This document shows positions 1 to 64,000 of a stretch of 64,000 nt of DNA, piece by piece. Where the stretch lies: NCBI RefSeq assembly GCF_945957345.1, contig NZ_CAMFKW010000031.1, positions 1-64,000 of the forward strand, given 5' to 3'. Position 1 is the first letter of the stretch, and every line of letters begins with the position of its first letter. The notes under the pieces were generated by a model. The model worked only from the letters and a program-made list of their open reading frames with translations. It ran no database searches and was not told the DNA's origin. A program made the translations under genes and the position numbers. Source of the DNA: an uncultured Allobosea sp. (GTDB taxonomy: Bacteria > Pseudomonadota > Alphaproteobacteria > Rhizobiales > Beijerinckiaceae).

Positions 1-1245
1 GCGCCGGCACAAACGCAGGCGCTCCACTGGATGGTTTTCTCACCGCCGTGCACAGAGATTGATGGGAAGCCAAGAGCTTACATTATTGACGCGCTTCGAC
101 ACCCGGCAGAAGTGAAGCTTTTAAGAAAATTATATCAAGATGCTTTCTTTTTGGTGGGTGTCGTTTGCGATCCAGATGTAAGGGAAGCTAGGTTAATCAA
201 CGAGCTTTACGAATTTTCGGAAAGAGGTCAGACAGCCACAAAAGACGCTGTAGTCTCTTTCATGGAGAGGGACGCTGATGCACCCGAGAAACACGGGCAG
301 CACGTTCTTGACACATTTCATGAGGCTGATTTTTTCGTAGATAATTCTGAGAACTCTTCTGGAGGAGCTCAGAATACACATATGAACGAATCTTTGAGGA
401 GGTTTGTGGATTTAATTATATCTGATCGTGTTATTCGTCCCAGCGTTTCTGAGACTGCAATGTATCACGCACATGCGGCAAAACTTCAGAGCGCCTGTCT
501 TTCTCGTCAAGTCGGCGCTGCACTTATTGACGATGGTGGCAATATTATCGCCGCCGGAACAAATGAGGTCCCTAAAGCTGGGGGTGGGGTCTATGGCGAA
601 GTTGACGATCTGTCCGGCGATGATGAGCGGTGTGTGTTTAGGGCAAGCAAATATTGCAGTAACAATAGAGAGCAAAATGATATTATAACCGATCTTTTTG
701 ATAAGTTTCCATCCATGCTGGATGGGAAGACGAGGGAAGACGCATTCGCTGCGGTTCGAAGCACTAAAATCGGTGGTCTCATCGAGTTTAGTCGAGCGGT
801 TCACGCTGAGATGGATGCTATTATATCTGCTGGGCGTATTGGGGTTTCGACTGTAGGTTCTCGGCTCTATGTTAGTACGTTTCCGTGCCATTATTGTGCG
901 CGACACATAGTAACGGCTGGTGTTTTTGAGGTTCATTATATCGAGCCATATCCTAAAAGCCGCGCGTTGGCCCTTCATTCAGATTCCATAACTGTTGATC
1001 GTAAGGAGTATGAGGATATAAATCAGAAGTCTAACGAGAAAAAAATTGGAAAAAGGAAGGTTTTATTTACTCCATTTGTTGGAGTTTCGCCCCGAATGTA
1101 TGCGGTAATGTTTCTGAAGGATCGCGATTATAAAAATAAACTTACGGGAGAATATTTCCTTGGCAAGCCGGACTGGGGTGGTCAGGCCGAGGTTTTTCAG
1201 GTACACTACTCAGAGTTGGAAGAACAATTGGCGGCGGTCGAGTAA
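1..1245 (+). CDS. Anti-phage dCTP/dCMP deaminase (AvcD/DCD-type), 5'-truncated by window edge
   Basis: Frame stays open from base 1 (APTQALHW then MVFSPP...). Zinc deaminase motifs HAEMDAI and PCHYCARHIV; CLSRQVGAAL and GTNEVPKAGGGVY; upstream YIIDALRHPAEVKLLRKLYQDAFFLVGV typical of the region after a P-loop domain in this family. Confidence 0.85.
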   Translation, partial: APAQTQALHWMVFSPPCTEIDGKPRAYIIDALRHPAEVKLLRKLYQDAFFLVGVVCDPDVREARLINELYEFSERGQTATKDAVVSFMERDADAPEKHGQHVLDTFHEADFFVDNSENSSGGAQNTHMNESLRRFVDLIISDRVIRPSVSETAMYHAHAAKLQSACLSRQVGAALIDDGGNIIAAGTNEVPKAGGGVYGEVDDLSGDDERCVFRASKYCSNNREQNDIITDLFDKFPSMLDGKTREDAFAAVRSTKIGGLIEFSRAVHAEMDAIISAGRIGVSTVGSRLYVSTFPCHYCARHIVTAGVFEVHYIEPYPKSRALALHSDSITVDRKEYEDINQKSNEKKIGKRKVLFTPFVGVSPRMYAVMFLKDRDYKNKLTGEYFLGKPDWGGQAEVFQVHYSELEEQLAAVE

Positions 1246-1757
1246 TGGGGCGAGAATCTATTGGTATAGTAGATTTTTCTACTACATTTAACGACCGAGA
1301 TCTTGATTCTGCTGAAGCTTTGCCTCAGCAGCTTTCGTTGTTCGACTGCTTTCCGCAGAAGGTTGTGACTTTTATGTCGATGCATGAAATGCATGGATCG
1401 ACTTTTTTTCGTGTTCTCGACCAGGCTGATCGACCAATTATTATCGATATTCGTGGTTATCCTTTTTTTGATATGGGCGGTGTGAGGCGAGATATAGTAT
1501 CGTCTTATTTTGCCAGAAATAATTATCCGTATAAACATGCTCCGATTAGCATGATTAGAGGAAATGATAGTAGGGATAGGTGGAATATGAGAAGTAAGGT
1601 TGTAGATATATTTAAGGATATGGATAGATTTTTTGATATCGAAAGTAAATTTGCTTTGATGCTGGTTGATAATTTTGAAGATGCGCTCATGATGATCAGT
1701 TATGCAAAAAGTATAGACTCAATTTCTAGGGATTATCGATTTTCTGTTGTGCGTTAA
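1245..1757 (+). CDS. Small protein of unknown function, weakly DUF488-like, translationally coupled to the deaminase
   Basis: 170 aa ORF, AT-rich like the deaminase; TAATG stop/start overlap at 1243-1247. The segment RPIIIDIRGYPFF...YPYKHAPI resembles the DUF488 core (lvDvR..P...Y.h.p). Confidence 0.6.
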   Translation: MGRESIGIVDFSTTFNDRDLDSAEALPQQLSLFDCFPQKVVTFMSMHEMHGSTFFRVLDQADRPIIIDIRGYPFFDMGGVRRDIVSSYFARNNYPYKHAPISMIRGNDSRDRWNMRSKVVDIFKDMDRFFDIESKFALMLVDNFEDALMMISYAKSIDSISRDYRFSVVR

Positions 1758-1896
1758 TTTCTCTGATCTAGAGAAGGGTAAGGATTTCCACGACCGCCCC
1801 TTCCGCTCTAGCTTACGCCTTGCGCGATTTCGATCGCTTCCTGCTCGATGCGCGGTGAAGATCGGAGCGGTTCGGGAGCCTTTGGCTGGTCTGCCC

Positions 1897-2394
1897 TCAA
1901 CCCCCGTCGAAAGCCGCGTGGTAGCGCACCGTGCCGGCCGGTAGCGCTGCGCCGAAACCGAGGCGCATGAAGTACTCCTGCGGCACGCCCTCCAGCACCA
2001 GCGCGGGATCGTTGGCGAAGCCGAAGCGGCCGTAATAGGCGGGGTTGCCGAGCAGGACGCAGCCGGCGGCGCCCATTTCGCGCAGGCGCCGCAGGCCCTC
2101 GCGGATCAGGCCCGAGCCGATGCCGCCGCGCTGCCGGCCCGGCTTCACCGAGACCGGCCCGAGCCCGAACCAATCGCATTCCGCCCCGTCGATCGTCACC
2201 GGCGAGAAGGCGACATGGCCGACGATCTCTCCATCTTCGACGGCGACGAGCGAGAGCGTCAGTGCTCCGGCCGCGCGCAGGCCGTCGACGATCGCCGCTT
2301 CGGTACCGCTGCTATGCGGCGCCGTCGCGAAAGCCTCCGTGGTCAAGGCGCGGATTGCATCGGTATCGGCGGGCTGTTCGGGTCGGATCGACAT
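1897..2394 (-). CDS. GNAT family N-acetyltransferase
   Basis: MSIRPEQPADTDAIRALTTEAF...LGPVSVKPGRQRGGIGSGLIREGL..GNPAYYGRFGF. Start chosen at 2394 with an RBS-like purine stretch; the upstream ORF extension is repeat DNA. Confidence 0.85.
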   Translation of the reverse strand: MSIRPEQPADTDAIRALTTEAFATAPHSSGTEAAIVDGLRAAGALTLSLVAVEDGEIVGHVAFSPVTIDGAECDWFGLGPVSVKPGRQRGGIGSGLIREGLRRLREMGAAGCVLLGNPAYYGRFGFANDPALVLEGVPQEYFMRLGFGAALPAGTVRYHAAFDGG

Positions 2395-2457
2395 GCTGTC
2401 TCCTCTGGCGACGTTATGCCATGCCGATGTCCCGGCGGGGAGCTGCATGGGATCTGC

Positions 2458-2550
2458 CGTCATGCTCGGGCTTGTCCCGAGCATCCACGTCTGGATACGC
2501 CTTGGATGCGCGAAGACGTGGATGGTCGCCACAAGGGCGACCATGACGGG
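2458..2550. repeat. Palindromic repeat family A, copy 1
   Basis: GCTCGGG-cttgt-CCCGAGC ... GGTCGCC-acaag-GGCGACC nested in a larger inverted repeat with CACGTC/GACGTG. Confidence 0.85.
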
Positions 2551-3076
2551 CAGCGCTCCCTCAGCGAAAACTTATCCCCGCCTCTTCAACCACGCCTATC
2601 CTGGGCTCACCTCACCCCGAGGGGCGGCCATCCGGAGGCATGCTGCATGGCGGGGTGGGGGCGGCGCCCTGCGGCCGGGTTTGCACCCCGGACTCGGGAG
2701 GCTGCGGGAACCGCCCTGGGGGTACTATGGCCCCTGCGCGAGGAGCCTCGCTAGGAGAGGCGGCGCGGCGGTGGCAAGGCGGCAGGCTCGCGACGACCCG
2801 TTGAGGGAAGCTGGCGCGTCCTGTCCGTCCGCGATCGACGCTCCGCCCAACGGAAGCGCGGCCCGCAGCTTTCAAGAACGCCGACAAGCGGAGCGCCACG
2901 GGGCGTGCGGATGGTGGCTCAATCCATCCGCGCCGCATCCTGGCTCAACGGAAGCGGCCGATACCCCGCGCCTCGCGGCGCTCCGCTGCCCCTCGTCATC
3001 CACCAACGCCCGCGCGCGAGCCGGGCGGTCGAACACCCATGAGCTTTCACGCAGGCGCGCGATGCAGGAGCGGATC

Positions 3077-3409
3077 ATGGCGAGGCTGAACTGGCAGACG
3101 CCGGAGCAGGCGCAGTGGCAGGCGGATTACGAGGCCCGGCGGGCCCGGCAATATCGCAGCCTGGTGGACCGGCTGGAGATCTGGGCGTTCTGCCCGCGCA
3201 AGGGCTGCCAGCGGCAGAACAGCTGCGGCAACGAGCGGCCGTCGCTCTGTCTGAGCGCCTTCTTCGTGACGATGCCCGAAGATCTCAAGCAATATGTCCG
3301 GCTCGTGATCACCGCCCGGAGCGCCGGCGCGAGCCCCGCCGACGCCGATCGGATCGCCTGCGAGCGCATGATCGCTGTCGACGGCTGCACGCCCTTCGAC
3401 GGGCTCTGA
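3077..3409 (+). CDS. Hypothetical protein with Cys cluster (CPRKGCQRQNSCGNERPSLC)
   Basis: 110 aa, RBS-like GCAGGAG upstream of ATG; possible zinc-binding Cys spacing. Confidence 0.6.
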   Translation: MARLNWQTPEQAQWQADYEARRARQYRSLVDRLEIWAFCPRKGCQRQNSCGNERPSLCLSAFFVTMPEDLKQYVRLVITARSAGASPADADRIACERMIAVDGCTPFDGL

Positions 3410-3442
3410 TACGCGGGCGCTGAGAGTGTTCTGGAAACCTCC

Positions 3443-3568
3443 ACAGCCCTCATCCTGAGGAGCCATTTCGTCAGAAATGGCGTCTCGAAGGAGGTTCCAG
3501 GAGGCTCGGATGCCCACTGGAATATCCTTCGAGACGCCGCTATCGCGGCTCCTCAGGATGAGGGCTGT
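3443..3568. repeat. Palindromic repeat family B, copy 1 (intergenic)
   Basis: ACAGCCCTCATCCTGAGGAGCC ... GGCTCCTCAGGATGAGGGCTGT long inverted repeat with internal GGCGTCTCGAAGG/CCTTCGAGACGCC. Confidence 0.9.
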
Positions 3569-3584
3569 GTTTCCACGCGGTCGC

Positions 3585-4034
3585 TCAGGCCGCGACGGCG
3601 AGCTGCGTGTCGAGCTTGCGGATGGCGGTGCTGAGCTCGGGCTCGTCGACGAGATCGGCGGCATCGGCGAGCTTGAACCAGTGCAGGTCGCGCTGGTGCT
3701 GCTCGGCCCAGCTGTCGAGCTGCCTCTCGACCTCGAGCAGGTAGAGCTTCACCTCGCAGAGCGCGAAATGGTCGCTCATCCGCTTCCAGTAGGTGTAGCG
3801 CCCGGCCGGCTTCTCGCTGACGCGGCCGACGACGCCGGCCTCCTCATAGGCCTCGCGCGCGGCGGCGTCGCGGTCCTTGACGCCCTTCATCGGCCAGCCC
3901 TTGGGCACGATCCAGCGGCGCGTGGTGCGCGAGGTCACGAGCAGGATCTCGGTCGAGCCGTCGGCGGCCTGGCGGATCGGCATGGCGGCGATCTGCGACC
4001 GCTTCTCCCCCGGTTTCCGCTTGGCCTTCTTCAT
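3585..4034 (-). CDS. NUDIX hydrolase
   Basis: GWPMKGVKDRDAAAREAYEEAGV NUDIX box; start chosen at MKKAKRK. Confidence 0.85.
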   Translation of the reverse strand: MKKAKRKPGEKRSQIAAMPIRQAADGSTEILLVTSRTTRRWIVPKGWPMKGVKDRDAAAREAYEEAGVVGRVSEKPAGRYTYWKRMSDHFALCEVKLYLLEVERQLDSWAEQHQRDLHWFKLADAADLVDEPELSTAIRKLDTQLAVAA

Positions 4035-4154
4035 CGCCGCTGAACGCTCCTGTTCCCCTGCACATTCGTCCGGACTCGAATCACAGATGTTCGCCGGAGC
4101 GAATAAATATTGCATCGATTTGCCGAAATGGAAGAGGCGTTCCGCGGAATCGCA

Positions 4155-5366
4155 TCAGGTCTTCGTTTCGCGCATGCCTTGGTTGTGGACATCTTCCGGT
4201 TGCGCGAGCCGCAGCAGCAGCCAGCCACCGATGCCGGAGAGCAATGAGCCGGCGAGCACGCCGATCTTGGTCTGGTCCTGCAGCGCCTCCGAGGCGGGGA
4301 AGGCGAGCAGCCCGATGAACAGGCTCATGGTGAAGCCGATGCCGCAGAGCAGGGCGATGCCGTAGAACTGCGTCCAGGAGGCTTTCGCAGGGAGGTCGGC
4401 GAGCCCGGCGCGGATCGCGAGCCAGCCGAAGCCGAAGACGCCGATCTGCTTGCCGAGGAACAGCCCGAGCATGATGCCGAGCGGCACGGACTGGCCGAGC
4501 GTCGCGAGGCCTAGCCCGGCGAAGGAGACGCCGGCATTGGCGAAGCCGAAGATCGGGATGATCAGGAAGGCGACATAGGGGTGCAGGCCGTGCTCCAGCC
4601 GGTGCAGCGGCGAGGAAGCGCTGTCGGGCTTGGCGGGCGAGGGCGTGAGCGGGATTGTCAGTGCCAGAGCGACGCCGGCCAAGGTGGCATGCACGCCGGA
4701 TTTCAGCGTGAAGTACCAGAGCGCCGCGCCCAGCAGCAGATAGGGCGCAAGCCTGGCCACGCCGAGCCGATTGAGTGCGACGAGCGCGGCGAGCGTCGCG
4801 GCGGCAAGGCCGAGACACAGGCCGGAAAGCTCGGCGGTGTAGAAGATCGCGATGATGATCACCGCGCCGAGATCGTCGAGGATGGCCAGCGCCGTGAGGA
4901 AGATCTTGAGCGAGGCCGGCACGCGCGAACCCAGCAGCGAGAGCACGCCGAGCGCGAAGGCGATGTCGGTGGCGGCGGGGATCGCCCAGCCGCGCAAGGT
5001 CTCCGGCGAGCCGAGATTGAAGCCGACATAGACCAGCGCCGGCGCGATCATGCCGCCGAGCGCAGCGAAACCGGGCAGCACGCGGCGGCTCCAGCTCGAG
5101 AGCTGGCCGTCGAGCATCTCGCGCTTGATCTCGAGGCCGACGAGCAGGAAGAACACCGCCATCAGCGCGTCGTTGATCCAGTGCAGGACCGAAAGCCCGA
5201 GCACATAGCTCTTGAGAAGGCCGAAATAGAGCGGTGCCGCCGGCGAGTTGGCGACGAGGAGGGCGAGCGCCGCGACGACCATCAGGACGATGCCGCCCGC
5301 CGCTTCGCCGTGCAGGAAGTCCCGCAAGGCGGAAAGGGGTTTCGTCCGGGTCGCGGGCGCGGCCAT
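4155..5366 (-). CDS. nhaA: Na+/H+ antiporter NhaA
   Basis: [56 protein letters not shown]. Confidence 0.95.
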
Positions 5367-5449
5367 CAAGCTCTCCTTCGTCGATCAGACGCAAAGAGAT
5401 ACGACAGGCCGCCGCCGAGGACCAAGTTTGCCGGTGACGCAGCCCGGAT

Positions 5450-5836
5450 TCAGAGCTTCTTGCCGTCCTTGTCGAACTGCTTGAGGAAGGCGGTCAGGTC
5501 CTTGATCTCCTTCTCGCCCTTGATACCGGCGAAGATCATCTTGGTGCCCGGGATCTTGGCCTTGGGGTCCTTGATGTACTCGGCGAAGGTCGCCTCGTCC
5601 CAGGTCAGGCCGGAGCCCTTGTTGGCGGCCGAGTAGCTATAGCCCTCGACGGCGCCGGAATGCCGGCCGATCAAGCCGTTGAGCTCGGGCCCGACGAGAT
5701 TGCGCGCGCCCTCGCCGATCTGGTGGCAGGCACGGCATTTGGCGAAGGAGCGCTCGCCCGCGGCGGCGTCCTGCGCCGCGGCCGGCTGCGCGAGGAGGGG
5801 AAGGAGGAGGACAAGGCCGGAGAGAATGGCTCGCAT
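5450..5836 (-). CDS. Cytochrome c (class I, c2/c550-like)
   Basis: Signal peptide, CRACH haem motif, PGTKMIFAGIK distal Met motif. Confidence 0.9.
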   Translation of the reverse strand: MRAILSGLVLLLPLLAQPAAAQDAAAGERSFAKCRACHQIGEGARNLVGPELNGLIGRHSGAVEGYSYSAANKGSGLTWDEATFAEYIKDPKAKIPGTKMIFAGIKGEKEIKDLTAFLKQFDKDGKKL

Positions 5837-5926
5837 GATCACGTCTTTCGACTTGGAGGCATTCTCAGCTTAGCGTCGAGTCGCATGGCGATGGCATGAG
5901 CCATTTCGCCGCGCCGGCGAGCTCTT

Positions 5927-6742
5927 TCAGAGTTCGCCGATCCATTCCGCCACGGTCGCGGTGAAGGCGTCCGGCCGCGAGATCGGGAAGAGATGTCCGC
6001 CGGTTTCCATGATCGCGCGGCGGCAGCCGGGCAGGGCGGCGGCGAGCGCCTCCTGGTGGTAGACGGGTACGACCATGTCGTCGCGCGTACCGAGGATCAG
6101 CACCGGCATCATCAGCGAGTCGATATCGGCCGTGCCATCGAAGGCGAGCAGGGCGTCGAGGCGCTCGCGGGCGATCGTCCGGGCATGCTCGCTCACCGGC
6201 GCGGCCTCGATCGCGGCGTCGTAGATGTGCCAGTTGGCTTCGATCCAGCGCGGCTGGTAGCCGCTGAGCACCGAGGTCGCGGCATAGGCATGGGGGTCGC
6301 AGCCGAGGATGGCGCGCCGCGCACCGAAGACGGCGTTGAGATAGCGGCCGGATTTCAGCCAACTCGCGCTCAGGATCAGGCCGTCGAGCCGGCCGGGCGC
6401 GAGTTTGGCGATCGCCTGCGCGATACAGCCGCCGGTCGAGTGGCCGAGCACGACAGCCCGTGAGACGCCGGCCGCGTCGAGCACCGCGAGGCTGTCCTGC
6501 GCCAGCGTTTCGATGGTGCAGGGCGCTTCGCCGCGCGTGCTGGCGCCGATGCCGCGCTGGTCGAAGCGGATGACCTCGAAGGAGCGCGAGAGCGTCGCGG
6601 CGATGTCGCTCCAGAAGGCGGCGCTGCCGCTCAGCCCGCTGACGAGCAGCAGCGGCTGGCCGTGCCCTTCCTTGAAGGCGTGCAGCGTGGCGCCGTCCGG
6701 CGTCTCGATCTTGAAATCGACGATGTCAGTAGTAGCCGTCAT
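5927..6742 (-). CDS. Alpha/beta fold hydrolase
   Basis: GHSTGG nucleophile elbow, FDQRGIGAS, GGHLFPISRPDAF. Confidence 0.85.
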   Translation of the reverse strand: MTATTDIVDFKIETPDGATLHAFKEGHGQPLLLVSGLSGSAAFWSDIAATLSRSFEVIRFDQRGIGASTRGEAPCTIETLAQDSLAVLDAAGVSRAVVLGHSTGGCIAQAIAKLAPGRLDGLILSASWLKSGRYLNAVFGARRAILGCDPHAYAATSVLSGYQPRWIEANWHIYDAAIEAAPVSEHARTIARERLDALLAFDGTADIDSLMMPVLILGTRDDMVVPVYHQEALAAALPGCRRAIMETGGHLFPISRPDAFTATVAEWIGEL

Positions 6743-7043
6743 GCATCACCTTGCGGATGGAGATGCCGAATGCCGTGCTGCCGGCGCGTGATCCCGCACA
6801 TGGCCCCATCCTCCCTTACATTGGGTCGCCCACCCGATCGTTCGGTCTTGATGTGGCCGATCTGATTGCTTCGTGGCAGGATGGCGCATCGGCACCGCCC
6901 TCGCCATGGTCTGAGCGCAGGGGGAGCAATGTTCTTGACGCAGATCAAATAGACCAAAGACTAATTGGCCTGCGTCTGGTGCATGTCTTTGCGTGCCGTT
7001 TGGCTGGCCGTCCCGCTATCGTCTTGTGCGGTCACGCAGGTTG

Positions 7044-7751
7044 TCAGGACGGGTTGAGGCCTTCGCTGAGGGCATAAGGCGCGAGCACGTCGCGGATGTC
7101 GCGTTCCACGCGCGGGGTCAGCAGCGCGCGGGTGACCACGGCCCGCAGATGGTGGTCCATGAGGTCGGCGGCGCGGGCGGCGTCGCCGGCACGCAGCGCG
7201 TCGATCAGCTGGCGATGTTCGGAGACGGCGCATTCGCTCGAATGCGGGCGTCCATAGATCGCCAGGATCAGCGAGCAGCGCGAGGAAGCCTCCTGCACAT
7301 AGCGCAGCAGCAGCGCATTGCCGGTCATCTTGGCGAGCTTGATGTGGAATTCGCCGGACAGGCGGATCGATTCCGGCCCGTCCTGCTCATGCGCCTTCTC
7401 CTCCTGGCGGACATGGGCTTCCAGCTCCGTGAGCTGGGCGGAGGTGATGCGCCCGGCCAGGCTTTCGGCGACGAGCCGCTCGAGGCCGCGTCGGACCTCG
7501 AACACGTCGCGCGCCTCTTCCAGTGTCGGATAGGCCACCGAAGCACCGCGATTGGGCTTGAGCTCGACGAGGCCCTCGACGGCCAGTCGTCCGAAGGCTT
7601 CGCGGACCAGGGTGCGACTGACGCCGAGTTGTTCGCCGATCGAATCCTCGGGCAGCTTCATGCCCGGCTTCAGGGCCTGTTCGATGATGGCGCGTCGCAG
7701 CGCCCGATAGACGGATTCGGCGCGCAGAACCGGGGCTCGCTTCTCACCCAT
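7044..7751 (-). CDS. GntR family transcriptional regulator (FCD subfamily)
   Basis: N-terminal wHTH (GMKLPEDSIGEQLGVSRTLVREAFGRL) and FCD-type C-terminal region (EFHIKLAKMTGN); RBS before the ATG at 7751. Confidence 0.85.
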   Translation of the reverse strand: MGEKRAPVLRAESVYRALRRAIIEQALKPGMKLPEDSIGEQLGVSRTLVREAFGRLAVEGLVELKPNRGASVAYPTLEEARDVFEVRRGLERLVAESLAGRITSAQLTELEAHVRQEEKAHEQDGPESIRLSGEFHIKLAKMTGNALLLRYVQEASSRCSLILAIYGRPHSSECAVSEHRQLIDALRAGDAARAADLMDHHLRAVVTRALLTPRVERDIRDVLAPYALSEGLNPS

Positions 7752-7838
7752 CGTGGCTTTCCCTCGTGCAGGGACGGTGTTGTCCGGAGGTGTCAATGTC
7801 ACGATAGCGGTCTCCGCGCCAGTTTCCCCTTGTGTTCA

Positions 7839-7896
7839 ATAATCGCATACAATACGATTGTTATATCGTATGCAAGTATGCCTTATAATCGCACAC
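7839..7896. promoter_or_regulatory. Putative GntR operator cluster in the divergent GntR/ABC transporter intergenic region
   Basis: ATACGAT-tgttat-ATCGTAT inverted repeat (7852-7871), flanking ATAATCGCAtAC / ATAATCGCAcAC direct repeats and GCATAC/GTATGC copies. Confidence 0.5.
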
Positions 7897-7995
7897 GAAA
7901 GTGGCGCGCAAAGCGCCAGGTGCATAACGGGACGGCAAAAAGCGATCGAGACTCGGCGAGGCCCGCAGGCGCGCCAGCGAAAAGGGGAGAAGTCG

Positions 7996-9564
7996 ATGAA
8001 GAAAGCCTGGTTGCTGGCGGCCGTTGCCGCCTTTGCGCTTACGGGCGCGGCGGAAGCCAAGACGCTGAAATGGGGCGCGCCACGCGAGATCGCTTCGCTC
8101 GATCCCTATTCTTACGGCGAGACCTTCACGCTTTCGGTTCTGAACCATGTCTATGAAGGGCTGGTGCGCTATACCGGCGACCTCAAGATCGAGCCGGCGC
8201 TGGCGGAATCCTGGGAGACGGTCTCGCCGACGGTATGGCGCTTCCATCTGCGCAAGGGCGTCAAGTTCCACAATGGCGATACGTTCTCTGCTGACGACGT
8301 CATCGCGTCGTTCGCGCGTGTCTCAGACCCGGATTCGCCGCTGAAGGGCAACCTGCCGGCCTACAAATCCTCGAAGAAGATCGACGACTACACCGTCGAA
8401 GTCGAGGTCGACGGCCCCTATCCGCTGCTGCTCAACGATCTGACCAACATCTTTATCTTCGACAAGAAGTGGCTGGAGGCGAACAACGCTCTCAAGCCGA
8501 CCGATTTCGGCAAGGGCATTACCGGCTATCCGACCGATCACACCAACGGCACCGGCCCCTTCATCATCGAGAGCCGCCAGCCCGACGCCAAGACGGTTTT
8601 CGTCAAGAATCCGAATTGGTGGGACAAGCCGCAGCACAATATCGACCGCATCGAGTTCGTGCCGATCACTTCGGCAGCGACCCGCGTCGCGGCGATGCTG
8701 TCGGGTGAGATCGACTTCACCAATGTCGCGCCGCTGCAGGACCTGCCGCGCCTGAAGGCCTCGCCTGAGGTCAAGGTGTTGCAGACCAACGAGCTGCGCT
8801 CGGTGTTCTTCGCCTTCAACATGACGGACAAGCTCATCGAGAGCGACGTCAAGGACAAGAACCCCTTCAAGGACCTTCGTGTCCGCGAGGCGCTCTATCG
8901 CGCCATCGACATCGATGCGGTGCAGAAGCGCGCCATGCGCGGCCTCTCGCGCAATACCGGCGCGCTCGTCGCCCCGGCGATCCCCGGCTACGATCCGTCG
9001 CAGGACGAGCGTCCGCCCTTCGATCTGCCGGGCGCCAAGAAGTTGCTCGCCGATGCCGGCTATCCCAACGGTTTCTCCTTCCAGCTGAACTGCCAGAGCG
9101 ATGCGCTGGTCAATGAGGAGGAGTTCTGCCAGGCGGTCGCCTCGATGTGGTCGCGGGCTGGCTTGAAGCCCAATCTCAGCATGGCGCCGCGCAGCCAGCA
9201 GGGGCCGAAGCGCACCCGCGGCGAATATGATGTGGAATCCTTCGGCTGGGCCAACGAGCCGATGATCGACGCCTATTCCCTGCTCGTGCAGGTCATTCAC
9301 ACCAAGAGCGGCACGGGCGGCGTCTTCAACACGGGCGGCTGGGGCAATGCCAAGATGGACGCGCTGATCGACAAGGCCGGCGTCGAATTCGATACGGGCA
9401 AGCGTATCGAGCTGATGAAGCAGGTGCTGAAGATGGCGAAGGATGACCACATGTTCATCCCGCTGCATCAGCAGCCGATGGCCTGGGCGATGCGGACGAG
9501 CGTCGAGAACGTGGTGCAGGCCTCCGACAACAAGCCGCGCCTCTGGCTGACCAAGCTGAAGTGA
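7996..9564 (+). CDS. ABC transporter substrate-binding protein (SBP family 5, peptide/opine-like)
   Basis: Signal peptide MKKAWLLAAVAAFALTGAAEA; LSVLNHVYEGLV, WRFHLRKGVKFHNGDTFSADDV; RBS aaggggag. Confidence 0.9.
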   Translation: MKKAWLLAAVAAFALTGAAEAKTLKWGAPREIASLDPYSYGETFTLSVLNHVYEGLVRYTGDLKIEPALAESWETVSPTVWRFHLRKGVKFHNGDTFSADDVIASFARVSDPDSPLKGNLPAYKSSKKIDDYTVEVEVDGPYPLLLNDLTNIFIFDKKWLEANNALKPTDFGKGITGYPTDHTNGTGPFIIESRQPDAKTVFVKNPNWWDKPQHNIDRIEFVPITSAATRVAAMLSGEIDFTNVAPLQDLPRLKASPEVKVLQTNELRSVFFAFNMTDKLIESDVKDKNPFKDLRVREALYRAIDIDAVQKRAMRGLSRNTGALVAPAIPGYDPSQDERPPFDLPGAKKLLADAGYPNGFSFQLNCQSDALVNEEEFCQAVASMWSRAGLKPNLSMAPRSQQGPKRTRGEYDVESFGWANEPMIDAYSLLVQVIHTKSGTGGVFNTGGWGNAKMDALIDKAGVEFDTGKRIELMKQVLKMAKDDHMFIPLHQQPMAWAMRTSVENVVQASDNKPRLWLTKLK

Positions 9565-9578
9565 GGCTGAGGCGGATG

Positions 9579-9721
9579 CCATCATTCCGGGGCGCTGCAC
9601 GGCAGCGAGCCCGGAATCCATGAACGCAAGTGGTGCCGCCGCAGTGATGGCGGCACCGTTTCATGGATTGCGGCGGCATTCATGGCTTCCGGGCTCTTCG
9701 CTGCGCGAGGCCCCGGAATGG
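9579..9721. repeat. Long imperfect inverted repeat (family C) between the SBP and permease genes
   Basis: CCATcATTCCGGGGC...GAGCCCGGAATCCATGAA / TTCATGG..TTCCGGGCTC...GCCCCGGAATGG. Confidence 0.8.
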
Positions 9722-9752
9722 TGTCAAGATTTTCGAGACCGGAGAGCACCCT

Positions 9753-10745
9753 ATGCCGGCCTTTCTCCTCAAGCGTCTTCTGAACGCTGCGGGCGTCATG
9801 CTCGCCGTGGCGTTCCTGGCCTTCCTCTGCTTCCGCTTCGTCGGCGATCCCGTCGATCTGATGCTGAACGAGCAGGCTAGCCAGCAGCAGCGCGACGAGC
9901 TGCGGACCCGCCTGGGCCTCGACAAGGGCTTCGTGCTGCAGTTCGCGACCTTCGTGAAAAACGCCGCGCAAGGTGATTTCGGCATCTCCTATCGCAATCA
10001 GAAGGACGTCTTCTCGCTGATCTCGGACCGCTTCCCGGCGACTTTCGAGCTCGTGCTGGTCGCGACCTTCCTGTCGCTCTTCGTCGGCATCCCGCTCGGG
10101 GTCTACACCGCGATCCGACGAGAAAGCCTGCCAGCCAAGGCCTTGCAGTTCATTTCGGTGCTGGGTGTCTCCCTGCCCAGCTTCGCGCTCGGCATCCTCT
10201 TCATCCTGGTCTTCTCGGTGACGCTGCAATGGCTGCCGGCCTTCGGCCGCGGCGAGGTCGTGCAGATCGGCTGGTGGAGCACGGGCCTGCTCACCGCGTC
10301 GGGCCGCAAGGCGCTGATCCTGCCCGGCATCACGCTCTCGCTCTTCCAGATCACGCTGGTGATGCGCCTCGTCCGCGCCGAGATGCTGGAGACGATGCGG
10401 ACCGACTTCATCCGTTTCGCCCGGGCGCGCGGGCTGCCGTCCCGTGCAGTCCATTTCGGCCATGCGCTGCGCAACTGCCTGATGCCGGTCATCACCGTCA
10501 CCGGCTTGCAAATCGGCAATCTGATCGCCTTCGCGCTGGTCACCGAGACGGTGTTCCAGTGGCCGGGCATGGGCATGCTCTTCGTCCAGGCGGTGACCTT
10601 CGTCGATATCCCGGTGATGGCGGCCTATCTGATCGTCGTTTCCTTCATCTTCGTTACGCTCAACACGCTGGTCGACCTGACCTATGCCTGGGTCGATCCG
10701 CGCCTGCGCGAGGACGCGCTGACGGGAGGCGCAAATGCCCGCTGA
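9753..10745 (+). CDS. ABC transporter permease (DppB-like)
   Basis: MPAFLLKRLLNAAGVMLAVAFLAF; EAA-like ARGLPSRAVHFGHALRNCLMPVITVTG. Confidence 0.9.
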   Translation: MPAFLLKRLLNAAGVMLAVAFLAFLCFRFVGDPVDLMLNEQASQQQRDELRTRLGLDKGFVLQFATFVKNAAQGDFGISYRNQKDVFSLISDRFPATFELVLVATFLSLFVGIPLGVYTAIRRESLPAKALQFISVLGVSLPSFALGILFILVFSVTLQWLPAFGRGEVVQIGWWSTGLLTASGRKALILPGITLSLFQITLVMRLVRAEMLETMRTDFIRFARARGLPSRAVHFGHALRNCLMPVITVTGLQIGNLIAFALVTETVFQWPGMGMLFVQAVTFVDIPVMAAYLIVVSFIFVTLNTLVDLTYAWVDPRLREDALTGGANAR

Positions 10746-11670
10746 CACCGTGAAAACCCCCGGCCGCCTGCGCCGCTTCCTCGACAGCGACATCGGCTGG
10801 AGCTTCTGCCACACGCCGGTGGCCTGGCTCTCGGCGCTGGTGCTGGTGCTGCTTGTCCTGACCGCGCTCTTCGCCCCGCTGATCGCGCCGCAGAACCCCT
10901 TCGATCTCAGCCAGATCTTCATCGACAAGGCCGAGATTCCGCCGATCTGGCAGGAGGGCGGCGAATGGCCCTTCCTGCTCGGCACCGATCCGCAGGGGCG
11001 CGACGTGCTCTCGGCCATCCTCTACGGCTCGCGCGTCTCGCTGATCATCGGCTCCGCGGCGGTGATGGTCTCGATGCTGGTCGGCGTCTCGATCGGCCTC
11101 TGCGCCGGCTTCTATGGCGGGCGCGTCGACAACCTCCTGATGCGCGTCGGCGATACCGTGCTCTCGATCCCGACGCTGCTGATGGCGATCCTGGTCTCGG
11201 CGATCTTCCGCGAGATGCTGCCGCCGGCTCTGCGCGAGCCCTTCTCCGCCGTGGTGCTGGTGCTCTCGATCGCGCTGACGAGCTGGGTCCAGTACGCCCG
11301 CACCGTGCGCGCGCTGACCATGGTCGAGCGCCGCAAGGAATATGTGCTGGCCGCCCGCATCATCAAGGTGCCGGCGACGCGGATCATGGGCCGCCACATC
11401 CTGCCCAACACGATGACGCCGGTGCTGGTTTCCGCGACGCTGAGTCTCGGCCTCGCCATCCTCTCGGAGGCGACGCTCTCCTTCCTCGGCGTCGGCATGC
11501 CGATCACCCAGCCCTCGCTCGGCACGCTGATCCGCATCGGCAACCAGTACCTGTTCTCCGGCTCCTGGTGGCTCGTCGTCTTCCCCTCGCTCCAGCTCGG
11601 TCTGATCGTGCTCTCGGTCAATCTGCTCGGCGACTGGCTGCGCGACGCGCTGAACCCGAAGCTGCGCTGA
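10735..11670 (+). CDS. ABC transporter permease (DppC-like)
   Basis: LLGTDPQGRDVLSAILYGSRVSLIIG; overlaps the preceding permease ORF. Confidence 0.9.
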   Translation: MPADTVKTPGRLRRFLDSDIGWSFCHTPVAWLSALVLVLLVLTALFAPLIAPQNPFDLSQIFIDKAEIPPIWQEGGEWPFLLGTDPQGRDVLSAILYGSRVSLIIGSAAVMVSMLVGVSIGLCAGFYGGRVDNLLMRVGDTVLSIPTLLMAILVSAIFREMLPPALREPFSAVVLVLSIALTSWVQYARTVRALTMVERRKEYVLAARIIKVPATRIMGRHILPNTMTPVLVSATLSLGLAILSEATLSFLGVGMPITQPSLGTLIRIGNQYLFSGSWWLVVFPSLQLGLIVLSVNLLGDWLRDALNPKLR

Positions 11671-11702
11671 CCATCATAAGAAACCACGAGGATACGCCTG
11701 CG

Positions 11703-12899
11703 ATGACTGCCTCTCTCCTCATCCGCAATGTCAGGCCGAATGCCGGGCCGGCACTCGACATCCTGATCGAGAACGGCCGCATCAGCCGGATGGCGAAGGA
11801 CATCGCCGCTCCTGCCGGCGTGACGGTCGAGGATGGCCGCGGCGACATCGCCATCCCCGGTCTGGTCGAGGCCCACGCCCATCTCGACAAGAGCCTCTGG
11901 GGCATGGCCTGGTACGTCAACGAGGTCGGCCCGAAGCTGCTCGACAAGATCGACAACGAGCGCGAGAGCAAGAAGCGCCTCGATCTCGATCCGGCCCGCC
12001 AGTCGGCGCGCCAGACCGTCCAGTCCTCGACGATGGGCTCGACCCATACCCGCAGCCATGCCGATGTCGACACCGAGCTCGGGCTCTGGGGCGTCGAGGG
12101 CATCATGAAGACCCGCGAGGACTACGCGGACATCATGGACATCGAGCTCGTCGCCTTCCCGCAATCGGGCCTGCTGCGCCGTCCGGGCACGCTGGAATTG
12201 ATGCATGAGGCGATGAAGGCCGGCTGTGAGATCGTCGGCGGCCTCGATCCCTGCGCCATCGACCGCGACCCCAAGGGCCATCTCGATGCGATCTTCGGGC
12301 TGTGCCAGACCTATGGCCGCCCGCTCGACATCCACCTGCACGAGCCCGGCGAGATGGGCCTGTTCTCGCTCGACCTGATCATAGAGCGCACCCGCGCGCT
12401 CGGCATGAAGGGCAAGGTCACCGTCAGCCACGCCTTCTGCCTGGGCACCGCGCCGGAACTGGTCGATCCCGTGATCCCGCAGCTCGCCGAGCTCGATATC
12501 GCGATCATGACCACGGCGCCGGCCCGCAACACCGCGCCGGCCGTCAAGAAACTGCTCGATGCCGGCATCCGCGTCTGCTCGGGCTCGGACGGCATCCGCG
12601 ACACCTGGGGCCCCTATGGCAATGCCGACATGGTCGAGCGCGCCATGTTCATCGGCCTGCGCAACAATTTCCGCCGCGACGACGAGGTCGAGCTGGGCTT
12701 GCACGTCTGCACCACCGGCGGCGCCCAGGTGATGGAGATCGCCGATTACGGCCTCGCCGAGGGCAAGATCGCCGATCTCGTCATCATGCCCGGCCAGAGC
12801 CTGACGGATATCGTCGTGACCCGTTCGCCCAAGCGCCGCGTGATCAAGCGCGGCAAGATCGTCGCCCGTGACGGCGTTTCCGTGAGGACTGCCCCGTGA
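11703..12899 (+). CDS. Amidohydrolase family protein (CodA/cytosine deaminase-like)
   Basis: PGLVEAHAHLDKSLWG metal site, HLHEPG, VSHAFCLG, CSGSDGIRDTWGPYGNADMVERA. Confidence 0.85.
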   Translation: MTASLLIRNVRPNAGPALDILIENGRISRMAKDIAAPAGVTVEDGRGDIAIPGLVEAHAHLDKSLWGMAWYVNEVGPKLLDKIDNERESKKRLDLDPARQSARQTVQSSTMGSTHTRSHADVDTELGLWGVEGIMKTREDYADIMDIELVAFPQSGLLRRPGTLELMHEAMKAGCEIVGGLDPCAIDRDPKGHLDAIFGLCQTYGRPLDIHLHEPGEMGLFSLDLIIERTRALGMKGKVTVSHAFCLGTAPELVDPVIPQLAELDIAIMTTAPARNTAPAVKKLLDAGIRVCSGSDGIRDTWGPYGNADMVERAMFIGLRNNFRRDDEVELGLHVCTTGGAQVMEIADYGLAEGKIADLVIMPGQSLTDIVVTRSPKRRVIKRGKIVARDGVSVRTAP

Positions 12900-14401
12900 G
12901 CCTGCAAGCCAAGAAGCGGCCCGAAGGCCGCATCCTGATGACCGCGCGCTGGGTCGTCGGACACAAGGACGGCCGCCATCGCCTCTACGAGAACGGCGAA
13001 GTGGTGTTCGAGAACGGCGAGGTCGTCTTCGTCGGCCATGGTTTCCCGGGCGAAGTCGCCCGTCGCATCGATTACGGCCATGCCCTGATCGGGCCGGGCT
13101 TCGTCGATTGCGACGCGCTCTCCGACCTCGACACCACCATCCTCGGCTATGACAACCAGCCGGCCTGGAAGAAGGGCCGCGTCTGGCCGCGCAGCTATCT
13201 CGAGGCCGGCCCTTACGAGATGTATACGCGCGAGGAACTGGCCTTCCAGAAGCGCTATGCCTTCTCCCAATTGATCCGCAACGGCATCACCACCGCGCTG
13301 CCGATCGCCTCGCTGTTCTACCGCGCCTGGGGCGAGACGGTGCAGGAATTCGAGGATGCGGCCGAAGCGGCTGCCGATCTCGGCATGCGCGCCTATCTCG
13401 GCCCGGCCTATCGCACCGGCAATCAGGTCGTCGAGAGCGACGGCCGCGTCGTCACCTATTACGAGGAGGAGCGCGGCCTCGCCGAACTCGACGCGGCCAT
13501 CGACTTCGCGAAGCGCCATGAGGGCGAAGCCGGCGGGCTGATCCGCGCCATGTTCGCGCCGGACCGCATCGAGACCTCGACGGCCGAGTTGCTGCGCCGC
13601 ACGTCCGCCGCCTCGCGCGAGCTCGACATTCCCGTCCGGCTCCATTGCTGCCAGTCGAAGATCGAGTACGACCTCGTCCTCGCCCAGCACGGCATGAGCC
13701 CGCCGGAATGGCTGGAGAGCCTCGGCTTCCTCAACGAGCGCTGCCTGCTGCCGCATGGCACCGTCGTCTCCGGCAGCCGCCTGATCGACCGTCCCGGCCG
13801 CGATCTCGAGATCATCCGCGATTCCGGCGCGAGCATCGTGCATTGCCCGCTCGTCTCGGGCCGGCACGGCAACAGCATCAACCATTTCGGCAGCTATCGC
13901 GCCATGGGCCTGAACATCGCCATGGGCACCGATACCGCCCCGCCGGACATGGTGATGAACATGCAGACCGGCATGATCCTCTCCCGCACCATGGCCGGCA
14001 ATGTCGGCGCCGTGCGCTCCGAGGATTACTACGACGCCGCGACCATCGGTGGCGCGGATGCGCTGCAGCGTCCCGATCTTGGCCGCCTCCAGCCGGGTTC
14101 GCGCGCCGACATCACCGTCTTCGAGTTCGACCGGCCGCATAGTGGGCAGGTCATCGACCCCATCCAGACGATGATGCTGACCGGCCATGGCCGCGATTTC
14201 GCGACGGTGGTGATCGACGGCCGCTTCGTCATGGAGAACCGGGCGATCCCCGGCCAGGACGAGGCCGCCGACAATGCCCGCGCCCAGAAGCAGTTCGAGG
14301 GCGTGATGGCGCGCTATCCCGAGCGCACGCTCGGCCACCCGCCGATGAGCGAGATATTCTCGTCGAGCTACGCGATCGAACGCAGCGAGGCCTCTGCATG
14401 A
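12896..14401 (+). CDS. Atypical amidohydrolase family protein (HxH motif replaced)
   Basis: GTGA overlap with the upstream gene. Amidohydrolase-like RLHCCQS, LLPHGTVVSG, AMGTDTAPPDMV, but GFVDCDALSD in place of GFVDxHxH. Confidence 0.8.
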   Translation: MSLQAKKRPEGRILMTARWVVGHKDGRHRLYENGEVVFENGEVVFVGHGFPGEVARRIDYGHALIGPGFVDCDALSDLDTTILGYDNQPAWKKGRVWPRSYLEAGPYEMYTREELAFQKRYAFSQLIRNGITTALPIASLFYRAWGETVQEFEDAAEAAADLGMRAYLGPAYRTGNQVVESDGRVVTYYEEERGLAELDAAIDFAKRHEGEAGGLIRAMFAPDRIETSTAELLRRTSAASRELDIPVRLHCCQSKIEYDLVLAQHGMSPPEWLESLGFLNERCLLPHGTVVSGSRLIDRPGRDLEIIRDSGASIVHCPLVSGRHGNSINHFGSYRAMGLNIAMGTDTAPPDMVMNMQTGMILSRTMAGNVGAVRSEDYYDAATIGGADALQRPDLGRLQPGSRADITVFEFDRPHSGQVIDPIQTMMLTGHGRDFATVVIDGRFVMENRAIPGQDEAADNARAQKQFEGVMARYPERTLGHPPMSEIFSSSYAIERSEASA

Positions 14402-15387
14402 ACGCCCCCGCCGCCCAGCCTCTCCTGTCCGTCCGCGACCTGCGCATCGTCTTCGATGGCCGCCACGGCCCGTTGACCGCGCTGGACGGCGTGTCCTTCG
14501 ACATCGCGCCGGGCGAGATCCTCGGCATGGTCGGCGAGTCCGGAGCGGGCAAGTCCCTGACCGGCACGGCGGTGATCGGCCTGCTCGATCCGCCGGGCCG
14601 CATCGCCGGCGGCGAGATCCATCTCGCCGGCCAGCGCATCGACAACCTCCCGGCGGAAGCGATGCGCAAGCTGCGCGGCCGGCGCATCGGCGCGATCTTC
14701 CAGGACCCGCTGACCTCGCTGCACCCCCTGCTCAAGGTCGGCGACCAGCTCGTCGAGACCATCCTGACCCATCTGCCGGTCAGCCGGGCGGAGGCGCGCA
14801 AGCGTGCGCTCGATCTGCTCAAGGAGGTCGGCATTCCCGCCGCCGAGACGCGGATCGACCATTTCCCGCACCAGTTCTCCGGCGGCATGCGCCAGCGCGT
14901 CGTCATCGCGCTCGCGCTCTGCGCCGAGCCCTCGCTGATCATCGCCGACGAGCCGACGACCGCGCTCGACGTCTCGATCCAGGCGCAGATCACCACCTTG
15001 CTGAAGCGGCTCTGCCGCGAGCACGGCACGGCGATCATGCTGGTCACCCACGACATGGGCGTCATCGCCGAGACCGCCGATCGGGTTGCGGTGATGTATG
15101 CCGGCCGCATCGTCGAGATTGGCCCGGCCGAGGGGGTGACGCGTCGGCCGAGCCATCCCTATACGGCCGGCCTGATGGCCTCGATCCCGAGCGTCCATGC
15201 CCGTCACGAGCACCTCAACCAGATCGACGGTGCCATGCCGCGCCTCAACGCCATCCCGCCGGGCTGCGCCTTCAACCCGCGCTGCGGCAAGGCGGAGGCC
15301 TTCTGCCGCGAGCACAAGCCCGGCCTGCCTCTGGCCGGGCATGCTGCCGCCTGCCATTTCCCCCTGAAGGAGGCGGTCCATGCTTGA
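14398..15387 (+). CDS. ABC transporter ATP-binding protein (DppD-like)
   Basis: GESGAGKS Walker A, FSGGMRQRVVIALAL signature, IIADEPTTALDV; ATGA coupling. Confidence 0.93.
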   Translation: MNAPAAQPLLSVRDLRIVFDGRHGPLTALDGVSFDIAPGEILGMVGESGAGKSLTGTAVIGLLDPPGRIAGGEIHLAGQRIDNLPAEAMRKLRGRRIGAIFQDPLTSLHPLLKVGDQLVETILTHLPVSRAEARKRALDLLKEVGIPAAETRIDHFPHQFSGGMRQRVVIALALCAEPSLIIADEPTTALDVSIQAQITTLLKRLCREHGTAIMLVTHDMGVIAETADRVAVMYAGRIVEIGPAEGVTRRPSHPYTAGLMASIPSVHARHEHLNQIDGAMPRLNAIPPGCAFNPRCGKAEAFCREHKPGLPLAGHAAACHFPLKEAVHA

Positions 15388-16384
15388 CCAGGCAGCGACG
15401 CTCGCCTCGGCCCGGGTCGCCGGCGACGACATAATCCTCGATGTCGCCGCGGCCTGCTGCCGCTTCGACGTTTCGGCGCCGGCCCTGTCGCGGCTGTTTT
15501 CGCATGAGCCGCGGCGCATCCTGCGCGCGGTCGAGAACGTCTCCTTGACGGTCCGGCGCGGCACCACCTTCAGCATCGTCGGCGAGTCCGGCTGCGGAAA
15601 ATCGACGCTCGCCCGCATGGTCGTCGGCCTCCAGCGCCCGACCGAGGGCAAGCTGAGTTTCCGCGACATCCGTCGCGCTGACGGCACGATCGGTCCGCCG
15701 CGCGTGCAGATGATCTTCCAGGACCCCTATGCCTCGCTCAATCCGCGCTGGCGTGTCGGCGACATCATCGCCGAGCCGATCCGCGAGCTGAAGCTCAGGT
15801 CGGACGAGGCGGCGGTCCAGCAGCGCGTCGGCGATCTGCTGGAAGTGGTCGGCCTGTCGCGCACCGATGCGAGCCGCTATCCGCACGCCTTCTCCGGCGG
15901 CCAGCGCCAGCGCATCTCGATTGCGCGTGCGCTTGCGACCGAGGCCGATTTCCTCGTCTGCGACGAGCCGACCTCGGCGCTCGACGTTTCCGTGCAGGCG
16001 CAGATCCTCAACCTGATGGTCCGGCTGCAGAAGGAATTCGGGCTGACCTATCTTTTCATCAGCCACAATCTCTCGGTCGTCCGGCACATGTCGGACGATC
16101 TTGCGATCATGTATCTCGGCCGTTTCGTCGAAGCGGGCCCGGCCGAGCAGGTCTTCACCCGGCCGCAGCACCCCTATACGCGCCTGCTGCTCGACACGAT
16201 CCCCGATGTCGAGCAGCCGAACCGGGAGCGCCGGCCGATGTCGGGCGAGGTGCCCAGCCCGATCAGCCCGCCTGCCGGCTGCACCTTCAACCCGCGCTGT
16301 GCGCAGGCCGCCGACCGCTGCCGCGTCGAGCGACCGGAGCTGCGGCAATTGGGCGGTGTCGAGGTGTCCTGCCACTTCGCCTGA
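15380..16384 (+). CDS. ABC transporter ATP-binding protein (DppF-like)
   Basis: GESGCGKST, FSGGQRQRISIARALA, CDEPTSALDVSVQAQ. Confidence 0.93.
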   Translation: MLDQAATLASARVAGDDIILDVAAACCRFDVSAPALSRLFSHEPRRILRAVENVSLTVRRGTTFSIVGESGCGKSTLARMVVGLQRPTEGKLSFRDIRRADGTIGPPRVQMIFQDPYASLNPRWRVGDIIAEPIRELKLRSDEAAVQQRVGDLLEVVGLSRTDASRYPHAFSGGQRQRISIARALATEADFLVCDEPTSALDVSVQAQILNLMVRLQKEFGLTYLFISHNLSVVRHMSDDLAIMYLGRFVEAGPAEQVFTRPQHPYTRLLLDTIPDVEQPNRERRPMSGEVPSPISPPAGCTFNPRCAQAADRCRVERPELRQLGGVEVSCHFA

Positions 16385-16400
16385 GGCGAATGGCCCGCTC

Positions 16401-16493
16401 CGTCATGGTCGGGCCTGTCCCGACCATCCACGGCTTCCCTGGCCGAAGGCGGTGTTCAAGACGTGGATGCTCGCCACAAGGGCGAGCATGACG
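16401..16493. repeat. Palindromic repeat family A, copy 2
   Basis: GGTCGGG-cctgt-CCCGACC ... GCTCGCC-acaag-GGCGAGC. Confidence 0.85.
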
Positions 16494-16509
16494 GTGTGGA
16501 CCGTGGCTC

Positions 16510-16941
16510 TCAGTCGATCAGCGTCGCTTCCAGTGTGATCGGCGCTTTGAACAGCTTGGAGACCGGGCAGCCGGCCTTGGCCTTACCGGCCAGCGACTCG
16601 AAGGTCGCCTGGTCGGCGCCGGGCACCTTGCCTCTGAGCGTCAGGTGGATCGCGGTGATCGCGTAGCCGTCGTCGAGCTTGTCGAGCGTCACCCGCGCCG
16701 TGGTGTCGAGCGCATCGGCCTTGAGATTGGCCTCGCCGAGGATCAGCGAAAGCGCCATCGTGAAGCAGGCGGCATGCGCAGCGCCGATCAGCTCCTCGGG
16801 ATTGCTGCCGGGCTTGCCCTCGAAACGGCTGGCGAAGCCGTAGGGGTAGGCATCGAGCGCCTTGGTCTCGGTCGAGATCGTGCCCTTGCCGTCCTTGATG
16901 CCGCCTTCCCAATGGGCCGCGCCGGTCTTGTTGATCGCCAT
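16510..16941 (-). CDS. OsmC/Ohr family peroxiredoxin-like protein
   Basis: GSNPEELIGAAHAACFTMALS and AGCPVSKLFKAPITLEATL (OsmC Cys motifs). Confidence 0.9.
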   Translation of the reverse strand: MAINKTGAAHWEGGIKDGKGTISTETKALDAYPYGFASRFEGKPGSNPEELIGAAHAACFTMALSLILGEANLKADALDTTARVTLDKLDDGYAITAIHLTLRGKVPGADQATFESLAGKAKAGCPVSKLFKAPITLEATLID

Positions 16942-17100
16942 GATCTGTCTCCCGTTCTGGTTTCGGAGGGCTATCCTGCTTCCGGAAAGCTACCTTTTGA
17001 CAACGGCCCAGCGCCTGCCGGGTTCATCGGCATATGAGCGCGACGAGGACAGGAACGTTGAATTGCCGTAAGGTCATCGTTCCGAACGCTGGAGGCTGCC

Positions 17101-17397
17101 ATGACTGCATTCAATGCCGTTCGTTTCAAGGTGAAGCCGGGGATGGAGGCCGCTTTCCTCGATGCCCACCGCAATGTCGCCGCTGACTGGGCTGGCCTGC
17201 GGCATGCGAACATCATCGCGGCCGGCGAGGGGCGCTACTGCATCATCGCGGAATGGGAGAGCATGGACGCGATCGCGGCGGCGCGGCCGCAGATGATCGC
17301 CACGCTCAACGGCTTCCGCCACACGCTCGATGATCTCGGCGGCGGGCTCGGCGTCACCGACCCGATCGCGGGTACAGTTGCGTTGTCGCTGAAATAG
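17101..17397 (+). CDS. Small ABM-type (antibiotic biosynthesis monooxygenase-like) dimeric alpha/beta barrel protein
   Basis: AVRFKVKPGMEAAFLDAHR...YCIIAEWESMDAIAAARPQM. Confidence 0.6.
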   Translation: MTAFNAVRFKVKPGMEAAFLDAHRNVAADWAGLRHANIIAAGEGRYCIIAEWESMDAIAAARPQMIATLNGFRHTLDDLGGGLGVTDPIAGTVALSLK

Positions 17398-17491
17398 AGC
17401 CCGCTGCTCCGTAAGACCGAACGCTTCGCTGCAAGAGAAAGGCCCGCACCGATCGCTCGATGCAGGCCCTCTGATCGTCTGATGTCGCTGC

Positions 17492-19150
17492 TTAGCGGAA
17501 CAGCGCCAGCGACTTCGACAGCGTGATCCAGACGCCCCAGGCGATCGGCAGGCCGACCACGGCCCAGGCGAGGAGAGCCGTGCCGTCGAAGCCGCCCTTG
17601 CCGATGCCGTAGGAGCCGTAATGAGTGGTCGCGCTGGCATTGGCAGTCCGGGCCTGAAGCGCGGCGACCTCGGCATCCTTCATGAACCATTTGGCCGCGA
17701 CGGGGCGGACCAGCAGGTTGCAGAGGAAACCGAGCACCAGCATGCCGGCGAGGATGTACATGGTGCGGTCATAGACCTGCGCGCGCGGCACGCCGGCATT
17801 GATCTGCGCCTCGCGGATATAGTTCACCACGACAGGGCCGATGATGCCGGCGGTCGACCACGCCGTCAGCAGGCGGCCATGGATGGCGCCGACGAACTGC
17901 GTGCCGAACATGTCGGCGAGATAGGCCGGCACCGTCGCGAAGCCGCCGCCATACATCGACAGGATGATGCAGAAGAAGCCGACGAACAGCGCGAGCGAAC
18001 CGGCATGCGCCGCCCAGGGCGAGAGCGCGTAGAGCAGGATGCCGAGCCCGAAGAAGGTGGCATAGGTCAGCTTGCGGCCGAGCTTGTCCGAGAGCGAGGC
18101 CCAGAAGAAGCGGCCCGCGATGTTGAACAGCGAGAGCAGGCCGACGAAGGCCGCCGCGATCGTGGCGATCTGCGTCTTCTGCCCGGCGTCGAGCGCGGAG
18201 AAACCGATCTCCGGCTTGCCGATCAGCGAGCCCGCGAAGATCTCCTGCAGCATCGGCGAGGCCATGCCGAGCACGCCGATGCCGGCCGAGACGTTCAGCG
18301 TCAGCACCGACCAGATCAGCCAGAACTGCGGCGTCTTGTGCGCGTTCTTCAGGTGGACATGGCCGGAGGTGATCATGGCGTTCTGGGTCGCGGGCGGCGT
18401 CCAGCCTTCGGGGCGCCAGTTCGCCGGCGGCACGCGATAGCCGAAGGTGCCGGCCATCATGAAGACGAAATAGATCGCAGCCATCGCGACGAAGGTCTGC
18501 CAGACGCCGACCGAGGCGGGCGTCTTGAAAGTGTTCATCAGCATGTCCGCCAGCGGCGAGCCGATCATCGCACCGCCGCCGAAGCCCATGATCGCCATGC
18601 CGGTCGCCATGCCGCGCCGGTCCGGGAACCATTTCACCAGGGTCGAGACCGGGGAGATGTAGCCGAGGCCGAGCCCGATGCCGCCGATCACGCCGGAGCC
18701 CAGCCACATCAGCCAGAGCTGGTGCGTGTAGACGCCGAGCGCCGAGATCAGCAGGCCGCCGCACCAGCACAGTGTCGAGACGAAGGCCGCCCTGCGCGGG
18801 CCGACGCGCTCCAGCCAGCCGCCCCAGATCGCGGCCGAGGAGCCGAGCAGCACGAAGAACAGCGTGTACATCCAGCCGAGATCGGCGACCTTCCAGTCGC
18901 AGGCGGTGGTGAACAGCGAGCCGACCAGGCCGATATCCGCTGCGCAGGCGACGGGCTTGGTGATGCCGATCGCCTGGCTCAGCGGCAGCCAGAACACCGA
19001 GAAGCCATAGGCCATGCCGATGCACAGATGGATGCAGAGCGCGGCCGGCGGCACGAGCCAGCGGTTGAAGCCTGCCTTGGCGATGGTCCTTTCGCGGTCG
19101 AGCAGCCCGATGCCGCCTCCGACCTGTCCGACATCCTGTGCGACACTCAT
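17492..19150 (-). CDS. MFS transporter, oxalate/formate antiporter (OFA) family
   Basis: AYGFSVFWLPLSQAIG, GGIGLGLGYISPVSTLVKWFPDRRGMATGMAIMGFGGGAMIGSPLA. Confidence 0.85.
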   Translation of the reverse strand: MSVAQDVGQVGGGIGLLDRERTIAKAGFNRWLVPPAALCIHLCIGMAYGFSVFWLPLSQAIGITKPVACAADIGLVGSLFTTACDWKVADLGWMYTLFFVLLGSSAAIWGGWLERVGPRRAAFVSTLCWCGGLLISALGVYTHQLWLMWLGSGVIGGIGLGLGYISPVSTLVKWFPDRRGMATGMAIMGFGGGAMIGSPLADMLMNTFKTPASVGVWQTFVAMAAIYFVFMMAGTFGYRVPPANWRPEGWTPPATQNAMITSGHVHLKNAHKTPQFWLIWSVLTLNVSAGIGVLGMASPMLQEIFAGSLIGKPEIGFSALDAGQKTQIATIAAAFVGLLSLFNIAGRFFWASLSDKLGRKLTYATFFGLGILLYALSPWAAHAGSLALFVGFFCIILSMYGGGFATVPAYLADMFGTQFVGAIHGRLLTAWSTAGIIGPVVVNYIREAQINAGVPRAQVYDRTMYILAGMLVLGFLCNLLVRPVAAKWFMKDAEVAALQARTANASATTHYGSYGIGKGGFDGTALLAWAVVGLPIAWGVWITLSKSLALFR

Positions 19151-19245
19151 TCCCCGGTTCCTTTCCCCATGGCTTCGCCGTTCGGGCCGGGTAGGCTCCC
19201 GGCTCGTTGTCATCTCTTGCCGCCGGCAAAACCGGCGTCGGGCTG

Positions 19246-19503
19246 CTAACCTCCGCGCCCCGGCCTGATCTGCGGCAGCGCGTGCCTCAACAGGGGCGTG
19301 AGGTCCTCCGGCCGGTCGGCGAAGGCGGCGAGGAAGTCCCCGCGCATGCGTCCGGTCCAGAACTGGTTGATGTGGTCGGCGACGGAGTGCGCAGCCTCCG
19401 CCTCCGGATAGGCCTTGAAGAAATCGGCGATCTGCCCGGCCATGCGCCGGAGCTTCTCGACGTTTTCGGCGTGGTGATCGGTGGTCAGCCCAGCCTCCGT
19501 CAT
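19246..19503 (-). CDS. fdsD: Formate dehydrogenase delta subunit
   Basis: 85 aa, KLRRMAGQIADFFKAYPEAEAAHSVADHINQFWTGRMRGDF; ATGA overlap with fdhD. Confidence 0.85.
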   Translation of the reverse strand: MTEAGLTTDHHAENVEKLRRMAGQIADFFKAYPEAEAAHSVADHINQFWTGRMRGDFLAAFADRPEDLTPLLRHALPQIRPGRGG

Positions 19504-20342
19504 CGGGCGATCGTCTCGGTTTCCGGCGCGAGCGCACCGGTGAAGACGATGCAGCCGTCGCGGCGCGCCACAGCGGCAAGAGTCAGGCCGAGATGCTTCG
19601 CCCGCTCGATCGCGAGCGAGGTCGGCGCCGAGATCGCGACCAGCGTGCCGGCGCCGAAGATCGCGGCCTTCTCGACCATCTCGAAGGAGGCGCGGCTGGT
19701 GACGAGCAGGAAGCCTTCGCCGGCATCCGCCCCGGCGCGTAAGCGGGCCCCGATCAGCTTGTCGAGCGCGTTGTGGCGGCCGACATCCTCGCGCACGGCC
19801 AGGATCGCGCCCGAGGCATCGCACCAGGCGGCGCCATGGACGGCGCGGGTGAGCTGGTTCAGCGGCTGGTGCTTGTCGAGCGCTACGAGAGCAGTCTCGA
19901 TCGCGGCGGCTGATACGGCGCGGGAGGCCCGCGTCGCTGCATCGGCCATCGGGATTTCCTCGATCGTCTCGACGCCGCAGAGCCCGCAGGAGGTGCGGCC
20001 CGAGAGATTGCGCCGGCGCGCCAGATGTTCGCGGAAGCGGCCGGGCGCGAGCTCGACGGTGACGATGACGCCCTCGTCCTTCGGCTCGACGGCGATGCCG
20101 CGGATCTCGTCCGCGCCGCGCACGATGCCTTCGGTCAGGCTGAATCCGGTGACGAAATCCTCAAGGTCGGACGGGCTCGCCATCATCACCGCATAGGGCA
20201 TGTTGCCGTAGACGATGTTGATCGGCGTCTCGACCGCGACCTCGATCTCGCGCACATCCTCCTGCGCTGTGCCGAAGCGCAGCGGCTGAGCCGTGACGGC
20301 GGCCGAGGCCGGCGGCTGGGCTTCGCGGTTATTCGGCGGCAT
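19500..20342 (-). CDS. fdhD: Formate dehydrogenase accessory sulfurtransferase FdhD
   Basis: GRTSCGLCGVETIEEIP Cys motif, REDVGRHNALDKLIG. Confidence 0.95.
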   Translation of the reverse strand: MPPNNREAQPPASAAVTAQPLRFGTAQEDVREIEVAVETPINIVYGNMPYAVMMASPSDLEDFVTGFSLTEGIVRGADEIRGIAVEPKDEGVIVTVELAPGRFREHLARRRNLSGRTSCGLCGVETIEEIPMADAATRASRAVSAAAIETALVALDKHQPLNQLTRAVHGAAWCDASGAILAVREDVGRHNALDKLIGARLRAGADAGEGFLLVTSRASFEMVEKAAIFGAGTLVAISAPTSLAIERAKHLGLTLAAVARRDGCIVFTGALAPETETIAR

Positions 20343-23211
20343 CAGGCAGGCGCTCCGCGATCCGGCGCAAGGTCACGTCCTCCTCGAAATTCTTCTCCTG
20401 CCAGGCGGAATACGCGTTGGTGCGCCGGACCTCAACGGCGGTCACCTTGTATTCCGGGCAGTTCGTCGCCCAGTCCGAATAGTCGGTGGTGATGACGTTG
20501 GCGCCGGTCTTGGCATGGTGGAAGGTCGTATAGACCACGCCCGGCTGCATGCGCTCGGAAATCACCGCCCGGAGCGCGATATCGCCCGAGCGACTGGCGA
20601 GCGCGACGAGATCGCCGTCGCGGATGCCGCGGCTCTCGGCGTCGAAAGCGTGGATCTCCAGCACGTCCTCGTCATGCCAGGCGCCGTTCTCGGTGCGCCG
20701 GGTCTGCGCGCCGACATTGTATTGCGAGAGGATGCGCCCGGTGGTGAGGAGCAGCGGGAAGCGTGGCCCCGTCCGTTCGTCGGTCGGGACGTATTCGGTA
20801 ATCATGAATTTGCCCTTGCCGCGCACGAAGCGATCGACATGCATCAAGGGCGTGCCGGTCGGGGCTTTGTCGTTGCAGGGCCACTGCACCGAGCCGAGCT
20901 TGTCGAGCTTGTCATAGGAGACGCCGGCGAAGCTCGGCGTCAGCCGCGCGATCTCGTCCATGATCTCGCTAGGATGGCCGTATGCCATCTCGTAGCCGAG
21001 GGCGCGGGCCAGATCGATCGTGACCTGCCATTCGTCCTTGCCGGCGAGCGGCGCCATCACCTGCCGCACGCGGTTGATGCGCCGCTCGGCATTGGTGAAG
21101 GTGCCGTCCTTCTCCAGGAACGAGGCGCCCGGCAGGAAGACATGGGCGTATTTCGCCGTCTCGTTCAGGAAGATGTCCTGGATGACGACACATTCCATCG
21201 AGGCGAGGCCCGCCGTGACATGCTTGGTGTTCGGGTCGGACTGGGCGATGTCCTCGCCCTGGACATAGAGGCCCTTGAACGTGCCCTCGACCGCCTCGTC
21301 CAGCATATTGGTGATGCGCAGGCCCTGCTCGGCATCGAGCGGCACGCCCCATAGCATCTCGAAGACTTGCCGGGTCGAATCGTCGGAGACGTGGCGATAG
21401 CCGGAGAACTCGTGCGGGAAGGAGCCCATGTCGCAGGAGCCCTGGACATTGTTCTGCCCGCGCAGCGGATTGATGCCGACGCCGTCGCGCCCGATATTGC
21501 CGGTCGCCATGGCGAGATTGGCCATCGCCATCACCGTGGTCGAGCCCTGGCTGTGCTCGGTGACGCCGAGCCCGTAATAGATCGCGCCATTGCCGCCGGT
21601 GGCATAGAGCCGCGCCGCGGCGCGCACATCGGCTGCGGACACGCCGGTATACTGCTCGCTCATCTCCGGCGAGTTCTCCTCGCGGGCGACGAAGCGAGCC
21701 CAGTGCTCGAAATCACCGAGATCGCAGCGCTCACGCACATAGGCTTCGTCGATCAGCCCTTCGGTGACGACGACATGGCTGAGCGCATTGAGCAGCGCGA
21801 CATTGGTGCCGGGGCGCAGCGGCAGGTGGTAATCCGCCTTGATATGCGGCGACTGCACCATGTCGATCCGGCGGGGGTCGGCGACGATCAGGCGGGCGCC
21901 CTCGCGGATGCGCTTCTTCATCCGCGAGGCGAAGACCGGGTGTCCGTCGGTCGGGTTGGCGCCGATGACGAGGATGACGTCGGATTTGGCGACCGACTTG
22001 AAATCCTGCGTGCCGGCCGAGGTGCCGAGCGTCGTCTTCAGCCCGTAGCCGGTCGGCGAATGGCAGACGCGGGCGCAGGTATCGACATTGTTGTTGCGGA
22101 AGGCGGCGCGCACCAGCTTCTGGACGAGGAAGACCTCTTCGTTGGTGCAGCGCGACGAGGTGATGGCGCCGACCGATTCACGACCGTACTTGGCCTGGAT
22201 GCGCTTGAACTCGCTGGCGGCGTAATCGATCGCCTCTTCCCAGGAGACCTCGCGCCAGGGGTCCGTGATCTTCGCTCGGATCATCGGCTTGGTCATGCGG
22301 TCGGTGTGGGTCGCATAGCCCCAGGCGAAGCGGCCCTTCACGCAGCTATGGCCCTCGTTCGCCTTGCCGTCCTTGAAAGGCACCATACGGATGACGCGGT
22401 CGCCCTGCATCTCCGCCTTGAACGAGCAGCCGACGCCGCAATAGGCACAGGTCGTGACCACCGAATGCTCGGGCTGGCCATGCTCGATGACCTTGTTCTC
22501 CATCAGCGTAGCGGTCGGGCAGGCCTGTACGCAGGCGCCGCAGGAGACGCATTCGGACCCGAGGAAATCGGTCGGCCCCGCCGCGACGCGCGAGTCGAAG
22601 CCGCGCCCCGTGATCGTCAATGCGAAGGTGCCCTGCACCTCCTCGCAGGCGCGTACGCAGCGATTGCAGACGATGCATTTCGAGGGGTCGTAGGTGAAAT
22701 ACGGGTTCGACGTATCCTTGGCGAGCCAGTTCTCGTTGGCAAGCCCGTCTGACCCCTTGGCGAAGACGTGGTTCTCGCCCTCGTAGCCGTAGCGCACCTC
22801 GCGAAGGCCGACCGCGCCGGCCATGTCCTGCAATTCGCAATCGCCATTGGCCGAGCAGGTCAGGCAGTCCAGCGGGTGGTCGGAGATATAGAGCTCCATC
22901 ACGCCCTTGCGCAGGCCGGAGAGATTCTCCGACTGGGTGCGCACAATCATTCCGTCTTCTGCCGGAGTCGTGCATGACGCGGGCGTGCCGCGCCGCCCCT
23001 CGATCTCGACGAGGCAGAGCCGGCAGGAGCCGAAGGGTTCGAGCGAGTCGGTGGCGCAGAGCTTGGGGATCTTGGTTCCCAGGCTCATCGCGGCCGCCAT
23101 CACGGAAGTGCCGGTCGGCACCGTGACGCTCTGGCCATCGATGGTCAGCGTCACCGTCTTCTCGGAAAGCCGGATCGGCGTGCCGTAGTCGATTTCCTTG
23201 ATCAGGGCCAT
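20329..23211 (-). CDS. fdsA: NAD-dependent formate dehydrogenase alpha subunit (molybdopterin)
   Basis: N-terminal 2Fe-2S and 4Fe-4S motifs (CIVCNRCVRACEEVQG, CVSCGACVQACPT), TCAYCGVGCSF, catalytic-Cys region ARVCHSPTGYGL. Confidence 0.95.
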   Translation of the reverse strand: MALIKEIDYGTPIRLSEKTVTLTIDGQSVTVPTGTSVMAAAMSLGTKIPKLCATDSLEPFGSCRLCLVEIEGRRGTPASCTTPAEDGMIVRTQSENLSGLRKGVMELYISDHPLDCLTCSANGDCELQDMAGAVGLREVRYGYEGENHVFAKGSDGLANENWLAKDTSNPYFTYDPSKCIVCNRCVRACEEVQGTFALTITGRGFDSRVAAGPTDFLGSECVSCGACVQACPTATLMENKVIEHGQPEHSVVTTCAYCGVGCSFKAEMQGDRVIRMVPFKDGKANEGHSCVKGRFAWGYATHTDRMTKPMIRAKITDPWREVSWEEAIDYAASEFKRIQAKYGRESVGAITSSRCTNEEVFLVQKLVRAAFRNNNVDTCARVCHSPTGYGLKTTLGTSAGTQDFKSVAKSDVILVIGANPTDGHPVFASRMKKRIREGARLIVADPRRIDMVQSPHIKADYHLPLRPGTNVALLNALSHVVVTEGLIDEAYVRERCDLGDFEHWARFVAREENSPEMSEQYTGVSAADVRAAARLYATGGNGAIYYGLGVTEHSQGSTTVMAMANLAMATGNIGRDGVGINPLRGQNNVQGSCDMGSFPHEFSGYRHVSDDSTRQVFEMLWGVPLDAEQGLRITNMLDEAVEGTFKGLYVQGEDIAQSDPNTKHVTAGLASMECVVIQDIFLNETAKYAHVFLPGASFLEKDGTFTNAERRINRVRQVMAPLAGKDEWQVTIDLARALGYEMAYGHPSEIMDEIARLTPSFAGVSYDKLDKLGSVQWPCNDKAPTGTPLMHVDRFVRGKGKFMITEYVPTDERTGPRFPLLLTTGRILSQYNVGAQTRRTENGAWHDEDVLEIHAFDAESRGIRDGDLVALASRSGDIALRAVISERMQPGVVYTTFHHAKTGANVITTDYSDWATNCPEYKVTAVEVRRTNAYSAWQEKNFEEDVTLRRIAERLPDAAE

Positions 23212-23221
23212 CTCAGCCTCC

Positions 23222-24781
23222 TCACTCGGCCGCCAGAGGCAGCGGAGGACGGTCGAAATCCTCGGGGAAATGGTTCAGCGCGCTCAGCACCGGCATGGGG
23301 GTCAGGCCACCCATCGCGCAGAGCGAGGCGTCGGTCATCAGCTTCGAGAGATCGCGCAGCACGGCGATGTTCTTCGGCACCTCGGTGCCCGCCATGATGC
23401 GGTCCATCACCTCGACGCCGCGCGTAGCCCCAATGCGGCAGGGCGTGCACTTGCCGCAGGATTCCTTGGCGCAGAACTCGAAGGCGAAACGGGCCTGCCG
23501 GGCCATGTCGACGCTGTCGTCGAAGACCACGATACCGCCATGGCCGAGCATGGCGCGCATGGAAGCTAGCGCCTCGTAATCCATCTGCACGTCGAGCTGT
23601 TCGGCCGTGAGATAGGCGCCGAGCGGCCCGCCGACCTGCACGGCCCGGATCGGCCGGCCCGAGAGCGTGCCGCCGCCCATGTCCTCGATGATCTCGCGGA
23701 GCGTGATGCCGAAGGCAAGCTCGATCAACCCGCCGCGCCTGACGTTGCCGCCGAGCTGGATCGGCAAAGTGCCGCGCGAGCGACCCATGCCGTAATCGGC
23801 ATAGGCCTGCGCGCCATGGTCCAGGATCCACGGCACGGCGGCGAAGGAGAGCACATTGTTGACGACGGTCGGCTTGGCGAACAGGCCTTGCAGAGCCGGC
23901 AGCGGCGGCTTGGCCCGGACGATGGCACGCTTGCCTTCCAGGCTCTCCAGCAGCGAGGTCTCCTCGCCGCAGATATAGGCGCCGGCCCCGAGCCTGACTT
24001 CGAGATGGAACGCGTGCTCCGAACCCATCACCGAGGCGCCGATCAGCCCGGCCGCTTCAGCTTTCACGATAGCGCGCTGGAGCGTGCGATGAGCATGCGG
24101 ATATTCCGAGCGCAGATAGATATAGCCGCGCGTCGCCCCGACCGCGATCGCGGCGATCGTCATGCCCTCGATGGTGAGATAGGGGTCGCCTTCGAACAGC
24201 ATGCGATCGGCGAAGGTGCCGCTATCGCCCTCGTCGGCATTGCAGACGATGTATTTCTGCGTCGCAGCGGCGTCGTGGACGGTCTTCCACTTGATGCCGG
24301 TCGGGAAGCCGGCGCCGCCACGGCCGCGCAGGCCCGACGCCTTCACCGCCTCGACGATCTCGCCGCCGGTCAGGGCCAGCGCCTTCTCCAGCCCCTTGAA
24401 GCCGCCATGGGCGCGGTAGTCTGCAATCGAGAGCGGATCGATGACGCCGACGCGCTCGAAGGTGAGGCGCTGCTGGCGCTTCATCCAGTCGAGCTCTTCG
24501 GTCTTGCCCAGGCGCAAGCCATGCGCGCCGCCTGAGACGAAGCCAGCGTCGAACAAGGCGGCGACATCCTTTGCCGCGACCGGCCCATAGGCGATGCGAC
24601 CTTCCGCGCTCTCGACCTCGACCATTGGCTCCAGCCAGAGCATCCCGCGCGAGCCGTTGCGGACGATCTCGACGGCAAGCCCACGCGCGGCAGCTTCGCT
24701 GGCGATAACCTGCGCGACGGCTTCCGCGCCGACCGACAGGGCGGCGGCGTCGATGGGAACGAAGATGCGGACGGCGCTCAT
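23222..24781 (-). CDS. fdsB: Formate dehydrogenase beta subunit (NuoF-like)
   Basis: GLRGRGGAGFPTGIKW NADH site, CNADEGDSGTFADR, ESCGKCTPCRIGATRG. Confidence 0.95.
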   Translation of the reverse strand: MSAVRIFVPIDAAALSVGAEAVAQVIASEAAARGLAVEIVRNGSRGMLWLEPMVEVESAEGRIAYGPVAAKDVAALFDAGFVSGGAHGLRLGKTEELDWMKRQQRLTFERVGVIDPLSIADYRAHGGFKGLEKALALTGGEIVEAVKASGLRGRGGAGFPTGIKWKTVHDAAATQKYIVCNADEGDSGTFADRMLFEGDPYLTIEGMTIAAIAVGATRGYIYLRSEYPHAHRTLQRAIVKAEAAGLIGASVMGSEHAFHLEVRLGAGAYICGEETSLLESLEGKRAIVRAKPPLPALQGLFAKPTVVNNVLSFAAVPWILDHGAQAYADYGMGRSRGTLPIQLGGNVRRGGLIELAFGITLREIIEDMGGGTLSGRPIRAVQVGGPLGAYLTAEQLDVQMDYEALASMRAMLGHGGIVVFDDSVDMARQARFAFEFCAKESCGKCTPCRIGATRGVEVMDRIMAGTEVPKNIAVLRDLSKLMTDASLCAMGGLTPMPVLSALNHFPEDFDRPPLPLAAE

Positions 24782-25254
24782 GAATGCGCCCTTCCGTGCT
24801 GGCAGAGCCCGGCGATGCGGGCGGCGTCGACGCGCCCGATCAATTCGCCATCGACCAGGGCGGACGGCCCGAGCGCGCAATTGCCGAGACAATACACCGT
24901 TTCGACCACGGCGTCGCCGGCATGGTGGTCGTCGACCGCGATACCATGCGTGCGGGCAAGCTCGTCGACGACGCTCTCGCAGCCCAGCGCCTGGCAGGCT
25001 TCAGCACGGCAGAGCTTGATGATGCGCGCCGGCTGAGGAGCGGTCTTGAAGTCGTGATAGAAGGAGATCGCGCCATGGACCTCGGCGCGCGAGAGGTTCA
25101 GCGCCTCGGCGATCAAAGGCACTGCCTGCGGGTCGACATAGCCGAACTCGTCCTGCAGGGCGTGCAGCATCGGCAGCGTGGCGCCTTCCAGATGCGCCAG
25201 CCCGGCGACGATCATGCGTGCGCTGTCCTGATCCCAGGCCGGATAAGCCGCCAT
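24778..25254 (-). CDS. fdsG: Formate dehydrogenase gamma subunit (NuoE-like)
   Basis: 2Fe-2S Cys motif CRAEACQALGCE...VYCLGNCALGPSALVDGELIGRV. Confidence 0.93.
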   Translation of the reverse strand: MAAYPAWDQDSARMIVAGLAHLEGATLPMLHALQDEFGYVDPQAVPLIAEALNLSRAEVHGAISFYHDFKTAPQPARIIKLCRAEACQALGCESVVDELARTHGIAVDDHHAGDAVVETVYCLGNCALGPSALVDGELIGRVDAARIAGLCQHGRAHS

Positions 25255-25344
25255 CTTTCCTCCGTCAGGTCCGGTTCGCCGGACGCTCGTTAAGGGGAGG
25301 GTGGTTGAAACTGGAATGATTTCAAATCGTTTCTTTCGAATGTG

Positions 25345-25363
25345 TGATAGTTTTTATCTATCA
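25345..25363. promoter_or_regulatory. Palindrome TGATAG-N7-CTATCA upstream of the fds operon
   Basis: Perfect 6-bp arms in the fdsG/LysR intergenic region; LTTR-type ATAG-N7-CTAT form. Confidence 0.5.
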
Positions 25364-25468
25364 AGATGCGCGATATGGGTTCGTGTGTGCCAATCCGGAA
25401 GCTCGTTGGGCTCCAAAAACTCGTCGGCGCAGCCATTTTGCGCTGCACAATGCTGCGTCGCTTCTAAG

Positions 25469-25489
25469 ACGATAGGCGAAGGCTATCGT
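25469..25489. promoter_or_regulatory. Second palindrome ACGATAG-N7-CTATCGT, overlapping the LysR 3' end
   Basis: Perfect 7-bp arms and the same ATAG-N7-CTAT core as 25345-25363. Confidence 0.45.
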
Positions 25490-26397
25490 ATAATGGGCCG
25501 GCGAGGCAGACCGGCATCGGCGACCGGCTTCGTCATCATCAGCAGGTTGCGCGCGAGCGGCGCCACGGGCTGTCGGTCCGCGACGATCAGGCCGATCGTG
25601 CGTTGTGCCTCGGGCTCGACCAGCGACAGCGCCTTCGTGCCGAGCGGCACGCCGAAGAACTCCAGCAATTGCAGCGAGACGATGCTGGCGACGCCCTGGA
25701 TGCCGGCATGCGAACAGAGGTTGAAGATCGAGTTGGTCTCGATGGACGGGCGCGGCGCGGTGCCGACCGAGCGGAAGATGCCGTCGATGATGCGCCGGTT
25801 CTGCATGTCGCCGGTGAGCAGGCAGAGCTTCTGTTCGGCCGCTTCGGCCCAGGTGATCGCGTCGCGCGCGCCGAACGGCCCGTCTTCGCGCGTCAGCAGC
25901 ACATAGGATTCCTGGTAGATCGGCTTCGAGATCACCCGGTCGAGCGGCTCGTTGTCGAGGTAGGTCAGGCCGACATCGAGCTCGAAATCGTCGATGCCCT
26001 GCTGGATTTCCTGCGAGGTCAACGACAGCACGGTCAGCGACACCGCGGGATAGCGCTCGGAGAACGGCGCGGTGATATGGGCGATCATCGGCAGCGCGGT
26101 CGGGATCGCGCCGAGCCTGATACGGCCGGAGACGCCCTCGCGCAGTTCGGCGATCGAATCCTTCATCACCTCGGCCTCGGCCAGGATGCGCCGGGCATGG
26201 GCGAGCACGACCTCGCCCTCCTTGGTGAAGCCCTGGAAGCGCCGCCCGCGCTCGACGATCATCACGCCGAGCTCCTCCTCGAGCTGCACGATCGCGGCCG
26301 AGAGCGTCGGCTGCGAGACATGGCAGGCCTCGGCCGCGCGGCGGAAGTGCTTTTCGCGGGCGAGCGCGTCGAGATAGACGAGTTGGCGAATGATCAT
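25483..26397 (-). CDS. LysR family transcriptional regulator (probable fds regulator)
   Basis: LTTR HTH ARRKHF-type region FRRAAEACHVSQPTLSAAIVQLEEELGV, next to the fds operon. Confidence 0.88.
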   Translation of the reverse strand: MIIRQLVYLDALAREKHFRRAAEACHVSQPTLSAAIVQLEEELGVMIVERGRRFQGFTKEGEVVLAHARRILAEAEVMKDSIAELREGVSGRIRLGAIPTALPMIAHITAPFSERYPAVSLTVLSLTSQEIQQGIDDFELDVGLTYLDNEPLDRVISKPIYQESYVLLTREDGPFGARDAITWAEAAEQKLCLLTGDMQNRRIIDGIFRSVGTAPRPSIETNSIFNLCSHAGIQGVASIVSLQLLEFFGVPLGTKALSLVEPEAQRTIGLIVADRQPVAPLARNLLMMTKPVADAGLPRRPIIR

Positions 26398-26459
26398 GGC
26401 GTCGTGTCGGCTGCGGTATCGGTCACCGCCGGCGCGAGCATCGGCAGCTTGCGCGGGCG

Positions 26460-26480
26460 ATGCAAGCGCGGCGGTTGCAT
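26460..26480. promoter_or_regulatory. Palindrome ATGCAA-N9-TTGCAT in the divergent LysR / LLM oxidoreductase intergenic region
   Basis: Perfect 6-bp arms; a further TGCAA follows at about 26484. Confidence 0.35.
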
Positions 26481-26600
26481 TCCTGCAAACAACCTGTTGC
26501 TGGAGCGGCAACGCCTGGAGAATTGCGCTGCGGCAATCCCGACCCTAACTCCCGGAGGCCGGGATGGCCGGCAGGCAACAGGCCGCCTCGCGGCCTCGGG

Positions 26601-27638
26601 ATGATCATGGCACAGGAACTGGAATTCGGGCTCGACACCTTCGGCGACGTCACCAACGGGGCGGACGGCAAGCCGCTGCCGCATGCGCAGGTGATCCGCA
26701 ATCTCGTCGAGGAAGCCGTCCTGGCCGACGAGATCGGCATCGATTTCATCGGCGTCGGCGAGCATCACCGTGCCGATTTCGCGGTGTCCTCGCCGGAGAC
26801 GGTGCTGGCCGGCATGGCCACGCGCACCAGCCGGATCAAGCTCGGCTCGGCCGTGACCGTGCTGAGCTCGGACGATCCGATCCGCGTCTTCCAGCGCTTC
26901 TCGACGGTCGATGCGCTCTCGAACGGGCGCGCCGAGGTCATCCTGGGCAGGGGCTCCTTCACCGAGTCCTTCCCGCTCTTCGGGCTCGACCTGCGCGATT
27001 ACGAGAAGCTGTTCGAGGAGAAGCTCGACCTCTTCGCCGGCCTGCTGCCGCAGGAGCCGCTGACCTGGCAGGGCTCGATCCGCCCGCCGCTGAAGGATCA
27101 GCTGGTCTATCCGCCGGTGGAGAATGGTCCGCTCAAGACCTGGATCGGCGTCGGCGGCAGCCCGGAATCGGTGGTGCGCGCGGTGCGCTACGACCTGCCC
27201 TTGATGCTCGCCATCATCGGCGGCGACCCGCTGCGCTTCAAGCCGTTCGTGGACCTTTACCACCGCGCCTATGGCCAGATCGGCAAGCCGGCGAAGCCCG
27301 TCGGCGTGCACTCGCCGGGCTATGTCGCGGCGACCGACGAGCAGGCCAGGGAGGAGTTCTTCCCGGCCTTCAAGGCCAACCGCGACCGGATCGGAGCCGA
27401 GCGCGGCTGGCCGCCGATGAGCCGCGAGGATTTCGAGCAGGAGGTCGCGCGCGGCTCGCTCTATCTCGGCGCGCCCGAGACGGTGGCCCACAAGATCGCC
27501 GCGACGGCCAAGGGGCTGGGCATCGCCCGCTTCCAGCTCAAGTACAGCGCCGGCCCGCTGGAGCATGAGAAGGCGATGGAGTGCATCCGGCTCTACGGTG
27601 AGAAGGTCGTGCCGCTGGTGCGGGAGATGCTGGCTTAA
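26601..27638 (+). CDS. LLM class flavin-dependent oxidoreductase (luciferase-like)
   Basis: ELEFGLDTFGDV...GVGEHHRADFAVSSPETVLAGMATRTSRIKLGSAVTVLSSDDPIRVFQRFSTVDALSNGRAEVILGRGSF. Confidence 0.9.
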   Translation: MIMAQELEFGLDTFGDVTNGADGKPLPHAQVIRNLVEEAVLADEIGIDFIGVGEHHRADFAVSSPETVLAGMATRTSRIKLGSAVTVLSSDDPIRVFQRFSTVDALSNGRAEVILGRGSFTESFPLFGLDLRDYEKLFEEKLDLFAGLLPQEPLTWQGSIRPPLKDQLVYPPVENGPLKTWIGVGGSPESVVRAVRYDLPLMLAIIGGDPLRFKPFVDLYHRAYGQIGKPAKPVGVHSPGYVAATDEQAREEFFPAFKANRDRIGAERGWPPMSREDFEQEVARGSLYLGAPETVAHKIAATAKGLGIARFQLKYSAGPLEHEKAMECIRLYGEKVVPLVREMLA

Positions 27639-27652
27639 GGGCTCCGTCACAT

Positions 27653-27745
27653 CGTCATGGTCGGGCTTGTCCCGACCATTCACGTCTTCATTCCTCCAAC
27701 GCGGGTTCAAGACGTGGATGCTCGCCACAAGGGCGAGCATGACGG
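27653..27745. repeat. Palindromic repeat family A, copy 3
   Basis: GGTCGGG-cttgt-CCCGACC ... GCTCGCC-acaag-GGCGAGC. Confidence 0.88.
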
Positions 27746-27754
27746 TGGCGGCGA

Positions 27755-28252
27755 CTATCCCACCACCTTCAGCGGATCGACCGACAGCGTCCGCTTCAGC
27801 GCCCTCAGTCCGAACGTCGTCCGCGTCTGGCGGACGCCGGGAATGCGGTAGATCGTTCCGCGCAGGAAGCGCTCGTAATGGTCGGTGCCGCTGACCACGA
27901 CCTTGGCGAGATAGTCGTATTCGCCGGTGACGAGATGCGCCTCGACCACCTCCGGCGCCCGACTCAGCGCTTCGCCGCACTGGTCCAGCACCTGATCGTC
28001 ATGCTTGTCGAGCGTGATCTCGACGAAGACGATATTGTTGTAGCCGAGCGCCTTGTGGTCGAGCAGCGCGACATATTTCTCGATCGCACCGGACTCCTCC
28101 AGGCGCTTCACCCGCGTCCAGCAGGGGGAAGGCGAAAGCCCGACCTTCTCGGCCAGCGCCTGCGTCGTCAGCCGCCCGTCATCCCGCAACGCAGCGAGAA
28201 TCTTGCGATCGATCAGATCGAGAGCAGGACCGTTCTGGCTCTTTTTGTTCAT
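27755..28252 (-). CDS. Lrp/AsnC family regulator (BkdR-like by position)
   Basis: LDLIDRKILAALRDDGRLTTQALAEKVGLSPSPCWTRVKRLEESGAI; divergent from the BCKDH operon. Confidence 0.9.
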   Translation of the reverse strand: MNKKSQNGPALDLIDRKILAALRDDGRLTTQALAEKVGLSPSPCWTRVKRLEESGAIEKYVALLDHKALGYNNIVFVEITLDKHDDQVLDQCGEALSRAPEVVEAHLVTGEYDYLAKVVVSGTDHYERFLRGTIYRIPGVRQTRTTFGLRALKRTLSVDPLKVVG

Positions 28253-28465
28253 CGGGTGATCATTCTGAGAATTGGCTATATTGCAGTCGTTTCTTCTGCC
28301 TGATTTCGCCCTTGTCGGCAAATTCGGAATGAACCTCCGAACCGTCCCCGCTAGCGTTGGTTGCAAGGGGAACGATCGCCGGCCGGCTGTGCGTCCTGCT
28401 GCATCTCTGAAGAGCGCCACAGGCGCTTGCGGGATGCGCGCGAAGGCGAAATGCTGGTGGCGTAA

Positions 28466-29740
<1,275 letters not shown>

Positions 29741-29744
29741 CGCG

Positions 29745-30761
29745 ATGGCCAGGATGACGATGATCGAGGCGATCCGTTCCGCCATGGACGTCTCCATGGG
29801 CCGTGACGACGATGTCGTGGTCTTCGGCGAGGATGTCGGCTTCTTCGGCGGCGTCTTCCGCTGCACCCATGGGCTGCAGCAGAAATACGGCGTCTCGCGC
29901 TGCTTTGACGCGCCGATCAGCGAATCCGGTATCGTCGGCACGGCGATCGGCATGGCGGCCTACGGGCTGAAGCCCTGCGTCGAGATCCAGTTTGCCGACT
30001 ACATGTACCCGGCCTACGACCAGATCGTCTCCGAAGCCGCGCGGCTGCGCTATCGCTCGGCCGGCGACTTCACCTGCCCGATGGTGATCCGCATGCCGAC
30101 CGGTGGCGGCATCTTCGGCGGCCAGACCCACAGCCAGAGCCCGGAAGCGCTCTTCACCCATGTCTCGGGGCTGAAGACCATCGTCCCCTCCAATCCCTAC
30201 GACGCCAAGGGCCTGCTGATTTCGGCCATCGAGGACCCCGATCCGGTGATCTTCCTCGAGCCGAAGCGGCTCTATAACGGCCCCTTCGACGGCCATTACG
30301 ATCGGCCGGTCACGGCCTGGTCGAAGCATGAGCTCTCCGAGGTGCCGGATGGCCACTATACCGTGCCGCTCGGCAAGGCGGTGACGCGGCGCGAGGGCTC
30401 GGCCGTCACCATTCTCGCCTACGGCACCATGGTCCATGTCGCTTTGGCGGCGGCCGAGGACACCGGCATCGATGCCGAAGTCATCGACCTGCGCACCCTC
30501 GTCCCGCTCGATCTCGAAGCGATCGTCGCTTCGGTCGAGAAAACCGGCCGCTGCATCGTGCTGCATGAGGCGACGCTGACGTCGGGGTTTGGCGGGGAGC
30601 TGGCCGCGCTGGTGCAGGAGCACTGCTTCTACCATCTGGAGGCGCCGGTGATGCGCGTCACCGGCTGGGATACGCCCTATCCGCATGCGCAGGAATGGGA
30701 CTATTTCCCCGGGCCCGCCCGCCTCGGACAGGCGCTGCGCGACATCATGGAGGCACGCTGA
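29745..30761 (+). CDS. bkdA2: Branched-chain 2-oxoacid dehydrogenase E1 beta
   Basis: FGEDVGFFGGVFRCTHGLQQKYGVSRCFDAPISESGIVGTAIGMAAYGLKP. Confidence 0.92.
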   Translation: MARMTMIEAIRSAMDVSMGRDDDVVVFGEDVGFFGGVFRCTHGLQQKYGVSRCFDAPISESGIVGTAIGMAAYGLKPCVEIQFADYMYPAYDQIVSEAARLRYRSAGDFTCPMVIRMPTGGGIFGGQTHSQSPEALFTHVSGLKTIVPSNPYDAKGLLISAIEDPDPVIFLEPKRLYNGPFDGHYDRPVTAWSKHELSEVPDGHYTVPLGKAVTRREGSAVTILAYGTMVHVALAAAEDTGIDAEVIDLRTLVPLDLEAIVASVEKTGRCIVLHEATLTSGFGGELAALVQEHCFYHLEAPVMRVTGWDTPYPHAQEWDYFPGPARLGQALRDIMEAR

Positions 30762-32134
30762 TGGCCGAGCGCATCATCAAGCTGCCGGATGTCGGCGAAG
30801 GCATCGCGGAAGCCGAACTCGTCGAGTGGCACGTCAAAATCGGCGACATCGTCCGCGAGGACGACCTGATTGCGGCCGTGATGACCGACAAGGCGACGGT
30901 CGAGATTCCCTCGCCGGTCGAGGGCGAGGTGACCTGGGTCGGCGCCGAGGTCGGCGACACCGTCGCGATCGGCTCGGCTCTGGTGAAGCTCAAGGTCGCG
31001 GGCGAGGGCGAGCAGGCCCCCGACACCGCGACTGGCAATCTCAGCCCTCATCCTGAGGAGCCGCGCAGCGGCGTCTCGAAGGATGTTCCAGAAGGTTCCC
31101 GAGCCTCCACGGCCATCCTTCGAGACGCCGTTCCCAAGGGAACGGCTCCTCAGGATGAGGGCTCGCGGAGTGGTCCGCGTGCGCCCGCCAAGCCAGTTGC
31201 CCCACCTCCGCCGCCGAAGCCGGCCCGCGCCTCTGCCGCCCCCGCCCAGCGCCGCGCGCCGGGCGAGAAGCCGCTGGCCTCGCCGGCCGTGCGCCTCAAG
31301 GCGCGCGAGGCCGGGATCGATCTGCGCCAGGTGCCGGGCACTGGCCCGGCCAACCGCATCACCCATGAGGACATCGACGCCTTCCTGCTGCGCGGCCCGG
31401 AGCCGGCCCGTGGCGGCGGGCTCGTCGAGCAGAGCGCCGTCACCGAGGTCAAGGTCGTCGGCCTGCGCCGCCGCATCGCCGAGAAGATGGCGCTGTCGAA
31501 ATCGCGCATCCCGCACATCACCATCGTCGAGGAGGTGAATGTCTCAGCCCTGGAGGACCTGCGCGCGACGCTGAACAAGAAGCCGACGCCGGAGCGGCCG
31601 AAGCTGACGCTGCTGCCCTTCCTGATGCGGGCCATGGTCAAGGCGCTCGCCGAGCAGCCGGCGTTGAACGCACTCTATGACGACGAGGCCGGCATCGTGC
31701 GCCAGCATGCCGCGATCAATATCGGGATCGCCACGCAGACGCCGACCGGCCTGATCGTGCCTGTGGTGAAGCATGCCGAGGCGCGCGATCTCTGGGGCTG
31801 CGGCATCGAGCTCGCCCGCCTCGCCGAGCGCGGCCGGCAGGGCAACGCGACCCGCGACGAGCTGACCGGTTCGACCATCACCATCACCTCGCTCGGCGCG
31901 CTCGGCGGCATCGCGACGACGCCGGTGATCAACTACCCGGAAGTCGCCATCGTCGGCGTCAACAAGATGGTCGTGCGCCCGGTCTGGGACGGCACGACTT
32001 TCGTGCCGCGCAAGATGATGCACCTCTCCTCCAGCTTCGACCACCGCGTCATCGATGGCTGGGACGCCGCCGTCTTCGTGCAGCGGCTGAAGGAGCTGCT
32101 GGAGAACCCGGCCACGCTCTTCGTGGACATCTGA
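30761..32134 (+). CDS. bkdB: Dihydrolipoamide acyltransferase E2 of the BCKDH complex
   Basis: Lipoyl domain MTDKATVEIPSP, PSBD ASPAVRLKAREAGIDLRQVPGTGPANRITHEDID, catalytic SSSFDHRVIDGWDAA; TGATG coupling to E1 beta. Confidence 0.92.
   Translation: MAERIIKLPDVGEGIAEAELVEWHVKIGDIVREDDLIAAVMTDKATVEIPSPVEGEVTWVGAEVGDTVAIGSALVKLKVAGEGEQAPDTATGNLSPHPEEPRSGVSKDVPEGSRASTAILRDAVPKGTAPQDEGSRSGPRAPAKPVAPPPPPKPARASAAPAQRRAPGEKPLASPAVRLKAREAGIDLRQVPGTGPANRITHEDIDAFLLRGPEPARGGGLVEQSAVTEVKVVGLRRRIAEKMALSKSRIPHITIVEEVNVSALEDLRATLNKKPTPERPKLTLLPFLMRAMVKALAEQPALNALYDDEAGIVRQHAAINIGIATQTPTGLIVPVVKHAEARDLWGCGIELARLAERGRQGNATRDELTGSTITITSLGALGGIATTPVINYPEVAIVGVNKMVVRPVWDGTTFVPRKMMHLSSSFDHRVIDGWDAAVFVQRLKELLENPATLFVDI
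31043..31163. repeat. Palindromic repeat family B, copy 2, inside the E2 coding sequence (in-frame)
   Basis: AGCCCTCATCCTGAGGAGCCgcgcagcGGCGTCTCGAAGGAtgtTCC...CCATCCTTCGAGACGCC...GGCTCCTCAGGATGAGGGCT, near-identical ends to 3443-3568. Confidence 0.9.
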
Positions 32135-32143
32135 GGGCGCGCC

Positions 32144-33556
32144 ATGACGGACATCACCTGCAAGCTCCTCGTCATCGGCGCCGGCCCCGGCGGCTATGTC
32201 TGCGCCATCCGCGCTGGCCAGCTCGGCATCGACACCGTCATCGTCGAGAGCACCAAGCTCGGCGGGTCCTGCCTCAATGTCGGCTGCATTCCCTCCAAGG
32301 CGATGATCCATGTCGCCGAGGAGTTCGAGAAAGCCGCGGAAGCCGCTGCCGGCAAGACGCCTTTCGGCCTGACCGCGGCCGAGCCGAAGCTCGACCTGAA
32401 GCAGGCGGTGGCCTGGAAGGACGGCATCGTCCAGCGCCTTAACAACGGCGTCGCCGGCCTGCTGCGCAAGGCCAAGGTCAAGATCGTCCATGGCAAGGCC
32501 CGCTTCCGCGACGGCAAGACCGTCGTGGTCGAGACCGAGACCGGCCCGAAGACGATCCAGGCCGAGGCCATCGTCATTGCGACCGGCTCGGCCCCGGTCG
32601 AACTGCCCTTCCTGCCCTTCGGCGGCAACGTGATCTCCTCGACCGGCGCGCTGGCATTGACCGAGGTTCCGAAGCGCCTTGTCGTGGTCGGCGGCGGCTA
32701 TATCGGGCTGGAGCTCGGCACCGCCTTCGCCAAGCTCGGCGCCAAGGTCACGGTCGTCGAGGCGCAGGACAAGATCCTGCCGCTCTACGATGCCGAGCTC
32801 ACCGGCCCGATCTCCAAACGCCTGACCGCGCTCGGCGTCGAGGTGCTGACGGGCGCCAAGGCGCTCGGGCCGACGCCCAAGGGCGCCGCGCAGAAGGGTG
32901 ACGGCCTGCGCATCGAGACGGCGGACGGCAAGGAGCGCAGCCTGCCGGCCGACAAGATCCTGGTCACGGTCGGCCGCAAGCCGGTGACCGACGGTCTCGG
33001 GCTCGAAAATCTCGTGCTCGACATGGATGGCCGCTTCATCCGCATCGGCGAGCGCTGCGAGACCGCGATGCGCGGCATCTATGCCATCGGTGACGTCACC
33101 GGCGAGCCGATGCTGGCGCATCGCGCCATGGCGCAGGGCGAGATGGTGGCGGAGATCGTTGCCAGCCTGCCGCGTGCCTGGGACAAGCGCGGCATCGCGG
33201 CGATCTGCTTCACCGATCCCGAAATCGTCTCGGTCGGCCTCTCGCCGGATGAGGCCAAGCGGGCCGGGCACGAGCTGAAGATCGGCCAGTTCCCCTTCGC
33301 CGCCAATGGCCGGGCCATGACGCGCCATGGCGAGGCCGGCTTCGTGCGCGTCGTCGCACAGGCCGGCAGCGATCTGGTGCTCGGCATCCAGGCGGTCGGG
33401 CAAGGCGTCTCGGAATTGTCGGCTGCCTTCGGGCTCGCGATCGAGATGGGCGCGACCTTGCAGGACATTGCCGGCACGATCCACGCCCATCCGACCCTGG
33501 GCGAGGCCTTCCCGGAGGCCGCAATGAAGGCACTCGGTCACGCGCTGCATATCTGA
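32144..33556 (+). CDS. lpdA: Dihydrolipoyl dehydrogenase (E3)
   Basis: GGSCLNVGCIPSKAMIHVAEE redox site, GGGYIGLELGTAFAKLGAKVTVVE, HAHPTLGEAFPEA. Confidence 0.95.
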   Translation: MTDITCKLLVIGAGPGGYVCAIRAGQLGIDTVIVESTKLGGSCLNVGCIPSKAMIHVAEEFEKAAEAAAGKTPFGLTAAEPKLDLKQAVAWKDGIVQRLNNGVAGLLRKAKVKIVHGKARFRDGKTVVVETETGPKTIQAEAIVIATGSAPVELPFLPFGGNVISSTGALALTEVPKRLVVVGGGYIGLELGTAFAKLGAKVTVVEAQDKILPLYDAELTGPISKRLTALGVEVLTGAKALGPTPKGAAQKGDGLRIETADGKERSLPADKILVTVGRKPVTDGLGLENLVLDMDGRFIRIGERCETAMRGIYAIGDVTGEPMLAHRAMAQGEMVAEIVASLPRAWDKRGIAAICFTDPEIVSVGLSPDEAKRAGHELKIGQFPFAANGRAMTRHGEAGFVRVVAQAGSDLVLGIQAVGQGVSELSAAFGLAIEMGATLQDIAGTIHAHPTLGEAFPEAAMKALGHALHI

Positions 33557-33594
33557 GCGCTGCCCGCGACCGATCCGCGCAGGCAGCCAGCTAA

Positions 33595-33624
33595 GATGCA
33601 TACAATCTTGACATTGTCTGCATC
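33595..33624. promoter_or_regulatory. Imperfect palindrome GATGCAtaCAATcttgacATTGtcTGCATC upstream of the DUF983 gene
   Basis: 30-bp dyad in the lpdA/DUF983 intergenic space. Confidence 0.35.
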
Positions 33625-33681
33625 GAGAGCGATCTGAGGGGCGACGCCGAACGAGCGGCGCCGTCCTGAGGAGATCATTCC

Positions 33682-34089
33682 ATGTCCGGCGAGCACTGGC
33701 CGCCACTCTCTCCGCTCAAGACCGGCCTGCGCGGCCGCTGCCCGCGCTGTGGGCAGGGCAAGATGTTCGAAGGCTTCCTGAAGCTGAAGCCGAAATGCGA
33801 GAATTGCGGCCTGGATTATTCCTTCGCCGATCCCGCGGATGGTCCAGCCTTCTTCGTGATGATGTTCGTCTGCATCCCGGCCGCGGCCTTCCCGCTCTGG
33901 CTGGAATTGACCTACAACCCGCCGACCTGGGTGCATCTGGTCACGACGCTGCCGCTGATCCTGCTGACCTGCATCCCGCCCTTGCAGCCGCTCAAGGGCT
34001 GGCTGGTCGCCTCGCAATATTTCCACAAGGCCGAGGAGGGCCGGCTTGCCCGTCCGGTGCCGCAGGATAAGCCGGTCGCTTCAAGCTGA
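33682..34089 (+). CDS. DUF983 family membrane protein
   Basis: GLRGRCPRCGQGKMFEGFLKLKPKCENCGLDYSFADPADGPAFF. Confidence 0.9.
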   Translation: MSGEHWPPLSPLKTGLRGRCPRCGQGKMFEGFLKLKPKCENCGLDYSFADPADGPAFFVMMFVCIPAAAFPLWLELTYNPPTWVHLVTTLPLILLTCIPPLQPLKGWLVASQYFHKAEEGRLARPVPQDKPVASS

Positions 34090-34103
34090 GCTCATCGGCG
34101 CGC

Positions 34104-35483
34104 TCAGCCTCCGTCGCGGATCAATCCGGCGAGCAGGCTGAGTGCTTCCGCCAATCGCGCTCGCTCGGGGATCGCGCCAAGCGCGATCCGGATCGCATCT
34201 GGCGCCACGCCAGCCGAACTGAACGCATCCGCAGCCATCACGCCGAGCCCGGCCTCGCGAGCCCGCTCGATCAAACGGTCGCGCGCCCAATGTGCAGGCA
34301 GAGGCTGCCAGGCATGCAGGGCATATGGGTGGGCCTGCATCGTCTCGGGCAAAATCTCTCTCGCCAGCGACTGCCGCTCGGCCGCCTCGCGCCGCACGCC
34401 TTCCAGTAGATCTCTCGCTACGCCGATCTTGACCCAATGCGCAGCGAGCGCCGTCAGCAGAGGTGCGGGCATCAGGGCCGTCGCGCGCAGTGCGGCAAGG
34501 AAGGGGGCGCTGTCGACCCCTTCCGGCATGACGACGAAGGCTGTGCGCAGGCCGGGCGTCAGCACCTTCGACAAGGTCGCGATATGCCAGGTCCGCTCCG
34601 GCGCCAGGGCGGCAAGAGGCGCGGGCGCGTCCCCCGCGAGCAGGCTGTAAGGGTCGTCCTCGATCAGGATGAGATCGCGGCGCCGAGCGACCGCGACAAG
34701 CTCCTGCCGACGCTGTTCCGGGATCGTGATGCAGGTCGGATTCTGCAATGTCGGCGTCAGGGCGAACAGCTTCGCCTTCGAACGACCAGCAGCTTCGTCG
34801 AGTGCGTCGGGCAAAGGACCGTCGGCATCATCGGCAACGGGCACCATCGAAAGCCCGCGCTGCCGCGCCGCGCCGATCAGGCCAGGATAGGTCAACGGCT
34901 CCGTCAGGATCGTGTCGCCGGGTCGGGCCAATAGCGAGAGCAGGGCATTGAGCCCTGTCTGGGCACCGGACGCCACGGCGATACGCTGCGGCGGAACCGC
35001 GCCCATCAGGGGCGCGAGCCAGGCCGCGCCGGCCGCGCGCTCGGCCAGCGAACCCGCGCCGCCATGATAGTTCATCAGCTGGTCGGCATCGCTGCGCGTC
35101 AGGATCTCGGCGATGCCGCGCTGCATCAGTTCGCCAAGCCGCAAGCCCTTCGGCGCCGGCGGGATGGTCATGCTGAGATCGAGCGGCGGCCCTTCCTGCT
35201 CCTGCCGTGCCGAGATGAAGGAGCCACGCCCCGTCACGGCATCGATCAGCCCGCGTTCTCGCGCCTCGCCGAAGGCGCGCGTCACCGTGGTGAGGTCGAC
35301 CGCGAGATGCTCGGCCAATTTACGCTGTGGTGGTAGGCGATCGCCTGGCCGGAGCAGCCCGCTTGCGACGGCCTGCTCAAGCTGAGCGACGATCTGCAGG
35401 TAGCGCGGCCCTGCAGTCGGATCGAGCTGGCCGGTCCAGTGAAGCCCGTCATCGCTGTCGGCCATCGCCAAGTTGATTTCCAT
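34104..35483 (-). CDS. MocR/PdxR-type GntR regulator with PLP aminotransferase domain
   Basis: GDRLPPQRKLAEHLAVDLTTVTRAFGEARERGLI wHTH followed by an aminotransferase fold (IEDDPYSLLAG, ATLSKVLTPGLR). Confidence 0.9.
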   Translation of the reverse strand: MEINLAMADSDDGLHWTGQLDPTAGPRYLQIVAQLEQAVASGLLRPGDRLPPQRKLAEHLAVDLTTVTRAFGEARERGLIDAVTGRGSFISARQEQEGPPLDLSMTIPPAPKGLRLGELMQRGIAEILTRSDADQLMNYHGGAGSLAERAAGAAWLAPLMGAVPPQRIAVASGAQTGLNALLSLLARPGDTILTEPLTYPGLIGAARQRGLSMVPVADDADGPLPDALDEAAGRSKAKLFALTPTLQNPTCITIPEQRRQELVAVARRRDLILIEDDPYSLLAGDAPAPLAALAPERTWHIATLSKVLTPGLRTAFVVMPEGVDSAPFLAALRATALMPAPLLTALAAHWVKIGVARDLLEGVRREAAERQSLAREILPETMQAHPYALHAWQPLPAHWARDRLIERAREAGLGVMAADAFSSAGVAPDAIRIALGAIPERARLAEALSLLAGLIRDGG

Positions 35484-35634
35484 ACATTCGTTGGATTGTA
35501 GGTATCGCATAGCGCGGCTCGCTGGTTCGCACCAGAGGCATGACGTCTCTGCCATTCGCCGTCGCGGAGATGCTGGTGGTGGCGGGCTTCCTCTCCTGTC
35601 ATAGAGCGATTTCAGCCGGGACCGGAGACAAGGC

Positions 35635-36123
35635 ATGGCACGCCTGCGCCTCGATGCGCTCGACCGCAAGATCATCGCGGAATTGCAGATCAATTCGCGT
35701 CTCTCGGTGCAGGATCTGGCCGAGCGCGTGGGTCTTTCCGCCTCGCCCTGCGCGCGGCGCATCCGCATCCTGGAGGAAGCCGGCGTCATCACCGGCTATG
35801 CCGCGATCATCGACCAGACCAAGGTCGGCCTGCCGATCAGCGTCTTCGTCTCGATCAAGCTGGAGCGCCAGCGCGAAGACGAGCTCGATCGCTTTTCGCA
35901 GGCGGTGGCCCGCTGGCCCGAAGTAGTCGATTGCTACCTGATGACCGGCCAGCGCGACTACTTGTTGCGCATCGTCGTGCGCGACCTGCCGGCCTATGAG
36001 CGCTTCCTCAAGGACAAGCTCACCCGCCTCGACGGCGTCGCCTCGATCGAGTCGAGCTTCGCGCTCGGCCAGGTGAAGCGCTCCAGCGCCTTGCCGATCG
36101 CGGCGGTGCCGGAGGAGGATTGA
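35635..36123 (+). CDS. Lrp/AsnC family transcriptional regulator
   Basis: LDALDRKIIAELQINSRLSVQDLAERVGLSASPCARRIRILEEAGVI. Confidence 0.92.
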   Translation: MARLRLDALDRKIIAELQINSRLSVQDLAERVGLSASPCARRIRILEEAGVITGYAAIIDQTKVGLPISVFVSIKLERQREDELDRFSQAVARWPEVVDCYLMTGQRDYLLRIVVRDLPAYERFLKDKLTRLDGVASIESSFALGQVKRSSALPIAAVPEED

Positions 36124-36135
36124 TCGCAGCGAGGT

Positions 36136-37158
36136 TTACCGCTCCGCCGAAGCCGCCCAGATATTGATGCCGCCATCGACGGCGTGCCTGTCGATCGCCG
36201 CCAGCTCCTCAGCCGAAAACTCCGGGTTCTTCAGCGCCGCGACGCAATCCGTCACCTGCTCCGGCCGGCTCGCGCCGATCAGGGCCGAGGTCACGCGCCC
36301 GCCGCGCAGTACCCAGGCGATTGCCATCTGGGCGAGGCTCTGCCCACGCGCCGCTGCGATCTCGTTCAGCGCCGCGATGCTCCTGAGATTGGCTTCGCTG
36401 AGGAAGCCGTCGCGGAAGGAGGGCGCCTTTTTGTCGGCGCGGCTGCCGGCCGGCACGCCCTTCAGGTACTTGTCGGTCAGCATGCCCTGTGCCAGCGGTG
36501 AGAACATGATCGAGCCGATCCCCTCGGCATCGAGCGTATCGAGCAGGCCGTCCTGCTCGATCCAGCGGTTCAGCATCGAATAGCTCGGCTGGTGGATCAG
36601 GCAGGGCGTGCCGAGCCGGCGCAGGATAGCGACCGCCTCCTGCGTGCGCTTCGAATTGTAGGAGGAGAGGCCGACATAGAGCGCCTTGCCCTGGCGCACG
36701 ACAGCATCGAGCGCGCCCATCGTCTCTTCCAGCGGCGTATTCGGGTCGAAGCGATGCGAATAGAAGATATCGACATAGTCGAGCTTCATCCGCTTCAGGC
36801 TCTGGTCGAGGCTGGAGATCAGGTATTTGCGGCTGCCCCATTCGCCATAAGGGCCGGGCCACATCCGGTAGCCGGCCTTGGTCGAGATCACCAACTCGTC
36901 GCGATAACCCGCGAAATCCTGGCCGAGAATCTCGCCGAAGGCGGTCTCGGCCGAGCCGGGCGGCGGGCCGTAATTATTGGCGAGGTCGAAATGGGTGATG
37001 CCGAGGTCGAAGGCCGTGCGGCAGATCTCGCGCATATTGGCGAGGCTTCCGGTCTCGCCGAAATTCTGCCAGAGGCCGAGCGAGAGCGCCGGCAATTGCA
37101 GGCCGCTGCGGCCGCAACGGTTGTAGCGCATCGCGTCGTAGCGGTTCGGATTGACCAT
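36136..37158 (-). CDS. Aldo/keto reductase (YghZ / L-glyceraldehyde 3-phosphate reductase-like)
   Basis: MRYNRCGRSGLQLPALSLGLWQNFG, FDLANNYGPPPGSAE, DYVDIFYSHRFDPNTPLEETMGALD. Confidence 0.88.
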   Translation of the reverse strand: MVNPNRYDAMRYNRCGRSGLQLPALSLGLWQNFGETGSLANMREICRTAFDLGITHFDLANNYGPPPGSAETAFGEILGQDFAGYRDELVISTKAGYRMWPGPYGEWGSRKYLISSLDQSLKRMKLDYVDIFYSHRFDPNTPLEETMGALDAVVRQGKALYVGLSSYNSKRTQEAVAILRRLGTPCLIHQPSYSMLNRWIEQDGLLDTLDAEGIGSIMFSPLAQGMLTDKYLKGVPAGSRADKKAPSFRDGFLSEANLRSIAALNEIAAARGQSLAQMAIAWVLRGGRVTSALIGASRPEQVTDCVAALKNPEFSAEELAAIDRHAVDGGINIWAASAER

Positions 37159-37248
37159 GGCTCAAGCCTCTCAATCGATTGAAACGGGAACAAAATGAAA
37201 GCCCGGTGGCGTTTGGTCCACCGGGCCTCGTTGTCGCAGGAAGCTCGC

Positions 37249-37342
37249 CGTCATGCTCGCCCTTGTGGCGAGCATCCACGTCTTGAACACAGCCCCTCAA
37301 GAGCGAAGACGTGGATGGTCGGGACAAGCCCGACCATGACGA
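37249..37342. repeat. Palindromic repeat family A, copy 4
   Basis: GCTCGCC-cttgt-GGCGAGC ... GGTCGGG-acaag-CCCGACC; inverted relative to copies 2 and 3. Confidence 0.88.
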
Positions 37343-37356
37343 CACAGCGAGATGCC

Positions 37357-38787
37357 TTACGCAGCCGCGTAGCCGACCGTGCCCTTGATCTCCAGGAACT
37401 CCTCGAGGCCGAAATCGGCGTATTCGCGACCGTTGCCGGACTGCTTGTAGCCGCCGAAGGGCGCGCCGGCGTCCCAGGCCGGGTAGTTGATGTAGACATT
37501 GCCCGAACGCATCTGCGCCGCGATGCCGCGAGCGCGCTCCTGCGAGCCGGACTGGACATAGGAAGCCAGGCCGTAGGGCGTGTCGTTGGCGCGCGAGACG
37601 ACCTCGTCGTCGCTCTTGTAGGGCAGGATCGAGAGCACGGGGCCGAAGATCTCCTCGCGGGCGATGGTCATCTCGTCGGTCACGCCGCCGAACACGGTCG
37701 GGCGGACATAGTAGCCGCGATTGAGGCCCTCCGGACGGCCCGTGCCGCCGGTGACGAGCGTCGCGCCTTCCTTGATGCCGGCCTCGATCAGGCGCTGGAT
37801 CTTGTCGTACTGGACCTCGCTGACAACCGGGCCCAGGAAGACGCCATCCGCCGAGGGAGCGCCGACCTTGAGTGGCTCGGCCACCTGCTTGGCGATGGCG
37901 AGCGCCTCCTCGTGCAGCTTCTCCGGCACGAACATCCGGGTCGGCGCGTTGCAGGACTGGCCGGAGTTGCGCATCACGCTCTCGACGCCGAGCTTCACCG
38001 ACTTCTTCAGGTCGGCATCATCAAGGATGATGTTGGCCGACTTGCCGCCGAGCTCCTGGTGCACGCGCTTGACGGTATCCGCCGCCGCCTTGGCGACGAG
38101 GATGCCGGCGCGCGTCGAGCCGGTGAAGGAGACCATGTCGACGCCGGGATGGCGCGAGATCGCCTCGCCGACCGTCGGGCCGTCGCCGTTGACGAGGTTG
38201 AACACGCCCTTCGGCACGCCGGCCTCTTCCATCGCTTCCGCGAAGATGATGGCGTTGAGCGGGGCGATCTCGGAGGGCTTCAGCACCATGGTGCAGCCGG
38301 CGGCGAGCGCGGGCGCGACCTTGCACATGATCTGGTTGAGCGGCCAGTTCCACGGCGTGATCATGCCGACGACACCGATCGGCTCCTTGGCGATCAGGGT
38401 GGTGCCGCGCAGCTCCTCGAACTCGAAGTTCTCGAGCGTCTCGATCATCTTGGCGAGATGGGCGGTGCCCATCGCGGCCTGCGCGCGGTGCGCCAGCTCC
38501 TTCGGCGCGCCCATCTCGCGCGACAGGATGTCGGCGATGGCGTCGTAGCGCTTCTTGTAGGCCTCGGCGAGGCGGCGCATCAGGGCGAGGCGCTCGGCCT
38601 TCGAGGTCTTGGCGAAAGCCGGGAAGGCGGCGCGGGCCGCGGCGACGGCCTTGTCGACATCGGCCTGCTCGCCGAGCGCGATCGTGGCGAAGACCTCTTC
38701 ATTGGAGGGGTCGATCACGCCGAGCGTGCGGTTGCCCGACGGCTTCACCCACTGGCCGTCGATATAGAATTCGAGCTCATGTGCCAT
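37357..38787 (-). CDS. Aldehyde dehydrogenase family protein
   Basis: HQELGGKSANIILDDADL, NSGQSCNAPTRMFV, GPVVSEVQYDKIQRLIEAGIKEGA. Confidence 0.92.
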   Translation of the reverse strand: MAHELEFYIDGQWVKPSGNRTLGVIDPSNEEVFATIALGEQADVDKAVAAARAAFPAFAKTSKAERLALMRRLAEAYKKRYDAIADILSREMGAPKELAHRAQAAMGTAHLAKMIETLENFEFEELRGTTLIAKEPIGVVGMITPWNWPLNQIMCKVAPALAAGCTMVLKPSEIAPLNAIIFAEAMEEAGVPKGVFNLVNGDGPTVGEAISRHPGVDMVSFTGSTRAGILVAKAAADTVKRVHQELGGKSANIILDDADLKKSVKLGVESVMRNSGQSCNAPTRMFVPEKLHEEALAIAKQVAEPLKVGAPSADGVFLGPVVSEVQYDKIQRLIEAGIKEGATLVTGGTGRPEGLNRGYYVRPTVFGGVTDEMTIAREEIFGPVLSILPYKSDDEVVSRANDTPYGLASYVQSGSQERARGIAAQMRSGNVYINYPAWDAGAPFGGYKQSGNGREYADFGLEEFLEIKGTVGYAAA

Positions 38788-39038
38788 GGTCTGGTCTCCT
38801 GCCTTAGTCTTGGCTCGGGCGCACGAACAGCCGGCCGGAAAGCGACCGGTGATCCACGCTCCAAGCGGGAACTGTGGGTGTCCGACGCGAGCGGGCGGCC
38901 TTGTGCGATCATGCATCGCCGGCCGCCACCAACGCTGTATCTGACGAGGCATAACGTTAGGGGGCGGATGCCCGCCTGTCACGGGGCGCCACGCTGCATT
39001 TGCGGATGGCGGCCATGCAGCGGCGCTTCTTGTAGGCG

Positions 39039-39476
39039 CTAGAGCCGCGCCTTGACGCTGCGCGGCGTCGCCAGCAGCAGGCTGGTCTCGCTGTTGGTGA
39101 CGCCGGGGATCATGCGGATGCGGCGCAGGACCTGATCGAAGGCGATCAGGTCCGAGGTGCCGAGCTCGACGACAAGGTCCCAGTTGCCGTTGGTGGTGTG
39201 GATGCTGGAGACCTCGGTGAAGCCGGAGAGCGCGTCGATCACCGAATCCGCCGCCTGGCCGGCGATCTCGATCATGGTGATGCCGCGTACCGGCAGGTCG
39301 ATCGCGTCCGAGCGCAGGATCACGGTGAAGCCGATGATCTCGCCGGACTGCTCCAGCTTCTCCAATCGCGCGCGGACGGTCGCCCGCGTCAGGCCGAGAT
39401 CGGCGGCGAGGTCCGAGATGCTGCGCCGCCCGTCATGGCGCAGCAGGGTGATCAGCTTGCGATCGAGATCGTCCAT
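39039..39476 (-). CDS. Lrp/AsnC family transcriptional regulator
   Basis: MDDLDRKLITLLRHDGRRSISDLAADLGLTRATVRARLEKLEQSGEI; divergent from the cyclodeaminase. Confidence 0.9.
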   Translation of the reverse strand: MDDLDRKLITLLRHDGRRSISDLAADLGLTRATVRARLEKLEQSGEIIGFTVILRSDAIDLPVRGITMIEIAGQAADSVIDALSGFTEVSSIHTTNGNWDLVVELGTSDLIAFDQVLRRIRMIPGVTNSETSLLLATPRSVKARL

Positions 39477-39604
39477 TGTTCGAAATGGATAGATCGCTTT
39501 GCCGTTTCGATCAATCTTGCTCCCGATCTGGTCGTTTTGGCTTCTTTCGCCTGCCGCCGAAAACGAGGACAATGGCTCCTTCAACGAGAACAGCGCGGGG
39601 ACCC

Positions 39605-40663
39605 ATGATTCAGCAGCTCAACGTCGTGCCTTTCGTCAGCGTCGACCACATGATGAAGCTGGTCCATGCGATCGGTATCGAGCGGATGCTGTCCGAGATC
39701 GCGGGCTATATCGAGGATGATTTCCGGCGCTGGGAGATCTTCGACAAGACGCCGCGCATCGCCTCGCACAGCCTGGAAGGCGTGATCGAACTGATGCCGA
39801 CCAGCGATGGCAAGCTCTACGGCTTCAAATACGTCAACGGCCACCCGAAGAACATGAAGGCCGGCCTGCAGACGGTCACCGCCTTCGGCCTGCTCTCGGA
39901 TGTCGCGACCGGCTATCCCGTCCTGCTCTCGGAGATGACCTTCCTGACCGCGCTGCGTACGGCGGCGATGTCGGCGGTTGCCGCGAAACATCTCGCCCCG
40001 AAGAACGCTGCGACCATGGCGATCATCGGCAATGGCGCGCAGTCCGAATTCCAGGCCTTCGCCTTCCGCGCCATCCTCGGCATCGAGAACCTGCGGCTCT
40101 ACGACGTCGATCCGGCTGCGACCGAGAAATGCGCCCGCAACCTCGCGCGGCACGGCTTCAGGATCACCCGCTGCGCGACCGCGATGGAAGCGGTCGAGGG
40201 CGCCGAGATCGTCACCACCGTCACCGCGGACAAGCAGTACGCGACGATCCTGACCGACAACATGGTCGGCGCCGGCATCCATATCAACGCGGTCGGCGGC
40301 GACTGCCCCGGCAAGACCGAGATTCATCGCGACGTGCTGCTGCGCTCCTCGATCTTCGTCGAGTATCCGCCGCAGACCCGCATCGAGGGCGATATTCAGC
40401 AGCTCGACGCCGATCATCCGGTCGAGGAACTCTGGAAGGTCATCACGGGAGCAGCGCAGGGGCGCACCGATGCCCGTCAGATTACGATGTTCGACTCGGT
40501 TGGTTTCGCGATCGAGGATTTTTCGGCGCTGCGCTATGTCTATGAGCGCATCCGCGAGGCCGGCACCTATGTCGATCTCGACCTGATCGCCGACCCCGAC
40601 GATTCCCGCGATCTCTTCGGCATGCTGATGCGCGCCGCGCCGAATTCGGCCGCCGCAGCCTGA
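39605..40663 (+). CDS. Ornithine cyclodeaminase family protein
   Basis: FKYVNGHPKNMKAGLQTVTAFGLLSDVATGYPVLLSEMTFLTALRTAAMSAVAAKHLAPKNAATMAIIGNGAQSEFQ. Confidence 0.92.
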   Translation: MIQQLNVVPFVSVDHMMKLVHAIGIERMLSEIAGYIEDDFRRWEIFDKTPRIASHSLEGVIELMPTSDGKLYGFKYVNGHPKNMKAGLQTVTAFGLLSDVATGYPVLLSEMTFLTALRTAAMSAVAAKHLAPKNAATMAIIGNGAQSEFQAFAFRAILGIENLRLYDVDPAATEKCARNLARHGFRITRCATAMEAVEGAEIVTTVTADKQYATILTDNMVGAGIHINAVGGDCPGKTEIHRDVLLRSSIFVEYPPQTRIEGDIQQLDADHPVEELWKVITGAAQGRTDARQITMFDSVGFAIEDFSALRYVYERIREAGTYVDLDLIADPDDSRDLFGMLMRAAPNSAAAA

Positions 40664-40666
40664 GCT

Positions 40667-41545
40667 TCAACCGGCCTGACTGAGCGCGAGGAACGTCGCC
40701 GCCGCCTTGGCGAGGTAGCGTTCCTTGTGGCGCAGCGCGAGGAAGCGGCGCTTCGGCAGCGGCAGCGCCACGGTCGCAAGCCGGCCGGCGGCAATCGCGT
40801 TGGCCGCGACGAGGCGCGAGATCGCGGTCGCCCCCGCGCCGGAGGCAACGGCGGCACAGATCGCTTCGTTGGATGGCAATTCCAGTGCCACGGCGAGATC
40901 GTCCGCGGCGAGGCCGAGCGCCGGCAGCGCCGCCTCGAACATCGCACGCGTCCCCGAGCCCGCTTCGCGCAGGACCCAGGCACCCTGCGAGAGTTCTTCG
41001 GGGGAGGGAGGAGTCTTCGCCCAGGGATGGCCGGTGGGCACGACGATGACGAGTTCGTCCTCGTCGACCTCGGTCATGTCGAGGGAGGGGTCGTCGATCT
41101 CGCCCTCGATGAAGCCGAGATCGGACAGGCCGTCGCGGATGGCGGCACTGACCGTCTCCGTGTTGCCGATCGCGAGCGAGACGGCGATGCCGGGATGGTC
41201 TCGGCGAAAGCGCTGGATCAATGGCGGCAGCCAGTAATTCGCCACGGTCTGGCTCGCCATCAGCGCAAGCGAGCCGCGTGCCAGCCCCGAGAGATCGGAC
41301 AGCACGGCTTCGGCCGCCGCGGCCCGCGCCAGCACCGCGCGCGCCTCGATCATGAAGAGCTTGCCGGCCTCGGTCAGGGCGATGCGCCGGCCGATCCGGT
41401 CGAACAGCTTCGTCGCGTAGCGCGCCTCCAGCGTGGTGATCGCGGAGCTGACCGCCGACTGCGTGAGATTGAGGGCGCGCGCGCCTTGCGTCAGGTGCTC
41501 GCGTTCGGCGACGGCGACGAAGATGCGAAGCTGTTCAAGCGTCAT
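40667..41545 (-). CDS. LysR family transcriptional regulator
   Basis: MTLEQLRIFVAVAEREHLTQGARALNLTQSAVSSAITTLEARY. Confidence 0.92.
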   Translation of the reverse strand: MTLEQLRIFVAVAEREHLTQGARALNLTQSAVSSAITTLEARYATKLFDRIGRRIALTEAGKLFMIEARAVLARAAAAEAVLSDLSGLARGSLALMASQTVANYWLPPLIQRFRRDHPGIAVSLAIGNTETVSAAIRDGLSDLGFIEGEIDDPSLDMTEVDEDELVIVVPTGHPWAKTPPSPEELSQGAWVLREAGSGTRAMFEAALPALGLAADDLAVALELPSNEAICAAVASGAGATAISRLVAANAIAAGRLATVALPLPKRRFLALRHKERYLAKAAATFLALSQAG

Positions 41546-41564
41546 GCTTCCACCTTAAGCCGAT

Positions 41565-43091
41565 TCACGGCGCCGGCATCTCCGCCAGGAACGAGAGATA
41601 GGCCGGGTTGTCGCTCTCGCTCCAATAGGGATAGCCGAGCGCATCGAGCCGCTTGGCGAGCTGGCCGCGCTGCGCCGGCGGGATCTGGATCCCGGCGAGG
41701 ATGCGGCCGTAATCGGCGCCGTGGTTGCGGTAGTGGAACAGCGAGATGTTCCAGTCGGCCGAGAGGCTGTTGAGGAACTTCAGCAGCGCGCCCGGCCGCT
41801 CCGGGAACTGGAAACGGAAGATCAATTCGTCGCCGAGCCCCGGCGCCTTGCCGCCGACCATGTAGCGGATATGAAGCTTGGCGAGCTCGTTATCGCTCAT
41901 GTCGAGCACGGGGTAGCCTTGCTCGGAGAGCATTGCGATGATCTGGCGCTTCTCGGCATCGCCCTCCGAAAGCTGCACGCCGACGAAGATGCGGGCGGCC
42001 TTGGGGTCCGAGTAGCGGTAGTTGAACTCGGTGATCGCGCGCCGGCCGAGCAGTTCGATGAAGGCGCGGTAGGCGCCGGGCCTTTCGGGGATGGTGACCG
42101 CGAGCAGCGCCTCGCGGTGCTCGCCGATCTCGGCCCGTTCGGCGATATGGCGCAGCCGGTCGAAATTCATGTTGGCGCCGCTGTTGATCGCGATCAGCGC
42201 GCCGGTGCGCTTCGTCCCGCGCGCCGCATAGGCCTTGAGGCCGGCGAGGCTGACAGCGCCGGACGGCTCGGCGATGGCGCGGGTATCCTCGAAGATATCC
42301 TTCACCGCCGCGCAGATCTCGTCGGTCGAGACGGTGACGACCTCGTCGAGCAGTTCGCGGCAGAGCCGGAACGTTTCCTCGCCCGCCTGCCGCACCGCGA
42401 CGCCGTCGGCGAAGAGACCGACCTGATCGAGGATTACCCGCTCGCCCGCTGCGATGGCGCCGGCCATGGAGGCGGCGTCTTCCGGCTCGACGCCGATCAC
42501 CTTGATCTCCGGCCGCAGGAACTTGGCATAGACGGCGACGCCGGCCGCGAGCCCGCCGCCGCCGATCGGCACGAAGATCGCCTCGATCGGGTCGGAATGC
42601 TGGCGCAGGATTTCCATACCGACCGTGCCCTGGCCAGCGATGACATCCGGATCGTCATAGGGATGGACGAAGGTCAGGCCCTTCTCTGCTTCGAGCTTGC
42701 GGGCATGGCCATAGGCCTCGTCGAAATTCTCGCCATGAAGCACGACGCGCCCGCCGAGGCTGCGCACCGCCTGCACCTTGATGTCCGGCGTGGTGCGCGG
42801 CATCACGATGGTCGCCTTGATGCCGAGCTTCTTCGCCGCCAGCGCCACGCCCTGGGCATGGTTGCCGGCCGAGGCGCAGATCACGCCACGCTCGGCCTCG
42901 ACCGCGGTAAGCCCGGCGATCTTGTTGTAGGCGCCGCGCAGCTTGAACGAGAAGACCGGTTGCAGGTCCTCGCGCTTCAGCAGGGCGCTGCCGCCGAGCC
43001 GGGCGGACAATCGCGGCAGCGGATCGAGCGGGCTTTCGATCGCGACGTCGTAGACGCGCGCGCCGATGATCTTGCGGATGTAGTCTTGCAT
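41565..43091 (-). CDS. ilvA: Threonine ammonia-lyase, biosynthetic
   Basis: [27 protein letters not shown] Lys motif; two C-terminal ACT-like regulatory regions ([31 protein letters not shown]). Confidence 0.93.
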
Positions 43092-43282
43092 GGCCGGCCC
43101 GTCCTTCGAGCGCGGCGATAGTCCGATGTGCGGCTATGTCAACCGCGATGGCTGCGTGCGGCGAGGGGCGGGCGGTATCGGCCATGCGCCGGGCGGGATT
43201 GCCAAGCCCCCGGCCGGCGCGCCAAAGCGTTGGGCGAAACAAGGCGCCGCGCAGCGATGGCGTAGCAGAGGTGGAGACGAGC

Positions 43283-44878
43283 ATGAGCTGGGGCGTTCGC
43301 GATTTCATGGTGCCGGGCCGCCCGGTTGCGGTCGGCGATCGCGGCATGGCGGCGACCTCGCATCCGGCCTCGACGCTGGCCGCCGTCGATATTCTGCGCA
43401 ATGGCGGCAATGCTATCGACGCCGCCATCGCGGCGGTTGCCGTCCAGGCGGTGGTCGACCCGCATATGACCGGCATCGGCGGCGACTGCTTCGCAATCTA
43501 TGCTCCGGCCAATGGCAAGATGGTCGCGCTCAACGGCTCGGGCCGCTCGGCCGCCAAGGCCGAGCTCGGCTGGTTCCTCGGCCGGGGCATGACCTCGATC
43601 GCGGCGGATTCGCCCCACGCCGTCACGGTGCCCGGCGCGATCGATACCTGGTGCCGCCTCGTCGCCGACCATGGCAGCAAGAGCCTCGACGAGATCTTCG
43701 CAGCCGCGATCCGCGCTGCGGAAGAAGGCTTCGTGGTCACGCCGCGCGTCGCGCTCGACTGGGCCAAGGCACGCGGACGCATCGAGAAACACGGCCTCGG
43801 CAATGCCGTCTATCTGCCGGGCGGGAACCCGCCGGCCGTCGGCGACAAGATGGTCCACCCCGCGCTCGGCAACATGCTGCGCCGCGTCGCCCGCGAGGGT
43901 CGCTCGGCCTTCTACGAGGGCGAACTCGCTGAGGACATGGTCTCCGTGCTCAACGCCGCCGGAAGCCTGATCAGCCTCGAGGATTTCGCGGCTTCCAAGC
44001 CGGATTATGTCGATCCGATCGGCGCCGATTATCGCGGCCACCGCCTCTGGGAATGCCCGCCGAACGGCCAGGGCATCGCGGCGCTGCTGATCGCCCGCAT
44101 CCTCGAAGGCTTCGATATGAAGGACGGGAAGCTGAGCGAGGCCGATCGCATCCATCTCCTCGCCGAGGCCAGCAAGGCCGCCTATCGCCAGCGCGATGCG
44201 TTGGTCGCCGACCCCATTGTGAGCCCCTTCGACACCGAGGCCTTCCTGTCGGACCAGTTCGTCGGCCGCATCCGCCAGCAGATCAGCCTGGAGAAGGCGG
44301 CGGCGCCCGAAGCCTTCGACATGCCCCTGCACAAGGACACGATCTATCTCTGCGTCGTCGACGGCCAGGGCAACATGGTGTCCTTCATCAATTCGCTGTT
44401 CTCCGCCTTCGGCAGCGGCATCTATGCGGCCAAGGCCGGCGTCATGCTGCAGAACCGCGGCTCGGGTTTCCGCCTGATCGAGGGCCATCCCAACGCTATC
44501 GCGCCGCGCAAGCGCCCGTTCCACACGATCATTCCGGGCATGCTCGCCAAGGACGGCAAGCCGATCATGCCGTTCGGCGTCATGGGCGGCCAGTATCAGT
44601 CGACCGGCCATATCCATTTCCTCTCCGGCATCCTCGATCGCGGCTTCGATCCACAGCAGGCCTCTGACGCGCCGCGCAGCTTCGCCTATGACGGCAAGCT
44701 CTCGCTGGAGACGACGATCCCGGCAAGCGTCGCCGCCGATCTCAAGGCGCGCGGCCACGACGTGGTCTGGTCCGAGGAGCCGCTCGGCGGCTGCCAGGCG
44801 ATCTGGGTCGATCACAAGCGCGGCGTGATGTTCGGCGCCTCCGATCACCGCAAGGACGGCTTTGCGCTGGCGGTGTGA
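43283..44878 (+). CDS. ggt: Gamma-glutamyltransferase family protein
   Basis: [62 protein letters not shown] catalytic Thr-like region. Confidence 0.9.
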
Positions 44879-45051
44879 CGCCGCCCGTATTGCATGAAAA
44901 CATCCGTCACTCCGGGGGCAAACCTGGGGTGACGGCGATTGATGTGGGGAAGGGCGCCTGCGCAGCGATGCCATTCGGCGAAAGCGCAGCCGCTCTGGCA
45001 ACTATCGAAGCAATGCCAGTTGGGTCGGCAAAGGCGCGTTGATGCGCCGCG

Positions 45052-45321
45052 TCAGTGACGCGTGCCGCAGGTGAAGGCGCCGCAGCGGATCTTGTCGGCC
45101 AGCGTCTCGGCGAAGGTCGCGGTCGCGTCCTCGCCATACGTTTCGACCAGCGTGCGCAGGGCCGCGAACAGGGCGGCATGGGCCATGGCGTCGGAATCGA
45201 GCCCGTCCTGCTGCGCCTCGTTGAAGGCGTCCTCGACATAGCCATAGGCAACGCGGCGGACGTCGCCATGGTCCTCGGCGAGATTCGGGTCGAGCATCGT
45301 GTCGTCTGGCTGGATCGGCAT
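45052..45321 (-). CDS. Small hypothetical protein
   Basis: 89 aa from MPIQPDDTMLDPNLAEDHGD; acidic, uniform; start chosen inside a longer ORF. Confidence 0.55.
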   Translation of the reverse strand: MPIQPDDTMLDPNLAEDHGDVRRVAYGYVEDAFNEAQQDGLDSDAMAHAALFAALRTLVETYGEDATATFAETLADKIRCGAFTCGTRH

Positions 45322-45503
45322 CGAAACGGGACTCTTGAGCCTTCTATCTGACGCGAATCGCGGCGGTTCTGCCCCGGATCGCGACGGTTGGGCGATGCTC
45401 AAGACATAAGCCGTGCCAGAGCGGCACGCTACCGCGCAGTTTAAGAAAGGTTAACGCGACCGGCAAAATCCGGTGGAAGACGCGTTAGGGCAACAGCTGT
45501 TGC

Positions 45504-45950
45504 CTATCCGCCATAGCGGCCGGCGAGCGCCCGCGACAGTTGTTCGCCCTCGGCTGCGAGCCGGGAGGACGCTTCCTGGCTGGCGTCGGTACAGGAACGA
45601 TGCGTCAGGGAGTAGGCTTTGAAGCCGCGGTTGAAGGCTGCGGTCAGCCGGTCGCGGCGCTGCGGCGTCCGGCCCTCGGCTTCGATCAGCGCGGCCATGC
45701 GCGCGCGCCAGTCCTGCGCCTCCCGCCCGCCGCAGAGCGTCCGGAGATAGGCGAGCGAGCCCATGATCTCGGATAATTGCAGGAGCTGTGGCTCGTAGGG
45801 CGGGCCTGCCGGTTCTGGAGCGGGTTGCTCGGCCGGCTTGACCGCGGGAGGCTTCGCGGCCGGTTGCTGCGGCCGCTGCTGCGCTTCCGCCGGAATCGGC
45901 AGCAGGAGCAGGGCGGCCAGAAGCGCCGGATAGCGAAGCCGAGCTCTCAT
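45504..45950 (-). CDS. TIGR02301-like secreted protein
   Basis: Signal peptide, Pro/Ala linker, LSEIMGSLAYLRTLCGGREAQDWRARMAALIEAEGRTPQRRDRLTAAFNRGFKAYSLTHRSC. Confidence 0.7.
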   Translation of the reverse strand: MRARLRYPALLAALLLLPIPAEAQQRPQQPAAKPPAVKPAEQPAPEPAGPPYEPQLLQLSEIMGSLAYLRTLCGGREAQDWRARMAALIEAEGRTPQRRDRLTAAFNRGFKAYSLTHRSCTDASQEASSRLAAEGEQLSRALAGRYGG

Positions 45951-46426
45951 GCGGGCACACCCGCTGCGAAAATCTGATGGGCGCGGCGCAGCACGTCGCC
46001 GAGCTCGCGCGTGGTGGCGAGACCGCCGAGCTTGAGCGGATCGGCCCACATCACGGCGCCGGCTTCCGGCCCCGTTCGCGGCTCGCCGGAGAGCCATTCC
46101 CCGACGAAGGAAGCGACGACGAAATGATGCGTTACCGCGCCCTTCGAATCGCGGCCGAATATCTCGACATGGCGGTTGAAGCGAAGGATGCGGGCGGCGA
46201 CGCCGACCTCTTCCTCCAGCTCGCGCAGGGCTGCCTCTTCAAGCGTCTCGCCGGCCTCGACCTTGCCGCCGGGCAGGGACCAGAGCTGATCGGCTGGTGG
46301 CTTCGTCCGCGTCGCCAGCAGGACCTTGCCGTCGCGGAAGACCGCGACGGAGGCCGCCAGCACCGGTCGTGCTGCAGCCCGGCCGGGTGTCGGGAAGCGG
46401 ATGACCTGGCCGCCGTCTTCGTTCAT
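45947..46426 (-). CDS. NUDIX hydrolase
   Basis: GGKVEAGETLEEAALRELEEEVGV; ATGA overlap with the downstream gene. Confidence 0.93.
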   Translation of the reverse strand: MNEDGGQVIRFPTPGRAAARPVLAASVAVFRDGKVLLATRTKPPADQLWSLPGGKVEAGETLEEAALRELEEEVGVAARILRFNRHVEIFGRDSKGAVTHHFVVASFVGEWLSGEPRTGPEAGAVMWADPLKLGGLATTRELGDVLRRAHQIFAAGVPA

Positions 46427-46442
46427 GCCAAGGGCTCACGCA

Positions 46443-47219
46443 TCAAACGTGCTGCCCGCCATTGATGTGCAGCTCCGAACCGGTGACGTAGCTCGAAGCG
46501 TCCGTGCACAGGAAATAGATCGCCTTGGCGACCTCGTCGGGCTTGCCGAGGCGCTGCATCGGCAGCGTCGCGACGATCTTTTCGGTGCCGGGCGACAGGA
46601 TCGAGGTGTCGATCTCACCGGGCGAGATCGCGTTGACGCGCACGCCGAGCGGACCGAAATCGGCGGCCATCTCGCGGGTCAGGCTGGCGAGCGCCGCCTT
46701 CGAGGTCGCATAGGCCGCCCCGGCGAAGGGGTGGACGCGCGAGCCGGCGATCGAGGAGACGTTGACGATCGCGCCCTTGGCGGCGGTGAGCTCGTCGAGA
46801 AGGCCGCGCGCCAGCATGATCGGCGCGAAGAAATTGACCTGGAAGACCTTGTGCCAGTCGTTGAAGGAGGTGGTGGCGGCGCCGAGACGCTCGCCCTTCG
46901 GCCCCTTCGGCGAGATGCCGGCATTGTTGACCAGCGCGTGGAGCTTGCCGCCCTCGACGGCCAGCCGCTTCTTGATCTCCGCGATGCCGCGCATCGTGTC
47001 CTCGGGGTCGCCGAGATCGATCTGGACATGGTCGTCGGCGCCCGACGGCCACGGGCATTTGTCGGAAAAGGCCTGGCGCGAGCAGGACAGGATGCGCCAG
47101 CCCGCCATGGCGAACTGCATCACTGTGGCATGGCCGATGCCGCGGCTCGCCCCGGTCAGCAGCATCACCGGGCGCTTGCCGGCCTCGGTCTTCGGGAAAT
47201 CGAACTTGGGCATCGCCAT
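46443..47219 (-). CDS. SDR family oxidoreductase
   Basis: LLTGASRGIGHATVMQFA, NNAGISPKG, YATSKAALASL. Confidence 0.92.
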   Translation of the reverse strand: MAMPKFDFPKTEAGKRPVMLLTGASRGIGHATVMQFAMAGWRILSCSRQAFSDKCPWPSGADDHVQIDLGDPEDTMRGIAEIKKRLAVEGGKLHALVNNAGISPKGPKGERLGAATTSFNDWHKVFQVNFFAPIMLARGLLDELTAAKGAIVNVSSIAGSRVHPFAGAAYATSKAALASLTREMAADFGPLGVRVNAISPGEIDTSILSPGTEKIVATLPMQRLGKPDEVAKAIYFLCTDASSYVTGSELHINGGQHV

Positions 47220-47232
47220 GGGGCAGGTGTCC

Positions 47233-47847
47233 TCAGGGGTAGAAGCGGGTCTTCGTCCAGGGCGCGTCGGACGCGTCGCGTCGGAAGATGATGCGGTCAT
47301 GCAGGCGGAAGGCGCCGTCGCGCCAGAACTCGATATAGGTCGGCGTGATGCGAAACCCGCGCCAATAGGGTGGGCGCGGAATCTCGCCGATGCCGAATTT
47401 CAGCGTGTAGCTCGCGACCGCCTTCTCCAGCGCGAAGCGGCTCTCCAGCGGGCGCGACTGCTGTGACGCCCACGCGCCGATGCGGCTGTCGCGTGGGCGA
47501 GACTGGTAATAGGCATCTGATTCAGCGTCGCTGACGAGCGCGACATGGCCGCGGATGCGGATCTGCCGGCGCAGGCTCTTCCAGTGGAACAGGGCGGCCG
47601 CCTTGGGCTGGCCGAGCAGCTCCTGCCCCTTCTGACTCTCCGTATTGGTGTAAAACACGAATCCGTCCGGTCCGTGGCCTTTGAGCAGCACCATGCGGCT
47701 GTTCGGCATGCCTTCGGCATCGACAGTGGAGAGCGCCATGCCGGTCGGGTCGTTGGGCTCCGATTTCGTGGCCTCGTCCAACCACTTCTGGAACAAGGTG
47801 AAAGGCTCGTTTTCCTCGGTGAAGTCACCGCTCGTTAACGGTTGCAC
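47233..47847 (-). CDS. pdxH: Pyridoxamine 5'-phosphate oxidase
   Basis: [80 protein letters not shown] start. Confidence 0.95.
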
Positions 47848-47971
47848 GTTCTAATCCTCGGGTCGTTGAAATGGGCGTTGGGCGAGCGCAGAAGTGATCC
47901 GGGTTCGGGCGGTTGGTCTATATAGGGCAGGGGCAGGGGCGTTCCAAAGCCTCAACCATTGCGCAGCCCCC

Positions 47972-48442
47972 ATGCGCCCGCTGGCTGCCGCCGTGCTGCT
48001 GGCCGTGTTCAGCGCGGGCTGCTCGGTTTCCTTCCCGATTCTCGGTCTGTCCAGCAAGAGCGAGGACGAGGTCGCGGCGACCTCGGCGATGACGACCTCC
48101 TCGGTCCTGCCGGCGCGCGGTGGCGATCGGGCCGGCCCGTTCCACGGTTTGGCCTCCGAGCTCGGACCGGAGGACATGCGCCGCGCCGATGGGGCGATGG
48201 GCGTGGCGCTCGACCCGCAGGGCAATGGCGCCGCGGTCTCCTGGGACAATCCCCAGAGCGGCATCAAGGGCTCCTTCATCCCGGTCGGTGGCCCGTTCCT
48301 GCGTTCCGACGAGATCTGCCGCGCCTTCATCGCCAGCGTCCAGACACAAACCCAGCCGATCAAGCTGCAGGGCACCGCCTGCCGTCCCTCCGGCGGCGAT
48401 TGGGTGGTCAAGGATATGGGTCCCTGGAAGGGCCTGAGCTGA
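47972..48442 (+). CDS. RT0821/Lpp0805-like surface lipoprotein
   Basis: Lipobox LLAVFSAGCS; DEICRAFIASVQTQTQPIKLQGTACRPSGGDWVV. Confidence 0.7.
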   Translation: MRPLAAAVLLAVFSAGCSVSFPILGLSSKSEDEVAATSAMTTSSVLPARGGDRAGPFHGLASELGPEDMRRADGAMGVALDPQGNGAAVSWDNPQSGIKGSFIPVGGPFLRSDEICRAFIASVQTQTQPIKLQGTACRPSGGDWVVKDMGPWKGLS

Positions 48443-48594
48443 GCCTTCCCACGCCGCTTGCCTTGCCGTGAAGCCGGGTGCAGAACGGCTCCGAATAGGT
48501 GTTGCGTACACGCCACACCGCCCCCACATAGGGCGAGACGGACGGCTGGCGGCTTCGGCGCTGGCCGTTTGGTTTTGCGTGAAAGAGGTTTTGG

Positions 48595-49530
48595 ATGCGC
48601 GATCCCTATCAGGTTCTGGGCGTCGCCCGCGGCGCGAGCGATGCGGAAATCAAGAAGGCTTTCCGCCGCCGCGCCAAGGAGCTGCACCCGGACCGCAACC
48701 GGGACGACCCCAAGGCGCAGGATAAGTTCTCCGAGCTCAACGCCGCCTATGAGATCGTCGGCGACGAGGCCAAGCGCAAGCAGTTCGACCGCGGCGAGAT
48801 CGATGCCGAGGGCAAGCCGCGCTTCCAGGGCTTCGAGGGGATGGGCGCCGGCCGCGGCGGGCGCAGCGGCGGCTTCGAGTTCAATTTCGGCCAGGGCGGC
48901 GGCCACCCCTTCGGCGGCCGCGGCGGGCCGGGCGGCGGCGCGGGCGATGCCGGCTTCGACGCCTCCGACATCTTCTCTTCGCTCTTCGGCGAGGCCGGTC
49001 GGCGCGCCCGCGGCAAGCCCGAGCCGCAGAAGCCTCCGGAGCAGAGCTTTACGCTCGAAGTCACGCTGGCGCAGGCCGCGACCGGAGGCACGCGCCGGGT
49101 CAAGCTGCCGGGGGGACGCGAGGTCGAGATCACCATTCCCGAGGGGGTGAGCGACGGCAAGGTGATGCGTCTGCGTGGGCTCGGGCAGACCGATCCGTTC
49201 TCCGGCGAGACCGGCGACGTGATGATGACCATCAAGATCAAGCCGGATTCCCGCTTCATCGTCGATGGCAACGATCTGCGCACCCGCGTCGCGGTGCCGC
49301 TCGCCAAGGCGGTGCTCGGCGGGCCGCTGCATGTGCCGACGTTGACCGGAGCCGTCGAGATGAACATCCCGCCGCTGACCGGCACGGTCAAACAGTTCCG
49401 CCTGCGCGGCAAGGGCCTGAAGGGCGAGAAGGGCGTCGTCGGCGATCTCTTCGTCGCCATCGATATCGAGATGCCGGCGAGCGATGCCGAGCTGACGGCG
49501 TTGATGAAGGCGAGGGACGGGGCGAAGTAA
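48595..49530 (+). CDS. DnaJ-class chaperone (J domain plus DnaJ C-terminal domain, CbpA-like)
   Basis: [43 protein letters not shown] with HPD. Confidence 0.93.
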
Positions 49531-49685
49531 GCCGGCTGGACCGCTCGCGCGACGGAAATCGGGTCGTGCGGGCTCCGGATCGCGTCTCTATGCGTGATTC
49601 AGCCGTGGAGGCGGGCATCAAAGCGGTTCCCGTTTTCCTGCGACTGTTCTAAGAGACCTGCTCGTCATTCATCTGCGGGTCTCCC

Positions 49686-50525
49686 ATGCCTGATTCCAAC
49701 GCCGTTTCGCCGACCGCCAATCTCCTCAAGGGCAAGCGCGGGCTCGTGATGGGCGTCGCGAACAACCGATCCATCGCTTGGGGCATCGCCAAGGCGGCGG
49801 CGGATGCCGGCGCGGAACTGGCCTTCACCTATCAGGGAGATGCGCTGAAGAAGCGGGTCGAGCCGCTGGCCAAGGAACTCGGCGGCCATGTCGTCGGCCA
49901 TTGCGACGTCACCGACGGCGCCACGATCGATGCGGTCTTCGCCGAGGTCGAGAAGCTCTGGGGCAAGCTCGATTTCGTCGTCCACTGCATCGCTTTCTCC
50001 GACAAGGACGAATTGACCGGCCGCTATGTCGAGACCAGCGAGGCGAATTTCTCCAAGTCGCTGCTGATCTCCTGTTATTCCTTCACGGCGATCACCCAGC
50101 GCGCCGAGAAGCTGATGCCGGATGGCGGCTCGCTGCTGACCCTGACTTATTACGGCGCCGAGAAATGGATGCCGCATTACAACGTCATGGGCGTCGCCAA
50201 GGCCGCGCTGGAATCGAGCGTGCAATATCTCGCTGCCGATCTCGGCCCCTCGAAGATCCGCGTCAACGCGATCTCGGCCGGCCCGATCAAGACGCTCGCT
50301 GCCTCCGGCATCGGCGATTTCCGCTACATCCTGCGCTGGAACGAGTACAACTCGCCGCTGCGCCGGACGGTCACCATCGAGGAGGTCGGCGAGACCGCCG
50401 TCTTCCTCGTCTCCGACATGTCGCGCGGCATCACCGGCGAGATCATGCATGTCGATGCCGGCTACCATGTCGTCGGCATGAAGGTCCCGACCGCGCCGGA
50501 CATCTCCCTCGACAAGGGCGAGTGA
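49686..50525 (+). CDS. fabI: Enoyl-[acyl-carrier-protein] reductase (NADH)
   Basis: GKRGLVMGVANNRSIAWGIAKAAADAGAELAFTYQG, YYGAEKWMPHYNVMGVAKAALE. Confidence 0.95.
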   Translation: MPDSNAVSPTANLLKGKRGLVMGVANNRSIAWGIAKAAADAGAELAFTYQGDALKKRVEPLAKELGGHVVGHCDVTDGATIDAVFAEVEKLWGKLDFVVHCIAFSDKDELTGRYVETSEANFSKSLLISCYSFTAITQRAEKLMPDGGSLLTLTYYGAEKWMPHYNVMGVAKAALESSVQYLAADLGPSKIRVNAISAGPIKTLAASGIGDFRYILRWNEYNSPLRRTVTIEEVGETAVFLVSDMSRGITGEIMHVDAGYHVVGMKVPTAPDISLDKGE

Positions 50526-50764
50526 AAGGCGATGGGCGGCTCACCTGAAAAGCCGCCACGCTCGGGTTGGGCCGAAGACTCCGCACGTCTTGCCGCAGAG
50601 CAGGACGACGGTCTGGTTTGGCCCGAATTTCCCAATGACGAGGATTCTGTCCTGACTTGGGAATGCCTGGGCTTGTCCGTGGCGACGGAAACGAATCTCC
50701 AGGCTCAGCGAAGCGCTGACTGAAGGGCCGTTATAAAGGCCCGCCGATTGCTTACAAATGCACC

Positions 50765-50858
50765 GTCATCCCGGGCTTGACCCGGGATCCATCGGAGGGC
50801 TCCGGAGCTCGACGATGGATCCCGGATCGGTGCCGCTATGCGGCTCGTCCGGGATGAC
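50765..50858. repeat. Palindromic repeat (family D)
   Basis: GTCATCCCGGGCTTGACCCGGGATCCATCG ... CGATGGATCCCGGATC...TCCGGGATGAC; internal BamHI-site-containing arms. Confidence 0.8.
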
Positions 50859-50901
50859 GCCCTGTTCGTCAGTGATCAGCACGCCTTGGCCGTGGCACGG
50901 C

Positions 50902-51417
50902 TCACGCCGCCAGCAAATCCTTCAACCGATCCGTCGCGACCTCGTCACGGCGGATCGTTTCGTCTGTGGCGGCCGCCAACAGCTCGGTGACGCTGCGTCC
51001 GCCGATCAGGCGCCGCGGCATGATCTCGGCCAACGGCGTCAGCACGAAGGCGCGCTCGGGGATGCGCGGATGCGGGATCTGCAGGCGCGCCTGGTCGATG
51101 ATCGCATCGCCATAGGTCAGGATGTCGATGTCGAGCGTGCGCGGCCCCCAGCGCTCGCGGCGCTCGCGGCCGCCGGCGCGCTCCAGCTCCAGGCAGAAGG
51201 CGAGCAGGTCCGCCGGTTGCAGCGAGGTCTCGACCAGCGCGGCCATATTCAGGAATTCCGGCTGGTCGGTCTTGCCCCAGGGCGGCGTGCGATAGATCGA
51301 GGACAGCCGGCCGAGCGTGACGTCCGGGTGCGCGCGCAGGCCCTTCAGCGCCGCGGCGAAGGCCGCGACGGGGTCGCCGATATTGCCGCCGAAAGCGAGT
51401 GCGGCTTCAACCTTCAC
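50902..51417 (-). CDS. folK: HPPK (2-amino-4-hydroxy-6-hydroxymethyldihydropteridine diphosphokinase)
   Basis: GPRTLDIDILTYGD, HPRIPERAFVLTPLAEI. Confidence 0.93.
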   Translation of the reverse strand: MKVEAALAFGGNIGDPVAAFAAALKGLRAHPDVTLGRLSSIYRTPPWGKTDQPEFLNMAALVETSLQPADLLAFCLELERAGGRERRERWGPRTLDIDILTYGDAIIDQARLQIPHPRIPERAFVLTPLAEIMPRRLIGGRSVTELLAAATDETIRRDEVATDRLKDLLAA

Positions 51418-51781
51418 GCTGGAACCTCAGCTGGATGCCGACCGAGCCGAGCGTTGCGGGGATCGGCGGGGCGGGCTTGCGCAGCGTGACTTCGACGCTC
51501 GTGATAGGAGGGAAAGCGTCGAAGATCGCGAGTGCCACGGCCCGCGCCGCACCTTCCAGCAGATGGTAGCGCTGAGCCGTGAAGGCCTCGGCGACGATCG
51601 CGACGGCGCGGCCGTAATCGACGGTGTCGGCGAGCCGGTCGCTGGCGGCGGCGGCGCGCAGGTCGGCGTCGAGCACGAGGTCGAGCACGAAGCGCTGGCC
51701 GAGCCGCTCCTCCTCCGAGAAGAAGCCGTGATAGGCGTAGATATCGAGTTTCTCGATCAGGATGCGGCCGGTTTCGCTCAC
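51407..51781 (-). CDS. folB: Dihydroneopterin aldolase
   Basis: IEKLDIYAYHGFFSEEERLGQRFVLDLVL. Confidence 0.92.
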   Translation of the reverse strand: MSETGRILIEKLDIYAYHGFFSEEERLGQRFVLDLVLDADLRAAAASDRLADTVDYGRAVAIVAEAFTAQRYHLLEGAARAVALAIFDAFPPITSVEVTLRKPAPPIPATLGSVGIQLRFQREG

Positions 51782-52620
51782 AGGTCTGCTTTCATGCTGT
51801 CTTCGATGGCCGCCCAGGTCTTGAGCGCGTCGATATGCGGGGCGACGTCATGGGCGCGGATGATGGCGGCGCCGCGGCTCGCGCCATAGAGATGCGCGGC
51901 GATGCTGGCGGCGAGCCGCTCGGCCGGGACCTCGCGGCCGGTGATGCGTCCGAGCGTCGATTTCCGGGAGGCGCCGAGCAGGATCGGGCAGCCGAGCACG
52001 GCGAGCCGGTCGAGATGGCGGATCAGGTCGAGATTCTGCCTGACCGTCTTGCCGAAGCCGATGCCGGGGTCGACGACGATCTGGCTTTGCGGCATGCCGG
52101 CCTGCGTCGCGATTGCGATCGAGCGTTCGAGGAAGCGCAGGACGTCATTGAAGATGTCGAGCGAAGCGTCGATGATCTCGCGGTTGTGCATCAGGATGAT
52201 CGGCGCGCCGGCACGCGCCGCGACCTCGGCGATGCGCGGGTCGCGCTGGGCGCCCCAGACGTCGTTGACGATCGAGGCGCCGGCTGCGATCGCCGCTTCC
52301 GCGACATCGGCCTTGTAGCTGTCGATCGAGATCGGCGTGTCGATCCGTGCCTTCAGTCCGGCGATGACCGGCAGCACGCGTCCCATCTCGGTCGCTGCGT
52401 CGACGGCTTCATGGCCCGGCCGGGTCGATTCGCCGCCGATATCGACGATGGCAGCACCTTCGCTGGCGAGACGCATCCCGTGGGTGACGGCCACCTCGGC
52501 ATTCGCCAGCAGCCCGCCATCCGAGAACGAATCGGGCGTGATGTTGACGATGCCCATGACGAGCGGCGTCGCGAGAAGCGCGAGGCTGCGGCCGTCTGGC
52601 AAGGTGAGGGCAGGGGGCAT
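51778..52620 (-). CDS. folP: Dihydropteroate synthase
   Basis: VMGIVNITPDSFSDGG, DIGGESTRPGH, ILLGASRKSTLGRITG. Confidence 0.95.
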   Translation of the reverse strand: MPPALTLPDGRSLALLATPLVMGIVNITPDSFSDGGLLANAEVAVTHGMRLASEGAAIVDIGGESTRPGHEAVDAATEMGRVLPVIAGLKARIDTPISIDSYKADVAEAAIAAGASIVNDVWGAQRDPRIAEVAARAGAPIILMHNREIIDASLDIFNDVLRFLERSIAIATQAGMPQSQIVVDPGIGFGKTVRQNLDLIRHLDRLAVLGCPILLGASRKSTLGRITGREVPAERLAASIAAHLYGASRGAAIIRAHDVAPHIDALKTWAAIEDSMKADL

Positions 52621-52760
52621 GGGGTTCCGCCGATGATCGAGCAAGGGCGCTATACACAGGCCGTGTAAATTCGGCCACAGAAAGCGGCCGATTGTCGCCA
52701 TCGGCGGAAAGCGCGGGCAAGAGCTTTGACCCTGCCGGTGGCAGCGTGCAGAAGCCCCGC

Positions 52761-53357
52761 ATGGTCCCGCTCTCGCTGCCTCATCGCCTCATCCTCGTCC
52801 GCCATGGCGAAACCGACTGGAATCGGGAGGGCCGTCTGCAGGGCGGGCAGGACATTCCGCTGAACGAGCTCGGCCGCCGCCAGGCCGCGGAGGCCGCAGG
52901 CCGCCTGAAGGCGCTCGAGCCGGCCTATGCCGATCTCGACTATCTCTGCTCGCCGATGCAGCGGGCGCGCGAGACCATGGACATTCTCAGGCGCGAGCTC
53001 GCCCTGCCCGAAGGCGCCTATACCGTGGACGACCGCCTGCGCGAATTGACCTTCGGCGAGTGGGAGGGCTTCACCTGGCGCGACATCCGCAAGGCCGAGC
53101 GCGAGCAGGCACATCTGCGCGAGCGCGACAAATGGGGCTTCGTGCCGCCGGGCGGCGAGAGCTACCGCATGCTGGCCGAGCGCGTCAGGCCGGTGCTCGA
53201 GGCGCTCACGCGAGAGACGGTGATCGTCAGCCACGGCGGTGTGGCGCGTGCCGTGCTGGCCTTGATCGGCGCGGTGGCGCCGCGCGAGGCCTCGATGGTC
53301 GAGATCTGGCAGGGCAAGCTGCTCGTCGTCAGCGGGAACAAGGCGGATTGGCTCTGA
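52761..53357 (+). CDS. Histidine phosphatase family protein
   Basis: LILVRHGETDWNREGRLQGGQDIPLNELGRRQA; VIVSHGGVAR. Confidence 0.92.
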   Translation: MVPLSLPHRLILVRHGETDWNREGRLQGGQDIPLNELGRRQAAEAAGRLKALEPAYADLDYLCSPMQRARETMDILRRELALPEGAYTVDDRLRELTFGEWEGFTWRDIRKAEREQAHLRERDKWGFVPPGGESYRMLAERVRPVLEALTRETVIVSHGGVARAVLALIGAVAPREASMVEIWQGKLLVVSGNKADWL

Positions 53358-53592
53358 GTTCGCAAGGGTGCAGCCGGCATTCATCGTCGGTTCACGGGTG
53401 ATCTTGCAGGGAGAATATGCTAGCGACAGAGCGTGATGCGGCGGCCTGCCCGACCGGGGGGCTCATGCGGATGTCGCGTTGCGATGGCGACGATTCCGGT
53501 TTTATTCACGAGGTGCGTGATAAGGCGCCAGAGGACCGAAGGCAGGCTCTGCCGCGGTGTCAGCGACGGGCCTTTCAGCGCAGCGGGGCGCG

Positions 53593-56500
53593 ATGAACGA
53601 TATGACGAAGCTGCCGGCGGCGTCTGATGCGGCTGCCGCCAACCCTCTCGCCATGCTGGCCGGCGAGAAGCGCCCCGATCTGATTCGGGACGAGGTGCTG
53701 GCCGAGATCTTTGCGGCGACCGTCGCAGCTCGCCCCGACCATCCGGCCCTCACCGATCCCGAGCGCCGGCTGAGCTATGCCGAGGTCTGGGCTGAAGCCG
53801 GACGCCAGGCGCGCGGCCTTCATCTCGCTGGCATCGGCCCCGGCGACATGATCGGCCTGTGGATGCCGCGCGGCATCGATCTGCTCGTCGCGCAGATTGC
53901 GATCACGCGCGCGGGGGCGGCCTGGATTCCCTTCGATGCGGAGGCGCCGGTCGAGCGCATCGCGACCTGCCTCGACGATGCGCAGGCCAAGGGGCTCGTC
54001 ACCTGCCCCGGTTGGGTTGCCCGCGCCGAGGATACCGGTCGCAAGGTCTGGACGCCTGAGACGCTCGCCGCCGGCTCTGACGGAACGGAGTCGCCGGCGC
54101 GTGCCGCCGGACTGACCAAGGAACACCCAGCCTATCTGATCTACACCTCCGGCTCGACGGGCACGCCGAAGGCGATCGTCATCAGCCATCGCAACATCTG
54201 CCATTTCCTGCGCTCGGGGAACGCGGTCTACGGCTTCGGGGCGGATGACGTCGTCTTTCAGGGTGCCTCGGTCGCCTTCGACCTGTCGATGGAGGAAGTC
54301 TGGACGCCCTATCTCGTCGGCGCGACGCTGTTCGTCGCTTCGCCGGAGATGATGGGCGATGCCGAGAAACTGCCGGCGATCCTGAATGGAGCCGGCGTCA
54401 CCATCATCGATACGGTGCCGACGCTGCTCGGCATCCTGCCGGCCGACGTGCCTTCGCTGAAGCTGATCCTGCTCGGCGGCGAGGCGCTGCCGCCCGCGAT
54501 CGTGCAGAAATGGTCGAAGCCGGGCCGGCGCATCCTCAATACCTACGGCCCGACCGAGGCGACGGTCGTGGCGACCGCCGCCGAGGTCGTCCCCGGCGAG
54601 ACGGTTACCATCGGCAAGCCGATCCCGAACTACACGGCTTACGTCGTCAGCGAGGACCTGCATCTCGTCCATCCCGGCGAGCAGGGCGAATTGCTGATCG
54701 GCGGCCCCGGCGTCGCCAAGGGCTATCACGGCCGGCCGGAGCTGACGGCCGAGAAATTCATCGCCAATCCCTTCGCCGGCGTCGCGGGCGGGGACGATCC
54801 GATCCTCTACCGCTCGGGCGATGCCGTCAGCCTCGATGCCAACGGCAATATCGTCTTCCATGGCCGCATCGACGACCAGATCAAGATCCGCGGCTTCCGT
54901 GTCGAGCTCGGCGAGATCGAATCGAAGCTCGCCGACGAGCCGGGCGTCGCGCAGGCGGCGGTCGTGCTGCGCACCGACGACGGCATCGAACGGCTCGTCG
55001 CCTTCGTCGTCCCTGAGCCCGGCGTCGCGGTCGACGGCCCGGCACTGAGGGCCGCGCTGCGCGAGAAGCTGCCGCCTTACATGGTGCCCGCGCATTTCGA
55101 GGCGGCGGGATCGCTGCCGCGCATGGTCTCCGGCAAGGTCGACCGCAAGATGCTCAAGGCGGCGCCGCTGACGGCGCCGAGCGCCGATGGCGAGCAGGAG
55201 CCGCCGCGCAACGCGACGGAAGCTGTGCTGCTTGAGGCGGCCAAGCGCGTGCTCGGCACGGCGAGCCTGCCGCTGGAGGCCGATTTCTTCGTCGATCTCG
55301 GCGGCCACTCGCTGCTGGCGGCCCGCTTCATCTCGATCGTGCGCGAGACGCCGGCCTATGCCGGCATCACGCTGCAGGACGTCTATGCCGCCCGCACGCT
55401 GCGGGCGATGGCCGAGCTTCTCGACGAGCGCGGCGTCGCCGTGGCAGAGGACCTGTCCTTCACGCCGCCACCGCTGCTGCGCCGCTTCCTCTGCGGCCTT
55501 GCCCAGGCGATCGTGCTGCCGGTCATCATCGGCCTCGCGACCGCGCAATGGCTCGGCGTCTTCGTCACCTACATGATCATCTCGGGCGAGGATCTGTCGC
55601 TGCCGGGCCAGATCGCTGCGCTGCTCGGCGTCTATGTCGCGATCATCGTCGTCACCGGCCTCATCGGCATCGCATTGAAATGGCTGGTGCTCGGCCGGAC
55701 GAAGCCGGGCGTCTATCCGCTCTGGGGCGCGTATTACTTCCGCTGGTGGTTCGCTGCCCGCGTCGCCGGCCTCGTCCATATCAAGTGGCTGCAGGGCACG
55801 CCGGTGATGCGCTTCTATTGGCGCCTGCTCGGCGCCAAGGTCGGGCGCGACGTCATCATCTCCGATTACGAGGCCGGCGCCATCGACCTGATCGAGATCG
55901 GTGACTTCACGACCTTCGGCTCGAAGACCACCTTCGCCAATGGCGAGGCGATCGGCGACAAGCTGGTGATCGGCCGGATCAAGATCGGCAAGGACGTCTC
56001 GGCCGGTGCTTCCGTGGTCTTCGGCCATGGCTCGGTGACCGGCGACCATGCCGAGATCGGCGACCTGACCTCCATCCCGCCCGGCGCCCATGTCGGCGAG
56101 GCCGAGATCTGGGACGGCACGCCCGGCCGAAAGATCGGCTCGGTCGATCTCGCCGCCCTGCCGCCGCAGGCCGAGGCCTCCGCCGGCCGGCGCGCGCTGA
56201 TGACGTGCTTCTACATCCTGATGCTGGTGGTGCTGCCGCCTGTCAGCCTGCTGCCGATCTTCCCGGCCTTCTGGCTGTTCGACAAGATCGACTACTTCAT
56301 CGCCGGTTGGACCGATATCAGCTATCTCTGGTTCCTGCCGCTGCTGACCTGGCCGACGGCGATCGGCCTGATCGCCTTCACCGTGCTGCTGATGGCGGCC
56401 TTGCGCTGGGCGATCCTGCCGCGCGTGACCACGGGCTCCTGGTCGATCCATTCCGGCTTCTACGCCCGCAAATGGACGGTGGCGCTGGCGACCGAGGTGA

Positions 56501-57612
56501 CGCTGGAGACGCTCTCGTCGCTCTTCGCCACCATCTACATGCGCGCCTGGTACCGGCTGATGGGCGCGCAGATAGGCAAGGGCGCGGAGATCTCGACCAA
56601 TCTCTCCGGCCGCTACGACCTGACCGGCATCGGCGCCGGCAACTTCATCGCCGACGAGGTCGTCTTCGGCGACGAGGACATGCGCCGCGGCTATATGCGC
56701 CTCGACGCGACGCGCACCGGCGACCAGGTCTTCGTCGGCAACGACGCCGTCGTCCCGCCCGGCGCCGTCATCCCCGATCGCGTCCTGATCGGCATCAAGT
56801 CGAAGCCACCGGCCAACGACCGGATGCAGCCCGGCGACACCTGGTTCGGCTCGCCGCCGATCCGCCTGCCGACGCGGCAGAAGGTCGATCTCGGCGCCGA
56901 CTGGACCTACAAGCCCTCCTTCGCCAAGCAGTTCGGGCGCGGCGTCTTCGAGGCGCTGCACACCTCCTTCCCGGCGATGCTGTTCATCACCTTCGGCACG
57001 GTCGCGGTCGATATGGTCTTGCAGCAGAAGATCAACGATGGCGACTGGACTGGGCTCGTCCTCTCCTTCATGGGCGTCGCCATGGCGATCGCCATCGTCC
57101 AGGCGCTGATCTGCGCCGCCGTGAAATGGCTGATGATGGGCGTCTACAAGCCCGTGATGAAGCCGATGTGGTCGTGGTGGGCGATGCGCACCGAGGCCGT
57201 CGCGGTGATGTACTGGGGCCTCGGCGGCAAGGTGCTGTTCGACTATCTGCGTGGCACGCCCTTCCTGCCTTGGTGCCTGATGCTGTTCGGCGCGAAATAC
57301 GGCAAGGGCGTCTGGCTCGACTCGACGGATATCACCGAGTTCGACTGCATCCGCGTCGGCGACTACTGCACGGTCAACGCCCATTCGGCCCTGCAGACCC
57401 ATCTCTACGAGGACCGGGTGATGAAGGTCGGCCGCGTGCGCCTCGGCAAGGGCGTCTGCGTCGGTGCGGGCGCGACGGTGCTCTACGACACCCATGTCGG
57501 CGACTACGCCCAGATCGGCCAGCTCACCATCATCATGAAGGGCGAGAACCTGCCGGCGCATACGCGCTGGGAGGGCGCTCCCGCTGCGCCTGCGAAGAGG
57601 CCGGCGCATTGA
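53593..57612 (+). CDS. Pls/PosA-type single-module NRPS: A-T domains followed by TM helices and three left-handed beta-helix (hexapeptide) modules
   Basis: Adenylation motifs YTSGSTGTPKAI, FDLSMEEVW, NTYGPTEATV, YRSGDAV, GRIDDQIKIRGFRVELGEIE; PCP LGGHSLLAARF; LGAKVGRDVIIS..., MGAQIGKGAEIST..., FGAKYGKGVWLDS... LbH repeats separated by hydrophobic segments. Confidence 0.9.
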   Translation: MNDMTKLPAASDAAAANPLAMLAGEKRPDLIRDEVLAEIFAATVAARPDHPALTDPERRLSYAEVWAEAGRQARGLHLAGIGPGDMIGLWMPRGIDLLVAQIAITRAGAAWIPFDAEAPVERIATCLDDAQAKGLVTCPGWVARAEDTGRKVWTPETLAAGSDGTESPARAAGLTKEHPAYLIYTSGSTGTPKAIVISHRNICHFLRSGNAVYGFGADDVVFQGASVAFDLSMEEVWTPYLVGATLFVASPEMMGDAEKLPAILNGAGVTIIDTVPTLLGILPADVPSLKLILLGGEALPPAIVQKWSKPGRRILNTYGPTEATVVATAAEVVPGETVTIGKPIPNYTAYVVSEDLHLVHPGEQGELLIGGPGVAKGYHGRPELTAEKFIANPFAGVAGGDDPILYRSGDAVSLDANGNIVFHGRIDDQIKIRGFRVELGEIESKLADEPGVAQAAVVLRTDDGIERLVAFVVPEPGVAVDGPALRAALREKLPPYMVPAHFEAAGSLPRMVSGKVDRKMLKAAPLTAPSADGEQEPPRNATEAVLLEAAKRVLGTASLPLEADFFVDLGGHSLLAARFISIVRETPAYAGITLQDVYAARTLRAMAELLDERGVAVAEDLSFTPPPLLRRFLCGLAQAIVLPVIIGLATAQWLGVFVTYMIISGEDLSLPGQIAALLGVYVAIIVVTGLIGIALKWLVLGRTKPGVYPLWGAYYFRWWFAARVAGLVHIKWLQGTPVMRFYWRLLGAKVGRDVIISDYEAGAIDLIEIGDFTTFGSKTTFANGEAIGDKLVIGRIKIGKDVSAGASVVFGHGSVTGDHAEIGDLTSIPPGAHVGEAEIWDGTPGRKIGSVDLAALPPQAEASAGRRALMTCFYILMLVVLPPVSLLPIFPAFWLFDKIDYFIAGWTDISYLWFLPLLTWPTAIGLIAFTVLLMAALRWAILPRVTTGSWSIHSGFYARKWTVALATEVTLETLSSLFATIYMRAWYRLMGAQIGKGAEISTNLSGRYDLTGIGAGNFIADEVVFGDEDMRRGYMRLDATRTGDQVFVGNDAVVPPGAVIPDRVLIGIKSKPPANDRMQPGDTWFGSPPIRLPTRQKVDLGADWTYKPSFAKQFGRGVFEALHTSFPAMLFITFGTVAVDMVLQQKINDGDWTGLVLSFMGVAMAIAIVQALICAAVKWLMMGVYKPVMKPMWSWWAMRTEAVAVMYWGLGGKVLFDYLRGTPFLPWCLMLFGAKYGKGVWLDSTDITEFDCIRVGDYCTVNAHSALQTHLYEDRVMKVGRVRLGKGVCVGAGATVLYDTHVGDYAQIGQLTIIMKGENLPAHTRWEGAPAAPAKRPAH

Positions 57613-57683
57613 TGCGGTAGCAGCAGACGAAACGTCTCAAGCGTTCCGACCGATTCATTGTTTTCTGCGCCTGCTGCGCCTAA

Positions 57684-57700
57684 ATGACTAGAGTAGTCAT
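57684..57700. promoter_or_regulatory. Palindromic operator candidate upstream of the toxin-antitoxin pair
   Basis: ATGACTA-GAG-TAGTCAT perfect 7-bp arms, just upstream of the antitoxin RBS. Confidence 0.6.
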
Positions 57701-57713
57701 ATTGGAGGCGGCG

Positions 57714-57956
57714 ATGCGCGAGATTCAGCTCAAGGACGCGAAGGCGACTTTGTCGGCAGTGGTTGATCAGGCGGTTAGTGGGACACCGTCCGTCATTACC
57801 CGTCATGGCCGCAAGGACGCGGTGATCCTGTCCTTCGAGGACTATGAGCGGCTCGCACGCGTTCCAAGTTTCGGGCGTTTGCTGGCCGCCTTCCCGGGCG
57901 AGCCGGAGGATATTCCCGAGCGCGGCGGAAAGCCTAGCCGGCCCGTCGATCTCTGA
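57714..57956 (+). CDS. Type II antitoxin, Phd/YefM family
   Basis: MREIQLKDAKATLSAVVDQAVSGTPSVITRHGRKDAVILSFEDYERL. Confidence 0.9.
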   Translation: MREIQLKDAKATLSAVVDQAVSGTPSVITRHGRKDAVILSFEDYERLARVPSFGRLLAAFPGEPEDIPERGGKPSRPVDL

Positions 57957-58402
57957 TGTTCCTGCTCGACACCAATGTGATCTCGGCGCTGGCTCCCTCG
58001 AAGCGGGCTACGGCAGGGGACTTGGCGGCTTGGCTTGATCGGGCGAGCCCTTACCTGTTCCTGTCGGTGGTCACTGCGACCGAGGTGGTGGCGGGGATAG
58101 AGAAAGCCGAGCGCGAGGGGGCCATGACCAAGATGCGCGCGCTTCGCGAGTGGTGGCAGGCCGTCGAGCACTTTTATGGACCGCGAGTGCTGCCCTTCGA
58201 TTTGCGCTGCGCCCATCTTGCTGGGCGGATGCTGGACGGCGCACGCGCCTATCAGCCGGGCTTCGAAGACATCGCCATAGCGGCAACTGCCGAGGCGCAC
58301 GGCTTGACTGTCCTGACGAGAAACCTTCGCCATTTCATTCCGCTCGGAGTTTCGGCCCACGATCCGTTTCAGGGACTGCCGTTGCTGCCGGAAACCGAGT
58401 AA
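57956..58402 (+). CDS. Type II toxin, VapC-like PIN domain
   Basis: [56 protein letters not shown] overlap with the antitoxin. Confidence 0.92.
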
Positions 58403-58433
58403 GAAGCCAGCGCTTCAGCCCAGTCAGGTCTCC

Positions 58434-59552
58434 ATGTCGCATAACAGCTTCGGCCATCTCTTCCGCGTCACCACCTTCGGCGAAAGCCATGGTCCGGCCA
58501 TCGGCTGCGTCGTCGACGGCTGCCCGCCGCTCATCCCGCTGACGGAAGCCGACATACAGGGCGATCTCGACCGCCGCCGGCCCGGCCAGTCGCGCTTCAC
58601 CACGCAGCGCCAGGAGCCGGACCAGGTCCGCATCGTCTCCGGCATCTTCGCCCGCGAGAGCGACGGCGTGCAGGTCACCACCGGCACCTCGATCGGACTC
58701 CTGATCGATAATGTCGACCAGCGCTCGAAGGACTATTCCGACATCAAGGACAAGTATCGGCCGGGCCATGCCGACTACACCTATGACGTCAAGTACGGCA
58801 TCCGCGACTATCGCGGCGGCGGTCGTTCCTCGGCGCGCGAGACGGCGATGCGCGTCGCCGCCGGCGCCATCGCCCGCAAGGTCGTGCCCGGCATGATCGT
58901 GCGCGGCGCCCTCGTCCAGATGGGGCCGCACAAGATCGACCGCGCCAACTGGGATTGGGACGAGATTGGCCGCAACCCCTTCTTCTGCCCGGACGCCAAG
59001 GCTGCCGCATTCTTCGAGGGTTATCTCGACGGCATCAGGAAGTCCGGCTCCTCGATCGGCGCGGTGCTGGAGATCGTCGCCGAAGGCGTGCCGGCAGGCT
59101 TGGGCGCGCCGATCTACAGCAAGCTCGATTCCGAGATTGCGGCCGCGCTGATGAGCATCAATGCGGTCAAGGGCGTCGAGATCGGCGAGGGTTTTGGCGC
59201 GGCCGAACTCTCCGGCGAGGAGAATGCCGACGAGATGCGCGCCGGCAATGACGGCCACCCGCTCTTCCTCTCCAACCATGCCGGCGGTATCCTCGGCGGC
59301 ATCTCGACCGGCCAGCCGATCGTCGCCCGTTTCGCGGTGAAGCCGACCTCCTCGATCCTGGCGACCCGCGCGACGGTTACGCGAACGGGCGGCGAGGCCG
59401 AGATGTTCACCAAGGGCCGCCACGACCCTTGTGTCGGCATTCGCGCCGTGCCGGTTGGCGAGGCGATGGTCGCCTGCGTGCTGGCGGACCAGTATCTGCG
59501 CCATCGCGCGCAAGTCGGTGTCGTCGAGCCACGCTGGCCGTTCCAGGAGTGA
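58434..59552 (+). CDS. aroC: Chorismate synthase
   Basis: [50 protein letters not shown]. Confidence 0.97.
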
Positions 59553-59584
59553 CGCGAAGCGACCTTCGCCGCAGCGTTGCATCT

Positions 59585-59610
59585 TGCATTTCAGCAATAC
59601 TGAAAATGCA
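59585..59610. promoter_or_regulatory. Near-perfect palindrome upstream of the HTH-RibB fusion gene
   Basis: TGCATTTCAG-caata-CTGAAAATGCA in the aroC/ribB spacer (one-base bulge). Confidence 0.4.
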
Positions 59611-59656
59611 TCGGTCGTTCATTGCGGATGAAGTGTTGCCGTATTAGCTTCATGGC

Positions 59657-60937
59657 ATGAAGCTCGACGTCTGGCTCCGGCAGAACAAGACCGCACGCAG
59701 CGCCTTCGCGAAACAGGTCGGCCTGTCGCCGGCCAGCGTGACCGCTCTGTGCAACGATCCGGCCGCCTGGATTTCCCGCGAAAGCGCCGAGCGCATCACC
59801 GCCGCCACCGGCGGCGCCGTCACCCCCAATGATTTCCTCGGCCTGTCCGGGGCGCGCGAGGCTGCCATGTCCAACAATGTCGCCGAGACCATCGATGCTT
59901 TCGCCCGCGGCGATATCGTCATCGTCACAGATGACGACGATCGCGAGAACGAAGGCGATCTCATCGTTGCCGCCTCGCTCTGCACGCCGGAGAAGATGGC
60001 CTTCATCATCCGCAATACCTGCGGCATTGTCTGCGCGCCGCTGACCGCGAGCGAGGCCCGGCGCCTGCGGCTCGATCCGATGGTGTCCTCGAACGACGCC
60101 CCGCTCGGCACGGCCTTCACCATCACGGTCGACGTCAAGCACGGGCTGACCACCGGTATCTCGGCCGAGCAGCGCACCAATACGGTCCGCGCGCTCGCCA
60201 ACGGCAATATGGGCGCCGCCGATTTCGTCCGCCCCGGCCATGTCTTCCCGCTGATCGCGAGGGATGGCGGCGTGCTGATGCGCTCCGGACATACCGAAGC
60301 CGCCGTCGATCTCTGCAAGCTCGCCGAATTGCCGCCGGTCGGCGTCATCTGCGAGCTCGCCAATGACGACGGCACGGTGATGAAGGGCGCGCAGATCACG
60401 GCCTTCGCCGAGAAGCATGGGCTGAAGCAGATCACGGTGGCGGACCTGATCGCCTATCGCCAGTCGCGCGAGAAGCTGGTCGAGCGCGTGCATTCCTTCC
60501 CGGTCAAGACCGAGTTCGGCGACGTCACCGGCCATGTCTATGTCACGCCCTTCGACAACACCCAGCATTTCGCCTTCGTCATGGGCAAGCTCGGCGACGG
60601 CGAGAAGGTGCCGGCCCGCCTGCACCGCGCCGATGTCGTTGCCGACGTGCTCGGCGGCGCGAGCTCGATCCAGTGCGCGCTGCGGCGCTTCCAGCAGGAG
60701 GGCAAGGGCGTGCTGATCTACCTGCGCGACGGCAGCGCCGGCGTGCCGATCAAGCCGGTCGACGATGAAGGTTCGGACGCGCTGCGCAGCCAGCAATGGC
60801 GCGAGGTCGGCTTGGGCGCGCAGATCCTGCGCGATCTCGGCGTCCGTTCGATCGTGAATCTCGCCTCCTCGCCGCGCTCCTTCGTGGGCCTGTCCGGCTT
60901 CGGCATCGAGATCGCGGAGACCGCGCCGCTGGAATAA
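59657..60937 (+). CDS. ribB: N-terminal HTH domain fused to 3,4-dihydroxy-2-butanone 4-phosphate synthase (RibB) with degenerate RibA-like C-terminal domain
   Basis: HTH-like KLDVWLRQNKTARSAFAKQVGLSPASVTALCND; RibB DDDDRENEGDLIVAA and RSGHTEAAVDLCKLA; the RibA-like region lacks the Zn-binding Cys motif (RLHRADVVADVLGG). Confidence 0.88.
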   Translation: MKLDVWLRQNKTARSAFAKQVGLSPASVTALCNDPAAWISRESAERITAATGGAVTPNDFLGLSGAREAAMSNNVAETIDAFARGDIVIVTDDDDRENEGDLIVAASLCTPEKMAFIIRNTCGIVCAPLTASEARRLRLDPMVSSNDAPLGTAFTITVDVKHGLTTGISAEQRTNTVRALANGNMGAADFVRPGHVFPLIARDGGVLMRSGHTEAAVDLCKLAELPPVGVICELANDDGTVMKGAQITAFAEKHGLKQITVADLIAYRQSREKLVERVHSFPVKTEFGDVTGHVYVTPFDNTQHFAFVMGKLGDGEKVPARLHRADVVADVLGGASSIQCALRRFQQEGKGVLIYLRDGSAGVPIKPVDDEGSDALRSQQWREVGLGAQILRDLGVRSIVNLASSPRSFVGLSGFGIEIAETAPLE

Positions 60938-60953
60938 GCGGCGCTTCCGGCGC

Positions 60954-61883
60954 CTAACCTTCCATCAGCGCCGAGACATGGGCGGCGGTCGATTTCGCCA
61001 GCGCGTCGAGATCGTAGCCGCCCTCCAGAACCGAGACGATACGGCCTCCGGCATGGCGGTCGGCCGCCTCCATCAACTTCGTGGTCGCCCAGGCGAAATC
61101 GGCTTCGCGGAGGTTGATGTCGGCGAGCGGATCGCGCCAATGCGCGTCGAACCCGGCCGAGATCATCAGGAGATCGGGACGGAAGGCATCGAGCCGCGGC
61201 AGGATCACGGTCTCGAAGGCCTCGCGGAATTCGTCGGAGCCGTCGCCGGCCTTCAAGGGAACGTTGACGATCGTGCCTTGCGTGCCGCGTTCCGCAGCCG
61301 AGCCGGTGCCGGGATAGAGCGGCATCTCGTGGGTCGAGGCGTAGAGCACGCTGGCATCGTCCCAGAAGATGTCCTGCGTGCCGTTGCCGTGATGCACGTC
61401 CCAGTCGACGATGGCGACGCGCTCGGCCCCATGTGCCCTTTGCGCATGGCGCGCGGCGATCGCGGCATGGTTGAAGAAGCAGAAGCCCATGGCGCGTTCG
61501 CGCTCGGCATGGTGGCCGGGCGGGCGCATTGCCACGAAGGCATTGCGGGCCTTGCCGGCCATCACCTCGTCCACGGCGGCGACCGCGCCGCCGACGCCGC
61601 GCAGCGCCGCTTCGATCGTGCCGGGCGACATGAACGTATCGGCGTCGACATGGACGAAGCCGGTCGTTGGTGAGGAAGCCACCAGCGCTTCGGCATAGGC
61701 CCGGGGGTGACAGAGCGCGACCTGATCGAGCGTGCCGAGCGGCGCTTCCACCCGAATCAGTGCCGCAAAACGTTCCGCCTCAAGCGCCCGGTCGACGGCG
61801 CTGAGCCTGTCCGCACATTCGGGATGGCCCGGCGGCATGGCATGGCCGAGCCCGGCGGGGTGGGTGAAGAGCAGTGTCGTCAC
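60954..61883 (-). CDS. Histone deacetylase family protein (acetoin utilisation-like)
   Basis: RPPGHHAERERAMGFCFFNHAAIAARHA, DWDVHHGNGTQDIFW, SAGFDAHWRDPLAD. Confidence 0.95.
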   Translation of the reverse strand: MTTLLFTHPAGLGHAMPPGHPECADRLSAVDRALEAERFAALIRVEAPLGTLDQVALCHPRAYAEALVASSPTTGFVHVDADTFMSPGTIEAALRGVGGAVAAVDEVMAGKARNAFVAMRPPGHHAERERAMGFCFFNHAAIAARHAQRAHGAERVAIVDWDVHHGNGTQDIFWDDASVLYASTHEMPLYPGTGSAAERGTQGTIVNVPLKAGDGSDEFREAFETVILPRLDAFRPDLLMISAGFDAHWRDPLADINLREADFAWATTKLMEAADRHAGGRIVSVLEGGYDLDALAKSTAAHVSALMEG

Positions 61884-62106
61884 GAGCCGTTATCCGCGCG
61901 AAAGAGCCGGCAAAAGGGCCATCCGTGGCCGGTTTGCCACGCTTTGCCCTGTTTCGAGCGCCCTCGGCGGAACCGGATTGCGCCGTTGCCGTTTGAGGCC
62001 TAGTGCTTCGCCGGACCGTCGCTTTTCGGGCAGTGCCCGGGCGATACGAAGCGTTAACGTTCGATTCATCATAAAGGCTGCCTGCGGGTCGGCTGGGGTG
62101 GAGGCT

Positions 62107-62703
62107 ATGAAGAAGTCCGTTTTCGTCGCACTGGCGCTGTCGGCCCTGCTGGGCGCATGCCAGTACAAGAGCGTGAGCGCACCGGAGCTGTCAGCCCGTG
62201 ACGCGGAATATATCGCGCTCGTCCCCAAGTTCGACACCTACCTGCCTTACCTTCCCTACGAGATCGCCGATCCGACGGGGCAGCCGCCAGGCACGATCTA
62301 TATCGATACCAAGGCCAAGTTCCTCTACCTCGTCCTGCCGAACAAGAAGGCGATCCGCTACGGCGTCGCCACGGGCGAGGAAGCTTATGGCTGGACCGGC
62401 GAGGCCGTGATCCAGCGCAAGGCGGAATGGCCGCGCTGGACGCCGCCGGCCGAGATGATCAAGCGCTGGCCGCATCTGAAGCCGGTCGCCGGCGGCCTTG
62501 CGGGCGGCCCGGACAATCCGCTCGGGGCGCGTGCGCTCTATCTCTATCAGAACGGCCACGACACGCTTTATCGCATCCACGGCACCAACGAGCCGGAGAC
62601 GATCGGCCGCTCGGCCTCCTCGGGCTGCATCCGGATGCGCAATATCGACGTGATCGACCTCTATAATCGCGTCCCGGCCGGCGCGAAGGTCGTCGTCGTC
62701 TGA
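62107..62703 (+). CDS. L,D-transpeptidase (YkuD) lipoprotein
   Basis: Lipobox LSALLGACQ; YRIHGTNEPETIGRSASSGCIRMRNIDVIDLY catalytic HGT...SSGCIRM. Confidence 0.95.
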   Translation: MKKSVFVALALSALLGACQYKSVSAPELSARDAEYIALVPKFDTYLPYLPYEIADPTGQPPGTIYIDTKAKFLYLVLPNKKAIRYGVATGEEAYGWTGEAVIQRKAEWPRWTPPAEMIKRWPHLKPVAGGLAGGPDNPLGARALYLYQNGHDTLYRIHGTNEPETIGRSASSGCIRMRNIDVIDLYNRVPAGAKVVVV

Positions 62704-62781
62704 CCAGGTGCGGATACGTGGAGAAATCAGCGGGCGGCCTTCGGGTCGCCCGTTTTCGTTTCGGCTGCCGTCCAAGAAAAA

Positions 62782-62810
62782 GGCCGGTGGGAGATAGCTC
62801 CGCACCGGCC
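62782..62810 (-). terminator. Rho-independent terminator-like hairpin reading on the minus strand
   Basis: GGCCGGTG...CACCGGCC arms followed on the minus strand by TTTTTC. Confidence 0.55.
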
Positions 62811-62836
62811 AAGTCATGGGTCTCGAAGGGGAGGTT

Positions 62837-63046
62837 TCAGTCGAAGAAACCTTGGCGGAGCACGCCGGGCAACTCGGCCTTGCGCGCTTCACCGTGCTGC
62901 TTCAACGCAGGCGACGCCTGTCGGGTTCCCGCGGCGACAGCCCGAATTGCGATCGGGCGGAAGCGCGAGGCATAGATTGCCCGCGCCGTGGCGTCATGGA
63001 AACCTTTCCGGGCCGGTGCCGGGGAGTGTGGATCGCGTTGAAACAT
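62837..63046 (-). CDS. Small basic hypothetical protein (69 aa)
   Basis: MFQRDPHSPAPARKGFHDATARAIYASRF...GFFD; AGGAG just upstream and a terminator-like hairpin downstream on the same strand. Confidence 0.35.
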   Translation of the reverse strand: MFQRDPHSPAPARKGFHDATARAIYASRFRPIAIRAVAAGTRQASPALKQHGEARKAELPGVLRQGFFD

Positions 63047-63200
63047 GGCTCCTGACTCAGCTGATGAACCTCGTGCCGGCGGCTCGCGCCTGCCGGCACC
63101 ATCTGTCTGACGGCGGATCGGGACGGCGCCGGGGCGCCTCTGTGATCTGTTCGTGGCGTTTTCAGGCGAGCGGATCGCTTCCGCCACATTGCTGAACATG

Positions 63201-63229
63201 AAAAAGGCCGGGCGTTGCCGCCCGGCCTT
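63201..63229 (-). terminator. Rho-independent terminator of the aminotransferase gene
   Basis: AAGGCCGGGCG-TTGC-CGCCCGGCCTT, minus strand followed by a T-run. Confidence 0.8.
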
Positions 63230-63253
63230 CGGTCTTTCGCAATGTCGGAGCGA

Positions 63254-64000
63254 TCAGGCCAGCAGGCCTTCGGCCTTGGCCCAATTCAGGGTCTTGTCCA
63301 GCGCGCGTTCGCAGCGGTTGAACATTTCCTCGATCTCGGCCTCGTTGATCACGAGCGGCGGGCAGAACGCGAGGCGATCGCCCATGGCGCGGGTGATGAA
63401 GCCCTCTTCCAGGGCGTAGGCCACGGCCTTGGCGCCGACGCCCTTCTTGGTCTCGAACGAGGCCTTGGTCTGCTTGTCCTTGACCAACTCGGCGCCGCCG
63501 ATCAGGCCGACGCCCTTGGCCTCGCCCACCAGCGGATGCTCGTTCAGCTTGGTGAGGCGGCGCAGGAAGGTCGGCGAGACCTTCTCGACATGCTCGACGA
63601 TCTTGTCGCGCTGGTAGATCTCCAGCGTCTTGACCGCGACGGCGCAGCCGACCGGATGGCCGGCATAGGTGTTGCCGTGGCCGAAGGTGCCGATCTTGCG
63701 GCTCTGGTCGACGAGCACGTCATAGATCTTGTCGTTCATCATCACGGCGCTGAGCGGGAAATAGGCCGAGGTGATCTGCTTGGCGAGCGAGATCGAGTCG
63801 GCGTTGAGCCCGTAGGTCTCGGTGCCGAACATCTTGCCGGTGCGGCCGAAGCCGGTGATGACTTCGTCCGAGATGAACAGGATGTCGTACTTGGCGAGCA
63901 CGGCATTGATCTTCTCGAAATAGCCCGCCGGCGGAATGATCGCGCCGCCGGCGCCCATTACCGGCTCGGCGATGAAGGCGGCGACCGTGTCCGGCCCCTC
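63254..64000 (-). CDS. Class III PLP-dependent aminotransferase, 5'-truncated by window end
   Basis: AEPVMGAGGAIIPPAGYFEKINAVLAKYDILFISDEVITGFGRTGKMFGTETYGLNADSISLAKQITSAYFPLSAVMMN; frame open through base 64000. Confidence 0.93.
   Translation of the reverse strand, partial: EGPDTVAAFIAEPVMGAGGAIIPPAGYFEKINAVLAKYDILFISDEVITGFGRTGKMFGTETYGLNADSISLAKQITSAYFPLSAVMMNDKIYDVLVDQSRKIGTFGHGNTYAGHPVGCAVAVKTLEIYQRDKIVEHVEKVSPTFLRRLTKLNEHPLVGEAKGVGLIGGAELVKDKQTKASFETKKGVGAKAVAYALEEGFITRAMGDRLAFCPPLVINEAEIEEMFNRCERALDKTLNWAKAEGLLA

Follow-up and report, generated by a model that had tools for sequence, protein, structure and literature searches.

In the stretch of DNA analysed here (the window), which covers positions 1 to 64,000 of contig NZ_CAMFKW010000031.1 (GCF_945957345.1) from an uncultured Allobosea sp., two AT-rich genes lie one behind the other at the very start of the contig, both on the forward strand. 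The first open frame (1..1245) encodes the C-terminal 414 residues of an anti-phage dCTP deaminase, an enzyme that starves viruses of a DNA building block. It matches the dCTPase model of PADLOC (E 1.9e-135) and Pfam dCMP_cyt_deam_1 (E 1.2e-14), and both zinc motifs are intact: HAE (residues 268–270 of the open frame, codons from nt 802) and PCHYC (residues 295–299, codons from nt 883). Because the window begins at base 1 of its contig, the 5′ part of the gene is cut off; relatives have the N-terminal P-loop domain, but a search of the same genome with the N-terminal half of a relative gave nothing convincing, and the deaminase can be described from its C-terminal part only. The second gene (1245..1757) encodes a protein of 170 residues. 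The stop codon of the deaminase (TAA, 1243–1245) and the start codon of the second gene (ATG, 1245–1247) share one base in a TAATG overlap (1243..1247), from which translational coupling is inferred. The GC content is 0.46 for the deaminase and 0.37 for the second gene, compared to 0.67 for the rest of the window, which suggests horizontal acquisition. An Rfam search of positions 1–6000 of the window returned nothing.

The 170-residue protein, hereafter the partner, contains an N-terminal tail and a core. In an AlphaFold2 model built with 69 family members (mean pLDDT 86.5), the tail (residues 1–37, 1245..1355) is predicted to be disordered, with pLDDT of 50–61 in residues 1–30 and no secondary structure before residue 39. 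Different from the tail, residues 39–170 (1359..1754) form a confidently predicted α/β core, with pLDDT mostly above 90. The window protein alone gives no Pfam hit; however, the family is distantly related to DUF488. Ten of 69 members hit PF04343 (best E 1.4e-10), hhalign gives a probability of 96.8% with E 2.6e-10, and profile searches work in both directions. Of the residues that are invariant in the DUF488 sequences compared, the partner keeps D (65 of 70 members), R (70 of 70) and Y (68 of 70), corresponding to D68, R70 and Y96 in the window, whereas T, G, S, both Cys, Glu, His and the last Arg are no longer conserved. Compared to DUF488 proteins of the TIGH/TIGY type, both the Thr-Ile-Gly entry motif and the C..E..CHR motif are lost, and CHR is absent from all 70 members. 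One weak hit was to DUF488-N3i, a related Pfam subclade that is named inactive. The partner is therefore DUF488-like, and it is most likely not an enzyme of the DUF488 type. The family profile found no sequence match in the PDB, and a Foldseek search gave no confident PDB match, only weak phosphatase-like and Rossmann-like neighbours.

To investigate whether the gene pair recurs, we first searched with the partner alone. Owing to the divergence of the family, single-protein searches of genome contigs and phages found nothing, and a search of plasmids gave one locus; however, the closest deaminases had a similar ORF directly behind them. We then collected deaminases by deaminase similarity only, without regard to the neighbour, which gave 80 genome loci and 36 viral-contig loci (loci are numbered with the prefix L). 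Sixty-six of the 80 genome loci have a recognizable partner directly 3′ of the deaminase and a 67th (L100) was found by profile; three of the viral contigs have it too. In most loci the partner start overlaps the deaminase stop by 4 or 8 bases. On a tree of 135 deaminases, the partner is present in 71 of the 77 rows of one supported clade and in none of the 58 rows outside it, which requires few changes on the tree. One of the eight rows labelled as hybrid in that tree (L076; see below) is cut by its contig end and was labelled by likeness only. The distance matrices of partner and deaminase correlate (Mantel r = 0.73, 68 pairs, 0 of 2000 permutations). Conversely, in a separate sample of 399 genomes from the phylum, the partner profile has five hits below 1e-30, including that of the window, and all five lie next to a deaminase; of the weaker hits, those inspected were ordinary DUF488 proteins. 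Hosts include Pseudomonadota, Acidobacteriota, Myxococcota, Nitrospirota and Bdellovibrionota. This clade-wide association rejects a chance neighbour. The six rows of the clade without a partner form one branch, made up of Roseomonadaceae and one viral contig. In this Roseomonadaceae branch (L089–L091, L093 and L095), a small protein starting MIHV(L/V)AxITAKPG, monooxygenase-like by eye, follows 59–106 bases downstream.

The N-terminal tail of the window protein carries the peptide QLSLF (residues 29–33, 1329..1343). QLxLF/QLSLF is the established consensus for binding the bacterial sliding clamp, validated also with an alphaproteobacterial clamp (PMC4549789), and the form QL(S/D)LF is given in PMC9690074. 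Clamp binders use both a pentapeptide and a hexapeptide form. Across 70 family members, QL[SD]LF occurs in 9 tails (0.01 expected from shuffled sequences), QxxLF in 31 (0.8 expected), and either QxxL[FL] or the hexapeptide QLx[LF]x[FL] in 51 (2.3 expected, maximum 8 in 200 shuffles); only three occurrences were found in the much longer cores. The broad pattern was fixed after the family had been inspected, whereas the exact published consensus was not, and the exact counts are therefore the cleaner evidence. About a quarter of the tails lack a strict match, and some have none recognizable (L062, L088). As a control, we asked whether all dCTP deaminases carry such a peptide in a small 3′ ORF. 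This was not supported, as the pattern is not enriched in small ORFs next to deaminases outside the clade (4 of 72, 1.6 expected). Like transposases, polymerases and other clamp-binding proteins, the partner has the motif in a disordered tail; different from them, the motif lies N-terminally rather than C-terminally, and in a defence protein, where clamp binding is inferred from sequence alone. A second conserved tail segment, LRLV, has no known role.

In eight loci, the partner module forms the N-terminal ∼180 residues of a longer protein whose remainder is TIR-APAZ-like. These loci are from Bradyrhizobium (L046, L092), Sphingomonas (L055), Sphingopyxis (L094), Neorhizobium (L070), two uncultured proteobacteria (L052, L057) and a Rhizobium gallicum plasmid (L008). 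Those scanned against PADLOC matched TIR-APAZ at 1e-108 to 1e-133, and L092 matched SPARTA subunits in the PDB (8j8h, 8fex) at about 1e-58; the others were assigned by sequence likeness. A protein of ∼500 residues follows with a 4-base overlap. The R. gallicum one is a class I short pAgo (2.5e-173), and the others share its sequence pattern. In Neorhizobium huautlense, the partner module, TIR, APAZ and short pAgo are all joined in one chain of 1136 residues (L070:5173–8580), with pAgo at 9.5e-174. Compared to SPARTA (short pAgo and TIR-APAZ), these deaminase–SPARTA hybrid operons have an extra N-terminal module, with the clamp-type peptide and DUF488-like core, and an upstream dCTP deaminase. 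The window itself contains neither TIR-APAZ nor short pAgo.

A preliminary description of the sequence had reported an ORF overlapping the deaminase stop, of the same AT-rich composition, weakly resembling DUF488 but without its C-terminal Cys motif, and all of these observations were confirmed. Its interpretation, an obligate partner (regulator, inhibitor or second effector) in a two-gene variant that differs from the RNA-controlled AvcI–AvcD, is supported only in part. The recurrence of homologues next to deaminases, the absence of which had been named as a refutation, supports a conserved, apparently translationally coupled partner of one deaminase clade, in a two-gene arrangement distinct from single-gene and AvcI-type loci. 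Due to the Roseomonadaceae branch and one viral-contig relative that lack the partner, 'obligate' is slightly too strong. A role as regulator, inhibitor or second effector, and a replacement of RNA control, remain conjectural. AvcID, a type III toxin–antitoxin system, is controlled by an RNA (PMC10511110). The region upstream of the window's deaminase lies outside the contig; the upstream regions of two relatives folded no better than shuffled sequences, which is weak evidence against an AvcI-like RNA. The clamp-type peptide and the fusions to TIR-APAZ and short pAgo, which point to an adaptor, had been missed. Our literature searches, which covered open-access papers only, found no description of a deaminase–DUF488 pair or of a deaminase–SPARTA operon.

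Taken together, these observations tentatively favour, at somewhat less than even odds, a model in which the partner is a non-enzymatic adaptor. In this view, the disordered tail would dock on the host DnaN sliding clamp through QLSLF, and the degenerate DUF488-like core would hold the effector, which is the deaminase made from the same transcript or, in the fused versions, TIR-APAZ. This would place the effector at replication forks, where dCTP is used and, for SPARTA, where single-stranded target DNA appears, and could tie activation to phage takeover of replication; docking may activate, localize or restrain the effector. The analysis establishes the conserved gene pair, its co-inheritance, the motif, the degenerate core and the fusions, while binding to the clamp, binding to the deaminase, localization at the fork and the trigger are inferred. 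Moreover, the fusions fit any domain that binds the deaminase, not only a clamp tether. If the model is right, the dCTP-deaminase defence gains a protein partner with a putative binding site, such systems may watch or occupy the replication fork, and a dead DUF488 domain gains a candidate role as adaptor; the hybrid operons join nucleotide depletion to SPARTA. A broader reading, possible but less likely, is that of a portable replisome-docking module that serves two unrelated immune effectors, the nucleotide-depleting deaminase and the Argonaute-guided TIR NADase SPARTA, so that both act at, or are triggered by, replication forks.

The main rival, which we consider less likely, is a protein antitoxin. 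The partner would bind and silence the deaminase in uninfected cells, replacing the AvcI RNA, and the clamp peptide would serve as sensor or release trigger when phage disturbs host replication. The tight coupling and co-inheritance, the AvcI/AvcD precedent of an inhibited deaminase (PMC10511110) and the absence of an unusual RNA fold in the two upstream regions are consistent with this. However, antitoxins often precede their toxin whereas this gene follows it, fusion to the N-terminus of TIR-APAZ with the deaminase still present is odd for a dedicated antitoxin, and the Roseomonadaceae branch keeps the deaminase without the partner. It is more doubtful that the QLSLF-type peptide is instead a conserved docking segment for the deaminase, with the partner as structural subunit or allosteric activator; although a disordered tail could fold on the deaminase and the LRLV segment lacks a known role, the family alternates between the pentapeptide and hexapeptide forms and matches the published clamp consensus exactly in nine members. 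Least likely is a second enzyme that processes nucleotides or DNA after deamination, because, despite the DUF488 homology and the conserved D, R and Y, the other invariant DUF488 residues are not conserved, no member has CHR and a related Pfam subclade is named inactive.

Eleven plasmid loci of other clades (E. coli, Klebsiella, Vibrio and others) show no DUF488 partner 3′ of the deaminase. In another deaminase clade, mostly from viral contigs, a different small ORF of about 50–80 residues with a conserved WPxWK segment follows directly (L115, L125, L126, L130, L138, L141 and L199). In L015, L016 and L017, the ORFs directly 3′ of the deaminase are 63–72 residues in length, end in REFGC or EKFGC and have an N-terminal Q..F.F segment. 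One viral-contig deaminase (L122) itself ends in KQPALFDA, a clamp-like peptide that could be due to chance. Both plasmid copies, L007:9796–12089 and L009:758–3021, lie near an operon of a ThiF adenylyltransferase and multiubiquitin and near an ImmA/IrrE peptidase gene, a likely shared defence island.
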